From positions 2,728,001 through 2,792,000 of the forward strand of contig NZ_CP107931.1 in NCBI RefSeq assembly GCF_036023875.1: a stretch of DNA of 64,000 nt, written 5' to 3'. How positions within the stretch are numbered: position 1 is the first letter of the stretch; each line of letters begins with the position of its first letter. Below, in pieces: positions 1 through 64,000 of this stretch. The notes beneath the pieces were generated by a model. The model made no database searches. It saw nothing but the letters and a program-made list of their open reading frames with translations, and was not told the DNA's origin. Origin of the DNA: Mycobacterium sp. NBC_00419. Its GTDB lineage: Bacteria; Actinomycetota; Actinomycetes; Mycobacteriales; Mycobacteriaceae. Both the position numbers and the translations under genes were made by a program.

Positions 1-2
1 GC

Positions 3-230
3 TGGGATATCGACACCGCGCTGTCCAGGCCGCGCGGGATGCTCTTCCCGATCGGCAGCTTCGGCCAGGGCGGGTTCACCGGAACCACGCTGTGGATCGA
101 CCCGGGCTCTGATACCTATGTGATCGTGCTGGCCAACGTCATCCATCAGCGCGGCGGTCCACCGGTCGTCACGCTGAGCGGCGAGATCGCCACCGAGACA
201 GCTCGGGCGCTGGGCCTGTACGGCAGTTAG
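3..230 (+). CDS. serine hydrolase / beta-lactamase-family protein, C-terminal fragment
   Basis: The frame is open from the left edge, so only the last 75 residues are present. The segment GSFGQGGFTGTTLWIDP followed by a hydrophobic strand and LANVIH is the usual end of class C beta-lactamase/penicillin-binding-type esterases (PF00144), where the HxGFTG-like strand lines the active site (here GQGGFTG). The Ser-x-x-Lys nucleophile motif would lie upstream of base 1 and cannot be checked, so substrate and activity are unknown. It ends 25 nt before the convergent lipoprotein gene. Confidence 0.7.
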   Translation, partial: WDIDTALSRPRGMLFPIGSFGQGGFTGTTLWIDPGSDTYVIVLANVIHQRGGPPVVTLSGEIATETARALGLYGS

Positions 231-255
231 CCCGCCCCGTTGGTGACGTGCGGAC

Positions 256-675
256 CTACGGACAGCGGGTCATCTTCGAGGTCTTGCCGTCGTTGGCCGA
301 TTCCATTGTCTGGGCGTCGATAACGGTGACGCTGACCTTGAAGTCGGGCTCGTCGACGAATCCGATCACACCGTCGCTGTAGGTCCAGTTGCCGAACGGG
401 CCATCACTGGTGCCGTCCGCGCGCAAACCGATGGCCATCGTGCAGTCACCATTGGTGCCCCATTTCCCGATCAGGAAATCCCGCGTGGGCCGCTCCCCCA
501 CAGCCGGCACCGCCGGGCTGGCCGGGGCTTGGGCCGACGTGACCGACGCGCTGGATGCAGCTGACGTAGCGGGGGCAGTCGATGTGTCCGCGGCAGGCTT
601 GGCGGACCCGCCACAGGCAGTGAGGGCAAGCGCGGCGGTGATGCCCAGGGTGCCCAGCACGAATCGGATCGTCAT
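256..675 (-). CDS. small secreted lipoprotein, function unknown
   Basis: 139 aa. Residues 1-20 form a lipoprotein signal peptide ending in the lipobox ALTAC (Cys21), so the mature protein should be anchored to the outer face of the membrane. A low-complexity Ala/Ser/Thr/Pro linker (about 25-60) leads to a compact domain of about 75 residues with conserved-looking Trp, Gly and two Cys (NGDC ... TRCP), probably disulphide bonded. The reading frame continues upstream as an open shadow to base 1167, but MTIRFVLG with its signal peptide is the credible start. I recognise no catalytic motif. It is co-directional with the upstream methyltransferase-like gene, 61 nt away. Confidence 0.75.
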   Translation of the reverse strand: MTIRFVLGTLGITAALALTACGGSAKPAADTSTAPATSAASSASVTSAQAPASPAVPAVGERPTRDFLIGKWGTNGDCTMAIGLRADGTSDGPFGNWTYSDGVIGFVDEPDFKVSVTVIDAQTMESANDGKTSKMTRCP

Positions 676-736
676 GGGCCTGAGTATGTGCCTTCCGGCA
701 CGATCGGGTGCCTGAACCGGAAAGGCGCCCTGGACT

Positions 737-1462
737 TCACTGCGGGCCCGGCCGGGTCGCCAGATAGATCGTCGCAGCGGACTGGCCTCGGGTGATGGGG
801 TTGTCGAACCAGACGGTCGCGGCCTCGACATCGGTGAATACGGCTGCCAGGACGGCGGTGAACTCCTCGTCGGGAGGATCGTCGCTCCACATCGCGAAGG
901 TGCCGCCCGGGACCAGCTTGGTGGACATGGCCTGCAGGCCGTCGCGGGTGTAGAAGCCCGCGTGCGGATCGTGGAGCAGGTGTCGCGGCGAATGGTCGAT
1001 GTCGAGCAGGATCGCGTCATAGGTTCGGCCGGGGGTTTGTGGATCGAAGCCCACCGCACCGGTCGCGGCGCCGAAGAAGTCCGCGCACACGAGCGTGACG
1101 CGACCGTCGGCGGCCAGACCGGCGGTATCCGGGAGCAGATCGCGTTGGTGCCAGTCGATGACGGCATCGGAGTACTCGATGACGGTGACCGTACGAATTC
1201 TGCTGCAGTGCAACACTTCTTGAGCGGTGTAGCCGAGGCCGAGCCCGCCGACGACCACGTTCAGCGCGGCGCCCGGGGTCCGCGCCAGCCCGAGCCGGGC
1301 CAGCTCCTTTTCCGCGACCGTGAACAGGCTCGACATCACATGCTCGTCACCGAGCTTGACCTCGAACACATCTGCGCGCAGCGAGGGGTCGAACCGGCGC
1401 CGCAGACTGATGACGCCCATCGGCGTCTCCTGCCAGCCCAACTCCTCGAAACGTGCGCTCAC
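737..1462 (-). CDS. spermidine synthase-like class I methyltransferase-fold protein
   Basis: 241 aa from a GTG start. The frame stays open upstream to 1639, but that extension overlaps the divergent gene and lacks family-like sequence, whereas the family-typical start ARFEELGWQ begins right after this GTG. The fold shows a nucleotide-binding turn VVGGLGLGYTAQE, an acidic strand end TVIEYSDAVI, and DAILLDIDHSP, as in polyamine synthases and spermidine-synthase-like methyltransferases. Polyamine production is not proven: many actinobacterial members of the group are uncharacterised. The region 1463-1575 is the shared promoter region with the divergent DUF1906 gene. Confidence 0.75.
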   Translation of the reverse strand: MSARFEELGWQETPMGVISLRRRFDPSLRADVFEVKLGDEHVMSSLFTVAEKELARLGLARTPGAALNVVVGGLGLGYTAQEVLHCSRIRTVTVIEYSDAVIDWHQRDLLPDTAGLAADGRVTLVCADFFGAATGAVGFDPQTPGRTYDAILLDIDHSPRHLLHDPHAGFYTRDGLQAMSTKLVPGGTFAMWSDDPPDEEFTAVLAAVFTDVEAATVWFDNPITRGQSAATIYLATRPGPQ

Positions 1463-1575
1463 CAAATGACAGTAGCTGCCGGCCGGGTTTCGGTTTCGCG
1501 TCACCTGGATCGCGAACCGGACACGGCCAGCCGTCGCTGCACCGATAGCAGCGTTCCCGTTGTTAGTGTCGCCCG

Positions 1576-2385
1576 GTGCTGGACTTGCCGGAAACCAACG
1601 GTCTGCGGTCGTCGCGCCCGATTTCCCGGCGCGACGCACTGCGCTACGCCGCCGCGGGGTCGGCGTTCGCGGCCGGGCTCGGTGTCGCGGCGGGTGCTGC
1701 TGCGCCCGCCGCGTCGGCCGCCGCTCCCACGCTGATCGACTTCGCCATGCGTCAGATCCCGGCCGCGGATATCCGGGCTGCCGGCCACTCCGGCGTCATC
1801 AACTACGTCTCGACGTCGCGACCCGGCTCGAGCTTCGGCGCCAAGCCGATCACCCTGCCCTACGCGCAGTCACTGACCGCCGCAGGCCTGGTCATCGTCA
1901 GCAACTACCAGTACGGCAAGCCTGGCGGCACCGCACCGTCGGACTTCACCCGCGGATACGCCGGCGGCGTCGCCGACGCGCGTACCGCCTGGCAGTTGCA
2001 CACCGCCGCGGGTGGCGGCCAGAGCGCACCGATCTTCTTCAGCGTCGACGACGACATCAACCGGGAGACCTGGAACAACGTTGCGCTGCAATGGTTCCGC
2101 GGCATCAACTCGGTAATCGGCGTGCAGCGCACCGGTATCTACGCCGGTATCAACCCGTGCCAGTGGGCCACCGCCGATGGAGTGATCGGGCGTTCGCAGT
2201 CGCCCGGTCACGTCTGGGCGTGGCAGACGCGGTCGTGGTCGCGCGGCCAGATCTATCCGGCCGCCGTTCTGTATCAGCGAGTGGTGGCCACCGCGTCGAA
2301 TCCCGGGCCGGTGGTGGGCGGTCTCGAGGTCGACGTCAGCGATGTGCTGGCCCAGGACTGCGGGCAGTGGAACCTGCATCCGTGA
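1576..2385 (+). CDS. Tat-exported DUF1906 (glycoside-hydrolase-like) protein
   Basis: 269 aa, GTG start. The N-terminus carries a twin-arginine signal (SRRDALRYAAAG, followed by a long Ala-rich hydrophobic stretch ending ASAAA at about residue 49). The mature part begins PTLIDFAMRQIPAADIRAAG and contains IVSNYQYG, PIFFSVDDDIN and VWAWQTRSW, the pattern of the DUF1906 / Rv2525c-like TIM-barrel group related to GH25 muramidases. The acidic cluster after FFSVD is where lysozyme-like members keep catalytic acids, but substrate is unproven; a cell-wall role is inferred. TAGTGT lies 5 nt before the GTG with no clear Shine-Dalgarno, so the mRNA may be leaderless. It abuts the convergent cyclase with zero spacing. 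Confidence 0.8.
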   Translation: MLDLPETNGLRSSRPISRRDALRYAAAGSAFAAGLGVAAGAAAPAASAAAPTLIDFAMRQIPAADIRAAGHSGVINYVSTSRPGSSFGAKPITLPYAQSLTAAGLVIVSNYQYGKPGGTAPSDFTRGYAGGVADARTAWQLHTAAGGGQSAPIFFSVDDDINRETWNNVALQWFRGINSVIGVQRTGIYAGINPCQWATADGVIGRSQSPGHVWAWQTRSWSRGQIYPAAVLYQRVVATASNPGPVVGGLEVDVSDVLAQDCGQWNLHP

Positions 2386-3591
2386 CTAGGTCGGTACCGC
2401 GACACTGACCTCGTCGTTGGTGGGCAGCGGCCGCATGAGCGCGGGCAGGACGAGGTGGCGGCGCATGCGCCAGTTCGACTCGCGGAACAGCGATGCCATC
2501 GCCGCGACGGTGCCGCCGACATCGTCGCGGCCGGTGAGGTAGGCCCACCGGTGGGCGTCGGGCAGCTCGAAGAACTGCTCGAAGAAGCGGGGGACCTCGG
2601 CATCCGGCATGCGCAGTACCGCTTCCAGGCCGATCTGGCGGACACGGTGGATCACCTTCGCCGCCGGTGACCAGACGGTTGCGTGGGCTGCGGCGAGCGC
2701 GCGGTCGGGGTGGCCGGGCAGGTGCGCGGCGAGTGCGGCCGCCACCTGGGGGGCGAGCTGCAGCGATGCGGCCACACTGAACCCGGTTGCCGGGTGAATC
2801 AGGGGGGCGGCCGCACCGAAACCGAGCACGTTGGACCCCGAGTGTCGCGGATGATCGACGCGGAACGAAACCTTCTCTGAGCGTGCATCTTTCGGTGCCA
2901 CGATGCCGTGGTGGGCCAGGCGTGCGTGGAGGCGGCGGCGCAGGGTAGACAGCGGTAGCCCGGGCCGGCGTGCCAGTGAGGTCTCTTCGACGAGTATCTG
3001 GCCTTCGCCCAGGGGGACGACGTAGAGGAACGTCGGCCAGCCGGGCTCACCGTGGTCGGCGCGCCAGTCCATGAACAGTGCCTCACCGGTGTCGACCAGC
3101 GTGGTGACCGATTCCTCCGGGAGGATCACCCCGTAGGCCGTCTGTTCGGCGGGCACTCGGCGCGACGGGGTGGGGTCCAGCGGGCGCCACCGGCCCGCGG
3201 CGTCCACGACGACCGCGGCCCGCAGTGACGAGCCATCGGCGAGCGCCACCACACCGGGCTCCGGGGATCCGACGGCGCGCCCGGTGTTGACGGTCACCCC
3301 CGTCAACTGGTCGGCGAGGTGCGCGCGGAGAGCGTCGACGTCGAGGACGGCGTACTCCCAGCCCAGACGGTGTTCGGTGAGCGCGATCGCCCGCCCAGCC
3401 GCTCTTGCCGCGACGACGGAAGCCGGCAGGTCAGCCGGTATTTCCGGGCTCCACATCCCGTAGGTCGCCACCCAGGGCCGGTCCGGGTTTGGGTCGAGCA
3501 ATCCGACGTCCAGTCCGACCTTTGTGCACGCGGCGGCCAACGCCATGCCGGCGGGTCCGGCCCCGACCACCAAGACGTCCATGTGTTCCAT
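2386..3591 (-). CDS. lycopene cyclase family FAD-dependent protein
   Basis: 401 aa from ATG 3591; ATG 3582 is an equally good alternative, and an open extension to 3660 looks non-coding. The N-terminus MDVLVVGAGPAGMALAAAC is a dinucleotide-binding Rossmann motif, followed by YGMW in the position of the CrtY/CrtL cyclase signature and a C-terminal helical half (HPATGFSVAASLQLAP) matching plant/bacterial CrtL-type lycopene beta-cyclases. The expected reaction is cyclisation of lycopene ends to beta-ionone rings in the membrane. No crtE/B/I genes are adjacent, so the pathway must be encoded elsewhere or the gene acts on another isoprenoid. Confidence 0.8.
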   Translation of the reverse strand: MEHMDVLVVGAGPAGMALAAACTKVGLDVGLLDPNPDRPWVATYGMWSPEIPADLPASVVAARAAGRAIALTEHRLGWEYAVLDVDALRAHLADQLTGVTVNTGRAVGSPEPGVVALADGSSLRAAVVVDAAGRWRPLDPTPSRRVPAEQTAYGVILPEESVTTLVDTGEALFMDWRADHGEPGWPTFLYVVPLGEGQILVEETSLARRPGLPLSTLRRRLHARLAHHGIVAPKDARSEKVSFRVDHPRHSGSNVLGFGAAAPLIHPATGFSVAASLQLAPQVAAALAAHLPGHPDRALAAAHATVWSPAAKVIHRVRQIGLEAVLRMPDAEVPRFFEQFFELPDAHRWAYLTGRDDVGGTVAAMASLFRESNWRMRRHLVLPALMRPLPTNDEVSVAVPT

Positions 3592-3695
3592 GGTGCCCTG
3601 TGAAGTGTCGACCGGCGATGACATAACCGGGACATGTGGCGAACGGGGATCGAGTGGCAACCGCTGCCGGGTGGTTCGGCGGGTCGGCTGTCAGC

Positions 3696-4652
3696 TCACT
3701 GATCGAGTCCGTCGGGTAGCTGCTCGGCGCCCCCATCAGCGAGGGGTTGGCCGATGAAGTCCAGTCCGGCGCGGATTGCGGGGCGGTGCCGCAAGATTCG
3801 GTAATGCGCTAGTCGACCGAGTCCACGCGTGGTGTGGAGGCGCGCGCCTGGCCATGCAGTCGCCACGCGTTCACTGGCCGCATAGGGGCTGTCTGGGTCA
3901 TCGGGGTCGTGAATCAGAAGTAGCTGCGGATAGTTGGCTCGTCGACCGGTCCACGTCAAATTCGTCTCATGGAGTGGCCTGCCTATCCGCGCCTCCAGGC
4001 GACGATGCAGGCCCGAACGGATCCGGCGGCCAAAGCCGTGACGTGCGGCGAACAGATCGAGATAGAGCGGGAATTCGCCCATGGGCGCCAGGAAGACCAA
4101 GCGTCCGACCGGTGCGCCCGCAGCCGCCGCCAGTACGGTTGCGTTCGCCCCGAGCGAGTGGGCAACCACCGCGTGTGCCGGCCCGTGTGCCGCAATCATG
4201 GCCGCAATCGCGTCGGCACACTCGATGGCGGTGGTGCGCCCGGGCGCGAGCGCACCGGGCTCAGATTCGTTGTGGCTCGGCAAGTCGAACGCGATAACCC
4301 GATAGCCCGCTGCCACAAGCGGATTGACGAACACTGCCAAATGGGCGCGCTGACCGCCCCAACCGTGCACCAGATAGATCGGCGGTCCCTCGCCCCATTG
4401 CTCCCCGGCGACCCGATGTCCATCCCAGAACGCTTCTGTCGGCCTGCCCGGTGACACACCCGGCGGCATGCGCAAACTCGACTCAAGAACCGGCGGGGTG
4501 CACCACAGCTCGACTGCCCACCGAGATCCCAGAGCGGGAACCGACCGCTCCAGCAGCCAGAACAGCCTGCGCACCCGCGCACCCACAGGGGGCAGGACGC
4601 CGGAGCCCGCAAGGTCGAGCGGTGGTAGGTCTCGCGATGCCTCCTCCGTCAT
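3696..4652 (-). CDS. alpha/beta hydrolase
   Basis: 318 aa. Core motifs are in order: oxyanion region YLVHGWGG (about residue 92), nucleophile elbow VVAHSLGAN (about 165), an acidic loop HDPDDPDSPYAA and a late catalytic His in LGRLAHYRILR. The elbow is H-S-L-G, a usual variant of GxSxG. The first 70 residues, rich in Arg and Trp, are not part of the core fold. The substrate cannot be told from sequence. Transcription probably starts from the TACAAT hexamer 8 nt before the ATG, giving a leaderless or nearly leaderless mRNA. It ends 104 nt upstream of the lycopene cyclase start, on the same strand. Confidence 0.8.
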   Translation of the reverse strand: MTEEASRDLPPLDLAGSGVLPPVGARVRRLFWLLERSVPALGSRWAVELWCTPPVLESSLRMPPGVSPGRPTEAFWDGHRVAGEQWGEGPPIYLVHGWGGQRAHLAVFVNPLVAAGYRVIAFDLPSHNESEPGALAPGRTTAIECADAIAAMIAAHGPAHAVVAHSLGANATVLAAAAGAPVGRLVFLAPMGEFPLYLDLFAARHGFGRRIRSGLHRRLEARIGRPLHETNLTWTGRRANYPQLLLIHDPDDPDSPYAASERVATAWPGARLHTTRGLGRLAHYRILRHRPAIRAGLDFIGQPLADGGAEQLPDGLDQ

Positions 4653-5011
4653 GACCCCCGATTGTAGGGGCCCCGCACGAATCGCCAGATCTGTGCAGGT
4701 CCGCGCACCGCAGCCGACCCGTCGGCCGGTGCCACCACACAGCCGTCCCCTCGCGTGAGCCTTGTCGCTGACCTGAGCTGTCGCGAAGGCGCCAGACCCG
4801 AATGGCGCTGCGGCTCAGGGGAACCCATCACACCCGACGAGCTGTTGCGTGCGCCGCGCTGGGCTTTCGCCGCCGTGCCTGACTGTGGGTGCCTTCGGGC
4901 ATGATGTCGGGCCGCGACGTGGCCCGGCCGCCGCGACCTGCGGATACACAAGAAAGTCGGACCTGCCGTCTACCATTCCACCGGCGCCCCACCCGATGGA
5001 AAGGACGAGAC
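4653..5011. other. divergent intergenic region, hydrolase / topoisomerase
   Basis: This 359-nt gap separates the divergent hydrolase and the topoisomerase operon. It holds the hydrolase -10 box, and near its right end TACCAT (4971-4976), a weak candidate -10 for the topoisomerase genes, followed by a purine-rich ribosome binding site GGAAAGGACGAG before GTG 5012. No credible small gene, RNA or repeat was seen. Confidence 0.5.
4661..4666 (-). promoter_or_regulatory. -10 hexamer TACAAT of the alpha/beta hydrolase gene
   Basis: Read on the minus strand, TACAAT ends 8 nt before the hydrolase ATG. It fits the SigA-type TAnnnT element and the spacing seen for leaderless mycobacterial transcripts. 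No clear -35 element was seen. Confidence 0.45.
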
Positions 5012-7045
5012 GTGAGCTACACCGCTGCTGACATCACCGAGCTCGACGATGTCCAGCACACCCGCCTGCGGCCGGCGGTGAACCTCGGTCTGGACGTCCT
5101 GAACACCGCTTTGCGGGAGCTCATCGACAACGCAGTAGAAGAGGTGGCAGACCCCAGCCACGGCGGCTCCTGCGTCACGATCACCCTGCACGGCGACGGC
5201 TCGGTCAGCGTCGCCGACGACGGGCGCGGTCTGCCCGTCGACACCGATCCGACGACCGGCAAGAACGGCATCGTCAAGACGCTGGGTACCGCGCGTGCCG
5301 GTGGGAAGTTCTCCGCGCACGCCGACGCCACCAGCACCGGAGCGGGGCTGAACGGAATCGGCGCCGCGGCCGCCGTCTTCATCTCCGCCCGTACCGACGT
5401 CACGGTGCGCCGGGCCGGAAAGACCTACCTGCAGAGTTTCGGCCGCGGCTACCCCGGCGTGTTCGAGGGCTCCGAGTTCGATCCGGAGGCGCCGTTCACC
5501 CGCGCCGACGCGCAGAAGCTACGCGGCATCGGCAACCGAAAGCCCGACGCGCAGGGCACAACAGTGCGCATCCTGTTCGACTCCGCTGTCGTGCCCGACT
5601 CCAGCATTGACATCGCCGAGGTACTGCTGCGCGCCCACGCCGCGGCGCGGATGTCTCCCGGTGTGCACTTGATCGTCGTCGACGAAGGCTGGCCGGGCGA
5701 CGAGATCCCGCCGGCCTTGCTCGAGCCGTTCAACGGCCCGTGGGGTACCGACACGCTGCTTGACCTCATGTGCACCGCGGCCGGTAACCCTGCACCGTCG
5801 GTGCGGGCTGTCGTGGAGGGCCGTGGCGAGTACACCACCGGCCGCGGCCCGACACCGTTTCGGTGGTCGCTGACAGCGGGTCCGGCCGAGCCGGCGACGG
5901 TGGCCGCGTTCTGCAATACCGTGCGCACCCCCGGCGGCGGGTCGCACCTGACCGCGGCGATCAAGGGGCTGTCCGAGGCCTTGTCCGACCGGGCGTCCCG
6001 CATCCGCGACCTGGGTCTGGCCAAAGGCGAGGAAGGCCCTGAGCCACAGGATTTCGCGGCGGTCACCGCCCTGACCGTCGACACCCGCGCTCCCGATGTG
6101 TCGTGGGACTCCCAAGCCAAGACGGCGGTGTCGTCACGGTCGCTAAACCTGGCGATGGCACCGGATGTGGCCCGCAGCGTCACCGTGTGGGCGGCCAACC
6201 CGGCCAACGGTGACGCCGTGTCACTGTGGACGAAGCTGGCGCTCGAGTTCGCGCGGGCACGGCGTAGCGCCGAAGGCGCCAAGGCGCGCTCCCGCGCGGC
6301 ATCCAAAGCCAAGGGGCTCGGCACCAATCTGTCGCTGCCGCCGAAGCTGTTGCCCAGCAGGGAAACCGGGCGCGGGTCGGGAGCCGAGCTGTTCCTCTGC
6401 GAGGGCGACTCGGCGCTGGGCACCATCAAAGCCGCGCGCGACGCCACATTTCAGGCGGCCTACCCACTGAAGGGCAAGCCGCCCAACGTCTACGGGTACG
6501 CCCTGAGCAAGGCTCGGGGCAAGGACGAATTCGATTCGATCGAACGCATCCTGGGCTGCGGCGTGCGCGACCACTGCGACCCCGAACAGTGCCGCTATGA
6601 CCGGATCCTGTTCGCCTCCGACGCCGATCCCGACGGCGGCAACATCAACTCGAGCCTGATCTCGATGTTCCTGGACTTCTACCGTCCGCTCGTCGAGGCC
6701 GGTCTGGTCTACGTCACGCTCCCGCCGCTGTTCGTGGTCAAGAACGGTGACGAACGGATCTACTGCCAAGACGAGTCCGAGCGGGACGCCGCGGTGGCCC
6801 AGCTGAAGGCGACCTCCAAGAAGCGGGTGGAGGTGCAGCGCAACAAGGGTCTCGGTGAGATGGACGCCGACGACTTCTGGAACACCGTGCTGGATCCCCA
6901 GCGGCGCACGGTAATTCGCGTCCACCCCGACCACAGCGAGATGAACCTGCACCATACGTTGTTCGGCGGGCCGCCCGAGGGCCGACGCACGTGGATGGCC
7001 GACATCGCCGCCCGCGTCGACACCTCTGCGCTCGACCTCGACTAG
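5012..7045 (+). CDS. atypical type II topoisomerase, ATPase (GyrB/ParE-like) subunit
   Basis: 677 aa. GTG start chosen because AAAGGA lies upstream at good spacing and VSYTAADITELDDV precedes the ATPase; the open frame to 4889 has no family sequence. The GHKL ATPase shows the N box ELIDNAVEE (36-44), VADDGRGLP (68-75) and the lid region GGKFSAHADAT. The Toprim part keeps the metal-binding Glu in CEGDSALG (E464) and DADPDG (537-542), with RNKGLGEMDADDFW near the end. Residues around these differ from GyrB/ParE (EGDSALGTIK for EGDSAGGSA; DGGN for DGAH). It forms one operon with the GyrA-like gene 9 nt downstream. The pair resembles the additional type II enzyme reported from M. smegmatis (TopoM/TopoNM), which relaxes DNA and introduces positive supercoils. 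Confidence 0.88.
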   Translation: MSYTAADITELDDVQHTRLRPAVNLGLDVLNTALRELIDNAVEEVADPSHGGSCVTITLHGDGSVSVADDGRGLPVDTDPTTGKNGIVKTLGTARAGGKFSAHADATSTGAGLNGIGAAAAVFISARTDVTVRRAGKTYLQSFGRGYPGVFEGSEFDPEAPFTRADAQKLRGIGNRKPDAQGTTVRILFDSAVVPDSSIDIAEVLLRAHAAARMSPGVHLIVVDEGWPGDEIPPALLEPFNGPWGTDTLLDLMCTAAGNPAPSVRAVVEGRGEYTTGRGPTPFRWSLTAGPAEPATVAAFCNTVRTPGGGSHLTAAIKGLSEALSDRASRIRDLGLAKGEEGPEPQDFAAVTALTVDTRAPDVSWDSQAKTAVSSRSLNLAMAPDVARSVTVWAANPANGDAVSLWTKLALEFARARRSAEGAKARSRAASKAKGLGTNLSLPPKLLPSRETGRGSGAELFLCEGDSALGTIKAARDATFQAAYPLKGKPPNVYGYALSKARGKDEFDSIERILGCGVRDHCDPEQCRYDRILFASDADPDGGNINSSLISMFLDFYRPLVEAGLVYVTLPPLFVVKNGDERIYCQDESERDAAVAQLKATSKKRVEVQRNKGLGEMDADDFWNTVLDPQRRTVIRVHPDHSEMNLHHTLFGGPPEGRRTWMADIAARVDTSALDLD

Positions 7046-7054
7046 GAGTACTTC

Positions 7055-9193
7055 GTGACCGCCACTCTCGAGATCCCCGAGCAGAACCCCGATCTGGTGC
7101 TCGACCAGAGCGCCGATGACTACTGGAACCACTACCAGCTGACCTTCGCGCTCTACAGCGTCAGCGACCGTGCCATCCCGTCTGCGTTCGACGGGCTCAA
7201 GCCCGGCCAACGGCGGCTGCTCTACCAAATGCACGAGTCGAAGCTGCTGCCCGGCAACAAGCCGCAGAAGTCGTCGAAGGTCTGCTCCGCGGTCACCGGC
7301 AACCTGCATCCCCACGGTGGCGCGTCGATGTATGGTGCGGCCGCGCTGATGGCCGCCGAGTTTCAGCGCGTGAAAGTCATTGACGGACAGGGCGCATTCC
7401 CGCGTATCCAAGGTGACATCCCCGCCGCCGATCGCTACACCGAGATGCGGCTGTCGGCACCCGGCGCGGCCCTGACCGCCGAACTCGACGACCATGCCGT
7501 CCCGATGGTGCCGACATTCGACGGCGAGTGGACCGAGCCGACGATGCTGCCTGCCCAGTGGCCGGTACTGCTGTGCAACGGCGCCGTCGGTATCGCCGAG
7601 GGATGGGCCACCAAAGTGCCTGCACACAACCCCCGCGAGATCATGGCCGCGTGCCGCGCCCTACTGAAGACCCCGAACATGACCGACGACCGGCTGGTGA
7701 AACTCATCCCGGGGCCGGACTGGGGATGCGGGTCAACCGTCGTCGGCACGGCCGGGCTGCGCGAGTACATCACCACCGGCCGTGGGGCTTTCACCGTGCG
7801 TGGCACGGTGAACATCGACGGCAAGAACTGCGTCATCACCGAACTACCGCCCGGGGTGGCGAGTAATACTGTGCAGGAACGGATCCGGGCCCTCGTCGAG
7901 TCCGGCGAGATGTCCGGTGTCGCCGACATGTCGGACCTCACCGACCGGCGCAACGGGCTGCGGATCGTGGTCACCGCCAAACGTGGCCACGACGCTGAAC
8001 AGATCCGCGAACAGCTGCTGGCGCTGACCCCGCTGGAGTCGACGTTCGCCGCCAGCCTGGTCGCCCTCGACGAGAACCGGGTGCCGCGCTGGTGGTCGGT
8101 GCGCGAATTGATTTCGGCGTTCCTGTCGCTGCGCGATTCGGTGGTGCTGCACCGCAGCGAGTATCGGCTCGAGAAGGTGACCGCCCGCCGCCACCTGGTG
8201 GCCGGCCTGATGACCATCCACCTCGACATCGACGCCGCCGTGGCCGTCATCCGCGGTTCAGACACCGTCGATGAGGCCCGCCAGGGATTGCAGGAGCGGT
8301 TCGCGATCGACGCCGTTCAGGCCGATTATGTTCTGGCGCTGCAACTTCGCCGGCTCACCAAACTTGACGTCATCGAACTACAGGCCGAGGCAGAGAAGCT
8401 GGACGCCGAGTTCGCGGCACTGACCGAGCTGGTGGCCAATCCCGACGCCCGGCGGGCGGTGATCGACCAAGAGCTCGTCGAGACCGCGAAACTGTTCAAG
8501 GGCCCCGAGTTCGACCGTCGCACCGTGCTGGACGCCGAGGCCACCCCGGTCGCCGCCAGCACCGACGAGGACGGTTCCCGCGAACGTAAGGTCAACACCG
8601 CCTGGCGCCTCGACGATCGCGGAGTGTTCTCCGACAGCCACGGAGAGCTGCTGACATCCGGTCTCGGCTGGGCTGTGTGGACCGACGGGCGGGTGAAGTT
8701 CACGACCGGCAACGGTCTGCCCTACAAGATCCGGGACATCCCGGTGGCGCCGGACATCACCGGGCTGGTGCGCTCGGGGGTGCTCCCGGCGGGTTACCAC
8801 CTGGCACTGGTGACGCGACGGGGCAAGGTCCTGCGTATCGATCCGGCGGCGGTGAATCCGCAGGGGGCGGCGGGCAATGGTGTCGCCGGAGTGAAGCTGG
8901 CTGCCGACGGGGACGAGGTGATCGCCGCACTGCCGGTATCGTGCGGCAACGGCGAGGCCATCCTGTCCGTGTCGGAAAAGAGTTGGAAGGTCACCGAAGT
9001 CGCGGACATCCCGGTGAAGGGTCGTGGCGGCGCCGGCGTCGGATTCCATCCGTTCGTCAAGGGCGAGGATGCGCTGCTGGCGGCGTCGATCTCCGCGACC
9101 GGTTACGTGCGCGGCTCGAAGAACGTGCGCGCCGAGCCCCGTGCGAAGGCGTCGATCAAGGGCTCGGGAGCTGATGTGGCCCCGGCCGGCTAA
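7055..9193 (+). CDS. atypical type II topoisomerase, DNA-cleaving (GyrA/ParC-like) subunit
   Basis: 712 aa, GTG start with TAGGAG 6 nt upstream. The breakage-reunion domain has FDGLKPGQRRLLY (45-57), HPHGGASMYGAAALMA and the catalytic Tyr128 in AADRYTEMRL. Gyrase and topo IV normally have HPHGD and AMRYTE, so the active-site surroundings are divergent. A coiled region (about 400-470) with LQLRRLTKLD forms the gate. The C-terminal part from about residue 520 is a shortened beta-pinwheel-like domain with VKGRGGAGVGF, not a canonical GyrA box. With 712 residues it is well short of mycobacterial GyrA (about 840). It pairs with the ATPase subunit just upstream; quinolone response cannot be predicted from sequence. 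Confidence 0.88.
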   Translation: MTATLEIPEQNPDLVLDQSADDYWNHYQLTFALYSVSDRAIPSAFDGLKPGQRRLLYQMHESKLLPGNKPQKSSKVCSAVTGNLHPHGGASMYGAAALMAAEFQRVKVIDGQGAFPRIQGDIPAADRYTEMRLSAPGAALTAELDDHAVPMVPTFDGEWTEPTMLPAQWPVLLCNGAVGIAEGWATKVPAHNPREIMAACRALLKTPNMTDDRLVKLIPGPDWGCGSTVVGTAGLREYITTGRGAFTVRGTVNIDGKNCVITELPPGVASNTVQERIRALVESGEMSGVADMSDLTDRRNGLRIVVTAKRGHDAEQIREQLLALTPLESTFAASLVALDENRVPRWWSVRELISAFLSLRDSVVLHRSEYRLEKVTARRHLVAGLMTIHLDIDAAVAVIRGSDTVDEARQGLQERFAIDAVQADYVLALQLRRLTKLDVIELQAEAEKLDAEFAALTELVANPDARRAVIDQELVETAKLFKGPEFDRRTVLDAEATPVAASTDEDGSRERKVNTAWRLDDRGVFSDSHGELLTSGLGWAVWTDGRVKFTTGNGLPYKIRDIPVAPDITGLVRSGVLPAGYHLALVTRRGKVLRIDPAAVNPQGAAGNGVAGVKLAADGDEVIAALPVSCGNGEAILSVSEKSWKVTEVADIPVKGRGGAGVGFHPFVKGEDALLAASISATGYVRGSKNVRAEPRAKASIKGSGADVAPAG

Positions 9194-10578
9194 CCGGTGA
9201 AGCCGTCCCCCGATGTCGAACGGTCGTGGTGGGTGTAGGTCGACGGGGTCTTGCGGTCGCGGGCGATCTTGTCCAGCATGGCAATCCGCTCACGCGCGGC
9301 CTCGCCACTCTTGTTCCTGCGCTCGCGGACCGGGTTGGACCACGGCACGCTGTCGGCCACCATGGCGATGCCGACATTGAGCCGAGTGAGGTTCGCGAAG
9401 TAGCGCACGCGGCGCTCGAAGTTGTAGCCCAGCGGCTCAAAGAGTGTGCCCACCAGCATGGCCTCGATCTGCTGGTATCCGAACACAACGCCAGCCGGCG
9501 CCAGGGCGATGCTGGCCGTGATCTGATTGGCGTATCGGGATACGACATTCCTGGCCCAGCCCGGAAGTGCCTCGGTCAAGGTTGTCAGGTGCGCCGGACC
9601 GGCGATGGCATCGACCAGCTCAGCACGCCACGGCGACGGGTTACCACCCCTGGCGAGAACGTAATTCAACGATTTGATCAGCTCGATGCCGTTCTCGGAG
9701 TGCAGCAACTCCGGTGCTCCCCACAACCGGCCGGAGAACGACGAATACTCGGCAAGATCCTCGAGCTGCTGCGGCGTCAGCTTGCGCCCGAACGCGTGAT
9801 CGACGAGACGTCCGAGCAACATGCCGCTGCCGAAGCCCAGCAACGAGGTCACGGGAATGGGTTCGCCGAACTTCAGATAGACCTCGTCACCCCACTTCCG
9901 ACGGAGCCCCCGACTGGCCAGTGCGTGCATCAACCGCACCCGCACCACGTCCTGGAAAGCCTGTGAATGCCGGTCGAAGATGTCGGCAAGCGTGAAGGCG
10001 GCGAATACCCGGGCTGTTTCGATGAAGCGTCGCGGGCCGTCGTCGGCGAAGCGACCCGTGGCACCGGTGGCTGCGGAGATGTCGCCCGTCATCGCGGTCT
10101 CGTAGAACGCCCACGAGCGGATGATCGTGGTGGCGGCCCACGTGCTCGACATCGCCAGCATCCGGCCTCGCTCGGCAGATTCGAGATCGAACTGCGCCGG
10201 TAGTTGATCCAGGTGCTCAAAGAGCTCGATGAACTCTTGCGGCGGATCGTCGAGGGTGTCGATGCCGCGGGTCAACGCCTGCTCGAACAGAGCGCGGCCC
10301 TGTTCGGGACCGAGGCGCTCGAACGCGTCGACCGCGCCGATCATGTATTCGTCGCGCTGCCAGAAATAGTCGTCGCGCAGGCGGGTGAGGTCACTGGGTT
10401 GGACCTCTTTGTCGGTGTCGATCCACTCTCCGAACAGGAACTCGCGCATCCGGCGCCACTGGTCGGCGAAGTGGTCACGACCGGGCGGGATGGGCCGCAA
10501 CGGCCGATCGGGATGATCGCGCCGATTGAAGTCGACGTCCTCCAAGAGGATGTCCGGACGCTCGCCAGTCACCGTCAT
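9190..10578 (-). CDS. MpaB-family oxygenase (DUF2236)
   Basis: 462 aa, all-helical, cytoplasmic-looking with no signal peptide. The long form with WAATTIIRSWAFYETAM, DGPRRFIETARVFAAFTLAD and the Arg/His-containing helices resembles DUF2236 proteins, a family named after MpaB' and related to latex-clearing oxygenases, in which a haem is held by histidine. Which His ligates haem cannot be assigned from this sequence alone, and the substrate is unknown. Its last 4 nt overlap the end of the convergent topoisomerase gene. It lies 44 nt downstream of a GGDEF gene on the same strand and may be co-transcribed with it. Confidence 0.7.
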   Translation of the reverse strand: MTVTGERPDILLEDVDFNRRDHPDRPLRPIPPGRDHFADQWRRMREFLFGEWIDTDKEVQPSDLTRLRDDYFWQRDEYMIGAVDAFERLGPEQGRALFEQALTRGIDTLDDPPQEFIELFEHLDQLPAQFDLESAERGRMLAMSSTWAATTIIRSWAFYETAMTGDISAATGATGRFADDGPRRFIETARVFAAFTLADIFDRHSQAFQDVVRVRLMHALASRGLRRKWGDEVYLKFGEPIPVTSLLGFGSGMLLGRLVDHAFGRKLTPQQLEDLAEYSSFSGRLWGAPELLHSENGIELIKSLNYVLARGGNPSPWRAELVDAIAGPAHLTTLTEALPGWARNVVSRYANQITASIALAPAGVVFGYQQIEAMLVGTLFEPLGYNFERRVRYFANLTRLNVGIAMVADSVPWSNPVRERRNKSGEAARERIAMLDKIARDRKTPSTYTHHDRSTSGDGFTG

Positions 10579-10622
10579 GAGGCGACGTTATCGCGGGCGC
10601 GACCGTCTGGCAACGCCCGTTG

Positions 10623-11762
10623 TCAGTTCGTCAAAGGACGAGGTGCTCGTACGTGGATCGCTGAGTTGCCTCCGCGGCGCTTTGCGTCGAACATCGCTTG
10701 ATCGGCATGCCCGATGATCGTTTCCAACAATGTGGCTGGATCGCTCTCCAGTGCGGCGAATTCGGCCACCGCGACACTGGTGACGCCCACGCTCGCAGTA
10801 ATCGGAGGGTGATCGTCGGGCGCGGCAACCGCGGAGAGCACCTGCTCGGTGACGTGTTGTGGGTGGCCAGGTTCGGTGAGATCGACGATGACGAATTCCT
10901 CACCACCTACGCGGGCAACCAACGCACCGCCGCGAACCGCGGACTTGATCCGTCGTGCGCTGCGGATCAGGACCTCGTCTCCGACAGCATGGCCAAAGCT
11001 GTCGTTGACGGCTTTGAACCGGTCCAGGTCGACGACCATCACCACGATGTGGGCGTCTCGGGAACTGCCGCCGGTGACGAGGTCGCCGAGATGCAGGTGC
11101 AGTCCGCGCCGGTTCAGCAGCCCTGTCAACGGATCGATGACCGACTTCTCTGCGTCGTGACGCAACGCCCAGATTGCGGATTGGACACCCAACGGTGTCC
11201 CAAGTACTAGCGCCAGCGGGACAAGGGCCGTCGCTGCCAACTCGACGACTTCGACCTGCGCTTCGATGCCGATTCGCGCCACGAAGACGGCCGTCGTGAT
11301 GAAGGCCCAAAAGATGTGGCCCGCAAGCACTTTCGGGCCGTCGAAGAACACCAGGTACACCGACAGCATGGAGAAGAAGGCGAGCCCGAACGAGGCCAGC
11401 ACCCAGTTTGCGTCCAGCCAAACCATCGTGGTAATCGCGAAGTCAGCGGAGAAGACGAACAGCACCGACATCCGCCGCGAGGGCCACGTCCGGAAACACC
11501 ACACCCACGACCAGAAAGCCTGGACCGCAACAAAGAACGCTACGGCCACCCGCGAGGCGATAGTGCTCGCGGACGGCAACAGGATCGCGGCGGAGAGCAC
11601 CGCGTCGAGTCCCGTTCCCAAACCGATCAGGACTTGCACCGCACCCGACATCGCCCGCCTGAAGTAATGCACCTGCGTGGCGTAGTCGACCGGCTCGCGC
11701 CACCACTCGCCGATGATCCGGTGGAACGCGCCAACGCTTCTCAAACTGGCGAGCAATTCCAC
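10623..11762 (-). CDS. membrane-anchored GGDEF protein, probable diguanylate cyclase
   Basis: 379 aa. Roughly residues 35-200 contain six hydrophobic segments (for example VLIGLGTGLDAVLSAAILL and FGLAFFSMLSVYLVFF), then a GGDEF domain starting DPLTGLLNRRG, with substrate residues VDLDRFKAVNDSFGH and signature RVGGEEF, so c-di-GMP synthesis from two GTP is plausible. The position five residues before the signature is not RxxD, so product inhibition through an I-site is not expected. No EAL domain is attached. The GTG start directly abuts GGGGAG; a TTG two codons later would be better spaced, so the start is uncertain by two residues. A second similar gene lies at 16014-17093. Confidence 0.85.
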   Translation of the reverse strand: MELLASLRSVGAFHRIIGEWWREPVDYATQVHYFRRAMSGAVQVLIGLGTGLDAVLSAAILLPSASTIASRVAVAFFVAVQAFWSWVWCFRTWPSRRMSVLFVFSADFAITTMVWLDANWVLASFGLAFFSMLSVYLVFFDGPKVLAGHIFWAFITTAVFVARIGIEAQVEVVELAATALVPLALVLGTPLGVQSAIWALRHDAEKSVIDPLTGLLNRRGLHLHLGDLVTGGSSRDAHIVVMVVDLDRFKAVNDSFGHAVGDEVLIRSARRIKSAVRGGALVARVGGEEFVIVDLTEPGHPQHVTEQVLSAVAAPDDHPPITASVGVTSVAVAEFAALESDPATLLETIIGHADQAMFDAKRRGGNSAIHVRAPRPLTN

Positions 11763-11984
11763 CTCCCCGGCTGTGCCGTGCGGCCGTCCACCGATGACAC
11801 TACCGACCCTGGCGACGACTGCTCACCGGTCGGAGGCGCTGGCGCGGCACGTGCCGGCACCGGCGTCATCCACGTCGATCGACCGACACCCTGCCTGCTG
11901 TGGGCAGGCGAGGTCCTTCGCCGCGGATCTCCGTCATCGTCAATTTCGGCGGACTGTCGATATGGGACGGCGATTCGCTCTGAT

Positions 11985-12467
11985 TCAGGCAGCTGTATTC
12001 GGCCACTCCGCACGCGGCCCCAGGACGGGCTGGCGACGACGGCCATGGCCCCAGCCTGCCGTCCACGGAAAGCGTCCGTTGTTATCGGCCCATACCAATT
12101 GCAGCGCAAGGATCTTCGAGCCGAATAGCTCGACAGCGAATCTCATGTGGACATCGGGGTGCTCCACCTGAGCTACCTCGATAAGGAACCGATCTTGGAA
12201 GTCGATGTGCATCGCCGGCGCAAGCACGACGCCGTCGTCGACAATCATGTGCGCGATCGAGTTGAGTACTCGACAGGAGACCTCGGGGGACAGGCCGGTC
12301 ATCAACAGTTCCGGGAGACCGCGGGCGTGCAGCCCGACCGTGTACGCCAACGGTCGCTTGTCGCTTTCGACGTACTGAACCGCCCAGCCGTGGTCCTCGA
12401 TCGTCGCGCGCAGCACCTCCAGGTACTCCTCGTTGGTGCCGTCCGGATTGTCACAGCGCCAGCACAT
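11985..12467 (-). CDS. DUF4262 domain protein
   Basis: 160 aa. The start MCWRCDNPDG is supported by AAGGGAG about 6 nt upstream; longer starts lack this. The N-terminal CxxC, WAVQYVESDKRPLAYTVGLHARGLPELLMTGL and the acidic middle match the DUF4262 family, common in actinobacteria and of unknown function. The last 25 residues (Trp/Gly/Arg-rich, GWGHGRRRQP) form a basic tail. No enzyme motif is evident. Bases 11763-11984 before it contain nothing recognisable. Confidence 0.7.
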   Translation of the reverse strand: MCWRCDNPDGTNEEYLEVLRATIEDHGWAVQYVESDKRPLAYTVGLHARGLPELLMTGLSPEVSCRVLNSIAHMIVDDGVVLAPAMHIDFQDRFLIEVAQVEHPDVHMRFAVELFGSKILALQLVWADNNGRFPWTAGWGHGRRRQPVLGPRAEWPNTAA

Positions 12468-12583
12468 CGCGGCTCCCTTCGTCATGGATACCGCCAGCAT
12501 GCGCGCAGCCTCCGACAGATTCCGCGGGCTCGGTCGGTCGACGAGTCAGCGCAGCAGGTTGCCTTCGACGACGATCGGCCGAG

Positions 12584-13024
12584 CTAAGCCTGGTCCGACG
12601 TCGGGTTTCCGTAATCCCACGACCGCGTTCGCACCGGGGTCACGCGGATGTAGGCGGCGCCCGGTCGGGGTGCGCTGGGCCATTCGGACTCCGGCACGCC
12701 GCGCGCCCGAGCACCTTCCCTGGCCAGCTCCAGCGCCTCCCCTGGTTCGCGGACAATGCGGGCGCGGCCCTGGATCATCACGCCGCGGATGTCTGCCATC
12801 GTCGAGCCGTCTTCGAGCAAGACACTCACGTTCGGGTTGCTTTCGATGTTGGCCAGTTTGCGGGTGCCATCTCGCACACCCATGATGATGTCGCGGCCGA
12901 GGCGGAAGTATCCCAGGGGTACGGAGTGCGGGAAGCCATCCGTCTCGATGGTGGTCAGTATTGCCCAGCCCGGGCGGCTGTCGAGATACGCCGCAACTTC
13001 GTCGTCAGTGAGTTTTCTTGGCAC
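12584..13024 (-). CDS. PPOX-class F420-dependent or FMN-binding oxidoreductase
   Basis: 146 aa, the usual length for the split-barrel pyridoxamine-phosphate-oxidase-like family. Segments GWAILTTIETDGFPHSVPLGYF, IIMGVRDGTRKLANIESNPNVSVLLED and IQGRARIVRE are typical of mycobacterial FDOR-B proteins, which bind F420H2 (some bind FMN, FAD or haem). The pattern TRKLANI is a phosphate-binding element. It likely acts as a cytoplasmic dimer; the physiological substrate is unknown. It is flanked by short gaps on both sides, with no clear operon partner. Confidence 0.75.
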   Translation of the reverse strand: MPRKLTDDEVAAYLDSRPGWAILTTIETDGFPHSVPLGYFRLGRDIIMGVRDGTRKLANIESNPNVSVLLEDGSTMADIRGVMIQGRARIVREPGEALELAREGARARGVPESEWPSAPRPGAAYIRVTPVRTRSWDYGNPTSDQA

Positions 13025-13053
13025 GACACGAGTTTAGGCGCCCGACGGACTCC

Positions 13054-13656
13054 TCAGCGTGACGTGTCGATGACACTGACGACGAGTTGGAACGGGCCTT
13101 CCTGCTTATCGAGGATGTAGATCCCGACCCTGTTGATGGCCGACGGGTCCAGCGGCGGCGCCGGTACGGGATCGAGGAACCTGCCCACCGACTCGAAGCC
13201 GCCGACGGGCAGGTCGTAGGTCCGCAGGACGCCGGCCTGGGTGGAGAAGCGCTGGATATAGGACCAGGGCTGCCCCGTTTCCACCTTCAACACGTAGGTC
13301 TTGCCGTCGCCCAGTGCGCGCACGCTCAGCGACGTTGCACCTGCTGCCCGAGCCCCGATGTCGGGATCGACCGGACCGCGGGCTGAGGCGAATCCACCGT
13401 TGTTCTCCAGTGAGATGTTGCCCGAGAACACGAGTCCGCCGTCGCCGAAGGTGACCGTCGAGGTCGACCGGCCGCCCATGACAGGATCGTTCACCGTGGT
13501 CCAGGCGGCGACCGCGGCGGGATCACCGAGGTCGACGAGGACCGCTTCGTCAGCCCGCGCGATAGGCCCGGCGTTCCCGAACGACAGGATCAGTGCCGCC
13601 ACGCACGTGATCGCCAAGCCTGTCCGCACCCGCCACTGGCGTTGGTTACTCTCCAT
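13054..13656 (-). CDS. secreted CIA30-family protein
   Basis: 200 aa with a signal peptide (basic RQWRVR, then hydrophobic ITCVAALILSFGNAG, cleavage near ARA). The mature part has WTTVNDPVMGGRSTSTVTF, FSGNISLENNGGFASARG and the late DKQEGPFQLVVSVI, the pattern of the CIA30/NADH-ubiquinone-oxidoreductase-assembly-like beta-sandwich domain. In bacteria these domains are generic carbohydrate-binding-like folds, and a complex I role should not be assumed. It is probably exported; no lipobox was seen. Confidence 0.75.
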   Translation of the reverse strand: MESNQRQWRVRTGLAITCVAALILSFGNAGPIARADEAVLVDLGDPAAVAAWTTVNDPVMGGRSTSTVTFGDGGLVFSGNISLENNGGFASARGPVDPDIGARAAGATSLSVRALGDGKTYVLKVETGQPWSYIQRFSTQAGVLRTYDLPVGGFESVGRFLDPVPAPPLDPSAINRVGIYILDKQEGPFQLVVSVIDTSR

Positions 13657-13700
13657 CTCCCCAATGTAGGCGCGTCGGCGAGCCGCTCAGGCCGCCATCG

Positions 13701-14051
13701 TCAGTCGGTGGGCGTCACGAGGATGGCGAAGACTTTGCGGACCGTCTCGTCGACGTTCCATTCGCCGCTCCACCCGTCCGGGAACCACCGCACGGCCCCG
13801 GGTCGGATCTCCCACGACCCATCACTGTCGGTGATCCAGCCGTGCCCGCTGACGAAGTGCATGAGTTCGCCAACGCCGTCTTTACTGGATTTCCATGAAC
13901 CCGGCGTGCATTCCCACACGCCGAGTTGGCTGACCGAGTCCTCGTGAAGCATCAGCCCACGTTCATGGGGGCTGCCGGTGATCGGGTCCGCCTTGGGGCC
14001 CCAATCTTCCAGTTCCGCGTCGGCCGCCAACAGCGGGTCAATAGTCCTCAT
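13701..14051 (-). CDS. cupin-domain protein
   Basis: 116 aa from ATG 14051 (GGAG 9 nt upstream; an in-frame ATG at 14066 is possible). The beta-barrel motifs SQLGVWECTPGSW, ELMHFVSGHGWITDSDG and GAVRWFPDGWSGEWNVDETVRKVF match the small DUF861/EutQ-like cupins. The metal-binding His pattern is weak, so a catalytic role is uncertain. It lies 27 nt downstream of the sulfatase on the same strand, which suggests co-expression. Confidence 0.75.
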   Translation of the reverse strand: MRTIDPLLAADAELEDWGPKADPITGSPHERGLMLHEDSVSQLGVWECTPGSWKSSKDGVGELMHFVSGHGWITDSDGSWEIRPGAVRWFPDGWSGEWNVDETVRKVFAILVTPTD

Positions 14052-14078
14052 TGCTCCTGGCTCCAATCCGATGCTCGG

Positions 14079-15737
<1,659 letters not shown>

Positions 15738-15760
15738 TCAGTTTTGACCAGCGGCAGTAT

Positions 15761-15985
15761 CTACACGCCGTGTTGCCCCGCCGCTGACGCCGGCGTCTTT
15801 TCCACAGGTGGGATCGGAATGAACTGGGGCGTAACGGGTTTCCGGCCGGATCTCCTGTGATCGTGCAGAGTGACGTGAGCCGGTACATACGGCGCCGCTC
15901 CGAACGGATCTTCTTCTTGTTGCAGCTTCTCGAGCTTCCTGTTCATTGCCGGCGCTGAGACACGTTCGGACAGGTACTGAACCAT
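15761..15985 (-). CDS. small hypothetical protein
   Basis: 74 aa if it starts at ATG 15985. The composition (VSAPAMNRKLEKLQQEEDPF, then a Pro-rich tail QFIPIPP) looks like real coding sequence rather than an antisense shadow. It follows the GGDEF gene by 28 nt on the same strand. No signal peptide, membrane segment or domain is recognised and no good ribosome binding site is visible; an in-frame extension into the GGDEF gene exists. Confidence 0.4.
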   Translation of the reverse strand: MVQYLSERVSAPAMNRKLEKLQQEEDPFGAAPYVPAHVTLHDHRRSGRKPVTPQFIPIPPVEKTPASAAGQHGV

Positions 15986-16013
15986 CAATGCGCGTCTTCG
16001 GTTGAACTGGCGC

Positions 16014-17093
16014 TCAGAGCTGTCCGTTGTGACAAGACCGGTTTCCGCCGGCACGCTTGGCCTGGTACATGGCATCGTCGGCGGCTCGGATCAGGTCGTC
16101 GATGAGCTGCGGGCTAGGGGCGGCCGTGTCACCGTCGAGCGGGGCGCTAGCAGTACCGACACTCGCGGTGACTCGTGCCGGCAAGTCGGCAACGGCCCGG
16201 CGCAGCTGCTCTGCGTGGATCTCCGGCGTCGGCTGGCGGGCGACGTCGGCGATGAGGAACTCCTCTCCCCCGGCCCGGCCGATCACCGCGGAGCGACGGC
16301 AGGTCATCTCGAGTGCGGCGCTAACCCCGATCAAGGCGGCGTCGCCGGCGGCGTGGCCCTGGGTGTCGTTCAGCTGCTTGAAGTTATCGAGGTCGATCAT
16401 CGTGATCATCAGATGGGCACCGGTGCCGTGGTGGCGCATCATCAGTTCGTAAACCGAGTAGTGAAAAGACCGACGGTTGTGCAACCCGGTCAGCGAGTCA
16501 CGACCTGAGCTGCGCAGGTCGACGCGCAAAGTGCTCACCAGCGACTCGATGCCGAACGGCAGGCCGATGTTGAGCGCCACAACGATCGCCACGGCAGCGG
16601 CCGCCAGGTAGACATCACCCGTTTTGGCTACGACACGACCGGCCAGCACCGTGGCACAGATCGCGGCCACACCACAGTTGAGAACCACCTCCTGCCGCGT
16701 TCGGAAATAGGCGACGAACCCACCGATCACCGAGAACGTCACGCAGCCCATCAACCCCACGTAAGGGTTAGAGAACGACAGGCAGGCCGCGGCGATCGTC
16801 GCGGTCGAGGTCAGCGAGAACACCATCGACTGCCGCTGCGTTGGCCAATGCAAGAGGAAGGGCAGCGCCGCGCCCGTCGCCAATCCGGCCGCCACGATGC
16901 AGATGCTGGTCGTCAACCGGTTGCCCGGCCCGGCGGGGCTGAAGATCATCAACACTGTCGAACCCGCCAACAGCACGGTGGCGGTGAAGATCATCACCCG
17001 CCACAGCCGCTGCAGACCGCGGTCGTACAGGTAGGCGCTGATCCAGTCGTACTGGTCGACATGACGGTCCGGCACACATCCCCACCGAACCAT
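16014..17093 (-). CDS. membrane-anchored GGDEF protein, probable diguanylate cyclase
   Basis: 359 aa. ATG 17093 is preceded by GGGAG at 5 nt; the longer open frame begins at a TTG and is rejected. Six hydrophobic segments occupy about residues 30-190 (VMIFTATVLLAGSTVLMIF through AAAAVAIVVALNIGLPF). The GGDEF domain has DSLTGLHNRRSF, IDLDNFKQLNDTQGH and RAGGEEFLI. The I-site position reads CRRSAVIGRA without RxxD at the right distance. It resembles the GGDEF protein at 10623-11762 in layout, so the two may be old paralogues sensing through their membrane part. The C-terminus QAKRAGGNRSCHNGQL is ordinary for the family. Confidence 0.85.
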   Translation of the reverse strand: MVRWGCVPDRHVDQYDWISAYLYDRGLQRLWRVMIFTATVLLAGSTVLMIFSPAGPGNRLTTSICIVAAGLATGAALPFLLHWPTQRQSMVFSLTSTATIAAACLSFSNPYVGLMGCVTFSVIGGFVAYFRTRQEVVLNCGVAAICATVLAGRVVAKTGDVYLAAAAVAIVVALNIGLPFGIESLVSTLRVDLRSSGRDSLTGLHNRRSFHYSVYELMMRHHGTGAHLMITMIDLDNFKQLNDTQGHAAGDAALIGVSAALEMTCRRSAVIGRAGGEEFLIADVARQPTPEIHAEQLRRAVADLPARVTASVGTASAPLDGDTAAPSPQLIDDLIRAADDAMYQAKRAGGNRSCHNGQL

Positions 17094-17179
17094 CGCCACT
17101 CCCAAAATCTCCCCTGGAACTGCCGCCAACAGTTGCCGTGTCAATCTTGCCAGCGCATCCCGACGTTTGCCGGAGGGGG

Positions 17180-18412
17180 TCAGCTGGATTGAGTGCGTGC
17201 CCGAAGTAGGTCGGCCGCCTCGGTTTGATAGGCGTGCTCAGCCCATCCCAGTGGTGTTGTTCCGTACTGGGTGTCGGTGATGGTCGGGTCGGCACCGGAG
17301 TCGAGTAGCTGCCCGATCAGGTGTAGGTCACCGTCCCACGCCGCGTGATGCAGGGGCGTTGCACCCCGCTCGTCACGAACATTCGGGTCATCCGGCAACG
17401 ACGGGACGACGAGTTCGACGCCGGCCGAATAGATACCGTGTTTGGCCAGTAGGTCAAGGCGAGAAGCGAATCCATGTCCGGCTGCCCAGAGAATCTGTCG
17501 CTGCCACATCTGCTCGCGGGTTTCCATCGCATCGCCGAGTCGGCGTTCCCACGGGCTGGGCCCGGCATCGACGAGGCCATGGGCGAACAGCAATTCCAGG
17601 TGGGAATCGTCGGGGCGGAACATTCGGTTGTAGAGCGTCTGCTGATCGACAGGATGTGCACCCCGGCGCAGTAGGACGGTGGCCAGAGCTGGGGCGAACG
17701 GGTGGCGGGGCTGGCGGCGCGGGCCTTGCTCGCCTTCGCCGAACACCCCGGTCAGTGCGGTGAAGGGTGTCGACATGCCGCACCATAGGTACCCGGCGTT
17801 GGGGTCGGCACCGCAGTCCAGCAACAGCCCGGCCGCTGCGAGCACCTCATCCTCGCTGCGGTGCAAAGGGATTCGGGAATAGCACAGGTACAGCAACGGG
17901 ACCCAGCCGAACGGCCCGCCCGCCGCTGTCGCCAGGTCCGGTCGGGCGCCAATGTGACGTTGGAGTGCCTCAGGGTCAGCCGCTGATGCCGCGGCCCACA
18001 CATGCCGGTCAACTAAATCCGGCTCAGCGGCGAGCAGGTCGGCGGCAGCCTGTCGCCGCGGTGGGGCATCAGTGTGGTCGTAGCGCAGCGTCGCCAGAGA
18101 ACAGAACCGATCAGCCTGGCCGAGCGCATCCTCATCGATCGCGCTCGGATCGATGGTCAGGTCCGCGGCGATCTCGAGGTAGTGCACGAGCGCAGGCCAA
18201 CCGATGAATCCGTATCTGCGCGCCACGATCAGCTGCGCGTCATGCAGTGCGAATCGGTCCGGTGCGCCAACCAAGGCGACATCCGGTCGTGGATGGTGCG
18301 CGCGAACCAACTCCACAGCGTCGCGCTTACTGGTGGTGATTCCGCGTTGCAGATGCCGCGCCTCCTCGCGGAGACGGTCAAGTGACGGGTTGCTGGGCAA
18401 CGTGCTAGCCAT
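17180..18412 (-). CDS. ankyrin-repeat protein
   Basis: 410 aa, cytoplasmic-looking. The first 100 residues are helical and resemble an N-terminal domain seen before ankyrin repeats in actinobacteria (LDRLREEARHLQRG, GFIGWPALVHYLE). Ankyrin units are visible at AAAGLLLDCGADPNAGY (about 195-215), ATVLLRRGAHPVDQQT, LELLFAHGLVDAG, RLDLLAKHGIYS, and a clear pair near the end: DERGATPLHHAAWDGDLHLI and TQYGTTPLGWAEHAYQTE. Such proteins bind other proteins; no enzyme motif is seen. It lies downstream of dnaB on the same strand after a 308-nt gap. Confidence 0.8.
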   Translation of the reverse strand: MASTLPSNPSLDRLREEARHLQRGITTSKRDAVELVRAHHPRPDVALVGAPDRFALHDAQLIVARRYGFIGWPALVHYLEIAADLTIDPSAIDEDALGQADRFCSLATLRYDHTDAPPRRQAAADLLAAEPDLVDRHVWAAASAADPEALQRHIGARPDLATAAGGPFGWVPLLYLCYSRIPLHRSEDEVLAAAGLLLDCGADPNAGYLWCGMSTPFTALTGVFGEGEQGPRRQPRHPFAPALATVLLRRGAHPVDQQTLYNRMFRPDDSHLELLFAHGLVDAGPSPWERRLGDAMETREQMWQRQILWAAGHGFASRLDLLAKHGIYSAGVELVVPSLPDDPNVRDERGATPLHHAAWDGDLHLIGQLLDSGADPTITDTQYGTTPLGWAEHAYQTEAADLLRARTQSS

Positions 18413-18720
18413 GGCAGCCTCCTCTCACACGCCCGCGTCCGCGAGGTCGGGCCGAGAAGAGGTCGGTCACGATTCGGTGATCATCGGCAGGGAGGCTTAG
18501 CCCCTTCGAGCGGACATCGGGCGGTCCTGCAACGCCCGACCGATACGCTACCAGCGCGACAAAGTCCCGTACAGATACTCCCCTACACCACAATTGAGTT
18601 GGGAGAGAAGCGCTCCAGATCTACCGCGGCGCGTCTCATGGACGCTTCAAACTTGAGATCTGTTTGAAGCCGGCCGTGAGATTCTGAAGCGTGGGGGTGA
18701 GGATCTACTACGCTGGCCCG
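18413..18720. other. intergenic region between dnaB and the ankyrin gene
   Basis: This 308-nt gap holds the 9-bp perfect inverted repeat at 18644-18670, listed separately. No credible ORF, RNA gene or further repeat was seen. Confidence 0.5.
18644..18670. repeat. perfect 9-bp inverted repeat downstream of dnaB
   Basis: GCTTCAAAC (18644-18652) and GTTTGAAGC (18662-18670) are separated by 9 nt. It begins 50 nt past the dnaB stop. There is no T-tract on either side, so it could be a factor-assisted terminator hairpin of dnaB or a dimeric-repressor operator for the downstream ankyrin gene. Confidence 0.5.
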
Positions 18721-20100
18721 CTACCGCGCCATGTTGGTGAACCGCGACAGATGCAGCTGATGAGCCACGGTCACCGTCCTCGTCGGCCCGGCACGGTGTT
18801 TGGCGATGATCAGGTCCGCTTCGCCGCCGCGTGGGTCGTCACTTTCGAAGGCATCCGGCCGGTGCAGCAATATCACCATGTCCGCATCTTGCTCAATGGA
18901 CCCGCTTTCACGTAGATCCGCCAGCATCGGCTTCTTGTCGGTGCGCTGTTCCGGACCACGGTTCAGCTGGCTCATCGCGACCACCGGAACTTCCAGTTCC
19001 TTCGCCAAAAGCTTGATCTGCCTTGAGAATTCGGAGACTTCCTGCTGGCGTGACTCGACCTTCTTGCCCGAGGTCATCAGCTGCAGGTAGTCCAGCACGA
19101 TCAGCCGCAGCCCGGCCTTCTGGTGCAGCCGGCGCGCTTTGGCGCGGATCTCCATCATCGTCAGGTTCGGCGAATCGTCGATATACAAAGGCGCTTCGCT
19201 GATTTCACTCATTCGCCGTGCCAGCCGGGTCCAGTCGTCGTCACTCATCCGGCCCGAGCGCATGTCGGCCAGCTTGATCTTGGCCTCAGCCGACAGCAGC
19301 CGCATGACGATTTCGGACTTGCTCATTTCCAGCGAGAACACGATGCTCGGCAGGCGGTTCTTGATCGAGCACGAGCGCAAAAAATCCAAACCCAGGGTCG
19401 ATTTCCCCATACCGGGCCGGGCCGCCACCACGATCATCTGCCCGGGGTGCAGGCCGTTGGTCAGCTCGTCGAGTTCGGTGAACCCCGTCGGCACACCCTT
19501 GGAAATTCCACCGTTGGAGGCGATGGCGTCGATCTCGTCCATCGTCGGCTGCAACAGCTGCTCGAGCGGGATGAAGTCTTCGGCCGTGCGCCGCTCGGTG
19601 ACGTCGTAGATCTCGGCCTGGGCGCGGTCGACGATCTCGTCGACGTCGGCGCCCTCGGCCCCGGCATAGCCGTACTGCACCACCCGGGTGCCGGCCTCCA
19701 CCAGCCGGCGCAGCAGCGCCTTCTCGGCGACGATGCTGGCGTAGTACCCGGCGTTGGCCGCCGTGGGCACCGTCGAAATCAGCGTGTGCAAGTACGGCAG
19801 GCCGCCGATCCGGCGCAGCAGTCCGCGCCGGTCCAGCTCGGCACCGACGGTGACGGCGTCAGCGGGCTCACCGCGGCCGTAGAGGTCCAGGATGGCGTCG
19901 TAGACGTTCTGATGGGCGGGCCGGTAGAAGTCCCCCGGGCGCAGCTTCTCGAGCACGTCGGCGATGGCGTCCTTGCTCAGCAGCATGCCGCCCAGCACCG
20001 ACTGCTCGGCGGCGAGGTCCTGGGGCGGCTGCCGCCCGAAGTCCTCGCTGGGCGGAGGAGCGCCCATCCCGGCCTGACCGAGATCGTCAACTACCGCCAT
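18721..20100 (-). CDS. dnaB: replicative DNA helicase DnaB, intein-free
   Basis: 459 aa. Start MAVVDDLGQA chosen as the usual mycobacterial N-terminus, behind a purine-rich GAGGAGGTGGGGG; the open frame to 20208 is not helicase-like. The N-terminal domain (about 30-130) begins PQDLAAEQSVLGGMLLSKDA. The RecA-like domain has Walker A RPGMGKST (228-235), SLEMSKSEIVMRLLSAEA, LIVLDYLQLM (Walker B) and SQLNRGPEQR, with the arginine-finger region DLRESGSIEQDADMV. It forms the hexameric helicase at the fork. The M. tuberculosis gene carries an intein in this region; here the domain is uninterrupted. An SOS-box-like palindrome lies just upstream. Confidence 0.97.
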   Translation of the reverse strand: MAVVDDLGQAGMGAPPPSEDFGRQPPQDLAAEQSVLGGMLLSKDAIADVLEKLRPGDFYRPAHQNVYDAILDLYGRGEPADAVTVGAELDRRGLLRRIGGLPYLHTLISTVPTAANAGYYASIVAEKALLRRLVEAGTRVVQYGYAGAEGADVDEIVDRAQAEIYDVTERRTAEDFIPLEQLLQPTMDEIDAIASNGGISKGVPTGFTELDELTNGLHPGQMIVVAARPGMGKSTLGLDFLRSCSIKNRLPSIVFSLEMSKSEIVMRLLSAEAKIKLADMRSGRMSDDDWTRLARRMSEISEAPLYIDDSPNLTMMEIRAKARRLHQKAGLRLIVLDYLQLMTSGKKVESRQQEVSEFSRQIKLLAKELEVPVVAMSQLNRGPEQRTDKKPMLADLRESGSIEQDADMVILLHRPDAFESDDPRGGEADLIIAKHRAGPTRTVTVAHQLHLSRFTNMAR

Positions 20101-20127
20101 CGAGTAACCCCCACCTCCTCGCCGTGT

Positions 20128-20143
20128 GCGAACGCGCGTTCGA
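20128..20143 (-). promoter_or_regulatory. LexA/SOS-box-like palindrome upstream of dnaB
   Basis: On the minus strand the site reads TCGAAC-GCGC-GTTCGC. The mycobacterial LexA consensus is TCGAAC-N4-GTTCGA, so 11 of 12 defined positions match. It lies 27 nt before the dnaB ATG, in the likely leader or promoter. Binding is inferred from the match. Confidence 0.5.
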
Positions 20144-20289
20144 TCTGCTGTCCAGATTTCTACCCCGGGGTACCGACAAGGCCGGTCGTCGCGAGGATTG
20201 GTCTGCACCGCAGAGCCATCACGCTAGACGTTGCTAGGAGCACCGCAACCCCAGCCTGTTCATGAACCTGTTGATGGTTTGGGTATAGC

Positions 20290-20397
20290 TGGGGACAACG
20301 GTGTTGAGGCGTTGGGGAGAACCTGTGGATCACTGTGTACTTATGCACCATCTGCCCAGTTGAGCGCACAGTAGCCCCACACATGTTCTGTGGATGG
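20290..20397. promoter_or_regulatory. cluster of DnaA-box-like 9-mers
   Basis: TGGGGACAA (20290-20298) differs from the mycobacterial DnaA box complement TGTGGACAA at one base. TGTGGATCA (20324-20332) and TGTGGATGG (20389-20397) differ from the E. coli-type TGTGGATAA at one and two bases. Three near-matches occur within 108 nt upstream of dnaB. They may be DnaA sites or chance. Confidence 0.25.
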
Positions 20398-20529
20398 CAA
20401 GTTGTGCGGCGTGTCGGCCCAGGTTGCGATCCCGGGCGTGTTGTATTGCCGCTACTTATGCGCCAGGTTAACGGACGGTTAGGTTAGCTGTCGCTCAATG
20501 ATCGGCAGAAGTTCGCCAGCAGACAGCAA

Positions 20530-20567
20530 TTCCCCGGGGGCAGCCGCTAGGGCCGCCACCCGGGGAA
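20530..20567 (-). terminator. rplI operon terminator hairpin
   Basis: TTCCCCGGG (20530-20538) pairs perfectly with CCCGGGGAA (20559-20567), with further partial pairing inside the loop. It lies 15 nt past the rplI stop. The following minus-strand bases are TTGCTG rather than a full T-tract. Confidence 0.6.
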
Positions 20568-20581
20568 ATTGACGCTGGTGG

Positions 20582-21040
20582 CTAATTCGCCGCGACGACG
20601 TCGACCGTCACGTCGACGTTGACCTCGGGGTGCAGGTGCACTCCGACGGTGTGGCTGCCGATGGCCTTGATGTGCGTCTTGGGCAGCTGGACGGTCCGCT
20701 TGTCCAGGCTCGGGCCGCCGGCCTTCTTGATGGCGCCGACGATGTCGTTGGCGGTCACCGAACCGAACAGCTTGCCGGAGTCGCCAGCGGCCTTCACCGG
20801 CAACGAGATCGGGCCCAGGGCATCGATGGCGGTCTTGATCTCGACCGCGTGCTCGCGGTCGCGGATCGTCTTGACCTCGCGGGCACGACGGATCTCGTCA
20901 GCCTGCTTCTGCGCACCGCGCGAGGCAAGGATGGCGAGACCACGGGGCAGCAGGTAGTTGCGGCCGTACCCGTCCTTGACCTCGACGGAGTCACCGGCCA
21001 CACCGAGGTGATCGACCTCGGCAGTCAGGATCAGCTTCAT
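20582..21040 (-). CDS. rplI: 50S ribosomal protein L9
   Basis: 152 aa, standard length. [36 protein letters not shown] is the L9 N-domain that binds 23S rRNA, followed by the long connecting helix ([21 protein letters not shown]) and the C-domain [11 protein letters not shown]. It stabilises the L1 region and reading frame during translation. It is the last gene of rpsF-ssb-rpsR-rplI, 17 nt after rpsR. Confidence 0.98.
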
Positions 21041-21057
21041 TGTCGTTACTTCCTTGT

Positions 21058-21315
21058 CTATCGCGCCGACGAGGTGAACGGCAGCAGAGCAACCTCGCGC
21101 GCGTTCTTGACGGCGATCGCGATGTCACGCTGGTGCTGCACACAGTTGCCCGTCACCCGGCGGGCGCGGATCTTGCCGCGCTCGCTGATGTAGGTGCGCA
21201 GGAGCGCGGTGTCCTTGTAATCGATGTTCTGGCCCTTCTTGGAGCAGAACACGCACTTGCGGGTCTTGACCGGCTTTTCCGGGGCAGGACGCCGCTTCGT
21301 GGAGGTTTTGGCCAT
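21058..21315 (-). CDS. rpsR: 30S ribosomal protein S18, zinc-binding form
   Basis: 85 aa. [19 protein letters not shown] supplies a CxxC and [13 protein letters not shown] a later Cys and His, making this the zinc-containing (C+) S18; mycobacteria also keep a zinc-free paralogue repressed by Zur. S18 pairs with S6 on the 30S platform. The gene sits in the S6 operon, as expected for the main copy. Spacing to rplI is 17 nt. Confidence 0.97.
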
Positions 21316-21370
21316 GAGTCAATCTCTTTCGTTCATTCAATGAGCGCGCACCGGCGCGCTGAAGGGTGTG

Positions 21371-21871
21371 TCAGAAGGGTGGTTCGTCGTCTCCGCCGGC
21401 GAACGAGCCCGACGCCGGGGCACTGCCCCACGGATCGTCGCTGGGCTCAGACGCTGCCGCCGGAGGACGGGAACCGCCGCCACCGCCGCCGCCGAAGCCA
21501 CCGCCGCGCGAGGCCTTGTTGACCTTGGCAGTGGCGTACCGCAGTGACGGGCCGATCTCGTCGACCTCGACCTCGAACACCGTGCGCTTCTCGCCCTCAC
21601 GGGTTTCGAAGGACCGCTGCTTGAGCCGGCCGGTCACGATGACCCGGGAGCCACGCGTAAGGCTCTCGGCGACGTTCTCGGCTGCCTCGCGCCAGATGTT
21701 GCAGCGCAAGAACAGCGCTTCGCCGTCCTTCCACTCACTGCTCTGGCGGTCGAAGATCCGCGGTGTGGACGCCACCGTGAAATTGGCGACGGCCGCCCCC
21801 GAGGGGGTGAACCGCAGTTCGGGGTCGGCGGTCAGATTTCCGACGACGGTGATGGTCGTGTCACCGGCCAC
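21371..21871 (-). CDS. ssb: single-stranded DNA-binding protein
   Basis: 166 aa, GTG start. OB-fold from residue 3: [61 protein letters not shown] Gly-rich linker ([11 protein letters not shown]) leads to the acidic tip DDEPPF, which recruits replication and repair partners. This is the essential SSB, located between rpsF and rpsR as in most mycobacteria. Confidence 0.98.
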
Positions 21872-21947
21872 TAGGTCCTCCTGGCATAGGCGGGTGGATT
21901 TAGTCGCGAGCCTACGTAACGGGTACGACGCTCGCGCAGTTCTCCAC

Positions 21948-22238
21948 TTAGTGCTTGTCGGTCCGCATCACCTTGGTCCGCAGCACCGACTCGTTCAGGT
22001 TGAGCTGACGGTCGAGCTCGGACACGGTGGCCGGTTCGGCCTTCACGTCGACGATGGCGTAGATGCCTTCGGCGTGCTTGGCGATTTCGTACGCCAGCCG
22101 TCGACGGCCCCAGATGTCGACTTTGTCGACACTGCCGCCGTCTTTCCGGATGACGTTCAAGAACGTCTCCAGAGACGGGGCAACGGTGCGCTCGTCAAGA
22201 GTGGGGTCAAGGATGACCATGATTTCGTATGGACGCAT
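21948..22238 (-). CDS. rpsF: 30S ribosomal protein S6
   Basis: 96 aa from ATG 22238, matching the normal S6 start [12 protein letters not shown], with GAGG in the leader; the open frame to 22274 lies in the leader. Motifs are [23 protein letters not shown] and a C-terminus of [12 protein letters not shown]. It binds S18 on the 30S platform. First gene of the operon; a small hairpin in the leader may be the S6-S18 autoregulatory element. Confidence 0.98.
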
Positions 22239-22271
22239 GGGAACCTCATCACCTCCTATGGTCGTAGCGGC

Positions 22272-22286
22272 CACGGTAGTTCCGTG
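22272..22286 (-). promoter_or_regulatory. leader hairpin of rpsF, possible S6-S18 autoregulatory site
   Basis: CACGG and CCGTG form a 5-bp stem around a 5-nt loop, 33 nt before the rpsF ATG. S6-S18 complexes are known to bind a CCG-containing structure in rpsF leaders of many bacteria. The match here is only positional and partial. Confidence 0.25.
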
Positions 22287-22348
22287 ACAGGAGAGTCGCC
22301 TGCGTCGGCAACCTGGCTAGGCTACCGGAACGCGGCTGATCAGCGAAA

Positions 22349-22987
22349 TCAGGCCCGGAATCGGTAGTACTCGCCGGCCCGGTCCCGGGTGGCCTGTGAT
22401 GCCTTCGCCAGCTCACCCGAGTCGAACGGGGGCTGGGGGTCGTACTCGATCATCAGCTGGGCCGCCTCAGCCGCCTGCCGGTCGATCAGCAGCTCAACGA
22501 GCCGCAGCGCCATGTCGATTCCGCTGGACACCCCGGCGGCGGTGATGATGCGCTGCGGCAGATGTTCGACGACCCGCTGCGGGGTATAAATCGCGCCGAG
22601 TGATTCCAGCAGTTCGGCGCCCCGCCAATGGGTCGCGGCCGTCAGGCCGGTGAGCAGACCGGCAGCGGCGAGCACCAGACTGCCGGTGCACACCGAGGTG
22701 GTGAACGTCGTCTGCTGGTGCACCCGGCGAACCCAATCGAGCACCTGGTCGTCGTGGATCAGCTCGCGGGTACCGATCCCGCCGGGGAACACCACCGCAT
22801 CGGGTTCGGTCACCTCCTCGAACGTGGCGTCACAGATCAGACCGAGCATGCCGTTGTCGCTGCGCACCTCGCCGCGTCGATGTCCCACCCAGATGACGTC
22901 GATGGACGGGATCCGCTGCAGCACCTCGTAGGGCCCGACGGCGTCCAGTGCGGTGTTACGCGGGAACAGCGCTATCGCGACTTGCAT
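22349..22987 (-). CDS. DJ-1/PfpI family protein
   Basis: 212 aa. The class I amidotransferase-like fold shows a conserved Glu in GPYEVLQRIP, PDAVVFPGGIGTRE, the nucleophile elbow TTSVCTGSLVLAAAGLL (Cys near residue 100) and ATHWRGAELL. The TGxxxLAAAGLL..ATTHW pattern is closest to isocyanide-hydratase-like and AraC-type DJ-1 members. A protease role should not be assumed. Its start overlaps the end of the upstream GT87-like gene by 32 nt, so it is the last gene of the ponA1 operon. Confidence 0.8.
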   Translation of the reverse strand: MQVAIALFPRNTALDAVGPYEVLQRIPSIDVIWVGHRRGEVRSDNGMLGLICDATFEEVTEPDAVVFPGGIGTRELIHDDQVLDWVRRVHQQTTFTTSVCTGSLVLAAAGLLTGLTAATHWRGAELLESLGAIYTPQRVVEHLPQRIITAAGVSSGIDMALRLVELLIDRQAAEAAQLMIEYDPQPPFDSGELAKASQATRDRAGEYYRFRA

Positions 22988-24608
22988 CCGGAGCTCCTTC
23001 GGCCGCGGGCGGGCGGTCGGCCGCCCGCGGGCGCAACCACTGCGGCAACCAGTTCGGGTAGGCGTCCGGGGCCCGATCGAACACCCCGCCGGCCGGGTCG
23101 TCGACGCGGCCGCCCCACCGCACGAGGTCGGACTGCGGCCGGTAGATCTGGCGGACGACGAGCACCATCAGGGCGATCACCGCGATATCGCGCAGCAGCA
23201 CCGTAGCGGTGAACCACTGCTCGGGCAGGCCCTTGTTGGCCTCCCCGTAGAGGTAGAACATCCGAGGCACCCACACCAGCATGTCGATCGTCATCCACGC
23301 CAACAGAATTCGCCGGTGCGGCAGCGCCAGCACCGCCAACGGCACCAGCCACAGCGAGAACTGCGGGCTCCACACCTTGTTCACCAACAGGAACGCGGCC
23401 ACCGTCAGGAACGCCAGCTGTGCCACCCGTGGCCGTTGTGGGGCAGTCAGCGCGATGTAAGCGATTGCCGCACAACACAACAAGAACAGCACAGAGACGA
23501 CAGTGTTGAGCACCACCGGCGGCTCCCAGAAGCCCAGGCCGCCGTCGAAACCCTCCCACCCGGTGAAGGACTTGACCACGTTGTACAGCGAGTCCATGTC
23601 GTCGCCACGACGCGAGTTGAGCCGGAAGAACTCCGACCAGCCGCGCGGGAACAGCAGCATCACCGGAAGATTCACCACGAACCACGCACCCACCGCGGCG
23701 ACAACCGTCCGCGCGGCGTCGGCCACCCGATCGGAGCGGATCGCCAGCACCACCAGCGGCAGCAGCAGCAGCGCCGGGTACAGCTTGGCCGAGACCCCCA
23801 ACCCGATCAGGATGCCCGCCAGGACAGGTCTTCGACGCGCCCACGCCAGCAGGCCACCCATCGCCAAAGCCGTTGCCAGGGCATCGAAGTTGGTGAAGAT
23901 CTGGAACACGAGCACCGGGGATGCCGCCACCAGTGCGGCGTCCCAGGTTCGCCGACCGGCCAACCACGAGGTCGCCCACACGGTCGCCAGCCAGGCCAGT
24001 GCCAAGCCGAAGGCGGCGAAGTTGAAGAACATCACCACTTCGGCGATCACCGGAAGCGACATCATCTTCGCCACCGCGGTGTAGGTCTTGGCCAGCGCCA
24101 TCGACACGTACTGGTAGACCCCGGTCAGCACCGGATACTCCATGTAGCGGATCGCAGGCTTGCCGTCATAGCGGGTCTGCGGCCGGCCGCTGGAGTCCGT
24201 CTCGATCCAGCTGGACTTATACGGAAACTTGCCCTGGCTCAACAACTCCGCACCGTAGAGCGGCACGGTATCGGAGTAGCACAGCTCGTAATACGCGCGC
24301 TGGTTCTGCCAGTTGGCAACCCGTTTGTCGGGCGGCCCAGTACCGACGGTCTGCAGGCACGGCGCCTTGGTCGACCAGCCCAATGCCAGCACCACCAGTG
24401 CCATCAGGAACATGATGCGCAGCGGGGTGAACACCCGGGTGCGCCCGACCATCGAGTGCCTGCCGACCGGTCCGCCGACGGCCTCAGAAAGGGCCGCCCC
24501 CAGAGTGTCGGTGCGACTGGGAAAGTCGCGGTCGTCAGCGCTGCGCAGGTCTGCGGCGAGCGGCAGCGGCGACACCGTCGAGCGCTGGTGGCCGTCCCCG
24601 TCGATCAC
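22956..24608 (-). CDS. polytopic membrane glycosyltransferase (GT87/DUF2029-like), Rv0051 type
   Basis: 550 aa with about ten hydrophobic segments, beginning at FTPLRIMFLMALVVLALGW (about 60-80). The loop after TM1 is long and extracytoplasmic (YYELCYSDTVPLYG, YMEYPVLTGVYQY). Repeated aromatic and Arg/Pro motifs (ARRRPVLAGILIGLGVSAKLYP, NKVWSPQFSLW) are typical of polyprenol-phosphate-mannose-dependent GT-C enzymes. It is expected to transfer sugars to lipoglycans or proteins outside the membrane; the acceptor is unknown. The GTG start overlaps the ponA1 stop as GTGA, so it is translationally coupled to the cell-wall synthase. Confidence 0.8.
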   Translation of the reverse strand: MIDGDGHQRSTVSPLPLAADLRSADDRDFPSRTDTLGAALSEAVGGPVGRHSMVGRTRVFTPLRIMFLMALVVLALGWSTKAPCLQTVGTGPPDKRVANWQNQRAYYELCYSDTVPLYGAELLSQGKFPYKSSWIETDSSGRPQTRYDGKPAIRYMEYPVLTGVYQYVSMALAKTYTAVAKMMSLPVIAEVVMFFNFAAFGLALAWLATVWATSWLAGRRTWDAALVAASPVLVFQIFTNFDALATALAMGGLLAWARRRPVLAGILIGLGVSAKLYPALLLLPLVVLAIRSDRVADAARTVVAAVGAWFVVNLPVMLLFPRGWSEFFRLNSRRGDDMDSLYNVVKSFTGWEGFDGGLGFWEPPVVLNTVVSVLFLLCCAAIAYIALTAPQRPRVAQLAFLTVAAFLLVNKVWSPQFSLWLVPLAVLALPHRRILLAWMTIDMLVWVPRMFYLYGEANKGLPEQWFTATVLLRDIAVIALMVLVVRQIYRPQSDLVRWGGRVDDPAGGVFDRAPDAYPNWLPQWLRPRAADRPPAAEGAPDASRDSAVPA

Positions 24609-27115
24609 GGCGGCGGAGGTGGAGGCGGAACAGTCGCGTTGGGATCCCCCGGCGGCAGCGGCGCTTCCGGCGCAGGCGGGCCCGGCGGCGGATTCGTGAT
24701 CGTCGTCGGCGGCCCGATCGGGATCGTGATGCCCGGCGCCACTTCGATACTCGGCTGGATCACCGTCTCAGTCGGCGGCGGCGGAACCGTGGTTGTGGGA
24801 GGCGGGGGTGGCGGCGGTGCCGGCACGCCGGCATACCCGCCCACCGTCGCGGGTTTGGGGAAGGACTCGACGTCGGTGCCCTTGAGGGCACCGTCCATGG
24901 TGGCCTTCCAGATGTCCGACGGAATCCCCGAGCCGTACACCGGCCCGCCCCACTTGTTCACCAAAGGCTGTGCGCCGTCGGTGGTTCCGACCCACACCGC
25001 TGTCGACAGCGACGGGGTGTAACCCACCATCCAGGCATCGCGGTTGGCCCCGGTGTCGCCCAGCTGGTTGGTACCGGTCTTGGCGGCCGACGGACGGCCG
25101 TTGGCCAGGTTGTGGCCGTTGGACCAGCCGGCGATGGGCTGCATCGCCGAGGTCACGTTGTCGGCGACGGCCTTCTCGATCCGGCGCTCACCGCTGTTGT
25201 CCTGCTCGGTGGCGTCGAAGAGAACGTCACCGCGGGAGTTGACGACCTTCTGCACGAAGTGCGGCTTGTGATAGATGCCCGACGCCGCCAGCGTGGCATA
25301 CGCCGAGGCCATGTCGATCACGCGAGTCTGGTACTGCCCGAGCACGATGCCGTCGTAGGGCGGTCCGCCCTTGCCGTCCTCGGACAAGGTGTGCTCCACA
25401 CCGGGGAAGCTCTCGGCGATACCGGCCCGGTGGGCGGCGTCAGCGACGTCGGCGGGACCGTTCTTCAGCTTGAGCATCAACCGGTAGTAGCTGGTGTTCA
25501 GCGACTGCTTGAGTGCCTCGGCGATATTGCAGGTGCCGCAGCCGCCGCCCTCGACGTTGGTGATGGTGACGCCGTTGAGGTTTACCGGTGAACTGTCGAT
25601 CTGGTAACCCAGGCCCATCCCCTGCTCGAGGGCGGCCACCAACGCGAAGACCTTGAACGACGAACCCGTCGGCAGTCCGGCCTGGGCGAAGTCGAAGCCC
25701 TGGGCGTCCGAGCCCCCGTAGTAGGCCTTCACGCCTCCGGTTTTCGGATCGATCGACACCACCGCGGCACGCATGTCGGGCATTTGACCGTCGAGATACT
25801 TCGACACCGCATCCACGGCGGATTGCTGCGCCTGCGGGTCGATGGTCGTGGTGATCTGCAGGCCCTGGGTGTTCAGCGTCTGCTCGTCGATATTAAACAA
25901 ATCGAGCAGTTCCTTGGTGACCTGGCGCTCGATCAGCCCGTTGGGGCCGGTGGTGATGTTCTCCGAGCGGGCCTGGTCCGGTGGGACGGTGTCCGGGAAG
26001 ACCTGTTGGGCGCGTTCCTCTTTCGAGAGCGCACCCATCGACACCATGCCGTCGAGTACCCAGTTCCAGCGTGCGGCCGCACCCTCGGGGTCGACTGCGG
26101 GGTCCAGCGTCGACGGCCGCTGGATCAGGGCGGCCAACAGTCCGCCCTCGGCGACGGTCAGCTGCTCGACCGGCTTGTTGAAGTAGGCCTTGGAGGCCGC
26201 CGAGATACCGTAGGCGCCGCGGCCGAAATAGATGATGTTCAGGTACGCCTGCAGCACTTCGTCTTTGGACCACTCGCGCGACATCTTCGTCGAGATCACG
26301 AGTTCCTTGGCTTTACGCACCAGGCCGCCGATGCCGGAGCGTGCGTCGCCGACGAGGGCGTTCTTGACGTACTGCTGGGTGATCGTCGAACCGCCCTGCA
26401 GGTCACCGCCGAACAGGTTGTTCTTGATCGCGCGCGCGAAACCCGTCAGGGAGAATCCCGGGTTGCTGTAGAAGTCGCGGTCCTCGGCGGCCATCACCGC
26501 GTCGCGCACGTGCACCGGCACCTGATCGATGTTGACGTCGACCCGGTTGCCTTCGGGTGGAACGATTTTCGCCAGTTCAGAGCCGTCACTGGCCAGCAGC
26601 GTCGACACCTGGTTGGTACGGATGTCACCGGGCTGCGGCACGTCGACTATCAGGTAGGCCATGCCGAAGGTGAGGATCGGCAACACGATCAGGAGGACGG
26701 CGGCCAGCAACGCTGACCGGCGCACCCACTTCCAGGAGATCTGCCGGGAAGGCTTGGGTGGCTGTCCGCCACCAGATCCCCCACCCGGCGGAGGTGGTGG
26801 CGGGGGCGGGGGGAACTTCGGCGGCGGCGTGCGGTCCAACGCGGCCTTGACGACGTCGATCGGGTCGCGCAGCAGCGGTTCGGTGTCGTCGCGCACCGGC
26901 TCGATGAGAGTGGTCAACCGATCGTCGGGCGGGACCTGACGACGGGGTGCACTGCGGGTCGGGGCCGGGTCGGCGCCCGGCGCCGTGTTCTCACCGGTGG
27001 GAATCTTGCTCGTCGGCGTCTCGCTGCTATGCCGGGGCGCGCTGGGCACACCGTCACCCCCTGAACCCGTGGGGATGTCAGAGGCTGGCCGGTCTTGACG
27101 CCCTTCGCTATTCAC
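24605..27115 (-). CDS. ponA1: bifunctional penicillin-binding protein PonA1 (class A PBP)
   Basis: 836 aa from GTG 27115, which overlaps the upstream stop (GTGAATAG); an open extension to 27196 is less likely. The cytoplasmic N-terminus is disordered, with a run of nine prolines, then one TM helix (about 134-157, LLAAVLLIVLPILTFGMAYL). The GT51 glycosyltransferase has AAEDRDFYSNPGF and GGSTITQQYVKN. The transpeptidase has the active Ser in TGSSFKVF, SLN in KQSLNTSYY, and KTGTN. The C-terminal tail is rich in proline and threonine. It polymerises and cross-links peptidoglycan, and supports polar growth in mycobacteria. It is operonic with DUF5318, GT87 and PfpI genes. Confidence 0.96.
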   Translation of the reverse strand: MNSEGRQDRPASDIPTGSGGDGVPSAPRHSSETPTSKIPTGENTAPGADPAPTRSAPRRQVPPDDRLTTLIEPVRDDTEPLLRDPIDVVKAALDRTPPPKFPPPPPPPPPGGGSGGGQPPKPSRQISWKWVRRSALLAAVLLIVLPILTFGMAYLIVDVPQPGDIRTNQVSTLLASDGSELAKIVPPEGNRVDVNIDQVPVHVRDAVMAAEDRDFYSNPGFSLTGFARAIKNNLFGGDLQGGSTITQQYVKNALVGDARSGIGGLVRKAKELVISTKMSREWSKDEVLQAYLNIIYFGRGAYGISAASKAYFNKPVEQLTVAEGGLLAALIQRPSTLDPAVDPEGAAARWNWVLDGMVSMGALSKEERAQQVFPDTVPPDQARSENITTGPNGLIERQVTKELLDLFNIDEQTLNTQGLQITTTIDPQAQQSAVDAVSKYLDGQMPDMRAAVVSIDPKTGGVKAYYGGSDAQGFDFAQAGLPTGSSFKVFALVAALEQGMGLGYQIDSSPVNLNGVTITNVEGGGCGTCNIAEALKQSLNTSYYRLMLKLKNGPADVADAAHRAGIAESFPGVEHTLSEDGKGGPPYDGIVLGQYQTRVIDMASAYATLAASGIYHKPHFVQKVVNSRGDVLFDATEQDNSGERRIEKAVADNVTSAMQPIAGWSNGHNLANGRPSAAKTGTNQLGDTGANRDAWMVGYTPSLSTAVWVGTTDGAQPLVNKWGGPVYGSGIPSDIWKATMDGALKGTDVESFPKPATVGGYAGVPAPPPPPPPTTTVPPPPTETVIQPSIEVAPGITIPIGPPTTITNPPPGPPAPEAPLPPGDPNATVPPPPPPP

Positions 27116-27539
27116 TGGCCGTGCGCGCGCCGGAGCGCGCCGTCTGGGTGCCGCGGCGACCACGTCCGTTGGTGGGACGTGGCGCTCCGAGCACATATGA
27201 CTTCACCAAGTGATTCCATTCGCAGGTTCGGCATACCTCCACCACATGCACCGCGAACTCGTCGAACTTGGTCGCCAGCAGCACCAGTTCCTCGGCGGAA
27301 CGGGCCGAGCCCGACACCGCGCCGAGGTGGTCGCCGAATACCCACGACACCAGAGTCAGCGGTTCCTTGCGGCAGATCGGGCACATGACCGAGCTGGTCT
27401 TGCCGTGAAATTTGGCAGCCCGTAGCAGGTAGGGGTTGGCGTCACAGACTTCGGTGACACCGGTGCGACCGGAGTACACCTCGGCCAGCAGGGAACGTCG
27501 CCGAAGGGCGTAGTCCACCACCTGTCGCTGCAGTCGCAC
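27108..27539 (-). CDS. DUF5318 protein, Rv0049 type
   Basis: 143 aa, GTG start. MRLQRQVVDYALRRRSLLAEVYSGRTG is the family N-terminus. Cys residues in CDANPYLLRAA, MCPICRKEP and VCRTCEWNHL suggest a zinc-binding site. No catalytic motif; conserved upstream of ponA1 in mycobacteria. It overlaps the ponA1 start by 8 nt, so translation of PonA1 may depend on it. The basic C-terminus (RGRRGTQTARSGAR) is probably disordered. Confidence 0.85.
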   Translation of the reverse strand: MRLQRQVVDYALRRRSLLAEVYSGRTGVTEVCDANPYLLRAAKFHGKTSSVMCPICRKEPLTLVSWVFGDHLGAVSGSARSAEELVLLATKFDEFAVHVVEVCRTCEWNHLVKSYVLGAPRPTNGRGRRGTQTARSGARTASE

Positions 27540-27575
27540 GGGGACCAGAGTACGTGGGCTCTCTGAGCACCGGCG

Positions 27576-27606
27576 GGTAACCGGCCCCCGGGTCGGCCGG
27601 TTTACC
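27576..27606. repeat. inverted repeat in the divergent DUF5318/DUF1707 promoter region
   Basis: GGTAACCGGCC (27576-27586) faces GGCCGGTTTACC (27595-27606) across 8 nt; the arms are complementary except for one extra T. It lies between two divergent starts and could be an operator for either. Confidence 0.4.
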
Positions 27607-27651
27607 TATCTGTCCTGCGGTGTTGGGCGGCGAACTCCTACGATCATCGAC

Positions 27652-28509
27652 GTGGCGACCACCCAGACCGCAAGCACCCGCGCCAAAGACACCGACCGCA
27701 ACGACATCTGCCAGATCCTCGACACCGCGCTGTCGGAGGGACAGCTGTCGATGGCCGAACACGGCGAGCGAGTCAAGGCCGCCACCACCGCGATGACATT
27801 GGGAGACCTGCGCGCGCTGGTGTCGGATCTGCAGACCGGAAATGCGCCGGTTCAGCTGCCGACGCTGAAGAAAGCGCGCCTGGCCATGCCGTCGACGGGC
27901 GGCGGCTGGGGAATCCGGGCCGCGGTGGCCGGCGTGCTGGTGCTGTTGGGCATCGGTATCGGCTGGGGCCTGTACGGCAACACCCCGTCGCCGCTGAACT
28001 TCACTTCCGATCCCGGCGCCAAGGCCGATGGAGTGGCGCCCGTCGTACTCACCCCGCCGCGGCAGTTGCAGTCGCTGGGAGGGCTCACCGGTCTGTTCGA
28101 GCAGATGAAGAAGAAGTTCGGCGACACCATCGGCTACCGGCTGGTGATCTACCCCGACTACGCCTCGCTGGACCGCCCCGACCCGGCCGACGACCGCCGC
28201 ACGCTGAACTACTCCTATCGCGGTGGCTGGGACGATCCCAGCACCGGGTCCAAGGGCAGCGACGCCGTGGCGGTGGACCTAGCCAAGTTCGACACCAAGG
28301 CGGTGATCGGCGTGTTGCGCGGTGCGCCCGAGACGCTGGGAATCAAGCCCGCCGAGGTCAAGAACACCTACCTGATCGTCGACCCGAGCGGTGACCCCAC
28401 CGCGCCGGGCACGGTGTCGATCTCGATCTATGTGTCCAGCGATTTCGGCAGCGGCTACCTCGAGCTCAACCCCGACGCTTCGGTGAAACGAATCAGCTAC
28501 CCGTCCTGA
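27652..28509 (+). CDS. DUF1707 membrane protein, Rv0048c type
   Basis: 285 aa, GTG start. The N-terminal DUF1707 domain (residues about 12-65: DRNDICQILDTALSEGQLS, HGERVKAATTAMTLGDL) is followed by one TM helix (about 86-106, AVAGVLVLLGIGIGWGLYG) and an external domain of about 175 residues containing IGYRLVIYPDYASL and YSYRGGWDDPS. DUF1707 proteins are common in actinobacteria as putative regulators. The external part ends KRISYPS. It is divergent from the ponA1 operon across a palindromic region. Confidence 0.8.
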   Translation: MATTQTASTRAKDTDRNDICQILDTALSEGQLSMAEHGERVKAATTAMTLGDLRALVSDLQTGNAPVQLPTLKKARLAMPSTGGGWGIRAAVAGVLVLLGIGIGWGLYGNTPSPLNFTSDPGAKADGVAPVVLTPPRQLQSLGGLTGLFEQMKKKFGDTIGYRLVIYPDYASLDRPDPADDRRTLNYSYRGGWDDPSTGSKGSDAVAVDLAKFDTKAVIGVLRGAPETLGIKPAEVKNTYLIVDPSGDPTAPGTVSISIYVSSDFGSGYLELNPDASVKRISYPS

Positions 28510-28551
28510 CCTGCCTCGCCCTGCTGGTGCGAGCCCTCGATTGGCGCCGTA

Positions 28552-28568
28552 TATATCGCTCCGATACA
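28552..28568. promoter_or_regulatory. operator-like palindrome before padR
   Basis: TATATCG-CTC-CGATACA is a 7-bp inverted repeat with one mismatch around a 3-nt centre, 50 nt before the padR ATG. AT-rich palindromes like this are typical of autoregulated PadR genes. Regulation is inferred. Confidence 0.45.
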
Positions 28569-28618
28569 GTTTGCGGAGGTGTCGAAGCACCGTAACGGTA
28601 AGCACAGGAGGTGACCGG

Positions 28619-29164
28619 ATGCTTGAGCTGGCGATCCTGGGTCTCCTCCTGGAGTCCCCCATGCACGGCTACGAGCTGCGCAAGAGACTGACGGGCCTGC
28701 TGGGGGCGTTCCGCGCCTTCTCCTACGGCTCGCTGTACCCGGCTTTGCGCCGGATGCAGGCCGACGGGTTGATCGCCGAGGACGCCTTGCCTGCCGGAAC
28801 CGCGGTGTTGCGCCGCGCCCGACGGGTGTATCAGCTCACCGATACCGGCCGAGCGCGGTTCACCGAGCTCGTCGCCGACACCGGACCGCAGAACTACACC
28901 GACGACGGCTTCGGCGTGCACCTCGCGTTTTTCAACCGCACACCGGCCGAAGCGCGGATGCGCATCCTCGAGGGGCGTCGTCGCCAGGTGGAGGAACGGC
29001 GGGAAGGCCTTCGTGAAGCAGTTGCGCGGGCCAGCAACTCGTTCGACCGCTATACCCGGCAACTGCATCAGCTGGGTTTGGAGTCCAGCGAGCGGGAAGT
29101 CAAGTGGCTCAACGAGCTGATCGCCGCGGAGCGGGTCGCACAGACGCACCCGGACCAGGCCTGA
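28619..29164 (+). CDS. PadR-family transcriptional regulator, Rv0047c type
   Basis: 181 aa. ATG 28619 follows AGGAGGTGACCGG. The winged helix occupies residues 1-80: MLELAILGLLLESPMHGYEL, SYGSLYPALRRMQADGLI and the wing RRVYQLTDTGRARF. The C-terminal dimerisation coil is RILEGRRRQVEERREGLREAV. It sits 51 nt upstream of ino1 on the same strand, as in other mycobacteria, so it may control inositol synthesis and itself. A palindrome precedes it. Confidence 0.93.
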   Translation: MLELAILGLLLESPMHGYELRKRLTGLLGAFRAFSYGSLYPALRRMQADGLIAEDALPAGTAVLRRARRVYQLTDTGRARFTELVADTGPQNYTDDGFGVHLAFFNRTPAEARMRILEGRRRQVEERREGLREAVARASNSFDRYTRQLHQLGLESSEREVKWLNELIAAERVAQTHPDQA

Positions 29165-29215
29165 GTCCACAGAACCTGAACAACAGCCAGATGAAGTACA
29201 AGAAGGAGAACGTCC

Positions 29216-30325
29216 ATGACTGAGCACCAGGCGCCAGGAACGTCGACGGATGTGCGGGTCGCCATTGTCGGCGTGGGTAACTGCGCATCCTCGCTCGTCC
29301 AGGGCGTGCAGTACTACCAGGATGCCGACCCCAACTCGGCCGTCCCCGGCCTGATGCACGTCAAGCTCGGCCGGTACCACGTCCGCGACGTGAAGTTCGT
29401 CGCCGCGTTCGACGTCGACGCCAAGAAGGTCGGCTTCGACCTCTCCGAGGCCATCTACGCGTCCGAGAACAACACCATCAAGATCGCCGACGTGCCGCCG
29501 ACCAACGTGGTGGTACAGCGGGGACCGACGCTGGACGGCATCGGTAAGTACTACGCGGAGACGATCGATCTCTCCGACGAGCAGCCCGTCGACGTGGTGA
29601 AGATCCTCAAGGACAACAAGGTCGACGTCATGGTGTCCTACCTGCCGGTGGGCTCCGAAGAGGCCGACAAGTTCTACGCGCAGTGCGCCATCGACGCCGG
29701 TGTGGCCTTCGTCAACGCGCTGCCGGTGTTCATCGCCTCCGACCCGGTGTGGGCCAAGAAGTTCGAGGATGCCGGCGTGCCGATCGTCGGCGACGACATC
29801 AAGAGCCAGGTCGGCGCGACCATCACCCACCGCGTGATGGCCAAGCTGTTCGAAGACCGCGGCGTCACCCTGGATCGCACGTACCAGCTCAACGTCGGCG
29901 GCAACATGGACTTCAAGAACATGCTCGAGCGCGAGCGTCTGGAATCCAAGAAGGTCTCCAAGACCCAGGCCGTGACCTCCAACCTGACCGGTTCGCTGGC
30001 GGGCAAGATCGACGACAAGAACGTCCACATCGGCCCGTCGGACCACGTCGCATGGCTCGATGATCGCAAGTGGGCCTACGTCCGCCTGGAAGGCCGCGCC
30101 TTCGGTGACGTGCCGCTGAACCTGGAGTACAAGCTCGAGGTGTGGGACTCGCCGAACTCGGCGGGCATCATCATCGACGCTGTGCGTGCGGCCAAGATCG
30201 CCAAGGACCGCGGTATCGGCGGCCCGATCATCCCGGCCTCGGCCTACCTGATGAAGAGCCCGCCCAAGCAGCTGGCCGACGACGTCGCCCGCGAGCAGCT
30301 CGAAGAGTTCATCGCCGGCAACTAG
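29216..30325 (+). CDS. ino1: inositol-3-phosphate (myo-inositol-1-phosphate) synthase
   Basis: 369 aa; strong ribosome binding site AGAAGGAG 6 nt before ATG. NAD-binding motif [17 protein letters not shown] (about 18-34), the conserved [13 protein letters not shown], catalytic Lys-rich region KVSKTQAV and [18 protein letters not shown]. It converts glucose-6-phosphate to inositol phosphate using bound NAD, feeding mycothiol, phosphatidylinositol and mannosylated lipids (PIM, LAM). Length matches mycobacterial Ino1 (367). Followed by a strong terminator hairpin. Confidence 0.97.
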
Positions 30326-30338
30326 CCGCCATCGACGA

Positions 30339-30378
30339 AAACTGCGGTCGGATCGTTCTCGCGATCCGACCGCAGTTT
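30339..30378 (+). terminator. ino1 terminator, perfect 17-bp stem
   Basis: AAACTGCGGTCGGATCG (30339-30355) pairs with CGATCCGACCGCAGTTT (30362-30378) around a 6-nt loop. The stem starts 13 nt past the ino1 stop. The A-run and T-run at its two ends give a short U-stretch on both strands. Confidence 0.8.
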
Positions 30379-30386
30379 CGCGTTAG

Positions 30387-31313
30387 ATGGACCCCGTGAT
30401 CACAGACGACGAACTGCTCGGGCTTGACGAGTTCGCCCTGCTGCCGGAGAACGCCGAGCAGGCCGGGGTGAGCGCACCACTGCCACAGGTGCAGCGCATC
30501 GAGCGCGGCGCGATCAGCGCGATCCGCTGGGGTTCGGCCGATTCACCGCACCGCGGTGGCGACCCGGTGCGGGTGGTGTTCCTGCACGGCGGCGGGCAGA
30601 ACGCCCACACCTGGGACACCGTGATCCTCGGGCTCGGCGTGCCCGCACTGGCGATCGACCTGCCCGGGCACGGCCGCTCCGCCTGGCGCGAGGACGGGGA
30701 CTACGGACCCAAGCTCAACGCCGTGGCCGTCGAACCGGTGATCCGAGAACTCGCTCCGCAGGCCGACCTCATCGTCGGGATGTCGCTGGGTGGTCTTACC
30801 GCCATGCGGCTGGCTGCCACCGAGCCGGAACTGGTGCGCAAGCTCGTCATGGTCGACGTCACCCCGTCTGCCCCGGAACGCCACGAGCAGATGACCAAGG
30901 CCCAGATGGGTACCGTCGCGCTCGTCAAGGGCGACCGCACCTTTCCCGACTTCCGGTCCATGCTGGACATCACCGTGGCCGCGGCACCGCACCGCGATCG
31001 GAACTCGTTGCGGCGCGGTGTGTTTCACAACTCCAAGCAGAACGACGACGGTACGTGGACATGGCGCTACGACACCTTCCGCAAGGGTGAGGGGTTCGAG
31101 GGCCTCTGGGACGACGTCCCGAAAGTGACCGCTCCCACCACACTGATCCGCGGGGCGAACTCGTTCTTCGTCAACGACGACGACGCCGCCGAATTCGCCC
31201 GCAGCGCACCGGGATTCCAGTCAGTGCACGTGGTGGCCGACTCCGGCCACTCGGTTCAGGGCGACCAACCGCGCGCCCTGGTGGCGCTGCTGCGCGACGT
31301 GCTGGATAGCTGA
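30387..31313 (+). CDS. alpha/beta hydrolase, Rv0045c type esterase
   Basis: 308 aa. Motifs: VVFLHGGGQNAHTWD (oxyanion), AIDLPGHGRSAW, nucleophile LIVGMSLGGLTAMR, and the catalytic His in VADSGHSVQGDQP. The M. tuberculosis counterpart is an ester hydrolase of uncertain natural substrate. The N-terminal 45 residues form a short acidic extension. It starts 8 nt after the ino1 terminator stem, so its transcript must start inside that stem or read through it; its own promoter is not obvious. Confidence 0.88.
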   Translation: MDPVITDDELLGLDEFALLPENAEQAGVSAPLPQVQRIERGAISAIRWGSADSPHRGGDPVRVVFLHGGGQNAHTWDTVILGLGVPALAIDLPGHGRSAWREDGDYGPKLNAVAVEPVIRELAPQADLIVGMSLGGLTAMRLAATEPELVRKLVMVDVTPSAPERHEQMTKAQMGTVALVKGDRTFPDFRSMLDITVAAAPHRDRNSLRRGVFHNSKQNDDGTWTWRYDTFRKGEGFEGLWDDVPKVTAPTTLIRGANSFFVNDDDAAEFARSAPGFQSVHVVADSGHSVQGDQPRALVALLRDVLDS

Positions 31314-31330
31314 CGGCTTTCCCTGTTGTT

Positions 31331-31363
31331 CATCAGCTGATTCCCAGCTGATTGCCAGCCTGC
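31331..31363 (+). promoter_or_regulatory. three 11-bp direct repeats before the PhoX-type gene
   Basis: CATCAGCTGAT, TCCCAGCTGAT and TGCCAGCCTGC are tandem units with an 11-bp period, sharing CAGC at the same position. PhoB/PhoP-type response regulators bind direct repeats with one-turn spacing; the mycobacterial PhoP motif is TCACAGC-N4-TCACAGC. TAGCGT (31366-31371), 6 nt before the ATG, is the likely -10. Confidence 0.4.
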
Positions 31364-31377
31364 CATAGCGTTACCGC

Positions 31378-33450
31378 ATGGCTCTGGTCCCCCTGAATCT
31401 GCTTGTCAGCCATAGTGGTCGTTCGTCGCGCCAGCACGTGACCTGCCGCTACAAGTGTGGTGATGCGTGCTCGCAACCGGCGCCCAACACCAGTGACAAC
31501 GAGTACTTCGGCGACATCGTCCGCCAAGCGGTGTCGCGGCGTTCGGTCCTGCGCGCCGCGGGAGTGGCGGTGCTGGCCGTCGGCAGCGGTTCGGCATTGG
31601 CGGCCTGCGCGGACGACGGCAAGCCTGTCGTCGGGGCGACGTCCTCGACGACACCTGCCGTCGCGCCCCCCGGAATGAACTTCACCGCGATTGCACCCAA
31701 CAAAGACGACGCCGTCGTCATACCCGACGGCTACCGGCAAGCTGTCGTCATCAGCTGGGGTGACCCGGTGCTACCCGGTGCACCGAAGTTCGACGTCAAG
31801 AATCAAAGCGCCGCATCGCAACGCCAGCAGTTCGGCTTCAACAACGACTTCGCCGGGCTGCTCCCGATCGAGGGATCCCCCGGCCGCTATCTGCTCGTCG
31901 TCAACCACGAATACACCACCGAACGGTTCATGTTCCCCGGCTACGACGAAAAGCAGCCCACCCGAGCACAATTCGAGACCGCGCTGGCCGCACACGGACT
32001 GTCCGTCGTTGAGGTCAAACGCACCGACAAAGGGCTCGAGGCGGTGGCGGGCCCCTACAACCGCCGCATCACCGGCGACTCGGCCTTCACCCTCACCGGC
32101 CCCGCAGCGGGCAGCCCGTTCGTCACGACTGCCGGCGACCCGACGGGGCGCACCATCACCGGCACTCTCAACAACTGCTCGGGCGGAGTGACGCCGTGGG
32201 GCACCGTGCTCTCCGGTGAGGAGAACTTCAACGCGTATTTCGGAACCGCCGAAGGCGCGCAGGCAGCCAACCCGGTCGAAGCCGACCAGTGGAAGCGCTA
32301 CGGCATCAAACTCAAGCCCAGCGAACGCAAGTGGGAGACGTTCGACCCTCGGTTCGACCCCACCAAGACGCCCAACGAAGTCAACCGGTTCGGCTATGTC
32401 GTGGAACTGAATCCGTGGGACCCGAAGTCGGTTCCGGTCAAGCACAGCGCCATGGGCCGCTTCAAGCACGAGGCCGCCAACATCTACGTGACCACCGACG
32501 GCACGGTCGTGGCCTACAGCGGTGACGACGAGCGGTTCGACTACATGTACAAGTTCGTGTCGAGCAAGAAGATTCAGCCCGGCCGCGACGCGGCGGCACT
32601 CGCCCAGAACATGACGATCCTCGATGAGGGGACCCTGTACGTGGCGAAGTTGTCCAGCGACATCCCCGCCTCCGAGATCGACGGTTCGGGAACCCTGCCC
32701 ACGCAGGGTTCCTTCCGCGGGTCGGGCACCTGGATCGCGCTGCTGCGCTCGGGTCCCGACGGCGCCGCCGAATCGCTCGTCAGCGGAATGACCGCCCAGG
32801 AAGTCGCCGTGTTCACCCGGTTCGCGGCCGACAAGGCCGGCGCCACCAAGATGGACCGCCCGGAGGACTTCGAGGCCAACCCAGTCAGCGGCAAGCTCTA
32901 CGTCGCCCTGACCAACAACGACGAACGCGGTGCCCCGGGCAAGGCCGCCGCCGACGCGGCCAACCCCCGCAACGACAACAAGAACGGCCAGGTCCTCGAG
33001 ATCACCGATGACCACGCCGGGACCTCGTTCACCTGGGACCTGCTGCTGGTGTGCGGAGACCCCGATGCCGCCGACACCTACTACGGCGGATTCGACAAGA
33101 CCAAGGTCAGTCCCATCTCCTGCCCGGACAACCTCGCGTTCGACTCGCACGGCAACCTGTGGATCGCCACCGACGGCAATCAACTCGGCTCCAACGACGG
33201 GCTTTTCGCGGTGGCCCTCGACGGGCCGAACCGCGGCGAGACGAGGCAATTCCTCACCGTGCCCATCGGGGCGGAGACGTGTGGTCCGGTCGTGCTCGAC
33301 GATCTCGTCACGGTGTCCGTCCAGCATCCCGGCGAACACGACGACAACAGCATCGACGACCCGCTGTCGACCTGGCCGGAGGGAGGCAACGGAACCGCGC
33401 GCCCCTCAGTGGTCGCGGTGTGGCGGGACGGCGGGAATATCGGTGTCTGA
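31378..33450 (+). CDS. PhoX-family (DUF839) alkaline phosphatase-like protein, Tat-exported
   Basis: 690 aa. The Tat signal is internal (about 53-77: SRRSVLRAAGVAVLAVGSGS, then ALAAC) after a 50-residue N-terminal segment with conserved GRSSRQHVTCRYKC, a common layout in this family. The catalytic propeller contains FGFNNDFAGLLPIEG, VVNHEYTTERFMFPGY, NNCSGGVTPWGTVLSGEENFN and the late SCPDNLAFDSHGNLWIATDG. PhoX enzymes are calcium/iron phosphomonoesterases that release phosphate outside the cell. The upstream 11-bp direct repeats fit phosphate-type control. The long antisense open frame is a shadow. Confidence 0.9.
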   Translation: MALVPLNLLVSHSGRSSRQHVTCRYKCGDACSQPAPNTSDNEYFGDIVRQAVSRRSVLRAAGVAVLAVGSGSALAACADDGKPVVGATSSTTPAVAPPGMNFTAIAPNKDDAVVIPDGYRQAVVISWGDPVLPGAPKFDVKNQSAASQRQQFGFNNDFAGLLPIEGSPGRYLLVVNHEYTTERFMFPGYDEKQPTRAQFETALAAHGLSVVEVKRTDKGLEAVAGPYNRRITGDSAFTLTGPAAGSPFVTTAGDPTGRTITGTLNNCSGGVTPWGTVLSGEENFNAYFGTAEGAQAANPVEADQWKRYGIKLKPSERKWETFDPRFDPTKTPNEVNRFGYVVELNPWDPKSVPVKHSAMGRFKHEAANIYVTTDGTVVAYSGDDERFDYMYKFVSSKKIQPGRDAAALAQNMTILDEGTLYVAKLSSDIPASEIDGSGTLPTQGSFRGSGTWIALLRSGPDGAAESLVSGMTAQEVAVFTRFAADKAGATKMDRPEDFEANPVSGKLYVALTNNDERGAPGKAAADAANPRNDNKNGQVLEITDDHAGTSFTWDLLLVCGDPDAADTYYGGFDKTKVSPISCPDNLAFDSHGNLWIATDGNQLGSNDGLFAVALDGPNRGETRQFLTVPIGAETCGPVVLDDLVTVSVQHPGEHDDNSIDDPLSTWPEGGNGTARPSVVAVWRDGGNIGV

Positions 33451-33469
33451 GACGACGTACGGTTGCGAT

Positions 33470-34255
33470 GTGACCTTTCCCATTCGCATCGGCGTGCAGC
33501 TTCAGCCCCAACATTCCGACGACTACGCCCAGATCCGCGACGCGGTGCTCCGCTGCGAGGACATGGGTGTCGACGTGGTCTTCAACTGGGACCACTTCTA
33601 TCCGCTCTACGGCGATCCCGACGGCGCTCACTACGAGTGCTGGACCATGCTCGGCGCCTGGGCCGAACAGACCTCCCGCGTCGAGATCGGCGCGCTGGTC
33701 TCCTGTAACTCGTATCGCAATCCCGAACTGCTGGCCGACATGGCCCGCACTGTCGACCACATCTCGGGCGGCCGGCTGATCCTGGGCATCGGATCAGGCT
33801 GGAAACAAAAGGACTACGACGAGTACGGCTACGAGTTCGGCACCGTCGGCAGCAGGCTCGACGATCTGGCGCAGGCGCTGCCGCGGATCAAGTCCCGGCT
33901 GGCCAAGCTCAACCCCGCGCCGACCCGGCACATCCCGATCCTCATCGGCGGGCAGGGTGAGCGCAAGACACTGCGTCTGGTCGCCGAGCACGCCGACCAG
34001 TGGCACAGCTTCACCAACGCCGAGACCTACCCCGGCAAGGCCGAGGCGTTGGCGCGGCACTGTGCCGACGTCGGCCGCGACCCCGCCAGCATCGAACGCT
34101 CCTCAGGTGTGGAAGGCCGCGACGCCGACACCCTGGCGGCCAACGCCGGGGCACTGGCCGGTCTGGGCGTGACGCTGATGACCGTCGGCTGCGATGGCCC
34201 GGATTACGACCTGACTGCCGCGCAGGCGCTGATCAACTGGCGCGACCGCCGCTGA
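33470..34255 (+). CDS. F420-dependent LLM-class oxidoreductase, Rv0044c type
   Basis: 261 aa from GTG 33470; GTG 33443, which overlaps the phoX stop and has GGCGGGA upstream, is an alternative. The TIM barrel begins FPIRIGVQLQPQHSDDYAQI and has VDVVFNWDHFYPLYG, DHISGGRLILGIGSGW and HIPILIGGQGERKTLRLVAEHAD, the luciferase-like pattern that binds coenzyme F420 in mycobacteria. The substrate is unknown. It is 19 nt after phoX and may share its transcript. Confidence 0.88.
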   Translation: MTFPIRIGVQLQPQHSDDYAQIRDAVLRCEDMGVDVVFNWDHFYPLYGDPDGAHYECWTMLGAWAEQTSRVEIGALVSCNSYRNPELLADMARTVDHISGGRLILGIGSGWKQKDYDEYGYEFGTVGSRLDDLAQALPRIKSRLAKLNPAPTRHIPILIGGQGERKTLRLVAEHADQWHSFTNAETYPGKAEALARHCADVGRDPASIERSSGVEGRDADTLAANAGALAGLGVTLMTVGCDGPDYDLTAAQALINWRDRR

Positions 34256-34256
34256 C

Positions 34257-35429
34257 TCAGCAGGGTTCGAACTCCAGCGGCAGCGACTTCAGGCCGAACG
34301 TCCCTGCGGGCCAAAGGGTCTCCGCCTCGCCGGCCAGCCGGTACTCGGGGATCCGGGCGTGAAACTCCTCGATGGTGAGCCGTAGTTCACGGCGCGCCAG
34401 ATGAGATCCGAGGCAACGATGGATGCCGCCACCAAACCCCAGGTGGGTGGCCTTGGCGGTCAGGTTCATCTCGTGCGGCGTCTCGGCGTACGAGCCCTCA
34501 CGGTTGGCGGTGCCGAGCATGAGTAGCACGGGTGAGTCGGCGGGGATCGTCACGCCCTCGACCTCGACGTCAGCCGTCGTCTTGCGCGGTACGCCGGGAA
34601 CCGGGCCGTCGAGACGCAGGACCTCTTCGACAAACGGGGTGATCAACGCCGGGTCGGCGATGAGGCGTTGGCGCAGTTCGGGATTGGCGGCCAATGTCTG
34701 CAGCGAGTACCCGATGGCCCCGGTCACCGTGTCGAGGCCGGCGAGCACGATGAGGAAGCACAGCCCCAAGATTTCGGCGTCCGTCCACGCGTCGTCCCCG
34801 TCAAGGGCCAAGACTGAACTGAGCATGTCGTTGCCCGGATGGCTGCGTTTGATCTCGAGCTGCTCGGCAAGGAAACCGAACAGCGCGATGCTGCTTTCGA
34901 TCACCCGAGGCGACGCTTCGCCGTCGAGGGAGCCGACCTCGCGGTCCTTGATGATGCCGGAGACCCAGTCCAAGAACTGGGGCAGGTGCTCGAGCGGAAG
35001 CCCGAACAACGTCAGGATCGCCTGCGTCGGAAACTTGTAGGACAGATCGGCGACCACGTCGCAGCGGCCGGTAGGCGCGAAGACATCGATATGGCCGCGC
35101 AACTGCGCCCGCAGATCGGCATCCATGGCCGCCATGCGTTTGGGCCCGAACATCGGGTCGAGCACGCGCCGGTAGTCGGCATGTTTGGGCGGATCGATCG
35201 CGAGCGGGATCATCTGGATGGCGTTCGCCACGCCGTCGAAGGCCTTGGCCGAGGAGAACAGGGCCGGGTTCTTCTGCGCGAACCGCACCCCGTCGTAGCT
35301 GGTGATCACCCACGTGTTGCCCATCTTGTACACCGGGCCCGGGCGGCGCAGATACTCCATCGCGGCGGTACGCCCCTGCGCCAAGGGCAGCAACGAGTAG
35401 TAGTCGTCGGGCAATTCCGTCGTCATCAT
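34257..35429 (-). CDS. cytochrome P450
   Basis: 390 aa from ATG 35429 (ATG 35426 also possible); the frame to 35537 overlaps the divergent promoter region and is not P450-like. I-helix LAGLDTVTGAIGY, ExxR in VEEVLRLDGPV, and the haem loop HLGFGGGIHRCLGSHLARRE with the thiolate Cys. Soluble class I enzyme needing ferredoxin and reductase encoded elsewhere; substrate unknown. It starts 11 nt from a 21-bp perfect palindrome and is divergent from a GntR gene, so tight regulation is likely. Confidence 0.95.
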   Translation of the reverse strand: MMTTELPDDYYSLLPLAQGRTAAMEYLRRPGPVYKMGNTWVITSYDGVRFAQKNPALFSSAKAFDGVANAIQMIPLAIDPPKHADYRRVLDPMFGPKRMAAMDADLRAQLRGHIDVFAPTGRCDVVADLSYKFPTQAILTLFGLPLEHLPQFLDWVSGIIKDREVGSLDGEASPRVIESSIALFGFLAEQLEIKRSHPGNDMLSSVLALDGDDAWTDAEILGLCFLIVLAGLDTVTGAIGYSLQTLAANPELRQRLIADPALITPFVEEVLRLDGPVPGVPRKTTADVEVEGVTIPADSPVLLMLGTANREGSYAETPHEMNLTAKATHLGFGGGIHRCLGSHLARRELRLTIEEFHARIPEYRLAGEAETLWPAGTFGLKSLPLEFEPC

Positions 35430-35440
35430 GCCGGCAGCGT

Positions 35441-35461
35441 AACGAGACTGGCAGTCTCGTT
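35441..35461. promoter_or_regulatory. 21-bp perfect palindrome, operator of the P450 promoter
   Basis: AACGAGACTG (35441-35450), centre G, CAGTCTCGTT (35452-35461): 10-bp arms with no mismatch. It starts 11 nt before the P450 ATG, between it and the divergent gntR. Size and symmetry fit a TetR- or GntR-type dimer. Confidence 0.65.
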
Positions 35462-35560
35462 TGTGCCGATTGGCGGATTCGCGTGGCACTGGCATGTCTG
35501 ACCAGGCAGGATGTCCGGAGCGCGCCACCCCTCCCAACGGTGCGCATTCGAGGGAACTCC

Positions 35561-36226
35561 ATGCCCAAACGCTATGGCGTGAAGGAAAAGGACCAGGTCG
35601 TTGTTCATATCCTCGACCTGCTCATGGCGGGCAGACTCCGCTCCGGTGATCGGGTCGACCGCAACGAGATCGCGGCGGCCCTGGGGCTCAGCCGCGTTCC
35701 GGTCCAGGAGGCACTGGTTCAGCTGGAGCATGACGGGATCCTGGTCACGCGCTACCACCGCGGGGCCTTCGTCCAGAAGTTCGACGAGGCGACGCTGCGC
35801 GAGCACCACGAAGTGCACGGTCTGCTCACCGGGGCGGTGTCAGCCCGCGCTGCCGCCGACCCCCGACCGGAGGTGCTCGCAGACCTCGGCGCCGCGATGG
35901 TGGTCGTGCGTACCGCCGGCGGCTCGCGGGCCTATGTCGATGGCGCCGAGCGGTTCCGGGACGTCGTCATCGCCGGATACGCCGGTCCGCGCCTGGCGGC
36001 GACCATCCGCTCCTCGCGCAGCTTCATGCCGTGGAAGTTCTGGGCCGAGTACAAGGATTCGCGCGTCCATCTGTTGCCGATTCTCGAGGCCGAGTATGCC
36101 GCCCTAGTGCGGGGGGACCCGGCCGCGGCCCGGCGCGCGTGCGTCGACAGGGCCGACCTGATGGCAGACCTGCTGATTGCCGAGCTCGAACGGCGCGGGG
36201 TTTTCGCGGGTCTGGATTCCGCCTGA
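35561..36226 (+). CDS. GntR-family regulator (FadR-like), Rv0043c type
   Basis: 221 aa. ATG 35561 has GAGGGA upstream; the open frame before it crosses the palindrome. The winged helix: VVVHILDLLMAGRLRSGDRV, NEIAAALGLSRVPVQEALVQLEHDG, and wing RYHRGAFVQKF. The C-terminal all-helical FCD-type domain (about 80-215) probably binds a small carboxylate, with His and Asp residues in EHHEVHGLLTG and RVHLLPILEAE. It may control the divergent P450 through the 21-bp palindrome. Confidence 0.9.
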   Translation: MPKRYGVKEKDQVVVHILDLLMAGRLRSGDRVDRNEIAAALGLSRVPVQEALVQLEHDGILVTRYHRGAFVQKFDEATLREHHEVHGLLTGAVSARAAADPRPEVLADLGAAMVVVRTAGGSRAYVDGAERFRDVVIAGYAGPRLAATIRSSRSFMPWKFWAEYKDSRVHLLPILEAEYAALVRGDPAAARRACVDRADLMADLLIAELERRGVFAGLDSA

Positions 36227-36266
36227 TTCGAAGACGTGCCTCGCGCCGCGTCCCGACTACCGTCTA

Positions 36267-38042
36267 ATGATGACCATGTACTGGCGCAGGCTGCTGGCCG
36301 TGCTGATCGTGTTGTTGCTGACGTTCAGCCTCGCTCCGATGGCACCGGCGAGTGCCGACCAGTGCGCCCCACCCGGCGAGAAGTCGGCCAGCGCGCTGCC
36401 CACCAACCTTGCCGCCGCAGCCAGCGGATCCGGCGAGGACAAGTACACAACTGCGACCACCGAGCCGTTGGATGCCGTGAAACTGGACGCGTTGCGGCTG
36501 ATCACCCCGGGCACCCTCACCGTCGGCACCCTGTCCGACGCACCGCCGAGCATCTGCATCAACGCCCAGGGACAGTTCACCGGCTTCGACAATGAGCTGC
36601 TGCGGGCGATCGCCGAGAAGCTCGGGCTGAAGATCACCTTCGTCGGCACCGAGTTCTCCGGCCTGCTCGCCCAGGTCGCCGCGCGCCGGTTCGACGTCGG
36701 CTCGTCGTCGATCACCACCACCGACGCACGCCGTCGCACGGTCGGCTTCACCAACGGCTACGACTTCGGTTACTTCTCGCTGGTCGTACCGTCGGGCTCG
36801 CCGATCACCGGGTTCGGCAAGCTCGGCCCCGGACAGCGCATCGGCGTCGTGCAAGGCACGGTGCAGGAGTCCTACGTGATCGACACCCTGGGACTACAGC
36901 CGGTCAAGTTCCCGGACTACAACACCGTCTACGCCAGCCTCAAGACGCGTCAGATCGACGCCTGGGTGGCGCCCTCGCAGCAGGCGCAGGGCACCGTTCA
37001 ACCGGGTGACCCCGCGGTGATCGTCGAAAACACTTTCAGCTTGGACAATTTCGTCGCCTACGCCGTGGCGAAAGAGAACCGGCCGCTGATCGACGCCCTC
37101 AACGCCGGCCTGGACGCCGTGATCGCCGACGGCACCTGGTCGCGGCTCTACGCCGACTGGGTGCCGCGCGCACTACCCCCGGGATGGAAGCCGGGGTCCA
37201 AGGCGGCCCCGCTGCCGCAACTGCCCGACTTCAACGCGATCGCCGCCAGCCAGAAGCCCGCCGAGGCCGCCCCGGTGGTCACCAAGTCGGTGCTGACGCA
37301 GTTGCGGGAGTCCTTCTTGGATATCGAGCTTTACAAGCAGGCGATCCCCGACCTGCTGCGGACCGGGCTGCCCAACACCCTGCTGCTGACCGTCAGCGCC
37401 AGCATCATCGGCCTGCTGCTGGGGATGGCGCTCGCGGTCGCCGGGATCTCCCGCTCGCGCTGGCTGAGACTGCCCGCCCGCATCTACACCGACATCTTCC
37501 GCGGACTGCCGGAAGTCGTGATCATCCTGCTGATCGGTTTGGGAATCGGGCCGGTGGTCGGTGGGCTGACCGGAAACAACCCGTACCCCTTGGGTATCGC
37601 CGCGCTGGGCCTGATGGCCGCGGCCTACATCGGCGAGATCTTCCGCTCGGGTATCCAAAGTGTGGAGCCCGGCCAGATGGAAGCCTCTCGCGCACTTGGC
37701 TTCAGCTACTCCTCCTCGATGCGGCTGGTGGTGATACCGCAGGGTGTTCGCCGGGTGTTGCCGGCTCTGGTCAATCAGTTCATCTCGCTGCTGAAAGCCT
37801 CGTCGCTGGTGTACTTCCTCGGGTTGGTGGCCAGCCAGCGGGAGCTGTTCCAGGTCGGCCGTGACCTCAACGCGCAGACCGGCAACCTCTCGCCGTTGGT
37901 CGCGGCCGGCCTGTTCTACCTGCTGCTGACGATTCCGCTGACCCACCTGGTGAACTACATCGACAACCGGCTGCGCCGCGGCCGACCGCCGGCAGACGAG
38001 GACCCGCTGGAACCCAGCATCACGAGTCAGGAGATGGTGTGA
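36267..38042 (+). CDS. polar amino-acid ABC transporter, fused substrate-binding and permease protein
   Basis: 591 aa from ATG 36267 (ATG 36270 and 36276 are close alternatives; no clear ribosome binding site). Signal peptide/TM LLAVLIVLLLTFSLAPMAPASA. Residues about 85-310 are a family 3 solute-binding domain (TLTVGTLSDAPPSICIN, FTGFDNELLRAIAEKLGL, RRRTVGFTNGYDF, IGVVQGTVQES). Residues about 365-570 are a His/Glu/Gln-type permease with LPNTLLLTVSASIIGLLLGMA, FRGLPEVVIILLIGLG and the EAA-like loop QMEASRALGFSYSSSMRLVVIPQGVRRVLP. Ends in TGATG overlap with the ATPase gene. Expected to import a polar amino acid. Confidence 0.9.
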   Translation: MMTMYWRRLLAVLIVLLLTFSLAPMAPASADQCAPPGEKSASALPTNLAAAASGSGEDKYTTATTEPLDAVKLDALRLITPGTLTVGTLSDAPPSICINAQGQFTGFDNELLRAIAEKLGLKITFVGTEFSGLLAQVAARRFDVGSSSITTTDARRRTVGFTNGYDFGYFSLVVPSGSPITGFGKLGPGQRIGVVQGTVQESYVIDTLGLQPVKFPDYNTVYASLKTRQIDAWVAPSQQAQGTVQPGDPAVIVENTFSLDNFVAYAVAKENRPLIDALNAGLDAVIADGTWSRLYADWVPRALPPGWKPGSKAAPLPQLPDFNAIAASQKPAEAAPVVTKSVLTQLRESFLDIELYKQAIPDLLRTGLPNTLLLTVSASIIGLLLGMALAVAGISRSRWLRLPARIYTDIFRGLPEVVIILLIGLGIGPVVGGLTGNNPYPLGIAALGLMAAAYIGEIFRSGIQSVEPGQMEASRALGFSYSSSMRLVVIPQGVRRVLPALVNQFISLLKASSLVYFLGLVASQRELFQVGRDLNAQTGNLSPLVAAGLFYLLLTIPLTHLVNYIDNRLRRGRPPADEDPLEPSITSQEMV

Positions 38043-38791
38043 TGGCCCAGCAGAGCATCCGCCCGGAGCCGGTTTCGTTGGCGGCCAACGACATTCATCT
38101 CGCCTTCGGAAACAACGCGGTGCTGCGCGGCGTCGACATCGACGTTCCGGCAGGGACGACCGCTGCCGTCATCGGTCCGTCCGGGTCGGGCAAGTCCACC
38201 CTGTTGCGCACACTGAATCGGCTCTACGAACCCGAGCGCGGCGACATCCTGCTCGACGGCCGGTCGGTGCTGCGCGACGACCCGGACAAGCTGCGTCAGC
38301 GGATCGGCATGGTGTTTCAGCATTTCAACCTGTTCCCGCACCGAACGGTTCTCGACAATGTGGCGCTGGGCCCGCGCAAGCTCAAGAACCTCTCGGCTGA
38401 CGAAGCCCGCGAGCTGGCGCTCGCCCAGCTCGACCGGGTGGGTTTGAAACACAAGGCCGACGTGCGGCCGGCGACCCTGTCCGGCGGCCAGCAGCAGCGG
38501 GTGGCGATCGCCCGTGCGCTGGCGATGACGCCGCAGGTGATGTTCTTCGACGAAGCGACCTCGGCGTTGGATCCCGAGCTGGTGAAGGGCATCCTGGCGC
38601 TGATCGCCGAGCTCGGCGCCGACGGGATGACGATGGTCGTCGTGACACACGAGATGGGCTTCGCCCGCTCGACCGCGGACACGGTGGTGTTCATGGATCA
38701 CGGGAAAGTTGTCGAGTCCGGGCCGCCCGATCAGATCTTCACCGCTGCCACCACCGACCGGCTGCAACGGTTCCTGTCGCAGGTTCTGTAG
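38042..38791 (+). CDS. polar amino-acid ABC transporter ATPase (GlnQ-like)
   Basis: 249 aa. ATG overlaps the upstream TGA by one base with AGGAG 8 nt before; a GTG one codon earlier is possible. Walker A GPSGSGKS, Q-loop FQHFNLFPHRTVLDN, signature LSGGQQQR, Walker B VMFFDEATSALDPELV, and the switch His in VVVTHEMGF. It energises the fused binding/permease protein, with which it forms a complete importer. Confidence 0.95.
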   Translation: MAQQSIRPEPVSLAANDIHLAFGNNAVLRGVDIDVPAGTTAAVIGPSGSGKSTLLRTLNRLYEPERGDILLDGRSVLRDDPDKLRQRIGMVFQHFNLFPHRTVLDNVALGPRKLKNLSADEARELALAQLDRVGLKHKADVRPATLSGGQQQRVAIARALAMTPQVMFFDEATSALDPELVKGILALIAELGADGMTMVVVTHEMGFARSTADTVVFMDHGKVVESGPPDQIFTAATTDRLQRFLSQVL

Positions 38792-38820
38792 CCTCGCCGC
38801 CGAAAACGCGATTACACGAC

Positions 38821-38844
38821 GGTTGCCAACCGACCGGTTAGACT
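38821..38844. promoter_or_regulatory. operator-like repeats and -10 box before marR
   Basis: GGTTG-C-CAACC (38821-38831) overlaps AACCG-AC-CGGTT (38828-38839), two short perfect palindromes. TAGACT (38839-38844) ends 8 nt before the ATG and is a good leaderless-type -10. Overlap of operator and -10 suggests MarR autorepression. Confidence 0.4.
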
Positions 38845-38852
38845 AGCGAACT

Positions 38853-39308
38853 ATGATTGAGGCCGAACCGCAGGTCACCGACCTGTCTGGGGACTTGCAG
38901 CGCGTCCTCTCCAAGTTGTTCTCGGTCTTGCGCCGGGGCGATCCCCGCACCCCCAACAGCGGTGACCTCACGCTCGCCCAGATGTCGATCCTGTTGACCC
39001 TGCTCGACACCGGCCCCATTCGGATGACCGAGCTCGCCGCACGCGAGCGGGTGCGCACCCCCACCACCACGGTCGCCATTCGCCGGCTGGAGAAACTCGG
39101 TCTGGTCAAGCGGTCCCGCGACCCCTCGGACCTACGGGCGGTCTTGGTGGAGGTCACCCCGGAGGGGTTGGTGCAGCACCGTGAAGCGCTGGCGCACCGC
39201 CGCGCCCACCTGGCCTCGCTGCTGGCCCGGCTCTCCGACGAGGAGCGCGAAACGTTGGCCAGAGCGCTCGGGCCTCTGGAACGGATTACCGACCAGTCCG
39301 AGACCTGA
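38853..39308 (+). CDS. MarR-family regulator, Rv0042c type
   Basis: 151 aa, standard length. Winged helix: LTLAQMSILLTLLDTGPIRM, ELAARERVRTPTTTVAIRRL, and wing KRSRDPSDLRAVLVEVTPEG; helices at both ends dimerise (LARALGPLERITDQ). The ligand is unknown. It lies 61 nt after the ABC transporter genes but appears to have its own promoter with palindromes. It meets the convergent hydrolase gene 8 nt downstream. Confidence 0.93.
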   Translation: MIEAEPQVTDLSGDLQRVLSKLFSVLRRGDPRTPNSGDLTLAQMSILLTLLDTGPIRMTELAARERVRTPTTTVAIRRLEKLGLVKRSRDPSDLRAVLVEVTPEGLVQHREALAHRRAHLASLLARLSDEERETLARALGPLERITDQSET

Positions 39309-39316
39309 CCGTCGGG

Positions 39317-40657
39317 CTAGCCCAGCCAGTCCAACACGGCCGCAGCCGTCCACGACTGCTGCATGCTGCCCAGCGGTTCACCGGTGAACGGCTCGTAGTA
39401 CTCGGCGAACGTGCCGTCGCTGGCTTGGCGCAGCCCTTCTCGGCGCAGAATCAGTGAGCGTTCCGACCAACCCCGGCGGGCGAATGCCCACGAGAACAGC
39501 CAGGTCAGCACCGGCCACACCGGTCCCCGCCAGTACTCGCGCGGGCGAAAGTCCTTGGACACCGGCGATGTTGACGGGACGACTGCGTACTTGAGGTCCG
39601 GGTGACCGCAAAACCGCGGGCCCTCCAGGATGCGTAACAACGCGCGTTCCTGGTCATGCGGCAGCCCGCCGCACAGCAGCGGGGCGAACTGGGCGGCCGT
39701 ATCGGTGGCGATCCACTTGTCCGCTCGGACGTCGAAATCCTTTGCTGCGCCAGTTCTTTCGTCGGTGGTGGCGACGACACCCACGCGGAACCGCTCTGCC
39801 CAGGAATACAGGTCCCGCACGTCGGCGTGGGGTCGCTTGTATTCCTCACCGATGTTGGCCAGCACGTCGCAGGCCAATGAGAAGATCGCCGAGACGAACA
39901 CGTCCTCGACGGCGAAGCTCATGACTTTCGGCAAGAGGTAGTCGTCGTAGCGCGCCGACTTCATCTCCTCGAGCAGCCAGAGGTAGCGGTCGTACTCGGT
40001 GTCCGACGGCCGCTGGGTCGGGTCGGTGACGATGTGGTTGTCCTCGCGCTGATACTCCGGCACGCTTCCGGGAATCACGTTGGCGTAGGCGGAATCCCAC
40101 CGCGGGGAGTTGTCCATCCCGGACTCCCAGCCGTGGTACAGGGTGATGCGGCCACGCTGATTCTGGTCACGGGCCTCGGCCAGCCAGCGGTGCCAGCGCA
40201 CCAGATCCGACCAACGCCGGTCCAGGAACGACTCGGCCACCGCCCGGGTCGAGCGGCCCCGCATGCGCGCGCGGTCGAGGATCCGTTGCACCGCGATCGC
40301 ATGCACCGGGGGCTGCGTGATGCCCGAGGTGTGCCGGCTGCGCGGGGCGTGGGCGGCCAGCGCCGAACAGGCCCACCGCGCTGGGCCGGGGAAGTACCCG
40401 TCCACGCCCTGGGCGAACACGATGTGCGGGATCATCCCGTTGGTCCACTGCGCCGACAACAGTGTGTCGAGTTCGACGACGGCCCGTTCGACACTGAGTG
40501 GAGCCAGGCCGACGGCCACGAAGGCGGCGTCCCAACTCCACATGTGCGGGTAGAGCTGCGGGGCGGCCGAGGTCATCACACCCAAGTCGTTTCCGCGCAG
40601 GAGGTAGGCCGCACGGGCGGCCAACTGCGTTGGACCGAAGCTCGGGTCGAATGCCAC
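39317..40657 (-). CDS. ggh: glucosylglycerate hydrolase (GH63-like)
   Basis: 446 aa from GTG 40657, the same length as the characterised M. hassiacum enzyme as I remember it; an open frame to 40708 is rejected. Family features: LAARAAYLLRGNDLG, YPHMWSWDAAFVAVGLAPLS, GMDNSPRWDSAYAN and AEYYEPFTGEPLGSMQQSW. The two catalytic acids of the M. hassiacum enzyme, Asp182 and Glu419, fall on D182 (GMDN) and E419 (AEYYEP). It hydrolyses glucosylglycerate to glucose and glycerate, recycling a solute that accumulates under nitrogen limitation in rapidly growing mycobacteria. It is convergent with marR and divergent from the SDR gene. Confidence 0.92.
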   Translation of the reverse strand: MAFDPSFGPTQLAARAAYLLRGNDLGVMTSAAPQLYPHMWSWDAAFVAVGLAPLSVERAVVELDTLLSAQWTNGMIPHIVFAQGVDGYFPGPARWACSALAAHAPRSRHTSGITQPPVHAIAVQRILDRARMRGRSTRAVAESFLDRRWSDLVRWHRWLAEARDQNQRGRITLYHGWESGMDNSPRWDSAYANVIPGSVPEYQREDNHIVTDPTQRPSDTEYDRYLWLLEEMKSARYDDYLLPKVMSFAVEDVFVSAIFSLACDVLANIGEEYKRPHADVRDLYSWAERFRVGVVATTDERTGAAKDFDVRADKWIATDTAAQFAPLLCGGLPHDQERALLRILEGPRFCGHPDLKYAVVPSTSPVSKDFRPREYWRGPVWPVLTWLFSWAFARRGWSERSLILRREGLRQASDGTFAEYYEPFTGEPLGSMQQSWTAAAVLDWLG

Positions 40658-40710
40658 GCGTTCATTCTGCGGCCCGCCGCTGTGAATCGCAGGTCGGTAG
40701 GGTGACAAGC

Positions 40711-41436
40711 ATGCCGACCGAGGGTGATCCGGGGAGTAGGACCGGCGGGCAGGAGCGCAGCGACCCGGGGAGTAGGACCGCGTTGATCACGGGGGCGGGC
40801 GGCGGAATCGGGTCCGCGATCGCCGAGGCGCTGGCACCCACCCACACGCTGCTGCTGGCAGGCCGGCCGTCAGCCCGGCTGGATGCCGTCGCCGCGCGAC
40901 TCGGCGCCACCACCTGGCCGCTTGATCTGGCCGATCCGGAGTCGATCGAGGCAGCGGCCGAACCGCTGGCCGAGTTGGACGTCCTGGTGCACAACGCCGG
41001 AGTGGCCTACCCGGGGCGGTTCGACGAGTCGATCCCCGAGCAGTGGCGGGCGAGTTTCGAGATCAATGTGACCGGTCCCGTCGCCCTCACACTGGCCCTT
41101 CTGCCGGCCTTGCGCGCAGCCCGAGGTCAGGTGGTGTTCATCAACTCCGGCGCGGGCATCAACGTCTCCCCCGGCCTGGCGGCGTACTCGGCCAGCAAGT
41201 TCGCCCAGCGCGCGTTCGCCGATTCGCTGCGCGCCGACGAGCCGAGCCTGCGCGTCACCAGCGTGCACCCGGGCCGGGTCGACACCGAGATGCAGCAGGA
41301 CCTGGTCGCCTACGAGGGCGGCGAGTATGACCCTGCCCGCTTCCTGTCGCCGCACACCGTGGCGCGCATCGTGGCCGAAGTGATCGCCACCCCACCCGAC
41401 GCCCACACTCATCAGGTCGTCGTCCGCCCCCGGTGA
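40711..41436 (+). CDS. short-chain dehydrogenase/reductase
   Basis: 241 aa. Cofactor motif TGAGGGIGSAIAEAL, NNAG variant VLVHNAGVAYPG, catalytic Ser in VFINSGAGINVSP and YSASKFAQRAFAD. Arg in LLAGRPSARL after the second strand points to NADPH. The first 25 residues contain an in-frame duplication of DPGSRT. Substrate unknown. It is divergent from glucosylglycerate hydrolase (53 nt gap) and convergent with leuS. Confidence 0.9.
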   Translation: MPTEGDPGSRTGGQERSDPGSRTALITGAGGGIGSAIAEALAPTHTLLLAGRPSARLDAVAARLGATTWPLDLADPESIEAAAEPLAELDVLVHNAGVAYPGRFDESIPEQWRASFEINVTGPVALTLALLPALRAARGQVVFINSGAGINVSPGLAAYSASKFAQRAFADSLRADEPSLRVTSVHPGRVDTEMQQDLVAYEGGEYDPARFLSPHTVARIVAEVIATPPDAHTHQVVVRPR

Positions 41437-41451
41437 TGTCGGCGCGACGAC

Positions 41452-44316
41452 CTAGAGGACGAGGTTGACCAGCCGGCCCGGCACCACGATGACCTTCTTG
41501 GGGGTGGCGCCGGCCAGGAAGGCCTGCACCTTCTCATCGGCCAGTGCCGCAGCCTCCAGGCTCGCCTTGTCGGCGTCGGCGGCCACCGTGATGCGTCCGC
41601 GCACCTTCCCGTTGACCTGCACCGGGTATTCGACGGTGTCGGTCACCAGATAGGTCTCGTCGGCCACCGGAAACGGCCCGTGTCCCAGCGAGGTGTCGTG
41701 ACCCAGCCGTCGCCACAGCTCCTCGGCCAGGTGCGGGGCCAGCGGCGCCACCATGAGCACCAGGGGCTCCAGCGCCGCGCGGGCGGTGATGCCTTCCTTG
41801 GTGAGGTGGTTGGTGTACTCGATGAGCTTGGCCGCCGCGGTGTTGTTGCGCAGTCCCGCGTAGTCGTCGCGGACACCGGCGATGGTGCGGTGCAGCAGGC
41901 GCAGGGTCTGCTCGTCGAGCGACTCGTGCTCGGAAACCCTTTCGGCGTCCGTGCTTTCGTCGACGACCAGCCGCCAGACCCGCTGCAGGAAGCGGTGTGC
42001 GCCGACGACGTCCTTGGTGGCCCACGGCCGCGACGCCTCCAGCGGGCCCATCGACATCTCATAGACGCGCAACGTGTCCGCACCGTAGTTGTCGCAGATC
42101 TCGTCGGGCGAGATCGAGTTCTTCAGACTCTTGCCGATCTTGCCGAACTCCTGGAACACCTCGATCTCGCCGTCAGGCCCGGGCAGGAAGAACTTTCCGC
42201 CGCGCTCGACGACATCGGCGGCCGACACATAGGCGCCGCGCGAATCGGTGTAGGCGAACGCCTGGATGTAGCCCTGATTCACCAAGCGGCGGTAGGGCTC
42301 CCGCGAGGTGACGTGGCCCAGATCGTGCAATACCTTGTGCCAGAAGCGCGAATACAGCAGGTGCAGCACCGCGTGTTCGACGCCGCCCACGTACAGATCC
42401 ACCCCGCCGGGGTCGGCCGGCCCGTGCTCCGCCGGGCGCGGGCCCATCCAGTAGGCCTCGTTCTCCTTGGCGCAGAACTCTTCTGAGTTGTGCGGGTCGG
42501 CGTAGCGCAGCTCGTACCACGAGCTGCCCGCCCACTGCGGCATCACGTTGGTGTCGCGGGTGTAGGGCTGGAGTCCGTCGCCGAGGTCGAGATCGACGTG
42601 CACCCACTCGCCTGCCTTGTTCAGCGGCGGCGACGGTTCGCTGTCGGCATTGTCAGGATCGAACAACACCGGCGAGTAGTCGGCGATGTCGGGCAGCTCC
42701 ACCGGCAATGCCGAGTCGGGCAGCGGATGCGCGCGGCCGTCGGCGTCGTAGACGATCGGGAACGGCTCACCCCAGTACCGCTGGCGCGCGAAAAGCCAAT
42801 CCCGAAGCTTGTATTCGACCCGCGCACGGCCGCGGCCGTCGGCTTCGAGCCGCTCGGTGATCGCCTTCTTGGCATCCTCAACGCTGCGCCCGTCCAGGTA
42901 CTGCGAATTGACCAGCACGCCGTCGCCGGTGTGGGCGGCCTCGGTGATGTCGCCGCCGGAGATCACCTCACGGATCGGCAGGCCGAACTCGCTGGCGAAC
43001 TCCCAGTCCCGCTGATCGTGACCGGGCACGGCCATGATCGCGCCGGTGCCGTATCCGGCCAGGACGTAGTCGGCGATGAAGATCGGAACCTGTTGTCCAT
43101 CAGCCGGATTGGTGGCATAGGTGCCGAGGAAGACGCCGGTCTTGGCCTTGTTCTCCTGGCGTTCCAGATCCGACTTCGCCGCGATCGCCCGCCGATAGGC
43201 CGCCACTGCGTCGGCGGGGGTGGCGGCGCCGCCGGTCCACCGCGGGTCGACGCCGTCGGGCCACTGCGCGGCCAGCAGGCCGTCGACAAGATCATGCTCG
43301 GGGGCCAGCACCAGATACGTCGCACCGAACAGGGTGTCGGGGCGGGTGGTGAACACCTCGATGTCGGAGCCGCCGGCGCCGAACAGCACCGAGGCGCCGG
43401 TGGAACGCCCGATCCAGTTGCGCTGCATGGCCTTGACCTTCTCGGGCCAATCCAGCACGTCGAGATCCTCGAGCAGCCGGTCGGAGTAGGCGGTGATGCG
43501 CATCATCCACTGCCGCAGCCGCTTACGGAACACCGGGAAGTTGCCGCGTTCGCTGCGGCCGTCGGAGGTGACCTCCTCGTTGGCCAGCACGGTGCCCAGT
43601 CCGGGACACCAGTTCACCAGTGAGTCGGCGCGATACACCAGCCGGTAGCCGTCCACCACGTCGGCACGGTCGCCGGCCGACAACTGCGACCACGTCCTGC
43701 CGTCGTCGAGAGATCTTGCGCCGCTGTCGAATTCCGCTATCAACTCGGCGATCGGGCGGGCCTTGTTCTGGGCGGTGTCGAACCAGGCGTTGTAGATCTG
43801 CAGGAAGATCCACTGAGTCCACTTGTAGAAGTCGACGTCGGTGGTGGAGAAACTGCGCCGCTGGTCGTGGCCCAGCCCCAGCCGCCCGAGCTGGCGGCGG
43901 AAGTTGACGATATTGGCCTCGGTGCGCTCCCGCGGGTGCGTGCCGGTCTGAACCGCGTACTGCTCGGCCGGCAGGCCGAAGGCATCGAAGCCCAGTGCGT
44001 GCAGCACGTTGCGGCCGGTCATCCGGAAGTAGCGCGCGTAGACGTCGGTGGCGATGTAGCCCAGCGGATGGCCGACGTGCAATCCCTCGCCCGAGGGATA
44101 GGGGAACATGTCCTGGACGAACATCTTGTCGGCGGGGACAGCCGAACCGTCCGACGGTGCCAGCGCGCCGACCGGGTTGGGCACGTTGAACGTCCCCTGG
44201 CTCTGCCAGTTGTCCTGCCATGTCCGCTCGATCCGCCCCGCCACGTCGGCGGTATAGCGGTGCCGCGGCACGTCAGCGTCGGCGTCGGCGGGCCCCGCGG
44301 TCGGCGATTCGGTCAC
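41452..44316 (-). CDS. leuS: leucyl-tRNA synthetase
   Basis: 954 aa, GTG start at VTESPTAG; the open frame to 44361 is not part of the family. Class I HIGH-like motif in [17 protein letters not shown] (about 70-86), large CP1 editing domain with the Thr/Asp-rich [15 protein letters not shown], the KMSKS-like motif in [17 protein letters not shown], and an anticodon-binding C-terminus. Charges tRNA-Leu. Transcribed alone; 250 nt separate it from the divergent mtc28-like gene. Confidence 0.98.
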
Positions 44317-44514
44317 GCAGACAGGGTATAAGCACGCTGACGGGCTCCGCCGACCCGGCAAGGCGCTGTGACGCGACCGGCCGCAGTGCCCCGCTGTGGC
44401 GGTTGCCCCCGCCCCCGCAACGGGTTGGTATCAGTTGCGTTGCAGAGCGGTCAGGGGTTGGTTCCAGCTGTGTTCCGGCCCTACCCTCCGGGTTTCGGCG
44501 GCCGATACAGTCGG

Positions 44515-44532
44515 CCCCTGACAAGGGGTTTT
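44515..44532 (+). terminator. short hairpin with T-run in the mtc28-like leader
   Basis: CCCCT (44515-44519) pairs with AGGGG (44524-44528) around GACA and is followed by TTTT. It lies 34 nt before the mtc28-like ATG. The stem is only 5 bp, so attenuation is possible but weakly supported. Confidence 0.2.
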
Positions 44533-44566
44533 ATCTGGCCCAACACTGTCGAAAAGGACATCTGCA

Positions 44567-45508
44567 ATGATCACGATCGCCCGTAACTGGCGGGTACTAG
44601 TAGGTGGTGTGGCAGCCGGGTCGGCAGCCGTGCTCGGGTTTGCCGGCGCCAGCGCGTCAGCCGAACCGGTCCTCCCCGTCCCGCCTGCGCCTGCCATCAC
44701 CCAATCCGCCGTCGTAGCTCCCCAGGCCGCATCCGTGGTCGCCACCCCCGCCGCATCGGCGCCGCTGGAAGTTCCCACCACTGTCGCCGCGCCCACCGCG
44801 TTGGCTGCTCCGGAGGCCCTGGTTCCCGCGACGTCGGGCACCCTGGCCGAGTTCTTCAAGGCCAAGGGTGTGGTGCTCGAGCCGCAGAAGGCCAGCGGCT
44901 TCACCGCGCTCAGCATCGTGCTGCCGATGCCGCGCGGGTGGAGCGTCGTACCCGACCCCAACGTCCCCGACGCCTTCACCGTGCTGGCCGACAGAGTCGG
45001 AGGCGACGGTCTCTACACCTCCAACGCGCAGCTCAAGGTGTTCAAGCTGGTCGGGGAGTTCGACCCCAAGGAAGCGATCACCCACGGCTACGTCGACAGC
45101 CAGCAGCTGTTCGCCTGGCAGTCCACCGACGCGGCGATGGGCGACTTCGGCGGTTTCCCGTCGTCGATCATCGAGGGCACCTACCGCGAGAACGACCTGA
45201 CGTTGAACACCTCGCGGCGCAACGTCATCGCACAGTCCGGTGCCGACCGCTACCTGGTGTCGCTGTACGTGACCACCTCGGCCAGCCAGGTCGTCGCCAC
45301 CGCTGACGCCACCGATTCCATCGTCAACGGGTTCCGGGTGAGCTCGCCGACCGCGACACCGGCAGCCCCGGCAGCCCCCGCGGCCGCGGTCGATGCGCCA
45401 GCCGTCGCGGCGCCGAGCGGCGCACCGGCGGCCGCCCCGCTGACCAACACCGCCGCCACGGCGACGGTCACCGTCACCGTTCCCGCGGATCCGGCGCAAC
45501 CCCGCTGA
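44567..45508 (+). CDS. secreted proline/alanine-rich protein, Mtc28 / LpqN-LpqT family
   Basis: 313 aa. Signal peptide (residues 1-32: RNWRVLVGGVAAGSAAVLGF, cleavage at ASA). A Pro/Ala-rich linker (33-88) precedes the LpqN/LpqT-type domain (about 90-260: LAEFFKAKGVVLEPQK, VLPMPRGWSVVPDPNVPDA, GDFGGFPSSIIEGTY, YLVSLYVTTSASQVV). A second Ala/Pro tail closes the protein. No lipobox Cys, so it is secreted rather than lipid-anchored. The M. tuberculosis counterpart is an exported antigen; LpqN relatives bind cell-wall biogenesis partners. Confidence 0.88.
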   Translation: MITIARNWRVLVGGVAAGSAAVLGFAGASASAEPVLPVPPAPAITQSAVVAPQAASVVATPAASAPLEVPTTVAAPTALAAPEALVPATSGTLAEFFKAKGVVLEPQKASGFTALSIVLPMPRGWSVVPDPNVPDAFTVLADRVGGDGLYTSNAQLKVFKLVGEFDPKEAITHGYVDSQQLFAWQSTDAAMGDFGGFPSSIIEGTYRENDLTLNTSRRNVIAQSGADRYLVSLYVTTSASQVVATADATDSIVNGFRVSSPTATPAAPAAPAAAVDAPAVAAPSGAPAAAPLTNTAATATVTVTVPADPAQPR

Positions 45509-45531
45509 CCCGGGCCTCGTATTCTGGCCCC

Positions 45532-45870
45532 ATGCTGATTGCGGGCGTGGTGTCCCTGGCGCTGGCCGTCTTGGTCGGTGGCTCGGGCCTGTGGACGATC
45601 ACCCGTCCCGTCACCGACCTCACCTCCGAGGTGATGCGCGCCGTGGCACCCACCCAGCTGGCAGCCGCCGTGATGCTCGCCGTCGGCGGGGTCACCGCGA
45701 TGGCCGCCCCGGCGCCCATCGGGCTCCTCGCGGTCATCGTCTGCGGGGTCGGTGCGCTCGGCACGATCGGCGCGGGATCCTGGCAGGGCGCCCGCTACGC
45801 CGCACGCCGCGAGGCGACCTCGAGCGGGTGCGCGGGCAGCTGCACGAGCTGCGTGCGGTCCTGCCAGTAG
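45532..45870 (+). CDS. small membrane protein, Rv0039c type
   Basis: 112 aa with three hydrophobic segments: LIAGVVSLALAVLVGGSGLW, QLAAAVMLAVGGVTAMAA and IGLLAVIVCGVGALGTIGAG. The C-terminal 30 residues are Arg- and Cys-rich (GCAGSCTSCVRSCQ), with four Cys spaced as CxxxCxxCxxxC. No family function is known to me. It follows the mtc28-like gene by 23 nt, as in other mycobacteria. Confidence 0.75.
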   Translation: MLIAGVVSLALAVLVGGSGLWTITRPVTDLTSEVMRAVAPTQLAAAVMLAVGGVTAMAAPAPIGLLAVIVCGVGALGTIGAGSWQGARYAARREATSSGCAGSCTSCVRSCQ

Positions 45871-45874
45871 TCCG

Positions 45875-46852
45875 TTGAGCCGGGGCCGGCTGTCGCGGAT
45901 TCCCCTCGACACCTTCCTTCTGCTGCTGGTCGCCGTGGTGGCGCTCGCGACGGTGCTGCCCGCCCAGGGTGCGGCCGCAGACGTGCTGTCGGTGGCTACG
46001 AAGGCCGCGATAGCGCTGCTGTTCGTCCTCTACGGCGCGCGGCTGTCACCCCAGCAGGCGTGGCACGGCGTCCGCCAGTGGAAGCTGCATCTGCTGGTGC
46101 TGGCCACCACCTTCGTGGTCTTCCCGCTGCTCGGGCTTGCCGCCCGGGCCCTAGTCCCCACAGTGCTGACCACCGACCTCTACACCGGGCTGCTGTTCCT
46201 GTGCCTGGTGCCCTCCACCGTGCAGTCCTCGATCGCGTTCACCTCGATCGCCCGCGGTCACGTATCCGCCGCGATCGTCAGTGCGTCGCTGTCCAACATC
46301 CTCGGAGTGGTGCTCACTCCCCTGCTCGTCGTGGCGCTGATGCCCTTGAGCGGGGCGCCACACGTCGACGGCTCGGCGATCGCCGACATCGTGCTGCAGC
46401 TGCTCCTGCCGTTCGCCGTCGGCCAGCTACTGCGGCCCTGGCTGGCCCCGTGGCTCGCCCGGCACACAGCACTGACGCATGTCGTCGACCGCGGCTCGAT
46501 CCTGCTGATCGTCTACGCCGCGTTCTCGGTGGGCATGACCGAGCACATCTGGAGCAGCGTGCAGCCGTGGCGCGTGGTCGCCGTCGCCGTGGTCAGCGCG
46601 GTGCTGCTGGCGGTGGTGCTGGGCATCACCGTGCTGACCGGCCGGCTGGCCGGACTGGACCGCGGGGACGCCATCGTGCTGATGTTCTGCGGCTCGAAGA
46701 AGAGCCTGGCCTCCGGGCTACCGATGGCCCTGGTCCTGTTCCCGGCCTCCAGCGTGGGCCTGATCATGTTGCCCCTCATGCTGTTTCACCAGATCCAGCT
46801 GTTCGTCTGCGCGGTGATCGCCAGCCGGCTGGCGCGCAGCGCAGCGGACTAG
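45875..46852 (+). CDS. bile acid:sodium symporter-like (SBF) membrane transporter
   Basis: 325 aa if TTG 45875 is used, 4 nt after the preceding stop; the open frame to 45752 overlaps that gene by 119 nt and is Arg/Ala-rich noise. Nine to ten hydrophobic segments are seen, with VPSTVQSSIAFTSIARGHVS, LPFAVGQLLRPWLAPWL and FCGSKKSLASGLPMALVLF, the signature of the SBF-like (YfeH/RCH1) group. It probably moves a small ion or organic anion. Its 3' end overlaps the convergent yqgE stop by 4 nt. No good ribosome binding site is seen, so the start is uncertain. Confidence 0.8.
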   Translation: MSRGRLSRIPLDTFLLLLVAVVALATVLPAQGAAADVLSVATKAAIALLFVLYGARLSPQQAWHGVRQWKLHLLVLATTFVVFPLLGLAARALVPTVLTTDLYTGLLFLCLVPSTVQSSIAFTSIARGHVSAAIVSASLSNILGVVLTPLLVVALMPLSGAPHVDGSAIADIVLQLLLPFAVGQLLRPWLAPWLARHTALTHVVDRGSILLIVYAAFSVGMTEHIWSSVQPWRVVAVAVVSAVLLAVVLGITVLTGRLAGLDRGDAIVLMFCGSKKSLASGLPMALVLFPASSVGLIMLPLMLFHQIQLFVCAVIASRLARSAAD

Positions 46853-47454
46853 TTGCGGCTGACGTCGATGGGGTGGGTCGCCAGCAGCGACAGCGGCAGC
46901 GGCTGACGGCGCAGCACCCGCCCCCACAGATCCACCTTCGGTTCGACCAGCACGTCAGAAGGCAACGCCGACAAGACAATCCAGTCGTCGCGTTCGATCT
47001 CGCCCTCCAGCTGGCCGATGGTCCAGCCGGAGTATCCGGCGAAGATGCGCACACCTTCGACGGCCGGTTCGATCAGATCGGGGTCGGCGTCGAGATCGAC
47101 CATCACCATCCGGCCCGCGATGTGGCGCAGGCCGGGCATGCCCTGCGGATCGGTACCCACCCGCAGCGTGCCCAGGCACAGGGCGGCATCGCGTTTCACC
47201 GGCCCGCCGATGAACATGGTCTTTGGCTTGGTGACCAGCTTCGCCCACTGCGGCAATACGTTGTAGACGGCAGTTTCACTCGGCCGGTTGAGAACCACAC
47301 CCAAGGTGCCGCCGTCGTTGTGCTCGACGACGTAGATGACGCTGCGCCGGAACGTCGGCTCCATCAGATCGGTGTTGGCGAGCAGCAGCGTTCCGGCCCG
47401 CACGCGGTTGGCTGCGGGCGCGACGAAGTCCTCAGGATCCTCCGGCTGTGCCAC
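46849..47454 (-). CDS. YqgE/AlgH family protein, Rv0038 type
   Basis: 201 aa, GTG start. [50 protein letters not shown] and [17 protein letters not shown] are the family signatures. The compact fold has been solved for several members but its molecular role is unknown. It is encoded divergently from the MFS gene, 77 nt apart. Confidence 0.92.
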
Positions 47455-47531
47455 CCCCCCATCATCGCATCACCGCGGTTTCGAGGTGGCGAACAGGCAG
47501 CCGCCCGGTAGAGATTTGTAGTGTTGGAGGG

Positions 47532-48821
47532 ATGGTCGACGCCCGCGCACCCGGTTCGCTGTGGCGTGCGGTGCGCGGCATGCCCGAGTTCTGGCGGCTG
47601 CTCGAGCTGCGCACGGCAAGCCAGTTCGGTGACGGGCTCTTCCAGGCCGCGTTGGCCGGAGGCCTGCTGTTCAACCCGGAGCGCGCTGCCGACCCGTGGG
47701 CGGTGGCCGGCGCGTTCGCGGTGCTGTTCCTTCCCTATTCGATCGTCGGCCCGTTCGCCGGTGCGCTGCTGGACCGCTGGGATCGCCGCACCGTGCTCGT
47801 CGGGGCCAACGCCGGCCGCCTGGTTCTGGTGATCGCCGCCGGCGTGCTGCTGGCCGTCGGGGCCAGCGACCAGGTGGTGTTGTGCAGCGCCTTGATCGTC
47901 AACGGGTTCAGCCGATTCGTCACCTCGGGACTGTCGGCGGCACTGCCGCACGTGGTGCCCCGCGACCAGGTGGTGACCATGAACTCGGTGGCCACCGCGA
48001 CGGGGGCCACGGCCACCTTCCTCGGCGCCAACTTCATGCTGTTGCCGCGGTGGATCTTCGGTGCCGGTGACACCGGCGCGGCGACCATCATCTTCCTCGT
48101 TGCGATCCCCGTCGCTGTGGCACTGGTGCTGTCGATGCGGTTCCCGACCCACGAACTGGGGCCCGACGAAACCGAACGGGCCGTGCATGGTTCTGCGTTC
48201 TATGCCGTGGCCACCGGCTGGCTGTACGGCGCGCGGACCGTCGTGACCACACCGACCGTCGCGGCCACCCTGTCCGGGCTGTCTGCCCACCGCATGGTGT
48301 TCGGCATCAACTCACTGCTGGTGCTGGTGATCGTGCGGCACAGCGACACCCCGGCCGTCACCGGTCTGGGGCTTGGTACCGCGGTCATCTTCGTCGCCGC
48401 CACGGGCAGCGGCTCGTTCCTGGCCAACGTGCTCACCCCGGCGGCGGTTCGACGCTGGGGCCGCTATGCGACGGCGAACGCGGCACTGATGAGCGCGGCC
48501 GTCATCACCGTTGCGGGTGCCACCCTGCAACTGGTGGTCATGGTGGTGTGCGGCTTCTTCCTCGGCCTCGCCGGCCAGGTGGTCAAGCTGTGTGCTGACA
48601 CCGCGATGCAGATCGACGTCGACGACGCGCTGCGCGGACACGTGTTCGCGGTGCAGGACTCACTGTTCTGGCTGTCCTTCATCCTCGCGACGACCGTGTC
48701 GGCGGCGGTGATACCGCTCGACGGGCATGCGCCGCTGCTGGCGCTGTCCGGCTCGCTGATCTATCTGGTGGGGCTCGCGGCGCACGCGGCCATCGGCAGC
48801 CGGGGCAGCACCGCGCTCTAG
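47532..48821 (+). CDS. MFS transporter, Rv0037c type
   Basis: 429 aa from ATG 47532. TAGTGT ends 6 nt upstream and GGAGGG directly abuts the ATG, so a leaderless start is likely. Twelve hydrophobic segments; the cytoplasmic loop after TM2 is [20 protein letters not shown], the MFS motif A region, and the loop between halves holds [14 protein letters not shown]. Probably a drug or metabolite exporter; substrate unknown. Confidence 0.87.
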
Positions 48822-48830
48822 GCTGACGCC

Positions 48831-49607
48831 ATGGCCGATGCGGGTCCGATCATCGACGATCTGCGCGACGAGAGCGACGCCCTCGACGCGTTGGTCGCCC
48901 CACTGACCGACGACGGATGGCGCCTGCCGACACCGGCGGCGGGCTGGACCGTCACCCATCAGATCGCGCACCTGTGGTGGACGGACCAGGCCGCCTTGAC
49001 GTCGATCACCGACGAGGCCGGGTTCGCCGAGATGCTGGCCGCTGCGAATGCCGACCCGCTGGGATTCGTCGACAAGGCCACCGAGGAGATCGTCGCCGCC
49101 GCGACGCCGCCGCACCTGCTGGCCCAGTGGCGCGAGACCCGGGCCGCTCTGCACCACGAACTGCGCGGCGTCGCCGACGGCCGCAAACTGCTGTGGTTCG
49201 GGCCGCCCATGAGCGCACCGTCGATGGCCACCGCGCGGCTGATGGAGACCTGGGCGCACGGCCTGGACGTCGCCGACGCGGTGGGCGTCGCGGTGGCGCC
49301 GACCGAACGGTTGAAGTCGATCGCGCACCTGGGTGTGCGCACCCGCGACTTCGCCTTCACCGTGCACGGGCTGACCCCGCCAGTCGGGCCGTTCCGGGTC
49401 GAGTTGCGCGCGCCCGACGGCGGCCTGTGGACATGGGGTCCGCAGGACGCCGCCGAGCGGGTCACCGGTTCGGTCCTCGACTTCTGCTACCTGGTGACGC
49501 AACGCCGGCCCCTCGGCGACCTCGACGTGGTCGCCCACGGTCCGGATGCCGAGACGTGGCTGACCATCGCGCAGGCCTTCGCGGGCCCGCCGGGCAGCGG
49601 ACGGTAA
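48831..49607 (+). CDS. mycothiol-dependent maleylpyruvate isomerase-like protein, Rv0036c type
   Basis: 258 aa. The N-terminal DinB-like helical bundle has [17 protein letters not shown] and [16 protein letters not shown], which supply the three metal-site residues (two His in the first motif region, Glu/His in the second). The C-terminal part (about 170-255) is a beta-rich domain. The family (TIGR03084) is tied to mycothiol chemistry; the substrate is unknown. It follows the MFS gene by 9 nt and is probably co-transcribed. Confidence 0.85.
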
Positions 49608-49612
49608 CTCCC

Positions 49613-50125
49613 TCAGAGAGCGGTGGCGTCATCGGCTGCGCCGTCACCGTCGGAATCGATGAGCTTCACGTCCCAGTGCCCGTCCCCATCGGTATCGACC
49701 CACCCGCTGTCGAAGCCACCGCCCTGGCCCGCGCGCAGCACCCGGTCGGCCAGCCCGTCGCGGTCGATATCGAGTAACCGGTCCGCGCGGCCGTCGCCGT
49801 CGATGTCAGCCGGGCCGTCGACGTGCTCGACACCGTCGAGCCCGAACCATCGCAGCGGACCGGCGGGCACGCCACCGGTCAACGTCCACGTGCCCGATCC
49901 GTCGTCGCTGTAGTGGCTTTCGGCGGTCCCGTCGTCGTCGAGATCCAGCACGGCCTGATCAGCCAGGCCGTCTGAGTCGGCGTCGGTCATGGCGTCGTCG
50001 AAAAGCCCATCACCGTCGAAATCCATTCGTACACTGTCGAATTCGCCGTCGCCGTCGATGTCAAGATCGGGTTTGCCGCTGAACATCTCCGCGGTGCCGT
50101 CACCGGGCCCAAGGCAGTAGTCCAC
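49613..50125 (-). CDS. Asp-rich DxDxDG-repeat protein, probable calcium binder, Rv3906c type
   Basis: 170 aa, GTG start, 6 nt after the pcnA stop. Eight DxDxDG motifs are present (DIDGDG, DFDGDG, DADSDG, DLDDDG, DIDGDG, DIDRDG, DTDGDG, DSDGDG), most followed by a hydrophobic residue and a second Asp about 3 residues on. This is the EF-hand-loop-like pattern of dockerin and thrombospondin type 3 repeats. A spacer (SHYSDDGSGTWTLTGGVPAG) divides four repeats from four. No signal peptide or TM segment is visible, which is odd for a calcium-loop protein. A counterpart is found beside pcnA in M. tuberculosis. Function unknown. Confidence 0.85.
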   Translation of the reverse strand: MDYCLGPGDGTAEMFSGKPDLDIDGDGEFDSVRMDFDGDGLFDDAMTDADSDGLADQAVLDLDDDGTAESHYSDDGSGTWTLTGGVPAGPLRWFGLDGVEHVDGPADIDGDGRADRLLDIDRDGLADRVLRAGQGGGFDSGWVDTDGDGHWDVKLIDSDGDGAADDATAL

Positions 50126-50131
50126 AACAGG

Positions 50132-51583
50132 TCAGACGCTGGGCGTGCCCTTTGCGTTCCACCACGCCAGCAATTCGGCGGTGGCCTCCTCGGGGTCGAG
50201 TGGGCCGCGGTCCAGACGTAGCTCCTTGAGGAAGTTCCACGCCTCGCCGACCTGCGGGCCGGCCGGGATGCCGAGCAGCTGCATGATCGCGTTGCCGTCG
50301 AGATCCGGACGAACCCTGGCGAGATCCTCTTTGGCGGCCAGCTCGGCGATCCGCGCCTCGAGGTCGTCGTAGTTGGCCTGCAACCGCGCCGCCCGCCGCT
50401 TGTTGCGGGTGGTGCAGTCGGCGCGGACCAGCTTGTGCAGCCGGGGCAGCAGCGGGCCGGCGTCGGCGACGTAGCGGCGCACCGCCGAATCCGTCCACTT
50501 GCCGTCGCCATATCCGTGGAAGCGCAGATGGAGGTATACCAGCTGGGAGACGTCGTCGACCATCTGCTTGGAGTACTTCAGCGCCCGCATCCGCTTGCGG
50601 ACCATCTTGGCGCCGACCACCTCGTGGTGATGAAAGCTCACCCCGCCGTCGGATTCGTGCCTGCGGGTGTCCGGCTTGCCGATGTCGTGCAGCAGGGCCG
50701 CCCAGCGCAGCACCAGATCCGGCTCGCCGGCTTCTTCCAGCGCCATCGCCTGCCGCAGCACGGTCAACGAATGCTGGTAGACGTCCTTGTGCTGGTGGTG
50801 CTCGTCGATGGCCATCTGCATCCGGCCGATCTCGGGCAGCACCACATCACCCAGACCGGTCTGCACCACCAGGTCGATCCCGGCCACCGGGTCGGCGCCG
50901 AGCAGCATCTTGTCCATTTCGACGGCCACCCGTTCGACCGTGATGCGGGCCAGCTGTGGCGCCATGTCCGCGATGGCGTCGCGTACCCGGTCGGCGACGC
51001 CGAACTGCAGCTGCGACACGAACCGTGCGGCGCGCAGCATCCGCAGCGGGTCGTCGCCGAAGGACACCTCGGGCGCGGCCGGGGTGTCCAGGATCCGCTG
51101 CCCCAGCGCCGCCAGCCCGCCGAGCGGGTCGATGAAGTCCCCGGGGCCGTCCGCGGTGATCCGCACGGCCATCGCGTTGACGGTGAAGTCGCGGCGCACC
51201 AGGTCGTCTTCGAGGCGCTCGCCGTAGCGCACCTGGGGATTGCGCGACACCTGGTCGTAGCTGTCGGCGCGGAAGGTGGTGATCTCCAGCCGCTGGCCGG
51301 ACTTGCCCACCCCGACGGTGCCGAAGTCGATGCCGGTGTCCCACAGCGCGTCGGCCCACGGCCGGACGAGGCGCTGGACCACGTCGGGTCGCGCGTCGGT
51401 GGTGAAATCCAGATCCGTGGTCAGTCTGCCCAGGATCGCGTCGCGCACACTGCCGCCGACGAGGTAGAGCTCGTGTCCGGCGGCGGCGAACAGCGCGCCC
51501 ACCTCGGCCAGCAGCTCGCCTTGCCGGTTGAGCTCGACAAGGGCGCGGGCGAGGAGCTCGACGTCCTCAGAGGGATGGGACAC
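50132..51583 (-). CDS. pcnA: CCA tRNA nucleotidyltransferase
   Basis: 483 aa, near the 480 of the M. tuberculosis protein. The nucleotidyltransferase head has [26 protein letters not shown] (GGxVRD plus catalytic DLDF), [11 protein letters not shown] and [15 protein letters not shown]. The C-terminal HD domain has [12 protein letters not shown] and [13 protein letters not shown]. It adds or repairs the 3' CCA of tRNA. Annotated pcnA in mycobacteria despite not being a poly(A) polymerase. It is divergent from mutT4 (88 nt) and followed by the DxDxDG gene. Confidence 0.96.
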
Positions 51584-51658
51584 GTCGGGTCAGCCTAGTG
51601 GTCCGGGTGTCCGGGCTGCATCCGGCGAGTGCGGCCGGGACGGTCAGCGCGTGCCAGC

Positions 51659-51664
51659 TACTAT
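51659..51664 (+). promoter_or_regulatory. -10 box TACTAT of mutT4
   Basis: TACTAT ends 7 nt before the mutT4 GTG, and no Shine-Dalgarno sequence precedes the start. This fits a SigA -10 element of a leaderless transcript, the likely promoter of mutT4-DUF6049-mviN. Confidence 0.55.
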
Positions 51665-51671
51665 CGCTTGG

Positions 51672-52469
51672 GTGTCGGACGGCGAACAGGCCAAACCACG
51701 ACGGCGCCGGGGTCGGCGTCGTGGTCGTCGCGCTGCCGGTCCGCCGCAGCACGTCGCAGCCGACAATCGCACCCCCGAAGCCGGGCCCCAGCCCACCCCC
51801 GCAACCGTGGCTGACGGCGTGAAACCCCGCCCCGGCAAATCCAACCGGCCACGGCCTGACCGCCGCGGCACCACGCGCCTGCGCACCGTGCACGAGACGT
51901 CGGCAGGCGGCCTGGTCATCGACGGCATCGACGGACCGCGCGAGACGCAGGTGGCCGCGCTCATCGGCCGGGTGGACCGACGCGGCCGGATGTTGTGGTC
52001 GCTGCCCAAGGGCCACATCGAGCAGGGCGAGACCGCCGAGCAGACAGCCATCCGAGAAGTGGCCGAGGAGACCGGAATCCAGGGTCACGTGCTGGCCGCC
52101 CTGGGCAGCATCGACTACTGGTTCGTCACCGAGGGCATGCGCGTCCACAAGACCGTGCACCACTATCTGATGCGCTTCTCCGGCGGCGAGCTGTGCGATG
52201 AGGACGTCGAGGTCACCGAGGTGGCCTGGGTGCCGCTGGCCGAACTGCCGCGCAAGCTGGCCTACGCCGACGAGCGGCGCCTGGCCGAGGTCGCCGGTGA
52301 ACTCATCGAGCTGCTGCAGTCCGACGGGCCGACCGCACTGCCGCCGCTGCCCCGTAGCGCACCGCGGCGGCGCCCCCAGACGCATTCGCACACCCGCAGC
52401 CGTCGCTCCGACGAGGCCGGGCCGCGCCAGTCCGGCCCGCGGACGAACGGCTGCGGTCCAGGGACGTGA
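51672..52469 (+). CDS. mutT4: Nudix hydrolase MutT4
   Basis: 265 aa, GTG start placed by the upstream -10 and the family start; the open frame to 51528 crosses the pcnA promoter. The basic N-terminus ([16 protein letters not shown]) is disordered. The Nudix domain (about 80-215) has [30 protein letters not shown] and the rest of the Nudix box, AEETGI, fully conserved. A disordered tail follows ([16 protein letters not shown]). It probably hydrolyses oxidised or other nucleotides; specificity unknown. Its end overlaps the next gene as GTGA. Confidence 0.93.
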
Positions 52470-54808
52470 ACATGCCCGCCCGGGTGGCCGGCGTACTGCG
52501 CTTGCTGGCGGCGCTGGCAGTGCTCGCCCTGTTGGTGCTGCCGACCACCATCGCCCCGGCCGCCGCAGGTGAACCCGGCACCACGCCGTTCCTGCAGGTG
52601 CGCATCGACACCGTCACCCCCGACGTGGTCACCACCACCAGTGAGACGAGCTTCACCGTCACCGGCACGGTCACCAATGTCGGCGACCGCCCGGTCCGCG
52701 ACGTCGTCGCCCGCCTCGAGCACGCGGCCGCGGTGAGTTCGTCGTCGGGGCTGCGGACCTCACTCGAGGGCGCCACCGACCAATTCCAGCCCGTCGGCGA
52801 GTTCACCAACCTCGCCGCGGAGATCCCCCGCGGCCAGGCGGTGGGGTTCCGCTTCACCTACCCGATTCGCGCCGGGGACGTGCCGTCACTAGGCATCGAC
52901 CAGCCCGGGGTGTACCCGCTTCTGGTCAACGTCAACGGCACCCCCGACTTCGGTGAGGCCGCCCGCCTCGACGACGCCCGGTTCCTGCTTCCGGTGCTCG
53001 GTGTACCCCCGGACCCGGTCAACGCCGGTGGCGACTCGCTGGCCGACGTCGTCCCGCCCGATACCACCAAACCCGTTGCGGTGACTATGCTTTGGCCGCT
53101 TGCCGATAAGCCGCGGCTGGCGCCGGGTGTTCCGGGCGGCACCAACCCGGTGCGGTTGATGAACGACGACCTGGCGGTGTCGCTGGCGCCGGGCGGCCGG
53201 CTCGACACCTTGCTGTCGGCCGCCGAGTTCGCCACCAGCCCGGCGGTCGATCCCGACGGACAGACCGGCCTCGCGCTGTGTCTGGCGATCGACCCCGACC
53301 TCCTGGTCACCGTCAACGCGATGACCGCCGGTTACGTAGTCGCCGACGCCGCCAACGGGCTGGGCACCGCTGCACACCCCGGCACCGGGCAAGCCGCCGC
53401 CGTGGCGTGGTTGGACAAACTACGGAGCCTGGCCAAGCGGACGTGCGTAACGGCGACCCCGTACGCACAGGCCGACCTGGGCGCGCTGCAGCGCGTCGGC
53501 GACGCGGGCCTGAAGGCCGCCGCCATCGGCAACGCCAGCGACATCGTCGACCAGATCCTCGGTGTGACGTCGACCAGGGGCGCGACACTGCTCGGTGACG
53601 GCCCGCTGACAACGCCGGCGGTGGACTTACTCGACGGCCAGGGCCCCACCGTCGCGATCGCCGCGACCAGCATCACCGCCCAGGACTCCTCGACCGGCGA
53701 ACCGATGGTCGCCGACGTGGCGGCACGACGGTTGTCACCGCAAGTGGTGGTCGCGCCGTTCGATCCTGCGGTCGGCGCCGCGCTCGCAGGCGTGGGCACC
53801 GACCCCGGGCTGCCGACCTACGTCGACTCCTCACTGAACGTTCCGCTCAACCACGACTCGACGGTGGCGCGCCGCCAGGATGCGATCGCCTCGATGCTGT
53901 GGCGGGCGCTGGCGCCGGGCGCCGAGCCGCGCACCCAGATCCTGTTGCCCCCGTTGCGGTGGAGCCCGCAGGCCGACGACGCCCAGGCGATGCTGACCGC
54001 GCTGGCCACCACCATCCGCTCCGGGCTGGCGGTACCGCGGCCGCTGACCGCGGTGATCAGCGAATCGGCTGCGCTGCCGCCGGACGCCGCCCCCGCCCAA
54101 GCGTGGTCGGACGACGTCCGCGGACGCTTCGACGACGACGTGGTAACCACCATCGCCGGCCAGGTCGGCAGGTTGTGGGACCTGACCGCGGCGCTGACCA
54201 CCGACCCACGCACCGGCCTGACCGGTCAGCAGTACACCGCGCCGCTGCGCGAGGACATGCTGCGGGCGCTGAGCCAGACCGAGCCGCCGGAGACGCGCAA
54301 CGAGCTGGCCCGCCAGCGACTGGCGGTGGTGGGCAGGACCATCGACGACTTCTTCCGCGCCGTCACCATCGTCAACCCCGGCGGCTCCTACACGCTGGCC
54401 ACCGAGCACAGCCCGCTTCCGCTCGCGGTGCGCAACGACCTGGCCGTACCGATCCGGGTCCGGCTACAGGTCGACGCCCCGCCGGGGATGAGCGTGACCG
54501 ACCTCGGTGAGCAGGAGGTGCCCCCGGGCTACCTGCCGCTGCGCGTCCCCATCGAGGTGCACTTCACCCAGCGGGTCGCCGTCGACGTCACGCTGCGCAC
54601 CCCGGACGGGCTGCAGCTCGGTGAGCCGGTGCGGCTGTCGGTGCATTCCAACGCCTACGGCAAGGTGCTGTTCGCGATCACGCTCGCCGGCGGCGCGGTG
54701 CTGGCCTTGCTGGTCGGCCGGCGGCTGTATCACCGGTTCCGCGGCCAGCCCGACCCCGCCGACCTCGACCGGCCCCGGCGGTACCCCGAACCCGGCGAGG
54801 ACGCGTGA
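52466..54808 (+). CDS. large exported DUF6049 protein, Rv3909 type
   Basis: 780 aa, GTG start overlapping the mutT4 stop (an ATG two codons later is possible). Signal peptide [23 protein letters not shown]. The mature external part begins with an immunoglobulin-like domain ([22 protein letters not shown]) and a long alpha/beta region ([29 protein letters not shown]). Near the C-terminus a second beta domain is followed by a single TM helix ([18 protein letters not shown]) and a short cytoplasmic basic tail. Role unknown, but conserved between mutT4 and mviN and essential-looking by context. Overlaps mviN by GTGA. Confidence 0.88.
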
Positions 54809-57800
54809 CACCGCCGCTGCGCCGTCCGGACCCCGGCACCCGCACCGAACTCTCCGACTCCGCGGTGGTCTCGCGGTCCTGGGGCATGGCGCTGGCGACC
54901 CTGGTCAGCCGAATCACCGGGTTCACCCGGATCGTGCTGCTGGCCGCCATCCTGGGTGCCGCGCTGTCGAGTGCGTTCACCGTCGCCAACCAGCTGCCGA
55001 ACCTGATCGCCGCGCTGGTGCTCGAGGCCACGTTCACGGCGATCTTCGTGCCCGTGCTCGCCCGCGCCGAACGCGACGACCCCGATGGCGGCGAGGCGTT
55101 CGTCCGGCGGCTGGTCACCCTGGCCACCACATTGCTGTTGGTCGCCACCATCATCTCGGTGGCCGCCGCTCCCCTGCTGGTGCGGCTGATGCTCGGGCGC
55201 GATCCGCAGGTGAACCAGCCGCTGACAACGGCTTTCGCCTACCTGCTGCTGCCACAGGTGATCTTCTACGGCCTGTCGTCGGTGTTCATGGCGATCCTCA
55301 ACAACCGCAACGTGTTCGGCCCGCCGGCGTGGGCACCGGTGGTGAACAACATCGTCGCGATCGCGACCCTCGGGCTGTATCTCCTTGTGCCGGGACCTCT
55401 CTCGGTGGATCCGGTGCAGATGGGCAACGCCAAGCTGCTGGTTCTCGGAATCGGCACGACGCTGGGGGTGGTGGCCCAGACGGCGGTGCTGCTGATCGCG
55501 ATCCGGGCCCATCGGATCAGCCTGCGCCCGCTGTGGGGCATCGACGATCGCCTCAAGAGGTTCGGCACGATGGCCGCCGCGATGGTGCTCTACGTGCTGA
55601 TCAGCCAGATCGGGTTGGTGGTCGGCAACCAGATCGCCAGCACCGCGGCGGCGTCGGGGCCGGCGATCTACAACTACACCTGGCTGGTGCTGATGCTGCC
55701 GTTCGGCATCATCGGCGTGACCGTGCTGACGGTCGTGATGCCGCGGCTGAGCCGCAACGCCGCCGCCGACGACGGCCCCGCCGTGCTGGCCGACCTGGCG
55801 CTGGCCACCCGGCTGACCATGGTGACATTGATCCCGATCGTGGCGTTCATGACGGTCGGCGGCCCGGCGATGGGCAGCGCGCTGTTCGCCTACGGCAAGT
55901 TCGGTGAGGTCGACGCGAACTACCTCGGGGTGGCGATCGCGCTGTCAGCGTTCACGCTGATCCCCTACGCCCTGGTGCTGCTGCAACTGCGGGTGTTCTA
56001 TGCCCGCGAGCAGCCGTGGACACCGATCCTGATCATCGTCGCGATCACCGCCGTGAAGATCGCCGGCTCGCTGATCGCGCCACACCTGACCGACGATCCC
56101 GAACTCGTCGCCGGATACCTCGGCGCTGCCAACGGAATCGGATTCCTGGCCGGTGCCGCACTGGGTTACGTCCTGCTGCGCAGGGCGTTGAACCCGCCGA
56201 GCGGGCGGCTGCTCGAGGTCGACGTGATCCGCACGATCCTGGTCACGACGGCCGCCTCGCTGCTGGCCGGGTTGATCGGCTACGTCGCGGACCGGCTGCT
56301 GGGGCTGCAGGCGTTGACGGTGCACGGCGGCGGCGCCGGGTCGCTGCTGCGGCTGGCGGTGCTCGGCGTGATCATGCTGCCGATCGTCGTGGCCGTCATG
56401 GTCACCGCCCGCGTTCCCGATGCCGTCGCCGGGTGGGCGGCCGTCAAGCGCCGGATCACCCGCACCACACCGATTGCGGTGTCCGCGACGGCAACGGTCG
56501 ACCCGCCGCGCGCGAACACCCACGTCACGTACCCTGAGCGCAGCAATTCGTCTGGAGCCGGGGCCCGCCCGCTCCGGTACGACCTTTCGGCAACGGTAGC
56601 CGGGGGGACGGGGAAAGGACCGGCGGTGAACGACCAACCCTCGGGCATGCCCCCGTCCGGTGACGCGACGACGAAGATCCCGCGCCAGGCCGCCGACGAT
56701 TTCCAGCCCGACGTCGCGACGAATCTCGAGGTCGAGTCGTCGGCCACCGACGACGACACCGCTCTGATCCCGGGCGCCAGTGTGGCCAATGGGCGCTACC
56801 GCCTGCTGGTCTCGCACGGCGGGCCGCCGGGCCTGCAGTTCTGGCAGGCGCTGGACACCGCGCTGGACCGGCAGGTGGCGCTGACCTTCGTCGACCCCGA
56901 CCGCAGCCTGCCTCCCGAGCAGGTGCAGGAGATCCTGGCCCGCACGCTCAAGCTCAGCCGTATCGAGCGTCCCGGCGTGGCCCGGGTACTCGACGTCACC
57001 AACACCGGTTCCGGTGGGCTGGTGGTGTCGGAATGGATCCGCGGCGGCTCGCTCAAGGAGGTCGCCGACACCTCGCCGTCCCCGATCGGCGGGGCGCGCG
57101 CGGTGCAGTCGCTGGCGGCGGCCGCCGGTGCGGCACACGAAGCCGGTGTGGCGTTGTCGATCGACCACCCCAACCGGGTGCGGGTGAGCATCGAAGGCGA
57201 TGTCGCGCTGGCGTTCCCCGCGACGATGCCCGGTGCCACGCCCGAAGACGACATCCGCGGCATCGGTGCCGCGCTGTACGCGCTGCTCGTCGACCGGTGG
57301 CCGCTGCCGGAGGCCGGCACCCCCAGCGGATTGGCGCCCGCCGAGACCGACCCGGCCGGCGAGGTGATCGAGCCCCGGGCGATCGACCGCGAGATCCCGT
57401 TCCAGATCTCGGCGGCCGCCGCGCGCTCGGTTCAGGTCGGTGGCGGAATTCGCAGTGCCCCAACACTTTTGAACCTGCTGCAGCAGGCGACCGCGGTGGC
57501 TGACCGCACCGAGCTGATCGAGCCGGTCGGCAACTCCGCACCGCCTGCCGCCGGCTCCGAGGAGGAGCTCGAGGCCCAGGCCCGGCGCAAGCGCAATCTG
57601 CTCGTCGGCATCGGGATCGGCGCCGGCGTGCTGGTGATCGCGCTGATCGTGCTGGCATCGGTCCTCAGCAGCATCTTCGGCGATGTCGGCGGGGGCCTCA
57701 AGGGCGACCAGCTCGGCCTCAACCCGTCGACCTCACAGAGCCCGGCCGCCGCGGGTGAGGCGGTGAAATCCATTAAAGCGACGGTGTTTTCGCCGGCCGG

Positions 57801-58206
57801 CGGAGCCGACAACCCGGACAAGGCCGGTCTGGCGCTGACCGGGGCAACCGGCTCCGGCTGGTCCACCGACACCTACACCGACCCGGTGCCGTTCCCGAAC
57901 TTCAAGAACGGTGTCGGGCTGATGTTGCAGCTGCCCGAGCCGACGAAGGTCGGCAGCGTGTCGCTGACCGTGCCGAGCACCGGCACCCAGGTGCAGATCC
58001 GCTCGGCCTCGAGCGCCAACCCGTCCAGCCTCGACGACACCACCGTGCTGACGTCGGCGACGACGCTGAAGGCCGGCGCCAACACCATCGAGGTCAACTC
58101 CTCGGCGCCGACGTCCTATCTGCTGGTGTGGATTTCCACGATGGGCACCACCAACGGCGACAACCGCACCGAGATCTCCGGGTTGAGCGTCAAAGCCGGT
58201 TCCTAA
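54805..58206 (+). CDS. mviN: lipid II flippase MviN/MurJ with pseudokinase and external domain
   Basis: 1133 aa. Residues about 20-545 form the MurJ core with fourteen TM segments (SRITGFTRIVLLAAILGAAL, NNRNVFGPPAWAPVVNNIV). A cytoplasmic linker leads to a kinase-like domain from about 661 (NGRYRLLVSHGG) to 890; the usual VAVK lysine, HRD and DFG motifs are not recognisable, so it is a pseudokinase. One TM (about 930-953) and a beta-rich external domain (about 960-1133) close the protein. It flips lipid II; in M. tuberculosis the phosphorylated pseudokinase binds FhaA. GTG start overlaps DUF6049. Confidence 0.95.
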   Translation: MTPPLRRPDPGTRTELSDSAVVSRSWGMALATLVSRITGFTRIVLLAAILGAALSSAFTVANQLPNLIAALVLEATFTAIFVPVLARAERDDPDGGEAFVRRLVTLATTLLLVATIISVAAAPLLVRLMLGRDPQVNQPLTTAFAYLLLPQVIFYGLSSVFMAILNNRNVFGPPAWAPVVNNIVAIATLGLYLLVPGPLSVDPVQMGNAKLLVLGIGTTLGVVAQTAVLLIAIRAHRISLRPLWGIDDRLKRFGTMAAAMVLYVLISQIGLVVGNQIASTAAASGPAIYNYTWLVLMLPFGIIGVTVLTVVMPRLSRNAAADDGPAVLADLALATRLTMVTLIPIVAFMTVGGPAMGSALFAYGKFGEVDANYLGVAIALSAFTLIPYALVLLQLRVFYAREQPWTPILIIVAITAVKIAGSLIAPHLTDDPELVAGYLGAANGIGFLAGAALGYVLLRRALNPPSGRLLEVDVIRTILVTTAASLLAGLIGYVADRLLGLQALTVHGGGAGSLLRLAVLGVIMLPIVVAVMVTARVPDAVAGWAAVKRRITRTTPIAVSATATVDPPRANTHVTYPERSNSSGAGARPLRYDLSATVAGGTGKGPAVNDQPSGMPPSGDATTKIPRQAADDFQPDVATNLEVESSATDDDTALIPGASVANGRYRLLVSHGGPPGLQFWQALDTALDRQVALTFVDPDRSLPPEQVQEILARTLKLSRIERPGVARVLDVTNTGSGGLVVSEWIRGGSLKEVADTSPSPIGGARAVQSLAAAAGAAHEAGVALSIDHPNRVRVSIEGDVALAFPATMPGATPEDDIRGIGAALYALLVDRWPLPEAGTPSGLAPAETDPAGEVIEPRAIDREIPFQISAAAARSVQVGGGIRSAPTLLNLLQQATAVADRTELIEPVGNSAPPAAGSEEELEAQARRKRNLLVGIGIGAGVLVIALIVLASVLSSIFGDVGGGLKGDQLGLNPSTSQSPAAAGEAVKSIKATVFSPAGGADNPDKAGLALTGATGSGWSTDTYTDPVPFPNFKNGVGLMLQLPEPTKVGSVSLTVPSTGTQVQIRSASSANPSSLDDTTVLTSATTLKAGANTIEVNSSAPTSYLLVWISTMGTTNGDNRTEISGLSVKAGS

Positions 58207-58251
58207 CAGGGGTGAAGTGCGGGGCCGGCCGCCCGCCCATAGCGTCCGGCC

Positions 58252-58779
58252 GTGACCAGCTTTCCCCGCAGCGACGCCGACCTGTTGGCCGCCCACGTCG
58301 CCGGCGACCGCTATGCATTCGCCGAACTGTTCGGCCGCCACCAGCGCCGGCTCTACCACCTGGCGCGGGCGACGACCCGGACCGCCGAGGACGCCGACGA
58401 TGCCCTGCAGGACGCCATGCTGGCCGCCCACCGCGGGGCGCCGTCGTTCCGGCACGACGCTGCCGTTGGCAGCTGGCTGCATCGCATCGTCGTCAACGCC
58501 TGCCTGGACGGGCTGCGTCGCAGGCGACTGCCCACCACGAGCGTTCCCGACACCGATTTCGGCTCGGTCGGCGACCGCACCCCGCAGGTGGACACCGCGG
58601 TGACGGTGCGCCGGGCGCTGATGCGGCTGCCGGTCGGGCAGCGCGCGGCGATCCTGGCGGTCGACATGCAGGGCTACTCGGTGGCTGACGCGGCCGCGCT
58701 GCTCGGCGTCGCCGAAGGCACCATCAAGAGTCGCTGCGCGCGGGCCCGCGCCCGACTGGCCGTTCTGCTCGCCACCTGA
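58252..58779 (+). CDS. sigM: ECF sigma factor SigM
   Basis: 175 aa, GTG start. Region 2: YAFAELFGRHQRRLYHLA, DADDALQDAMLAAHRGA and FRHDAAVGSWLHRIVVNACL. Region 4: LMRLPVGQRAAILAVDMQGY, VADAAALLGVAEGTIKSRCA. TAGCGT (58240-58245) ends 6 nt before the start and may be a leaderless -10. In mycobacteria SigM is held by the neighbouring RsmA and controls late-phase secreted and ESX-related genes; here the neighbour seems to be shortened. Confidence 0.95.
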   Translation: MTSFPRSDADLLAAHVAGDRYAFAELFGRHQRRLYHLARATTRTAEDADDALQDAMLAAHRGAPSFRHDAAVGSWLHRIVVNACLDGLRRRRLPTTSVPDTDFGSVGDRTPQVDTAVTVRRALMRLPVGQRAAILAVDMQGYSVADAAALLGVAEGTIKSRCARARARLAVLLAT

Positions 58780-58796
58780 GGCGGCACACTGGTCGC

Positions 58797-59312
58797 GTGG
58801 AGCCCGACGACCGCGCCGACACCGCGCACACCGTGGCGCCCCAGGCCGGCTCACCGCGCGCCGCACATGCCGCGCGGCCCCCGGCACGCACCCGCCGGCT
58901 CGTGACGGCCGGGATCGGCGCAGCCGCCGTGCTGGCCGCCGTCGGCGTGGGGACGACGGCACTGCTGCGGTCCAATGACTCCACACACAGTGCGCTGACG
59001 ACGGCCGACACCATCACCGTCACACCGACGGTGCCGTTGACGTCACGCGAGCTGGTCGCCCTGATCGGCCGCAGCCCGGACTTCGGCCCGCTCACCGACC
59101 CCGCGAAGCGTTCGTCGTGCCTGACCGGTCTCGGCTACCCGGGATCTCAGCAGATCCTGGGCGCCGAGCAGCTTCAGATCGACGGGCAGCCCACCGTTCT
59201 GCTGGTGCTGGCCGGCGAGAATCCCGACGAACTCGTCGCGCTGGCCGTCGCCCCGACGTGCAGTGCGGTCACCACCGGACTGGTCGCCGACACCACCGTG
59301 CGCCGCCCATAG
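58797..59312 (+). CDS. RsmA-like anti-SigM protein lacking the N-terminal sigma-binding domain
   Basis: 171 aa from GTG 58797, 17 nt after sig[17 protein letters not shown] precedes a single TM (about 36-56, [20 protein letters not shown]). The external domain (about 75-171) has [19 protein letters not shown] and [20 protein letters not shown], matching the C-terminal two-thirds of M. tuberculosis RsmA as I remember it (about 254 aa). The cytoplasmic part is only about 34 residues and no anti-sigma domain is present; upstream sequence is sigM, so it is not hidden by a wrong start. Whether it still binds SigM is unclear. Confidence 0.8.
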
Positions 59313-59321
59313 TTCACGGCG

Positions 59322-59348
59322 GGGAACACCCGGGCCTACCCTGTTGTT
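59322..59348 (+). promoter_or_regulatory. SigH-type promoter of trxB-trxC
   Basis: GGGAACA (59322-59328), 16 nt, TGTT (59345-59348) matches the mycobacterial SigH consensus GGGAAYA-N16/17-cGTT except for one base. It lies 77 nt before trxB. SigH controls thioredoxin genes in M. tuberculosis, so oxidative induction is expected. Confidence 0.5.
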
Positions 59349-59425
59349 TGACCAGGTGCCCTGGAGGCATCCGACGCGCAGGCATCGTCGCCCGCGGCGA
59401 ACGGGACCGGAGCAGAAAGGCTGGA

Positions 59426-60409
59426 ATGACCGCCACCCCTACCGTGCATGACGTCATCGTCATCGGATCAGGCCCCGCTGGCTACACCGCCGCCATCTAC
59501 AGCGCGCGCGCCCAGCTCAAGCCCCTGGTCTTCGAAGGAACCTCCTTCGGCGGCGCACTGATGACCACCACCGAGGTGGAGAACTTTCCCGGCTTCCGCG
59601 CGGGTATCACCGGCCCGGAGCTGATGGACGAAATGCGCGAACAGGCGCTGCGCTTCGGCGCCGACCTGCGGATGGAGGACGTCGAGGCGGTCTCCCTGGA
59701 CGGCCCGATCAAGGAGGTCGTGACCTCCGACGGCGAGAAGCACCTCGCCCGCGCGGTCATCCTCGCGATGGGTGCCGCCGCCCGCTATCTCGGCGTTCCC
59801 GGCGAGCAGGAGTTGCTCGGCCGCGGTGTGAGCGCCTGCGCCACCTGCGACGGCTTCTTCTTCAAGGACCAGGACATCGCCGTCATCGGCGGCGGTGACT
59901 CGGCGATGGAGGAGGCCACCTTCCTGACCCGCTTCGCGCGCAGCGTCACCCTGGTGCATCGCCGCGAGGAGTTCCGGGCATCCAGAATCATGCTGGACCG
60001 CGCCCGCGAGAACGACAAGATCACCTTCCTGACCAATACCGCGGTGCTCGGCGTCGAAGGTGACACCACCGTCAAGGGCCTGCGGGTGCGCGATGTCGTC
60101 ACCGGCGAGGAGTCCACCCTGCCCGTCACCGGGGTGTTCGTCGCGATCGGCCACGATCCGCGTTCGGAACTGGTGCGCGGCGCGGTCGACCTCGACCCCG
60201 AGGGATACGTCCTGGTGCAGGGGCGCACAACCTCGACCTCCCTGGAGGGCGTCTTCGCCGCCGGTGACCTCGTGGACCACACCTACCGCCAGGCGATCAC
60301 CGCCGCGGGCAGCGGCTGTTCGGCGGCCATCGACGCCGAACGCTGGCTGGCCGAGGCACACGAATCAGGCAGCACTGATACTTCCGAGATGATTGGGGCA
60401 CAACGATGA
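59426..60409 (+). CDS. trxB: thioredoxin reductase
   Basis: 327 aa; ATG 59426 gives the usual start before [20 protein letters not shown] (FAD motif). The redox pair is C138-A-T-C141 in [13 protein letters not shown], and the NADPH motif is [16 protein letters not shown] with [12 protein letters not shown] contact [19 protein letters not shown]. Transfers electrons from NADPH to TrxC. ATGA overlap with trxC. Confidence 0.97.
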
Positions 60410-60738
60410 GCGACGACAGTAACACCGTAACCGTTTCCGACGACTCCTTCGCCGATGACGTCCTGGGCAGCAATACCCCTGTGCTGGTTGACTTTTGGGC
60501 CACCTGGTGTGGACCGTGCCGCATGGTGGCGCCGGTGCTCGAGGAGATCGCGACCGAGAAGGCCGGTTCACTGACCGTTGCCAAGCTCGACGTCGACGCC
60601 AATCCGGCGACCGCGCGCGACTTCCAGGTGGTGTCCATTCCGACACTGATCCTGTTCAAGGACGGCGAGCCGGTGAAGCGGATTGTCGGCGCCAAGGGCA
60701 AGGCTGCCCTACTGCGGGAGATCGCCGACCACGTCTAG
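60406..60738 (+). CDS. trxC: thioredoxin
   Basis: 110 aa. Active site [18 protein letters not shown] (Cys35 and Cys38), cis-Pro in [10 protein letters not shown]. Cytoplasmic protein disulphide reductase, coupled to trxB by ATGA overlap. A small hairpin followed by TTTT lies just downstream. Confidence 0.97.
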
Positions 60739-60755
60739 GTCGAGACGAATCCGTT

Positions 60756-60779
60756 ACGGACGGCTTCGCCTGCCGTTTT
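60756..60779 (+). terminator. trxC terminator
   Basis: ACGG..GGC pairs with GCC..CCGT around a TTC loop, with two internal mismatches, then TTTT. It starts 17 nt past the trxC stop. Confidence 0.45.
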
Positions 60780-60829
60780 CCGATATGGGCCCGGCTTCTG
60801 CGAGAATGCTGCCTAGCCTGTCTGCAAGC

Positions 60830-60852
60830 GTCAGCGATCGATAATCGCTGAC
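60830..60852. repeat. perfect 9-bp inverted repeat before cwlM
   Basis: GTCAGCGAT (60830-60838), 5 nt, ATCGCTGAC (60844-60852). It ends 24 nt before the cwlM ATG, in the likely leader, so it could be an operator or an mRNA hairpin. Confidence 0.55.
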
Positions 60853-60876
60853 CACGGTGACCGAAGGGCCGCGGGT

Positions 60877-62085
60877 ATGTCGAGTCTGGACCACGGCGAC
60901 GTGTTGCGCCGCGGTGACCGCGCCTCAGCCGTCGTCGAGATCAGAGCGGCCCTGGCGGCGCTGGGTCTGCTGGAGAATCCGGACGAGGACTTCACCACCG
61001 GACGGCACGTGGCGGCCGATGTGTTCGACGCCGACCTCGACGACGCAGTACGCGCTTTTCAGCAGCGCCGCGGTCTGATTGTCGACGGAATCGTCGGTGA
61101 GGCCACCTACCGTGCGCTCAAAGAGGCGTCCTACCGGCTGGGCGCCCGGACACTGCTGCACCAGTTCGGTGCGCCGATGTACGGCGACGACGTGGCCACC
61201 CTGCAAGCCCGGTTGCAGGACCTGGGCTTCTACACCGCCCTGGTCGACGGCTACTTCGGTCTGCAGACCCACAACGGGCTGATGTCCTACCAGCGCGAGT
61301 ACGGCCTGTCCGCCGACGGCATCTGCGGCCCGGAGACGTTGCGCTCGTTGTACTTTCTGGGTTCGCGCGTCACCGGAGGCTCACTGCACGCCATCCGCGA
61401 AGAGGAACTGGTACGCCGCTCCGGCCCGCGCCTGTCGGGCAAGCGCATCATCATCGATCCGGGCCGCGGCGGCAGCGACCACGGCCTGATCACCAACGGC
61501 CCCGACGGTCCGATCAGCGAAGCAGATATCCTGTGGGACTTGGCAAGTCGGCTCGAGGGCAGGATGACCGCCATCGGCATGGAGACATTCCTGTCGCGGC
61601 CGTCGAACCGCAGCCCGTCCGATGGCGAGCGTGCCGGGACCGCCAACACCGTCGGTGCCGATCTGATGATCAGCCTGCGCTGTGAGACCCAGCCCAGCCC
61701 GTCACCCCACGGCGTCGCATCGTTCTACTTCGGCAGCTCGCACGGCTCGGTGTCGACCATCGGCCGGAACCTCGCCGACTTTGTTCAGCGAGAAGTTGTG
61801 GCGCGCACCGGTTTACGCGACTGCCGCACCCACGGACGCACCTGGGATCTGCTGCGGCTGACCCGGATGCCCACCGTGCAGGTGGACGTCGGCTACATCT
61901 CCAACCCGGGTGACCGTGCCATGCTGGTCACCCCGCAGACGCGGGACTCCCTCGCCGAGGGCATCCTCGCCGCGGTCAAGCGGCTGTACCTGCTCGGCAA
62001 GAACGACCGGCCGACCGGAACCTTCACGTTCGCCGAGCTGCTCGCACACGAACGTGCTGTGGAGCAGGCTCGCCCCGCCCTCTGA
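60877..62085 (+). CDS. cwlM: CwlM, degenerate N-acetylmuramoyl-L-alanine amidase-like regulator
   Basis: 402 aa, AAGGG upstream, no signal peptide, so cytoplasmic. Two peptidoglycan-binding repeats (about 10-85 and 100-160: FQQRRGLIVDGIVGEATYRA, LGFYTALVDGYFGLQTHNGL). The amidase_3 domain (about 190-370) has DPGRGG with Arg197 where a zinc-binding His is expected, consistent with no hydrolase activity. In mycobacteria phosphorylated CwlM stimulates MurA and also contacts MurJ and FhaA. The C-terminus has Thr380, Thr382 and Thr384 (RPTGTFTFAELL), in the region where PknB sites are reported. Confidence 0.95.
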   Translation: MSSLDHGDVLRRGDRASAVVEIRAALAALGLLENPDEDFTTGRHVAADVFDADLDDAVRAFQQRRGLIVDGIVGEATYRALKEASYRLGARTLLHQFGAPMYGDDVATLQARLQDLGFYTALVDGYFGLQTHNGLMSYQREYGLSADGICGPETLRSLYFLGSRVTGGSLHAIREEELVRRSGPRLSGKRIIIDPGRGGSDHGLITNGPDGPISEADILWDLASRLEGRMTAIGMETFLSRPSNRSPSDGERAGTANTVGADLMISLRCETQPSPSPHGVASFYFGSSHGSVSTIGRNLADFVQREVVARTGLRDCRTHGRTWDLLRLTRMPTVQVDVGYISNPGDRAMLVTPQTRDSLAEGILAAVKRLYLLGKNDRPTGTFTFAELLAHERAVEQARPAL

Positions 62086-62091
62086 GCGCTC

Positions 62092-62829
62092 CTAGCTCCG
62101 AACCTCTGCGCCGGCGCCGACCGGCTGCTCGAGTTGTGCACTCTCGAGCAGTTGTTTGAGCGCCGCCTCTACCTCGGCCTTCCAGCCCAGGCCCTTGTCG
62201 AGCTCCAAGCGCAGCCGGGGGAAGTACCGGTGCGGCGCGACGACGGTGAAGCCGGCGTCGATCAGAAAATCGGCCGACATCATGCACTGGTCGAACGAGC
62301 AGTCACCCAGCGCCTCGACAGCCGCCCGCAGTTCGGGTGCGACATCTTCGGGGTCGAGCTCGAGGAGTTCCGCGGACTCCGCGGTACGGCCGAATGCCTC
62401 CAGTGCGCGCACGCCGCGACGAACCAGTTCGCTGACCACTTGGCTGAGCAATGAATGCGGCAACCCGTCGGCGTGGCCGGGCTCGGTCCCCATCGAGGTG
62501 AGTAGGACTGCGTCGGCACTGACCGGTCCGGTGGGGAAACGTTGCGCCCGCGGGACCGCGCGGGGCGGCGCGTAGAGGATGTAGCCCAGGCACGGCTCGT
62601 CCTCGTCGACCTCTGTTCCGTCGGTGGGCACCGGCGCGGCGACCTGGCCGCACGATCCCCACTCGAGCATGACCATCGACAGCCACGCCTCCTTCTCGAA
62701 CTCGGGGTCGGGCAGATAGTGCCCGGTGTCCAAGGTCGCCGGATCCACTTCCCAGAAGACGCACCGGCGGGCGTGCTTGGGAAGCTGCTCGAAACCATCG
62801 AGCCTCAGCGGCTTGATACGAACGGACAC
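62092..62829 (-). CDS. GNAT-like acetyltransferase, Rv3916c type
   Basis: 245 aa from GTG 62829 with GGGGAGG upstream; the open frame to 62898 is rejected. SVRIKPLRLDGFEQLPKHARRCVFWEVDP is the family start. The fold shows LGYILYAPP, SQVVSELVRRGVRALEAFGR and the late CMMSADFLIDAGFTVVAPHRYFPRLRLEL, as in GCN5-like domains, although the CoA-binding loop is atypical. Conserved between cwlM and parB in mycobacteria; substrate unknown. Meets cwlM tail to tail with 6 nt. Confidence 0.82.
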   Translation of the reverse strand: MSVRIKPLRLDGFEQLPKHARRCVFWEVDPATLDTGHYLPDPEFEKEAWLSMVMLEWGSCGQVAAPVPTDGTEVDEDEPCLGYILYAPPRAVPRAQRFPTGPVSADAVLLTSMGTEPGHADGLPHSLLSQVVSELVRRGVRALEAFGRTAESAELLELDPEDVAPELRAAVEALGDCSFDQCMMSADFLIDAGFTVVAPHRYFPRLRLELDKGLGWKAEVEAALKQLLESAQLEQPVGAGAEVRS

Positions 62830-63058
62830 TAGCCTCCCCGGCTCTTCGGCGGTGCCGCGATGGGCGACAGCCCCTCCAGGATAGGAGAGTCTGGCCAATG
62901 GCGGCCAGTGCTGGCCTGGCTACTTTCGTCAGCCTCGCGTGGCGGCGAAAGATTCTGCAGCACTGTGGAATTCCCCTGTCGATGGTCGCAATGGGCAAAC
63001 GCTGGACGACGTCGGCGTCACTGTGACGTAACTACCTGGTGTCCTAGTGTGGCCGTTT

Positions 63059-64000
63059 TCAGCCCGCAGAAGGGTCCATCATGCCCACGATCCTCTGCAA
63101 GTCCTCCACCGATCCGAACTCGACGACGATCTTGCCTTTGCGCTTGCCCAGGCTCACCATGACCCGCGTATCGAAGGTTCCGGAGAGTCGCTCGGCGACC
63201 TCTTGCAGTCCCGGCATCTGGATCGGCTTGCGGCGCGGCTGGGCCGGCACCTTGCCGTCGCCCCGGTTGGCCAGAGTGACCGCCTCTTCGGTGGCCCGGA
63301 CCGACAGGCCTTCGGCGACGATCCGCGCGGCCAACTCCTCCTGCGCCTCCGAGCCGGCTTCCAGCGCCAGCAACGCGCGGGCGTGCCCGGCGGACAGCAC
63401 CCCGGCGGCCACCCGCCGCTGAACCGCGATCGGCAACCGCAGCAAGCGGATCATGTTCGAGATCACCGGACGGGACCGGCCGATCCGGGAGGCGAGTTCG
63501 TCGTGTGTCACGTCGAACTCTTCGAGCAACTGCTGGTATGCCGCCGCCTCTTCCAGTGGGTTGAGCTGAGCCCGGTGGATGTTCTCCAGCAGAGCGTCGC
63601 GTAGCAGATTGTCTTCCGCGGTCTCGCGGATGATCGCCGGGATGGTCGCCAGCCCGGCCTGCTGGGCCGCGCGCCAGCGCCGCTCCCCCATCACCAGCTG
63701 ATAGCGCGCCGGCTCTCCTGGGGCCCCGCCGGGGACCGCACGCACGACGATGGGCTGCATCAGACCGAACTCGCGGATCGAATGCACGAGCTCGGCCAAG
63801 GCCTCTTCGTCGAAGACCTGCCGTGGCTGTTTGGGGTTCGGCTCGATCGCCGACGGGTCGAGCTCGCGGTAGACCGCACCGACACTGTCGGTGTCGCTGG
63901 GTGCCGCACCGAACACCGCGTCGGCCGCCGCGTCACCCATTCGCGGACCGCCGTCGGCCGGACTGGTCGGGATCAGCGATGCCAGCCCGCGGCCGAGGCC
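63059..64000 (-). CDS. parB: chromosome-partitioning protein ParB, 5' end beyond the window
   Basis: 313 residues present; the frame runs off the right edge with [17 protein letters not shown], the normal N-terminal ParB motif that touches ParA, so only a few residues are missing. The CTP-binding part has [20 protein letters not shown] and [13 protein letters not shown]. Helix-turn-helix: [21 protein letters not shown]-terminal dimerisation region: [20 protein letters not shown]. It loads on parS near the origin and guides segregation. No parS-like 16-mer was seen in the window. Confidence 0.96.

Follow-up and report, generated by a model that had tools for sequence, protein, structure and literature searches.

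Two adjoining, intact frames on the forward strand of the window (the whole 64,000-nt stretch of DNA analysed) encode the ATPase/Toprim and DNA-cleaving subunits of a type IIA topoisomerase, TopoN and TopoM. Nine bases lie between the topoN stop and the topoM start, and a purine-rich stretch precedes each GTG start. The features of the pair are:

5012..7045, + strand: topoN, ATPase/Toprim subunit, GyrB/ParE-like (677 aa, GTG start)
5099..5413, + strand: GHKL ATPase segment of TopoN (residues 30–134)
6386..6700, + strand: Toprim segment of TopoN (residues 459–563; Glu464 and Asp537/539/541)
7055..9193, + strand: topoM, DNA-cleaving subunit, GyrA/ParC-like (712 aa, GTG start)
7319..7336, + strand: TopoM residues 89–94, at the place of the quinolone-resistance region
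7433..7438, + strand: Arg127-Tyr128 of TopoM, the cleavage pair
8540..9190, + strand: C-terminal domain of TopoM (about 217 residues; degenerate KGRGGAG at residues 655–661)

All domains found scored above their Pfam cut-offs (HATPase_c, DNA_gyraseB, Toprim and DNA_gyraseB_C in TopoN; DNA_topoisoIV and DNA_gyraseA_C in TopoM), and the catalytic residues inspected are kept in both proteins, with Glu36 and Asn40 of TopoN corresponding to Glu42 and Asn46 of E. coli GyrB. The structure model of TopoM, made with a deeper alignment and replacing a first model (pLDDT 50), has the GyrA core fold, with a target-normalised TM of 0.88–0.93 against isolated GyrA-core chains. The pair thus combines the GHKL ATPase, the Toprim, the Arg-Tyr cleavage pair and the GyrA core fold by which type IIA enzymes are recognised. 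Both genes are under purifying selection (dN/dS about 0.05–0.10 across 11 loci). Neither a tandem repeat nor a sigma-70-like promoter was found in the stretch around the pair, and a scan of the whole window found no tRNA.

An ordinary gyrBA is present elsewhere on the chromosome, outside the window, and a Pfam search of the genome found no third type IIA pair and no ParCE besides gyrase and TopoNM. The sequence-only reading, which had claimed a second complete two-gene topoisomerase beside a gyrase encoded elsewhere, is confirmed in this respect; adjoining ATPase/Toprim and cleavage genes beside a separate gyrase, without ParCE, are also the arrangement that marks TopoNM. That the enzyme is atypical, being neither a gyrase nor a standard topo IV, could be measured, since all 15 NCBIfam gyrase and topo IV rows listed fell under their cut-offs (the best B-subunit row at 300 of 740 bits and the best A-subunit row at 499 of 654; parE_Gneg and parC_Gpos reached 249 of 723 and 337 of 813 bits, respectively).

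Divergent active-site surroundings, also claimed earlier, were found in the quinolone region of TopoM and not in the catalytic residues, which are unchanged and, like the core fold, common to TopoNM and the GyrA/GyrB of the same genome. D82, S83 and D87 of E. coli GyrA correspond to G89, A90 and G94 of TopoM, both acids being replaced by Gly; these replacements at the D82 and D87 equivalents also distinguish TopoM from actinobacterial ParC, while the genome's own GyrA likewise has Ala at the S83 place. Since Gly occupies both acidic places, low quinolone sensitivity of TopoNM is predicted. TopoM also has neither a canonical gyrase box (QRRGGKG type) nor a full-length C-terminal domain: its 217 or so residues, with only the degenerate box, compare with 336 in the genome's own GyrA, which carries one box near residue 540 (QKRGGKG) and another near residue 745 (QGRGGKG), and with 313–317 in actinobacterial topo IV. 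By our reading of the structure model, this domain has strands for about four blades.

Position relative to gyrase and topo IV

TopoN and its relatives formed one clade (support 100/100, branch 1.22), as did TopoM (100/100), and in the best trees, which are unrooted, both subunits were separated from gyrase as well as from the topo IV of actinobacteria; long branches were flagged in the A-subunit tree. Joining TopoM and GyrA was rejected (p-AU 0.004); joining TopoM and actinobacterial ParC as one clade was not (p-AU 0.087). Neither subunit was placed within the clades of gyrase or of actinobacterial ParC/ParE, in agreement with the sequence-only reading. Topo IV itself was not one clade, because ParC/ParE of E. 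coli and Listeria fell on the gyrase side. Mycobacterial TopoN was nested inside a wider clade in the best tree, the alternative not being rejected (p-AU 0.08). The trees omitted the Klebsiella rows, L160, L144, the partial B rows of L108–L114, L204, L206 and L207; also dropped beforehand were IMGVR_L121, L123, L139, L166, L137 and phage G, as were phylumB_L203, L212, L221, deepN_P0207 and P0216 before some trees and IMGVR_L118 from one.

These results bear on the possibility that the pair is an actinobacterial topo IV (ParCE) of the ordinary kind that has diverged and was kept by some mycobacteria after their kin lost it. Actinobacterial ParC/ParE have the same domain order and catalytic residues as TopoNM, the best A subunits from non-mycobacterial members of the order are ParC-like, with actinobacterial ParC the best match to TopoM outside the family (41–42% identity), Streptomyces ParE and TopoN share the Toprim motif in its EGDSALG form, and the TopoM-ParC clade is compatible with the data. 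However, the identity of TopoN to actinobacterial ParE is about 30%, versus 41–56% to an unnamed non-mycobacterial family among the matches listed, and TopoN and actinobacterial ParE form separate supported clades. Furthermore, TopoM identity tracks GyrA identity within the genus, so TopoM is not simply fast-evolving now. We therefore regard a diverged ParCE as unlikely.

Distribution, mobility and relatives

Two genomes (G077 and G344) encode a TopA 98% identical to 6pcm_A, a solved TopA of M. smegmatis, and are apparently sister genomes of that species; their TopoM and TopoN are 91% and 90–91% identical, respectively, to those of the window. Among the matches listed, a 91% identical TopoM relative (P0010) bears the NCBI name 'topoisomerase subunit TopoM'. 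Relatedness of the window pair to the M. smegmatis enzyme is thus indirectly supported by sequence comparison, and the match to TopoNM proposed earlier stands as to the type of family, the tie to M. smegmatis running through these apparent sister genomes. Both enzymes are extra two-gene type IIA topoisomerases beside gyrase and phylogenetically apart from it, but they belong to different species, the reported activities being those of the M. smegmatis enzyme. The M. smegmatis enzyme was reportedly described by Jain and Nagaraja in 2005. According to a 2021 review (PMC8084294), it introduces positive supercoils, relaxes and decatenates DNA, is, apart from reverse gyrase, the sole enzyme known to use ATP to introduce positive supercoils, has an unknown mechanism and role, and is absent from other mycobacteria.

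This reported range is far narrower than the distribution found here, and neither absence elsewhere nor rarity holds: TopoM was found in 174 of 396 genomes of the genus. It was not found in the other 222, some of them incomplete, and the genus therefore does not need TopoNM. Of 40 genomes checked, 38 have one copy of the pair, and inheritance is mostly vertical in the mycobacteria compared. Some copies are mobile: one lies on an M. intracellulare plasmid, the TopoM of a Millisia copy is 90% identical and GyrA 83%, and a diverged second copy lies within DNA that two species share at 97% identity over 18 kb.

TopoN and TopoM are side by side in all 80 named loci (TopoN being partly on the contig in L052), with a stop-to-start gap, by extrapolation, of 0–21 bases. 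The commonest neighbour from the window is an Rv2525c-like gene (24 of 80 named loci; 26 of 115 loci). Unbiased clustering of 84 loci gave no conserved partner gene, no non-Topo cluster exceeding 23 loci apart from frames inside topoN/topoM. Large genes lie immediately upstream of the pair in the plasmid, Millisia and second-copy element; they are unrelated to one another, except that those of the two copies of the second-copy element match.

M. smegmatis has a cohesin-like defence system of the EptABCD/Wadjet type that restricts plasmids; JetD_C served as the marker of Wadjet. Membership of TopoNM in this system, suggested in the 2021 review (PMC8084294), is highly improbable, and obligate membership is largely refuted: JetD_C occurs in 67 of 396 genomes of the genus, TopoM is found in 29 of these 67 and in 145 of the 329 others (Fisher p = 1.0), JetD_C was not found in the window's own genome, and none of 10 flanking frames scanned resembles this system.

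Outside mycobacteria, at least about 47 further TopoN clusters were found among the matches listed, and many of the unnamed relatives appear to come from environmental DNA; relatives were taken as the best 120 of the candidates sharing most words (7996 for TopoM and 7993 for TopoN). A direct search for a phage origin gave no phage match more than 60% identical to TopoM (1993 records with a match) or to TopoN (2021 records). IMG/VR was scanned six times, using either proteins or alignments of TopoN, with 80 of 86 kept in one scan. This yielded one true family member (L117, 91%), on a 20-kb contig that also encodes a serine recombinase, and one distant phage-like pair, L118, on the 309-kb contig 3300031088_000782. 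Both L118 subunits branch off, in the unrooted trees, from the stem that separates TopoNM from all other rows (support 96/95 for A; 100/100 to each side for B), with about 30–34% identity and long branches, the B subunit being nearer the gyrase/ParE side by branch length. L118 has 8 of 25 TopoN signature residues versus 4 of 25 in another viral row and, unlike TopoM, a full-length C-terminal domain. It is conceivable, though we hold this tentatively, that a large third family of bacterial type IIA topoisomerases, as yet unnamed, lives mainly on mobile elements (phages and plasmids) of uncultured microbes, with TopoNM as its cultured tip. Mycobacteria would then have acquired the pair from such elements and established it close to the origin of replication, as a decatenase tolerant of quinolones, and would still be exchanging mobile versions.

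Proposed function of TopoNM

We conclude, with a probability of about 0.83, that the pair encodes TopoNM, a type IIA topoisomerase that depends on ATP and whose family is separate both from gyrase and from the topo IV examined. Its activity, supercoiling direction and cell role are inferred from homology and analogy. The enzyme would be an N2M2 heterotetramer, in which TopoN would close an ATP gate on the transport segment, and the TopoN Toprim and TopoM Tyr128 would cut the gate segment for the transport segment to be passed. With its short C-terminal domain and no canonical gyrase box, TopoM would not wrap DNA like gyrase, so TopoNM should relax and decatenate; it may also set positive supercoils, as reported for M. 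smegmatis. Its likeliest job would be that of a supplementary decatenase/relaxase beside gyrase in a genome without ParCE.

TopoNM, once reported from M. smegmatis only, proves common among its mycobacterial relatives. Its commonness, GyrA-tracking conservation and near-single-copy state, together with its absence from many members of the genus and its transferred copies, provide natural comparisons for finding its role, and the deep relatives offer variant sequences with which to ask how a C-terminal domain that is short and lacks a canonical box could reverse the sign of supercoiling.

Gene pair and catalytic residues

The sequence-only reading claimed a second type II topoisomerase encoded as a two-gene unit. 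This was borne out by two frames separated by 9 bases, in a 5.6-Mb single-contig genome that its relatives mark as mycobacterial and whose ordinary gyrBA genes lie beyond the window, at about 70 kb from topoNM:

topoN, 5012–7045, plus strand, 677 residues, ATPase/Toprim subunit
topoM, 7055–9193, plus strand, 712 residues, cleavage subunit

A genome search found no third topoisomerase pair beside gyrBA and topoNM, and the NCBIfam gyrase/topo IV models scored under their cut-offs against TopoN and TopoM in all 15 rows listed. TopoN and TopoM were adjacent in all 80 named loci (L052 carries under half of TopoN on its contig), with 0–21 bases from stop to start as extrapolated from alignment ends. 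A lycopene cyclase-like gene (2386–3660) is located upstream of topoNM. On the minus strand, a 462-aa frame without a Pfam family (9190–10578) extends 4 bases into the end of topoM; it was found close to the pair in 11 of the 80 loci, 8 of which also have an alpha/beta hydrolase gene.

Alignment to E. coli GyrA showed that TopoM retains the cleavage pair Arg127-Tyr128, while alignment to E. coli GyrB showed that TopoN retains Glu36, Asn40, Gln368/Lys370, Glu464 and Asp537/539/541. The predicted structure of TopoM (mean pLDDT 83) has the GyrA core fold, with target-normalised TM values of 0.88–0.93 versus isolated GyrA-core chains. For both subunits, dN/dS was 0.047–0.102 between the window pair and 11 chosen loci, which include Millisia, a plasmid copy and two M. 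smegmatis-like genomes, with TopoN aligned only in part at locus L008. The TopA of these two genomes is 98% identical to structure 6pcm, presumably M. smegmatis TopA.

Relationship to gyrase and topo IV

In the A tree, which carries long-branch warnings, TopoM is monophyletic (100/100); a topology uniting it with GyrA was rejected (p-AU 0.004), one uniting it with actinobacterial ParC was not (p-AU 0.087). In the B tree, a single clade (100/100) on a branch of 1.22 holds TopoN together with its relatives. When the row of the phage-like contig L118 is left out, TopoN and actinobacterial ParE each form a supported group, as do the gyrase-side rows. The proposed separation from gyrase and topo IV held for TopoN with respect to the actinobacterial ParE and gyrase groups and for TopoM with respect to GyrA, but a union of TopoM with actinobacterial ParC is allowed. 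Since ParC/ParE of E. coli and Listeria group on the gyrase side, the topo IV rows are not monophyletic in these small trees.

TopoM differs from gyrase in several features. It has 217 residues after the core, compared with 336 in the GyrA of the same genome and 269 in E. coli ParC, and its C-terminal domain may comprise about 4 blades, judging from strands read in the model rather than a measured count. The GyrA of the same genome has two gyrase boxes, whereas TopoM has a single degenerate one, KGRGGAG. In the quinolone region, E. coli D82/S83/D87 correspond to G89/A90/G94 in all 8 TopoM rows aligned, and G89 and G94 were invariant across 19 TopoM rows in a second alignment. D82 is retained in all 21 other A-subunit rows and an acid at 87, which anchors quinolones, in 19 of them (the exceptions being phage G and locus L121). 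The genome's own GyrA likewise has alanine at the position of S83, so this residue does not set TopoM apart.

Distribution, inheritance and mobile copies

A 2021 review describes TopoNM as absent from other bacteria, even related ones (PMC8084294), and the sequence-only reading likewise mentioned that it had been described as absent from the other mycobacterial genomes known at that time. This was contradicted by our genus survey of 396 genomes, counted by hand and some of them incomplete, in which TopoM was present in 174, the window's own included (E 3.1e-167 or better), 182 had gyrase-level matches only (about 1e-60 to 1e-90) and 40 had none at 1e-60. In the order survey, 25 of 397 genomes matched TopoM at 1e-100; 17 matches were full-strength, all in the genus, and the remaining 8 were ParC-like (41–42% identity). 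TopoN was found in 9 of 201 genomes of the family, 8 in the genus plus genome G1153, and nothing near it was found outside the genus among 396 genomes of the phylum (best other 512 bits versus 1089–1115). A GTDB contig scan yielded 155 relatives, of which 80 are the named loci, mostly of Mycolicibacterium, Mycolicibacter and Mycobacterium, plus Millisia. One relative is already named TopoM in the database; a search of open-licence papers found no published report of a wider distribution.

Across 22 genomes of the genus chosen by hand, the identity of TopoM to the window protein lay within 5 points of that of GyrA, 6 of the GyrA matches covering only residues from about 130 onward. In genomes G350, G085, G313, G159, G280 and G019, the GyrA match begins close to residue 130 within open frames ~1250–1270 residues long, the pattern that an intein-like insertion in gyrA would produce. 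Millisia brevis has TopoM and GyrA 90% and 83% identical, respectively, to those of the window genome, which points to transfer. The pair is also carried, at 89–90% identity, by a 437-kb mobilizable plasmid of M. intracellulare subsp. chimaera (L116, 12943–17115).

Among 40 genomes drawn from the 80 named loci, 38 have one TopoM and two (M. canariasense and M. austroafricanum) have two. The second copies share 80% (TopoN) and 76% (TopoM) identity with the window pair, and a M. mageritense protein matches the second-copy TopoM at 99.7% identity. The stretches that hold these copies in M. austroafricanum (L261, G1312:C11) and M. canariasense (L262, G1292:C33) are 97.4% identical over 18.3 kb, versus 86.5% over 4.2 kb for the chromosomal pairs of the two species; recent transfer is the likeliest reading. 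This stretch of at least 18 kb also holds PARP-WGR, DUF218 and phage-like small genes; 4 of 10 neighbours match PHROG families, 77 bases within one of these resemble eight mycobacteriophage records, and no match to plasmid records was found.

Deep relatives and possible role

At least 47 non-mycobacterial TopoN clusters were counted by us among the matches listed. Where stated, they are 41–56% identical to the window TopoN, versus ~30% for the best GyrB/ParE rows. These clusters, from the sources lgn, ena and jgi, are taken to be metagenomic; one is a Spirochaetes MAG that also has an NCBI name. The longest contig has 241,816 bases, a length suggestive of mobile or rare genomes without being proof of them. 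IMG/VR scans with the patterns used recovered none of these clusters. The nearest viral pair is on L118 (9977–19003 of that contig), a phage-like 309-kb IMG/VR sequence bearing genes for homing endonuclease and exonuclease, homing endonuclease-like genes lying between the subunits. In unrooted trees, the L118 subunits branch from the stem that separates TopoNM from all other rows, the B subunit lying closer to the gyrase/ParE side.

The review (PMC8084294) suggests a tie of TopoNM to a cohesin-like plasmid-restricting system. Among the 396 genus genomes, TopoM was not associated with JetD_C, a marker for such a Wadjet-like system (29/67 JetD_C genomes with TopoM versus 145/329 others, p = 1.0), and no JetD_C was found in the window's own genome. 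In 11 of 15 selected genomes, topoNM lay no more than 10% of the chromosome away from gyrA; these are of related species, 11 of the 15 chromosome lengths were rounded, and further genomes of the GyrA comparison were excluded, which makes the p-value for this proximity no more than indicative. We take MSMEG_0456 and MSMEG_0457 of M. smegmatis to be TopoM and TopoN, respectively. In a M. smegmatis biofilm table (PMC12702967), which labels MSMEG_0456 as gyrase subunit A and MSMEG_0457 as topo IV subunit B, their respective values are 0.37 and 0.54 for the planktonic-to-biofilm step, and 4.30 and 3.05 for the biofilm-to-recovery step. We infer that TopoNM serves as a supplementary decatenase/relaxase and, by analogy with the M. 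smegmatis report, it may also introduce positive supercoils in the species of the window.
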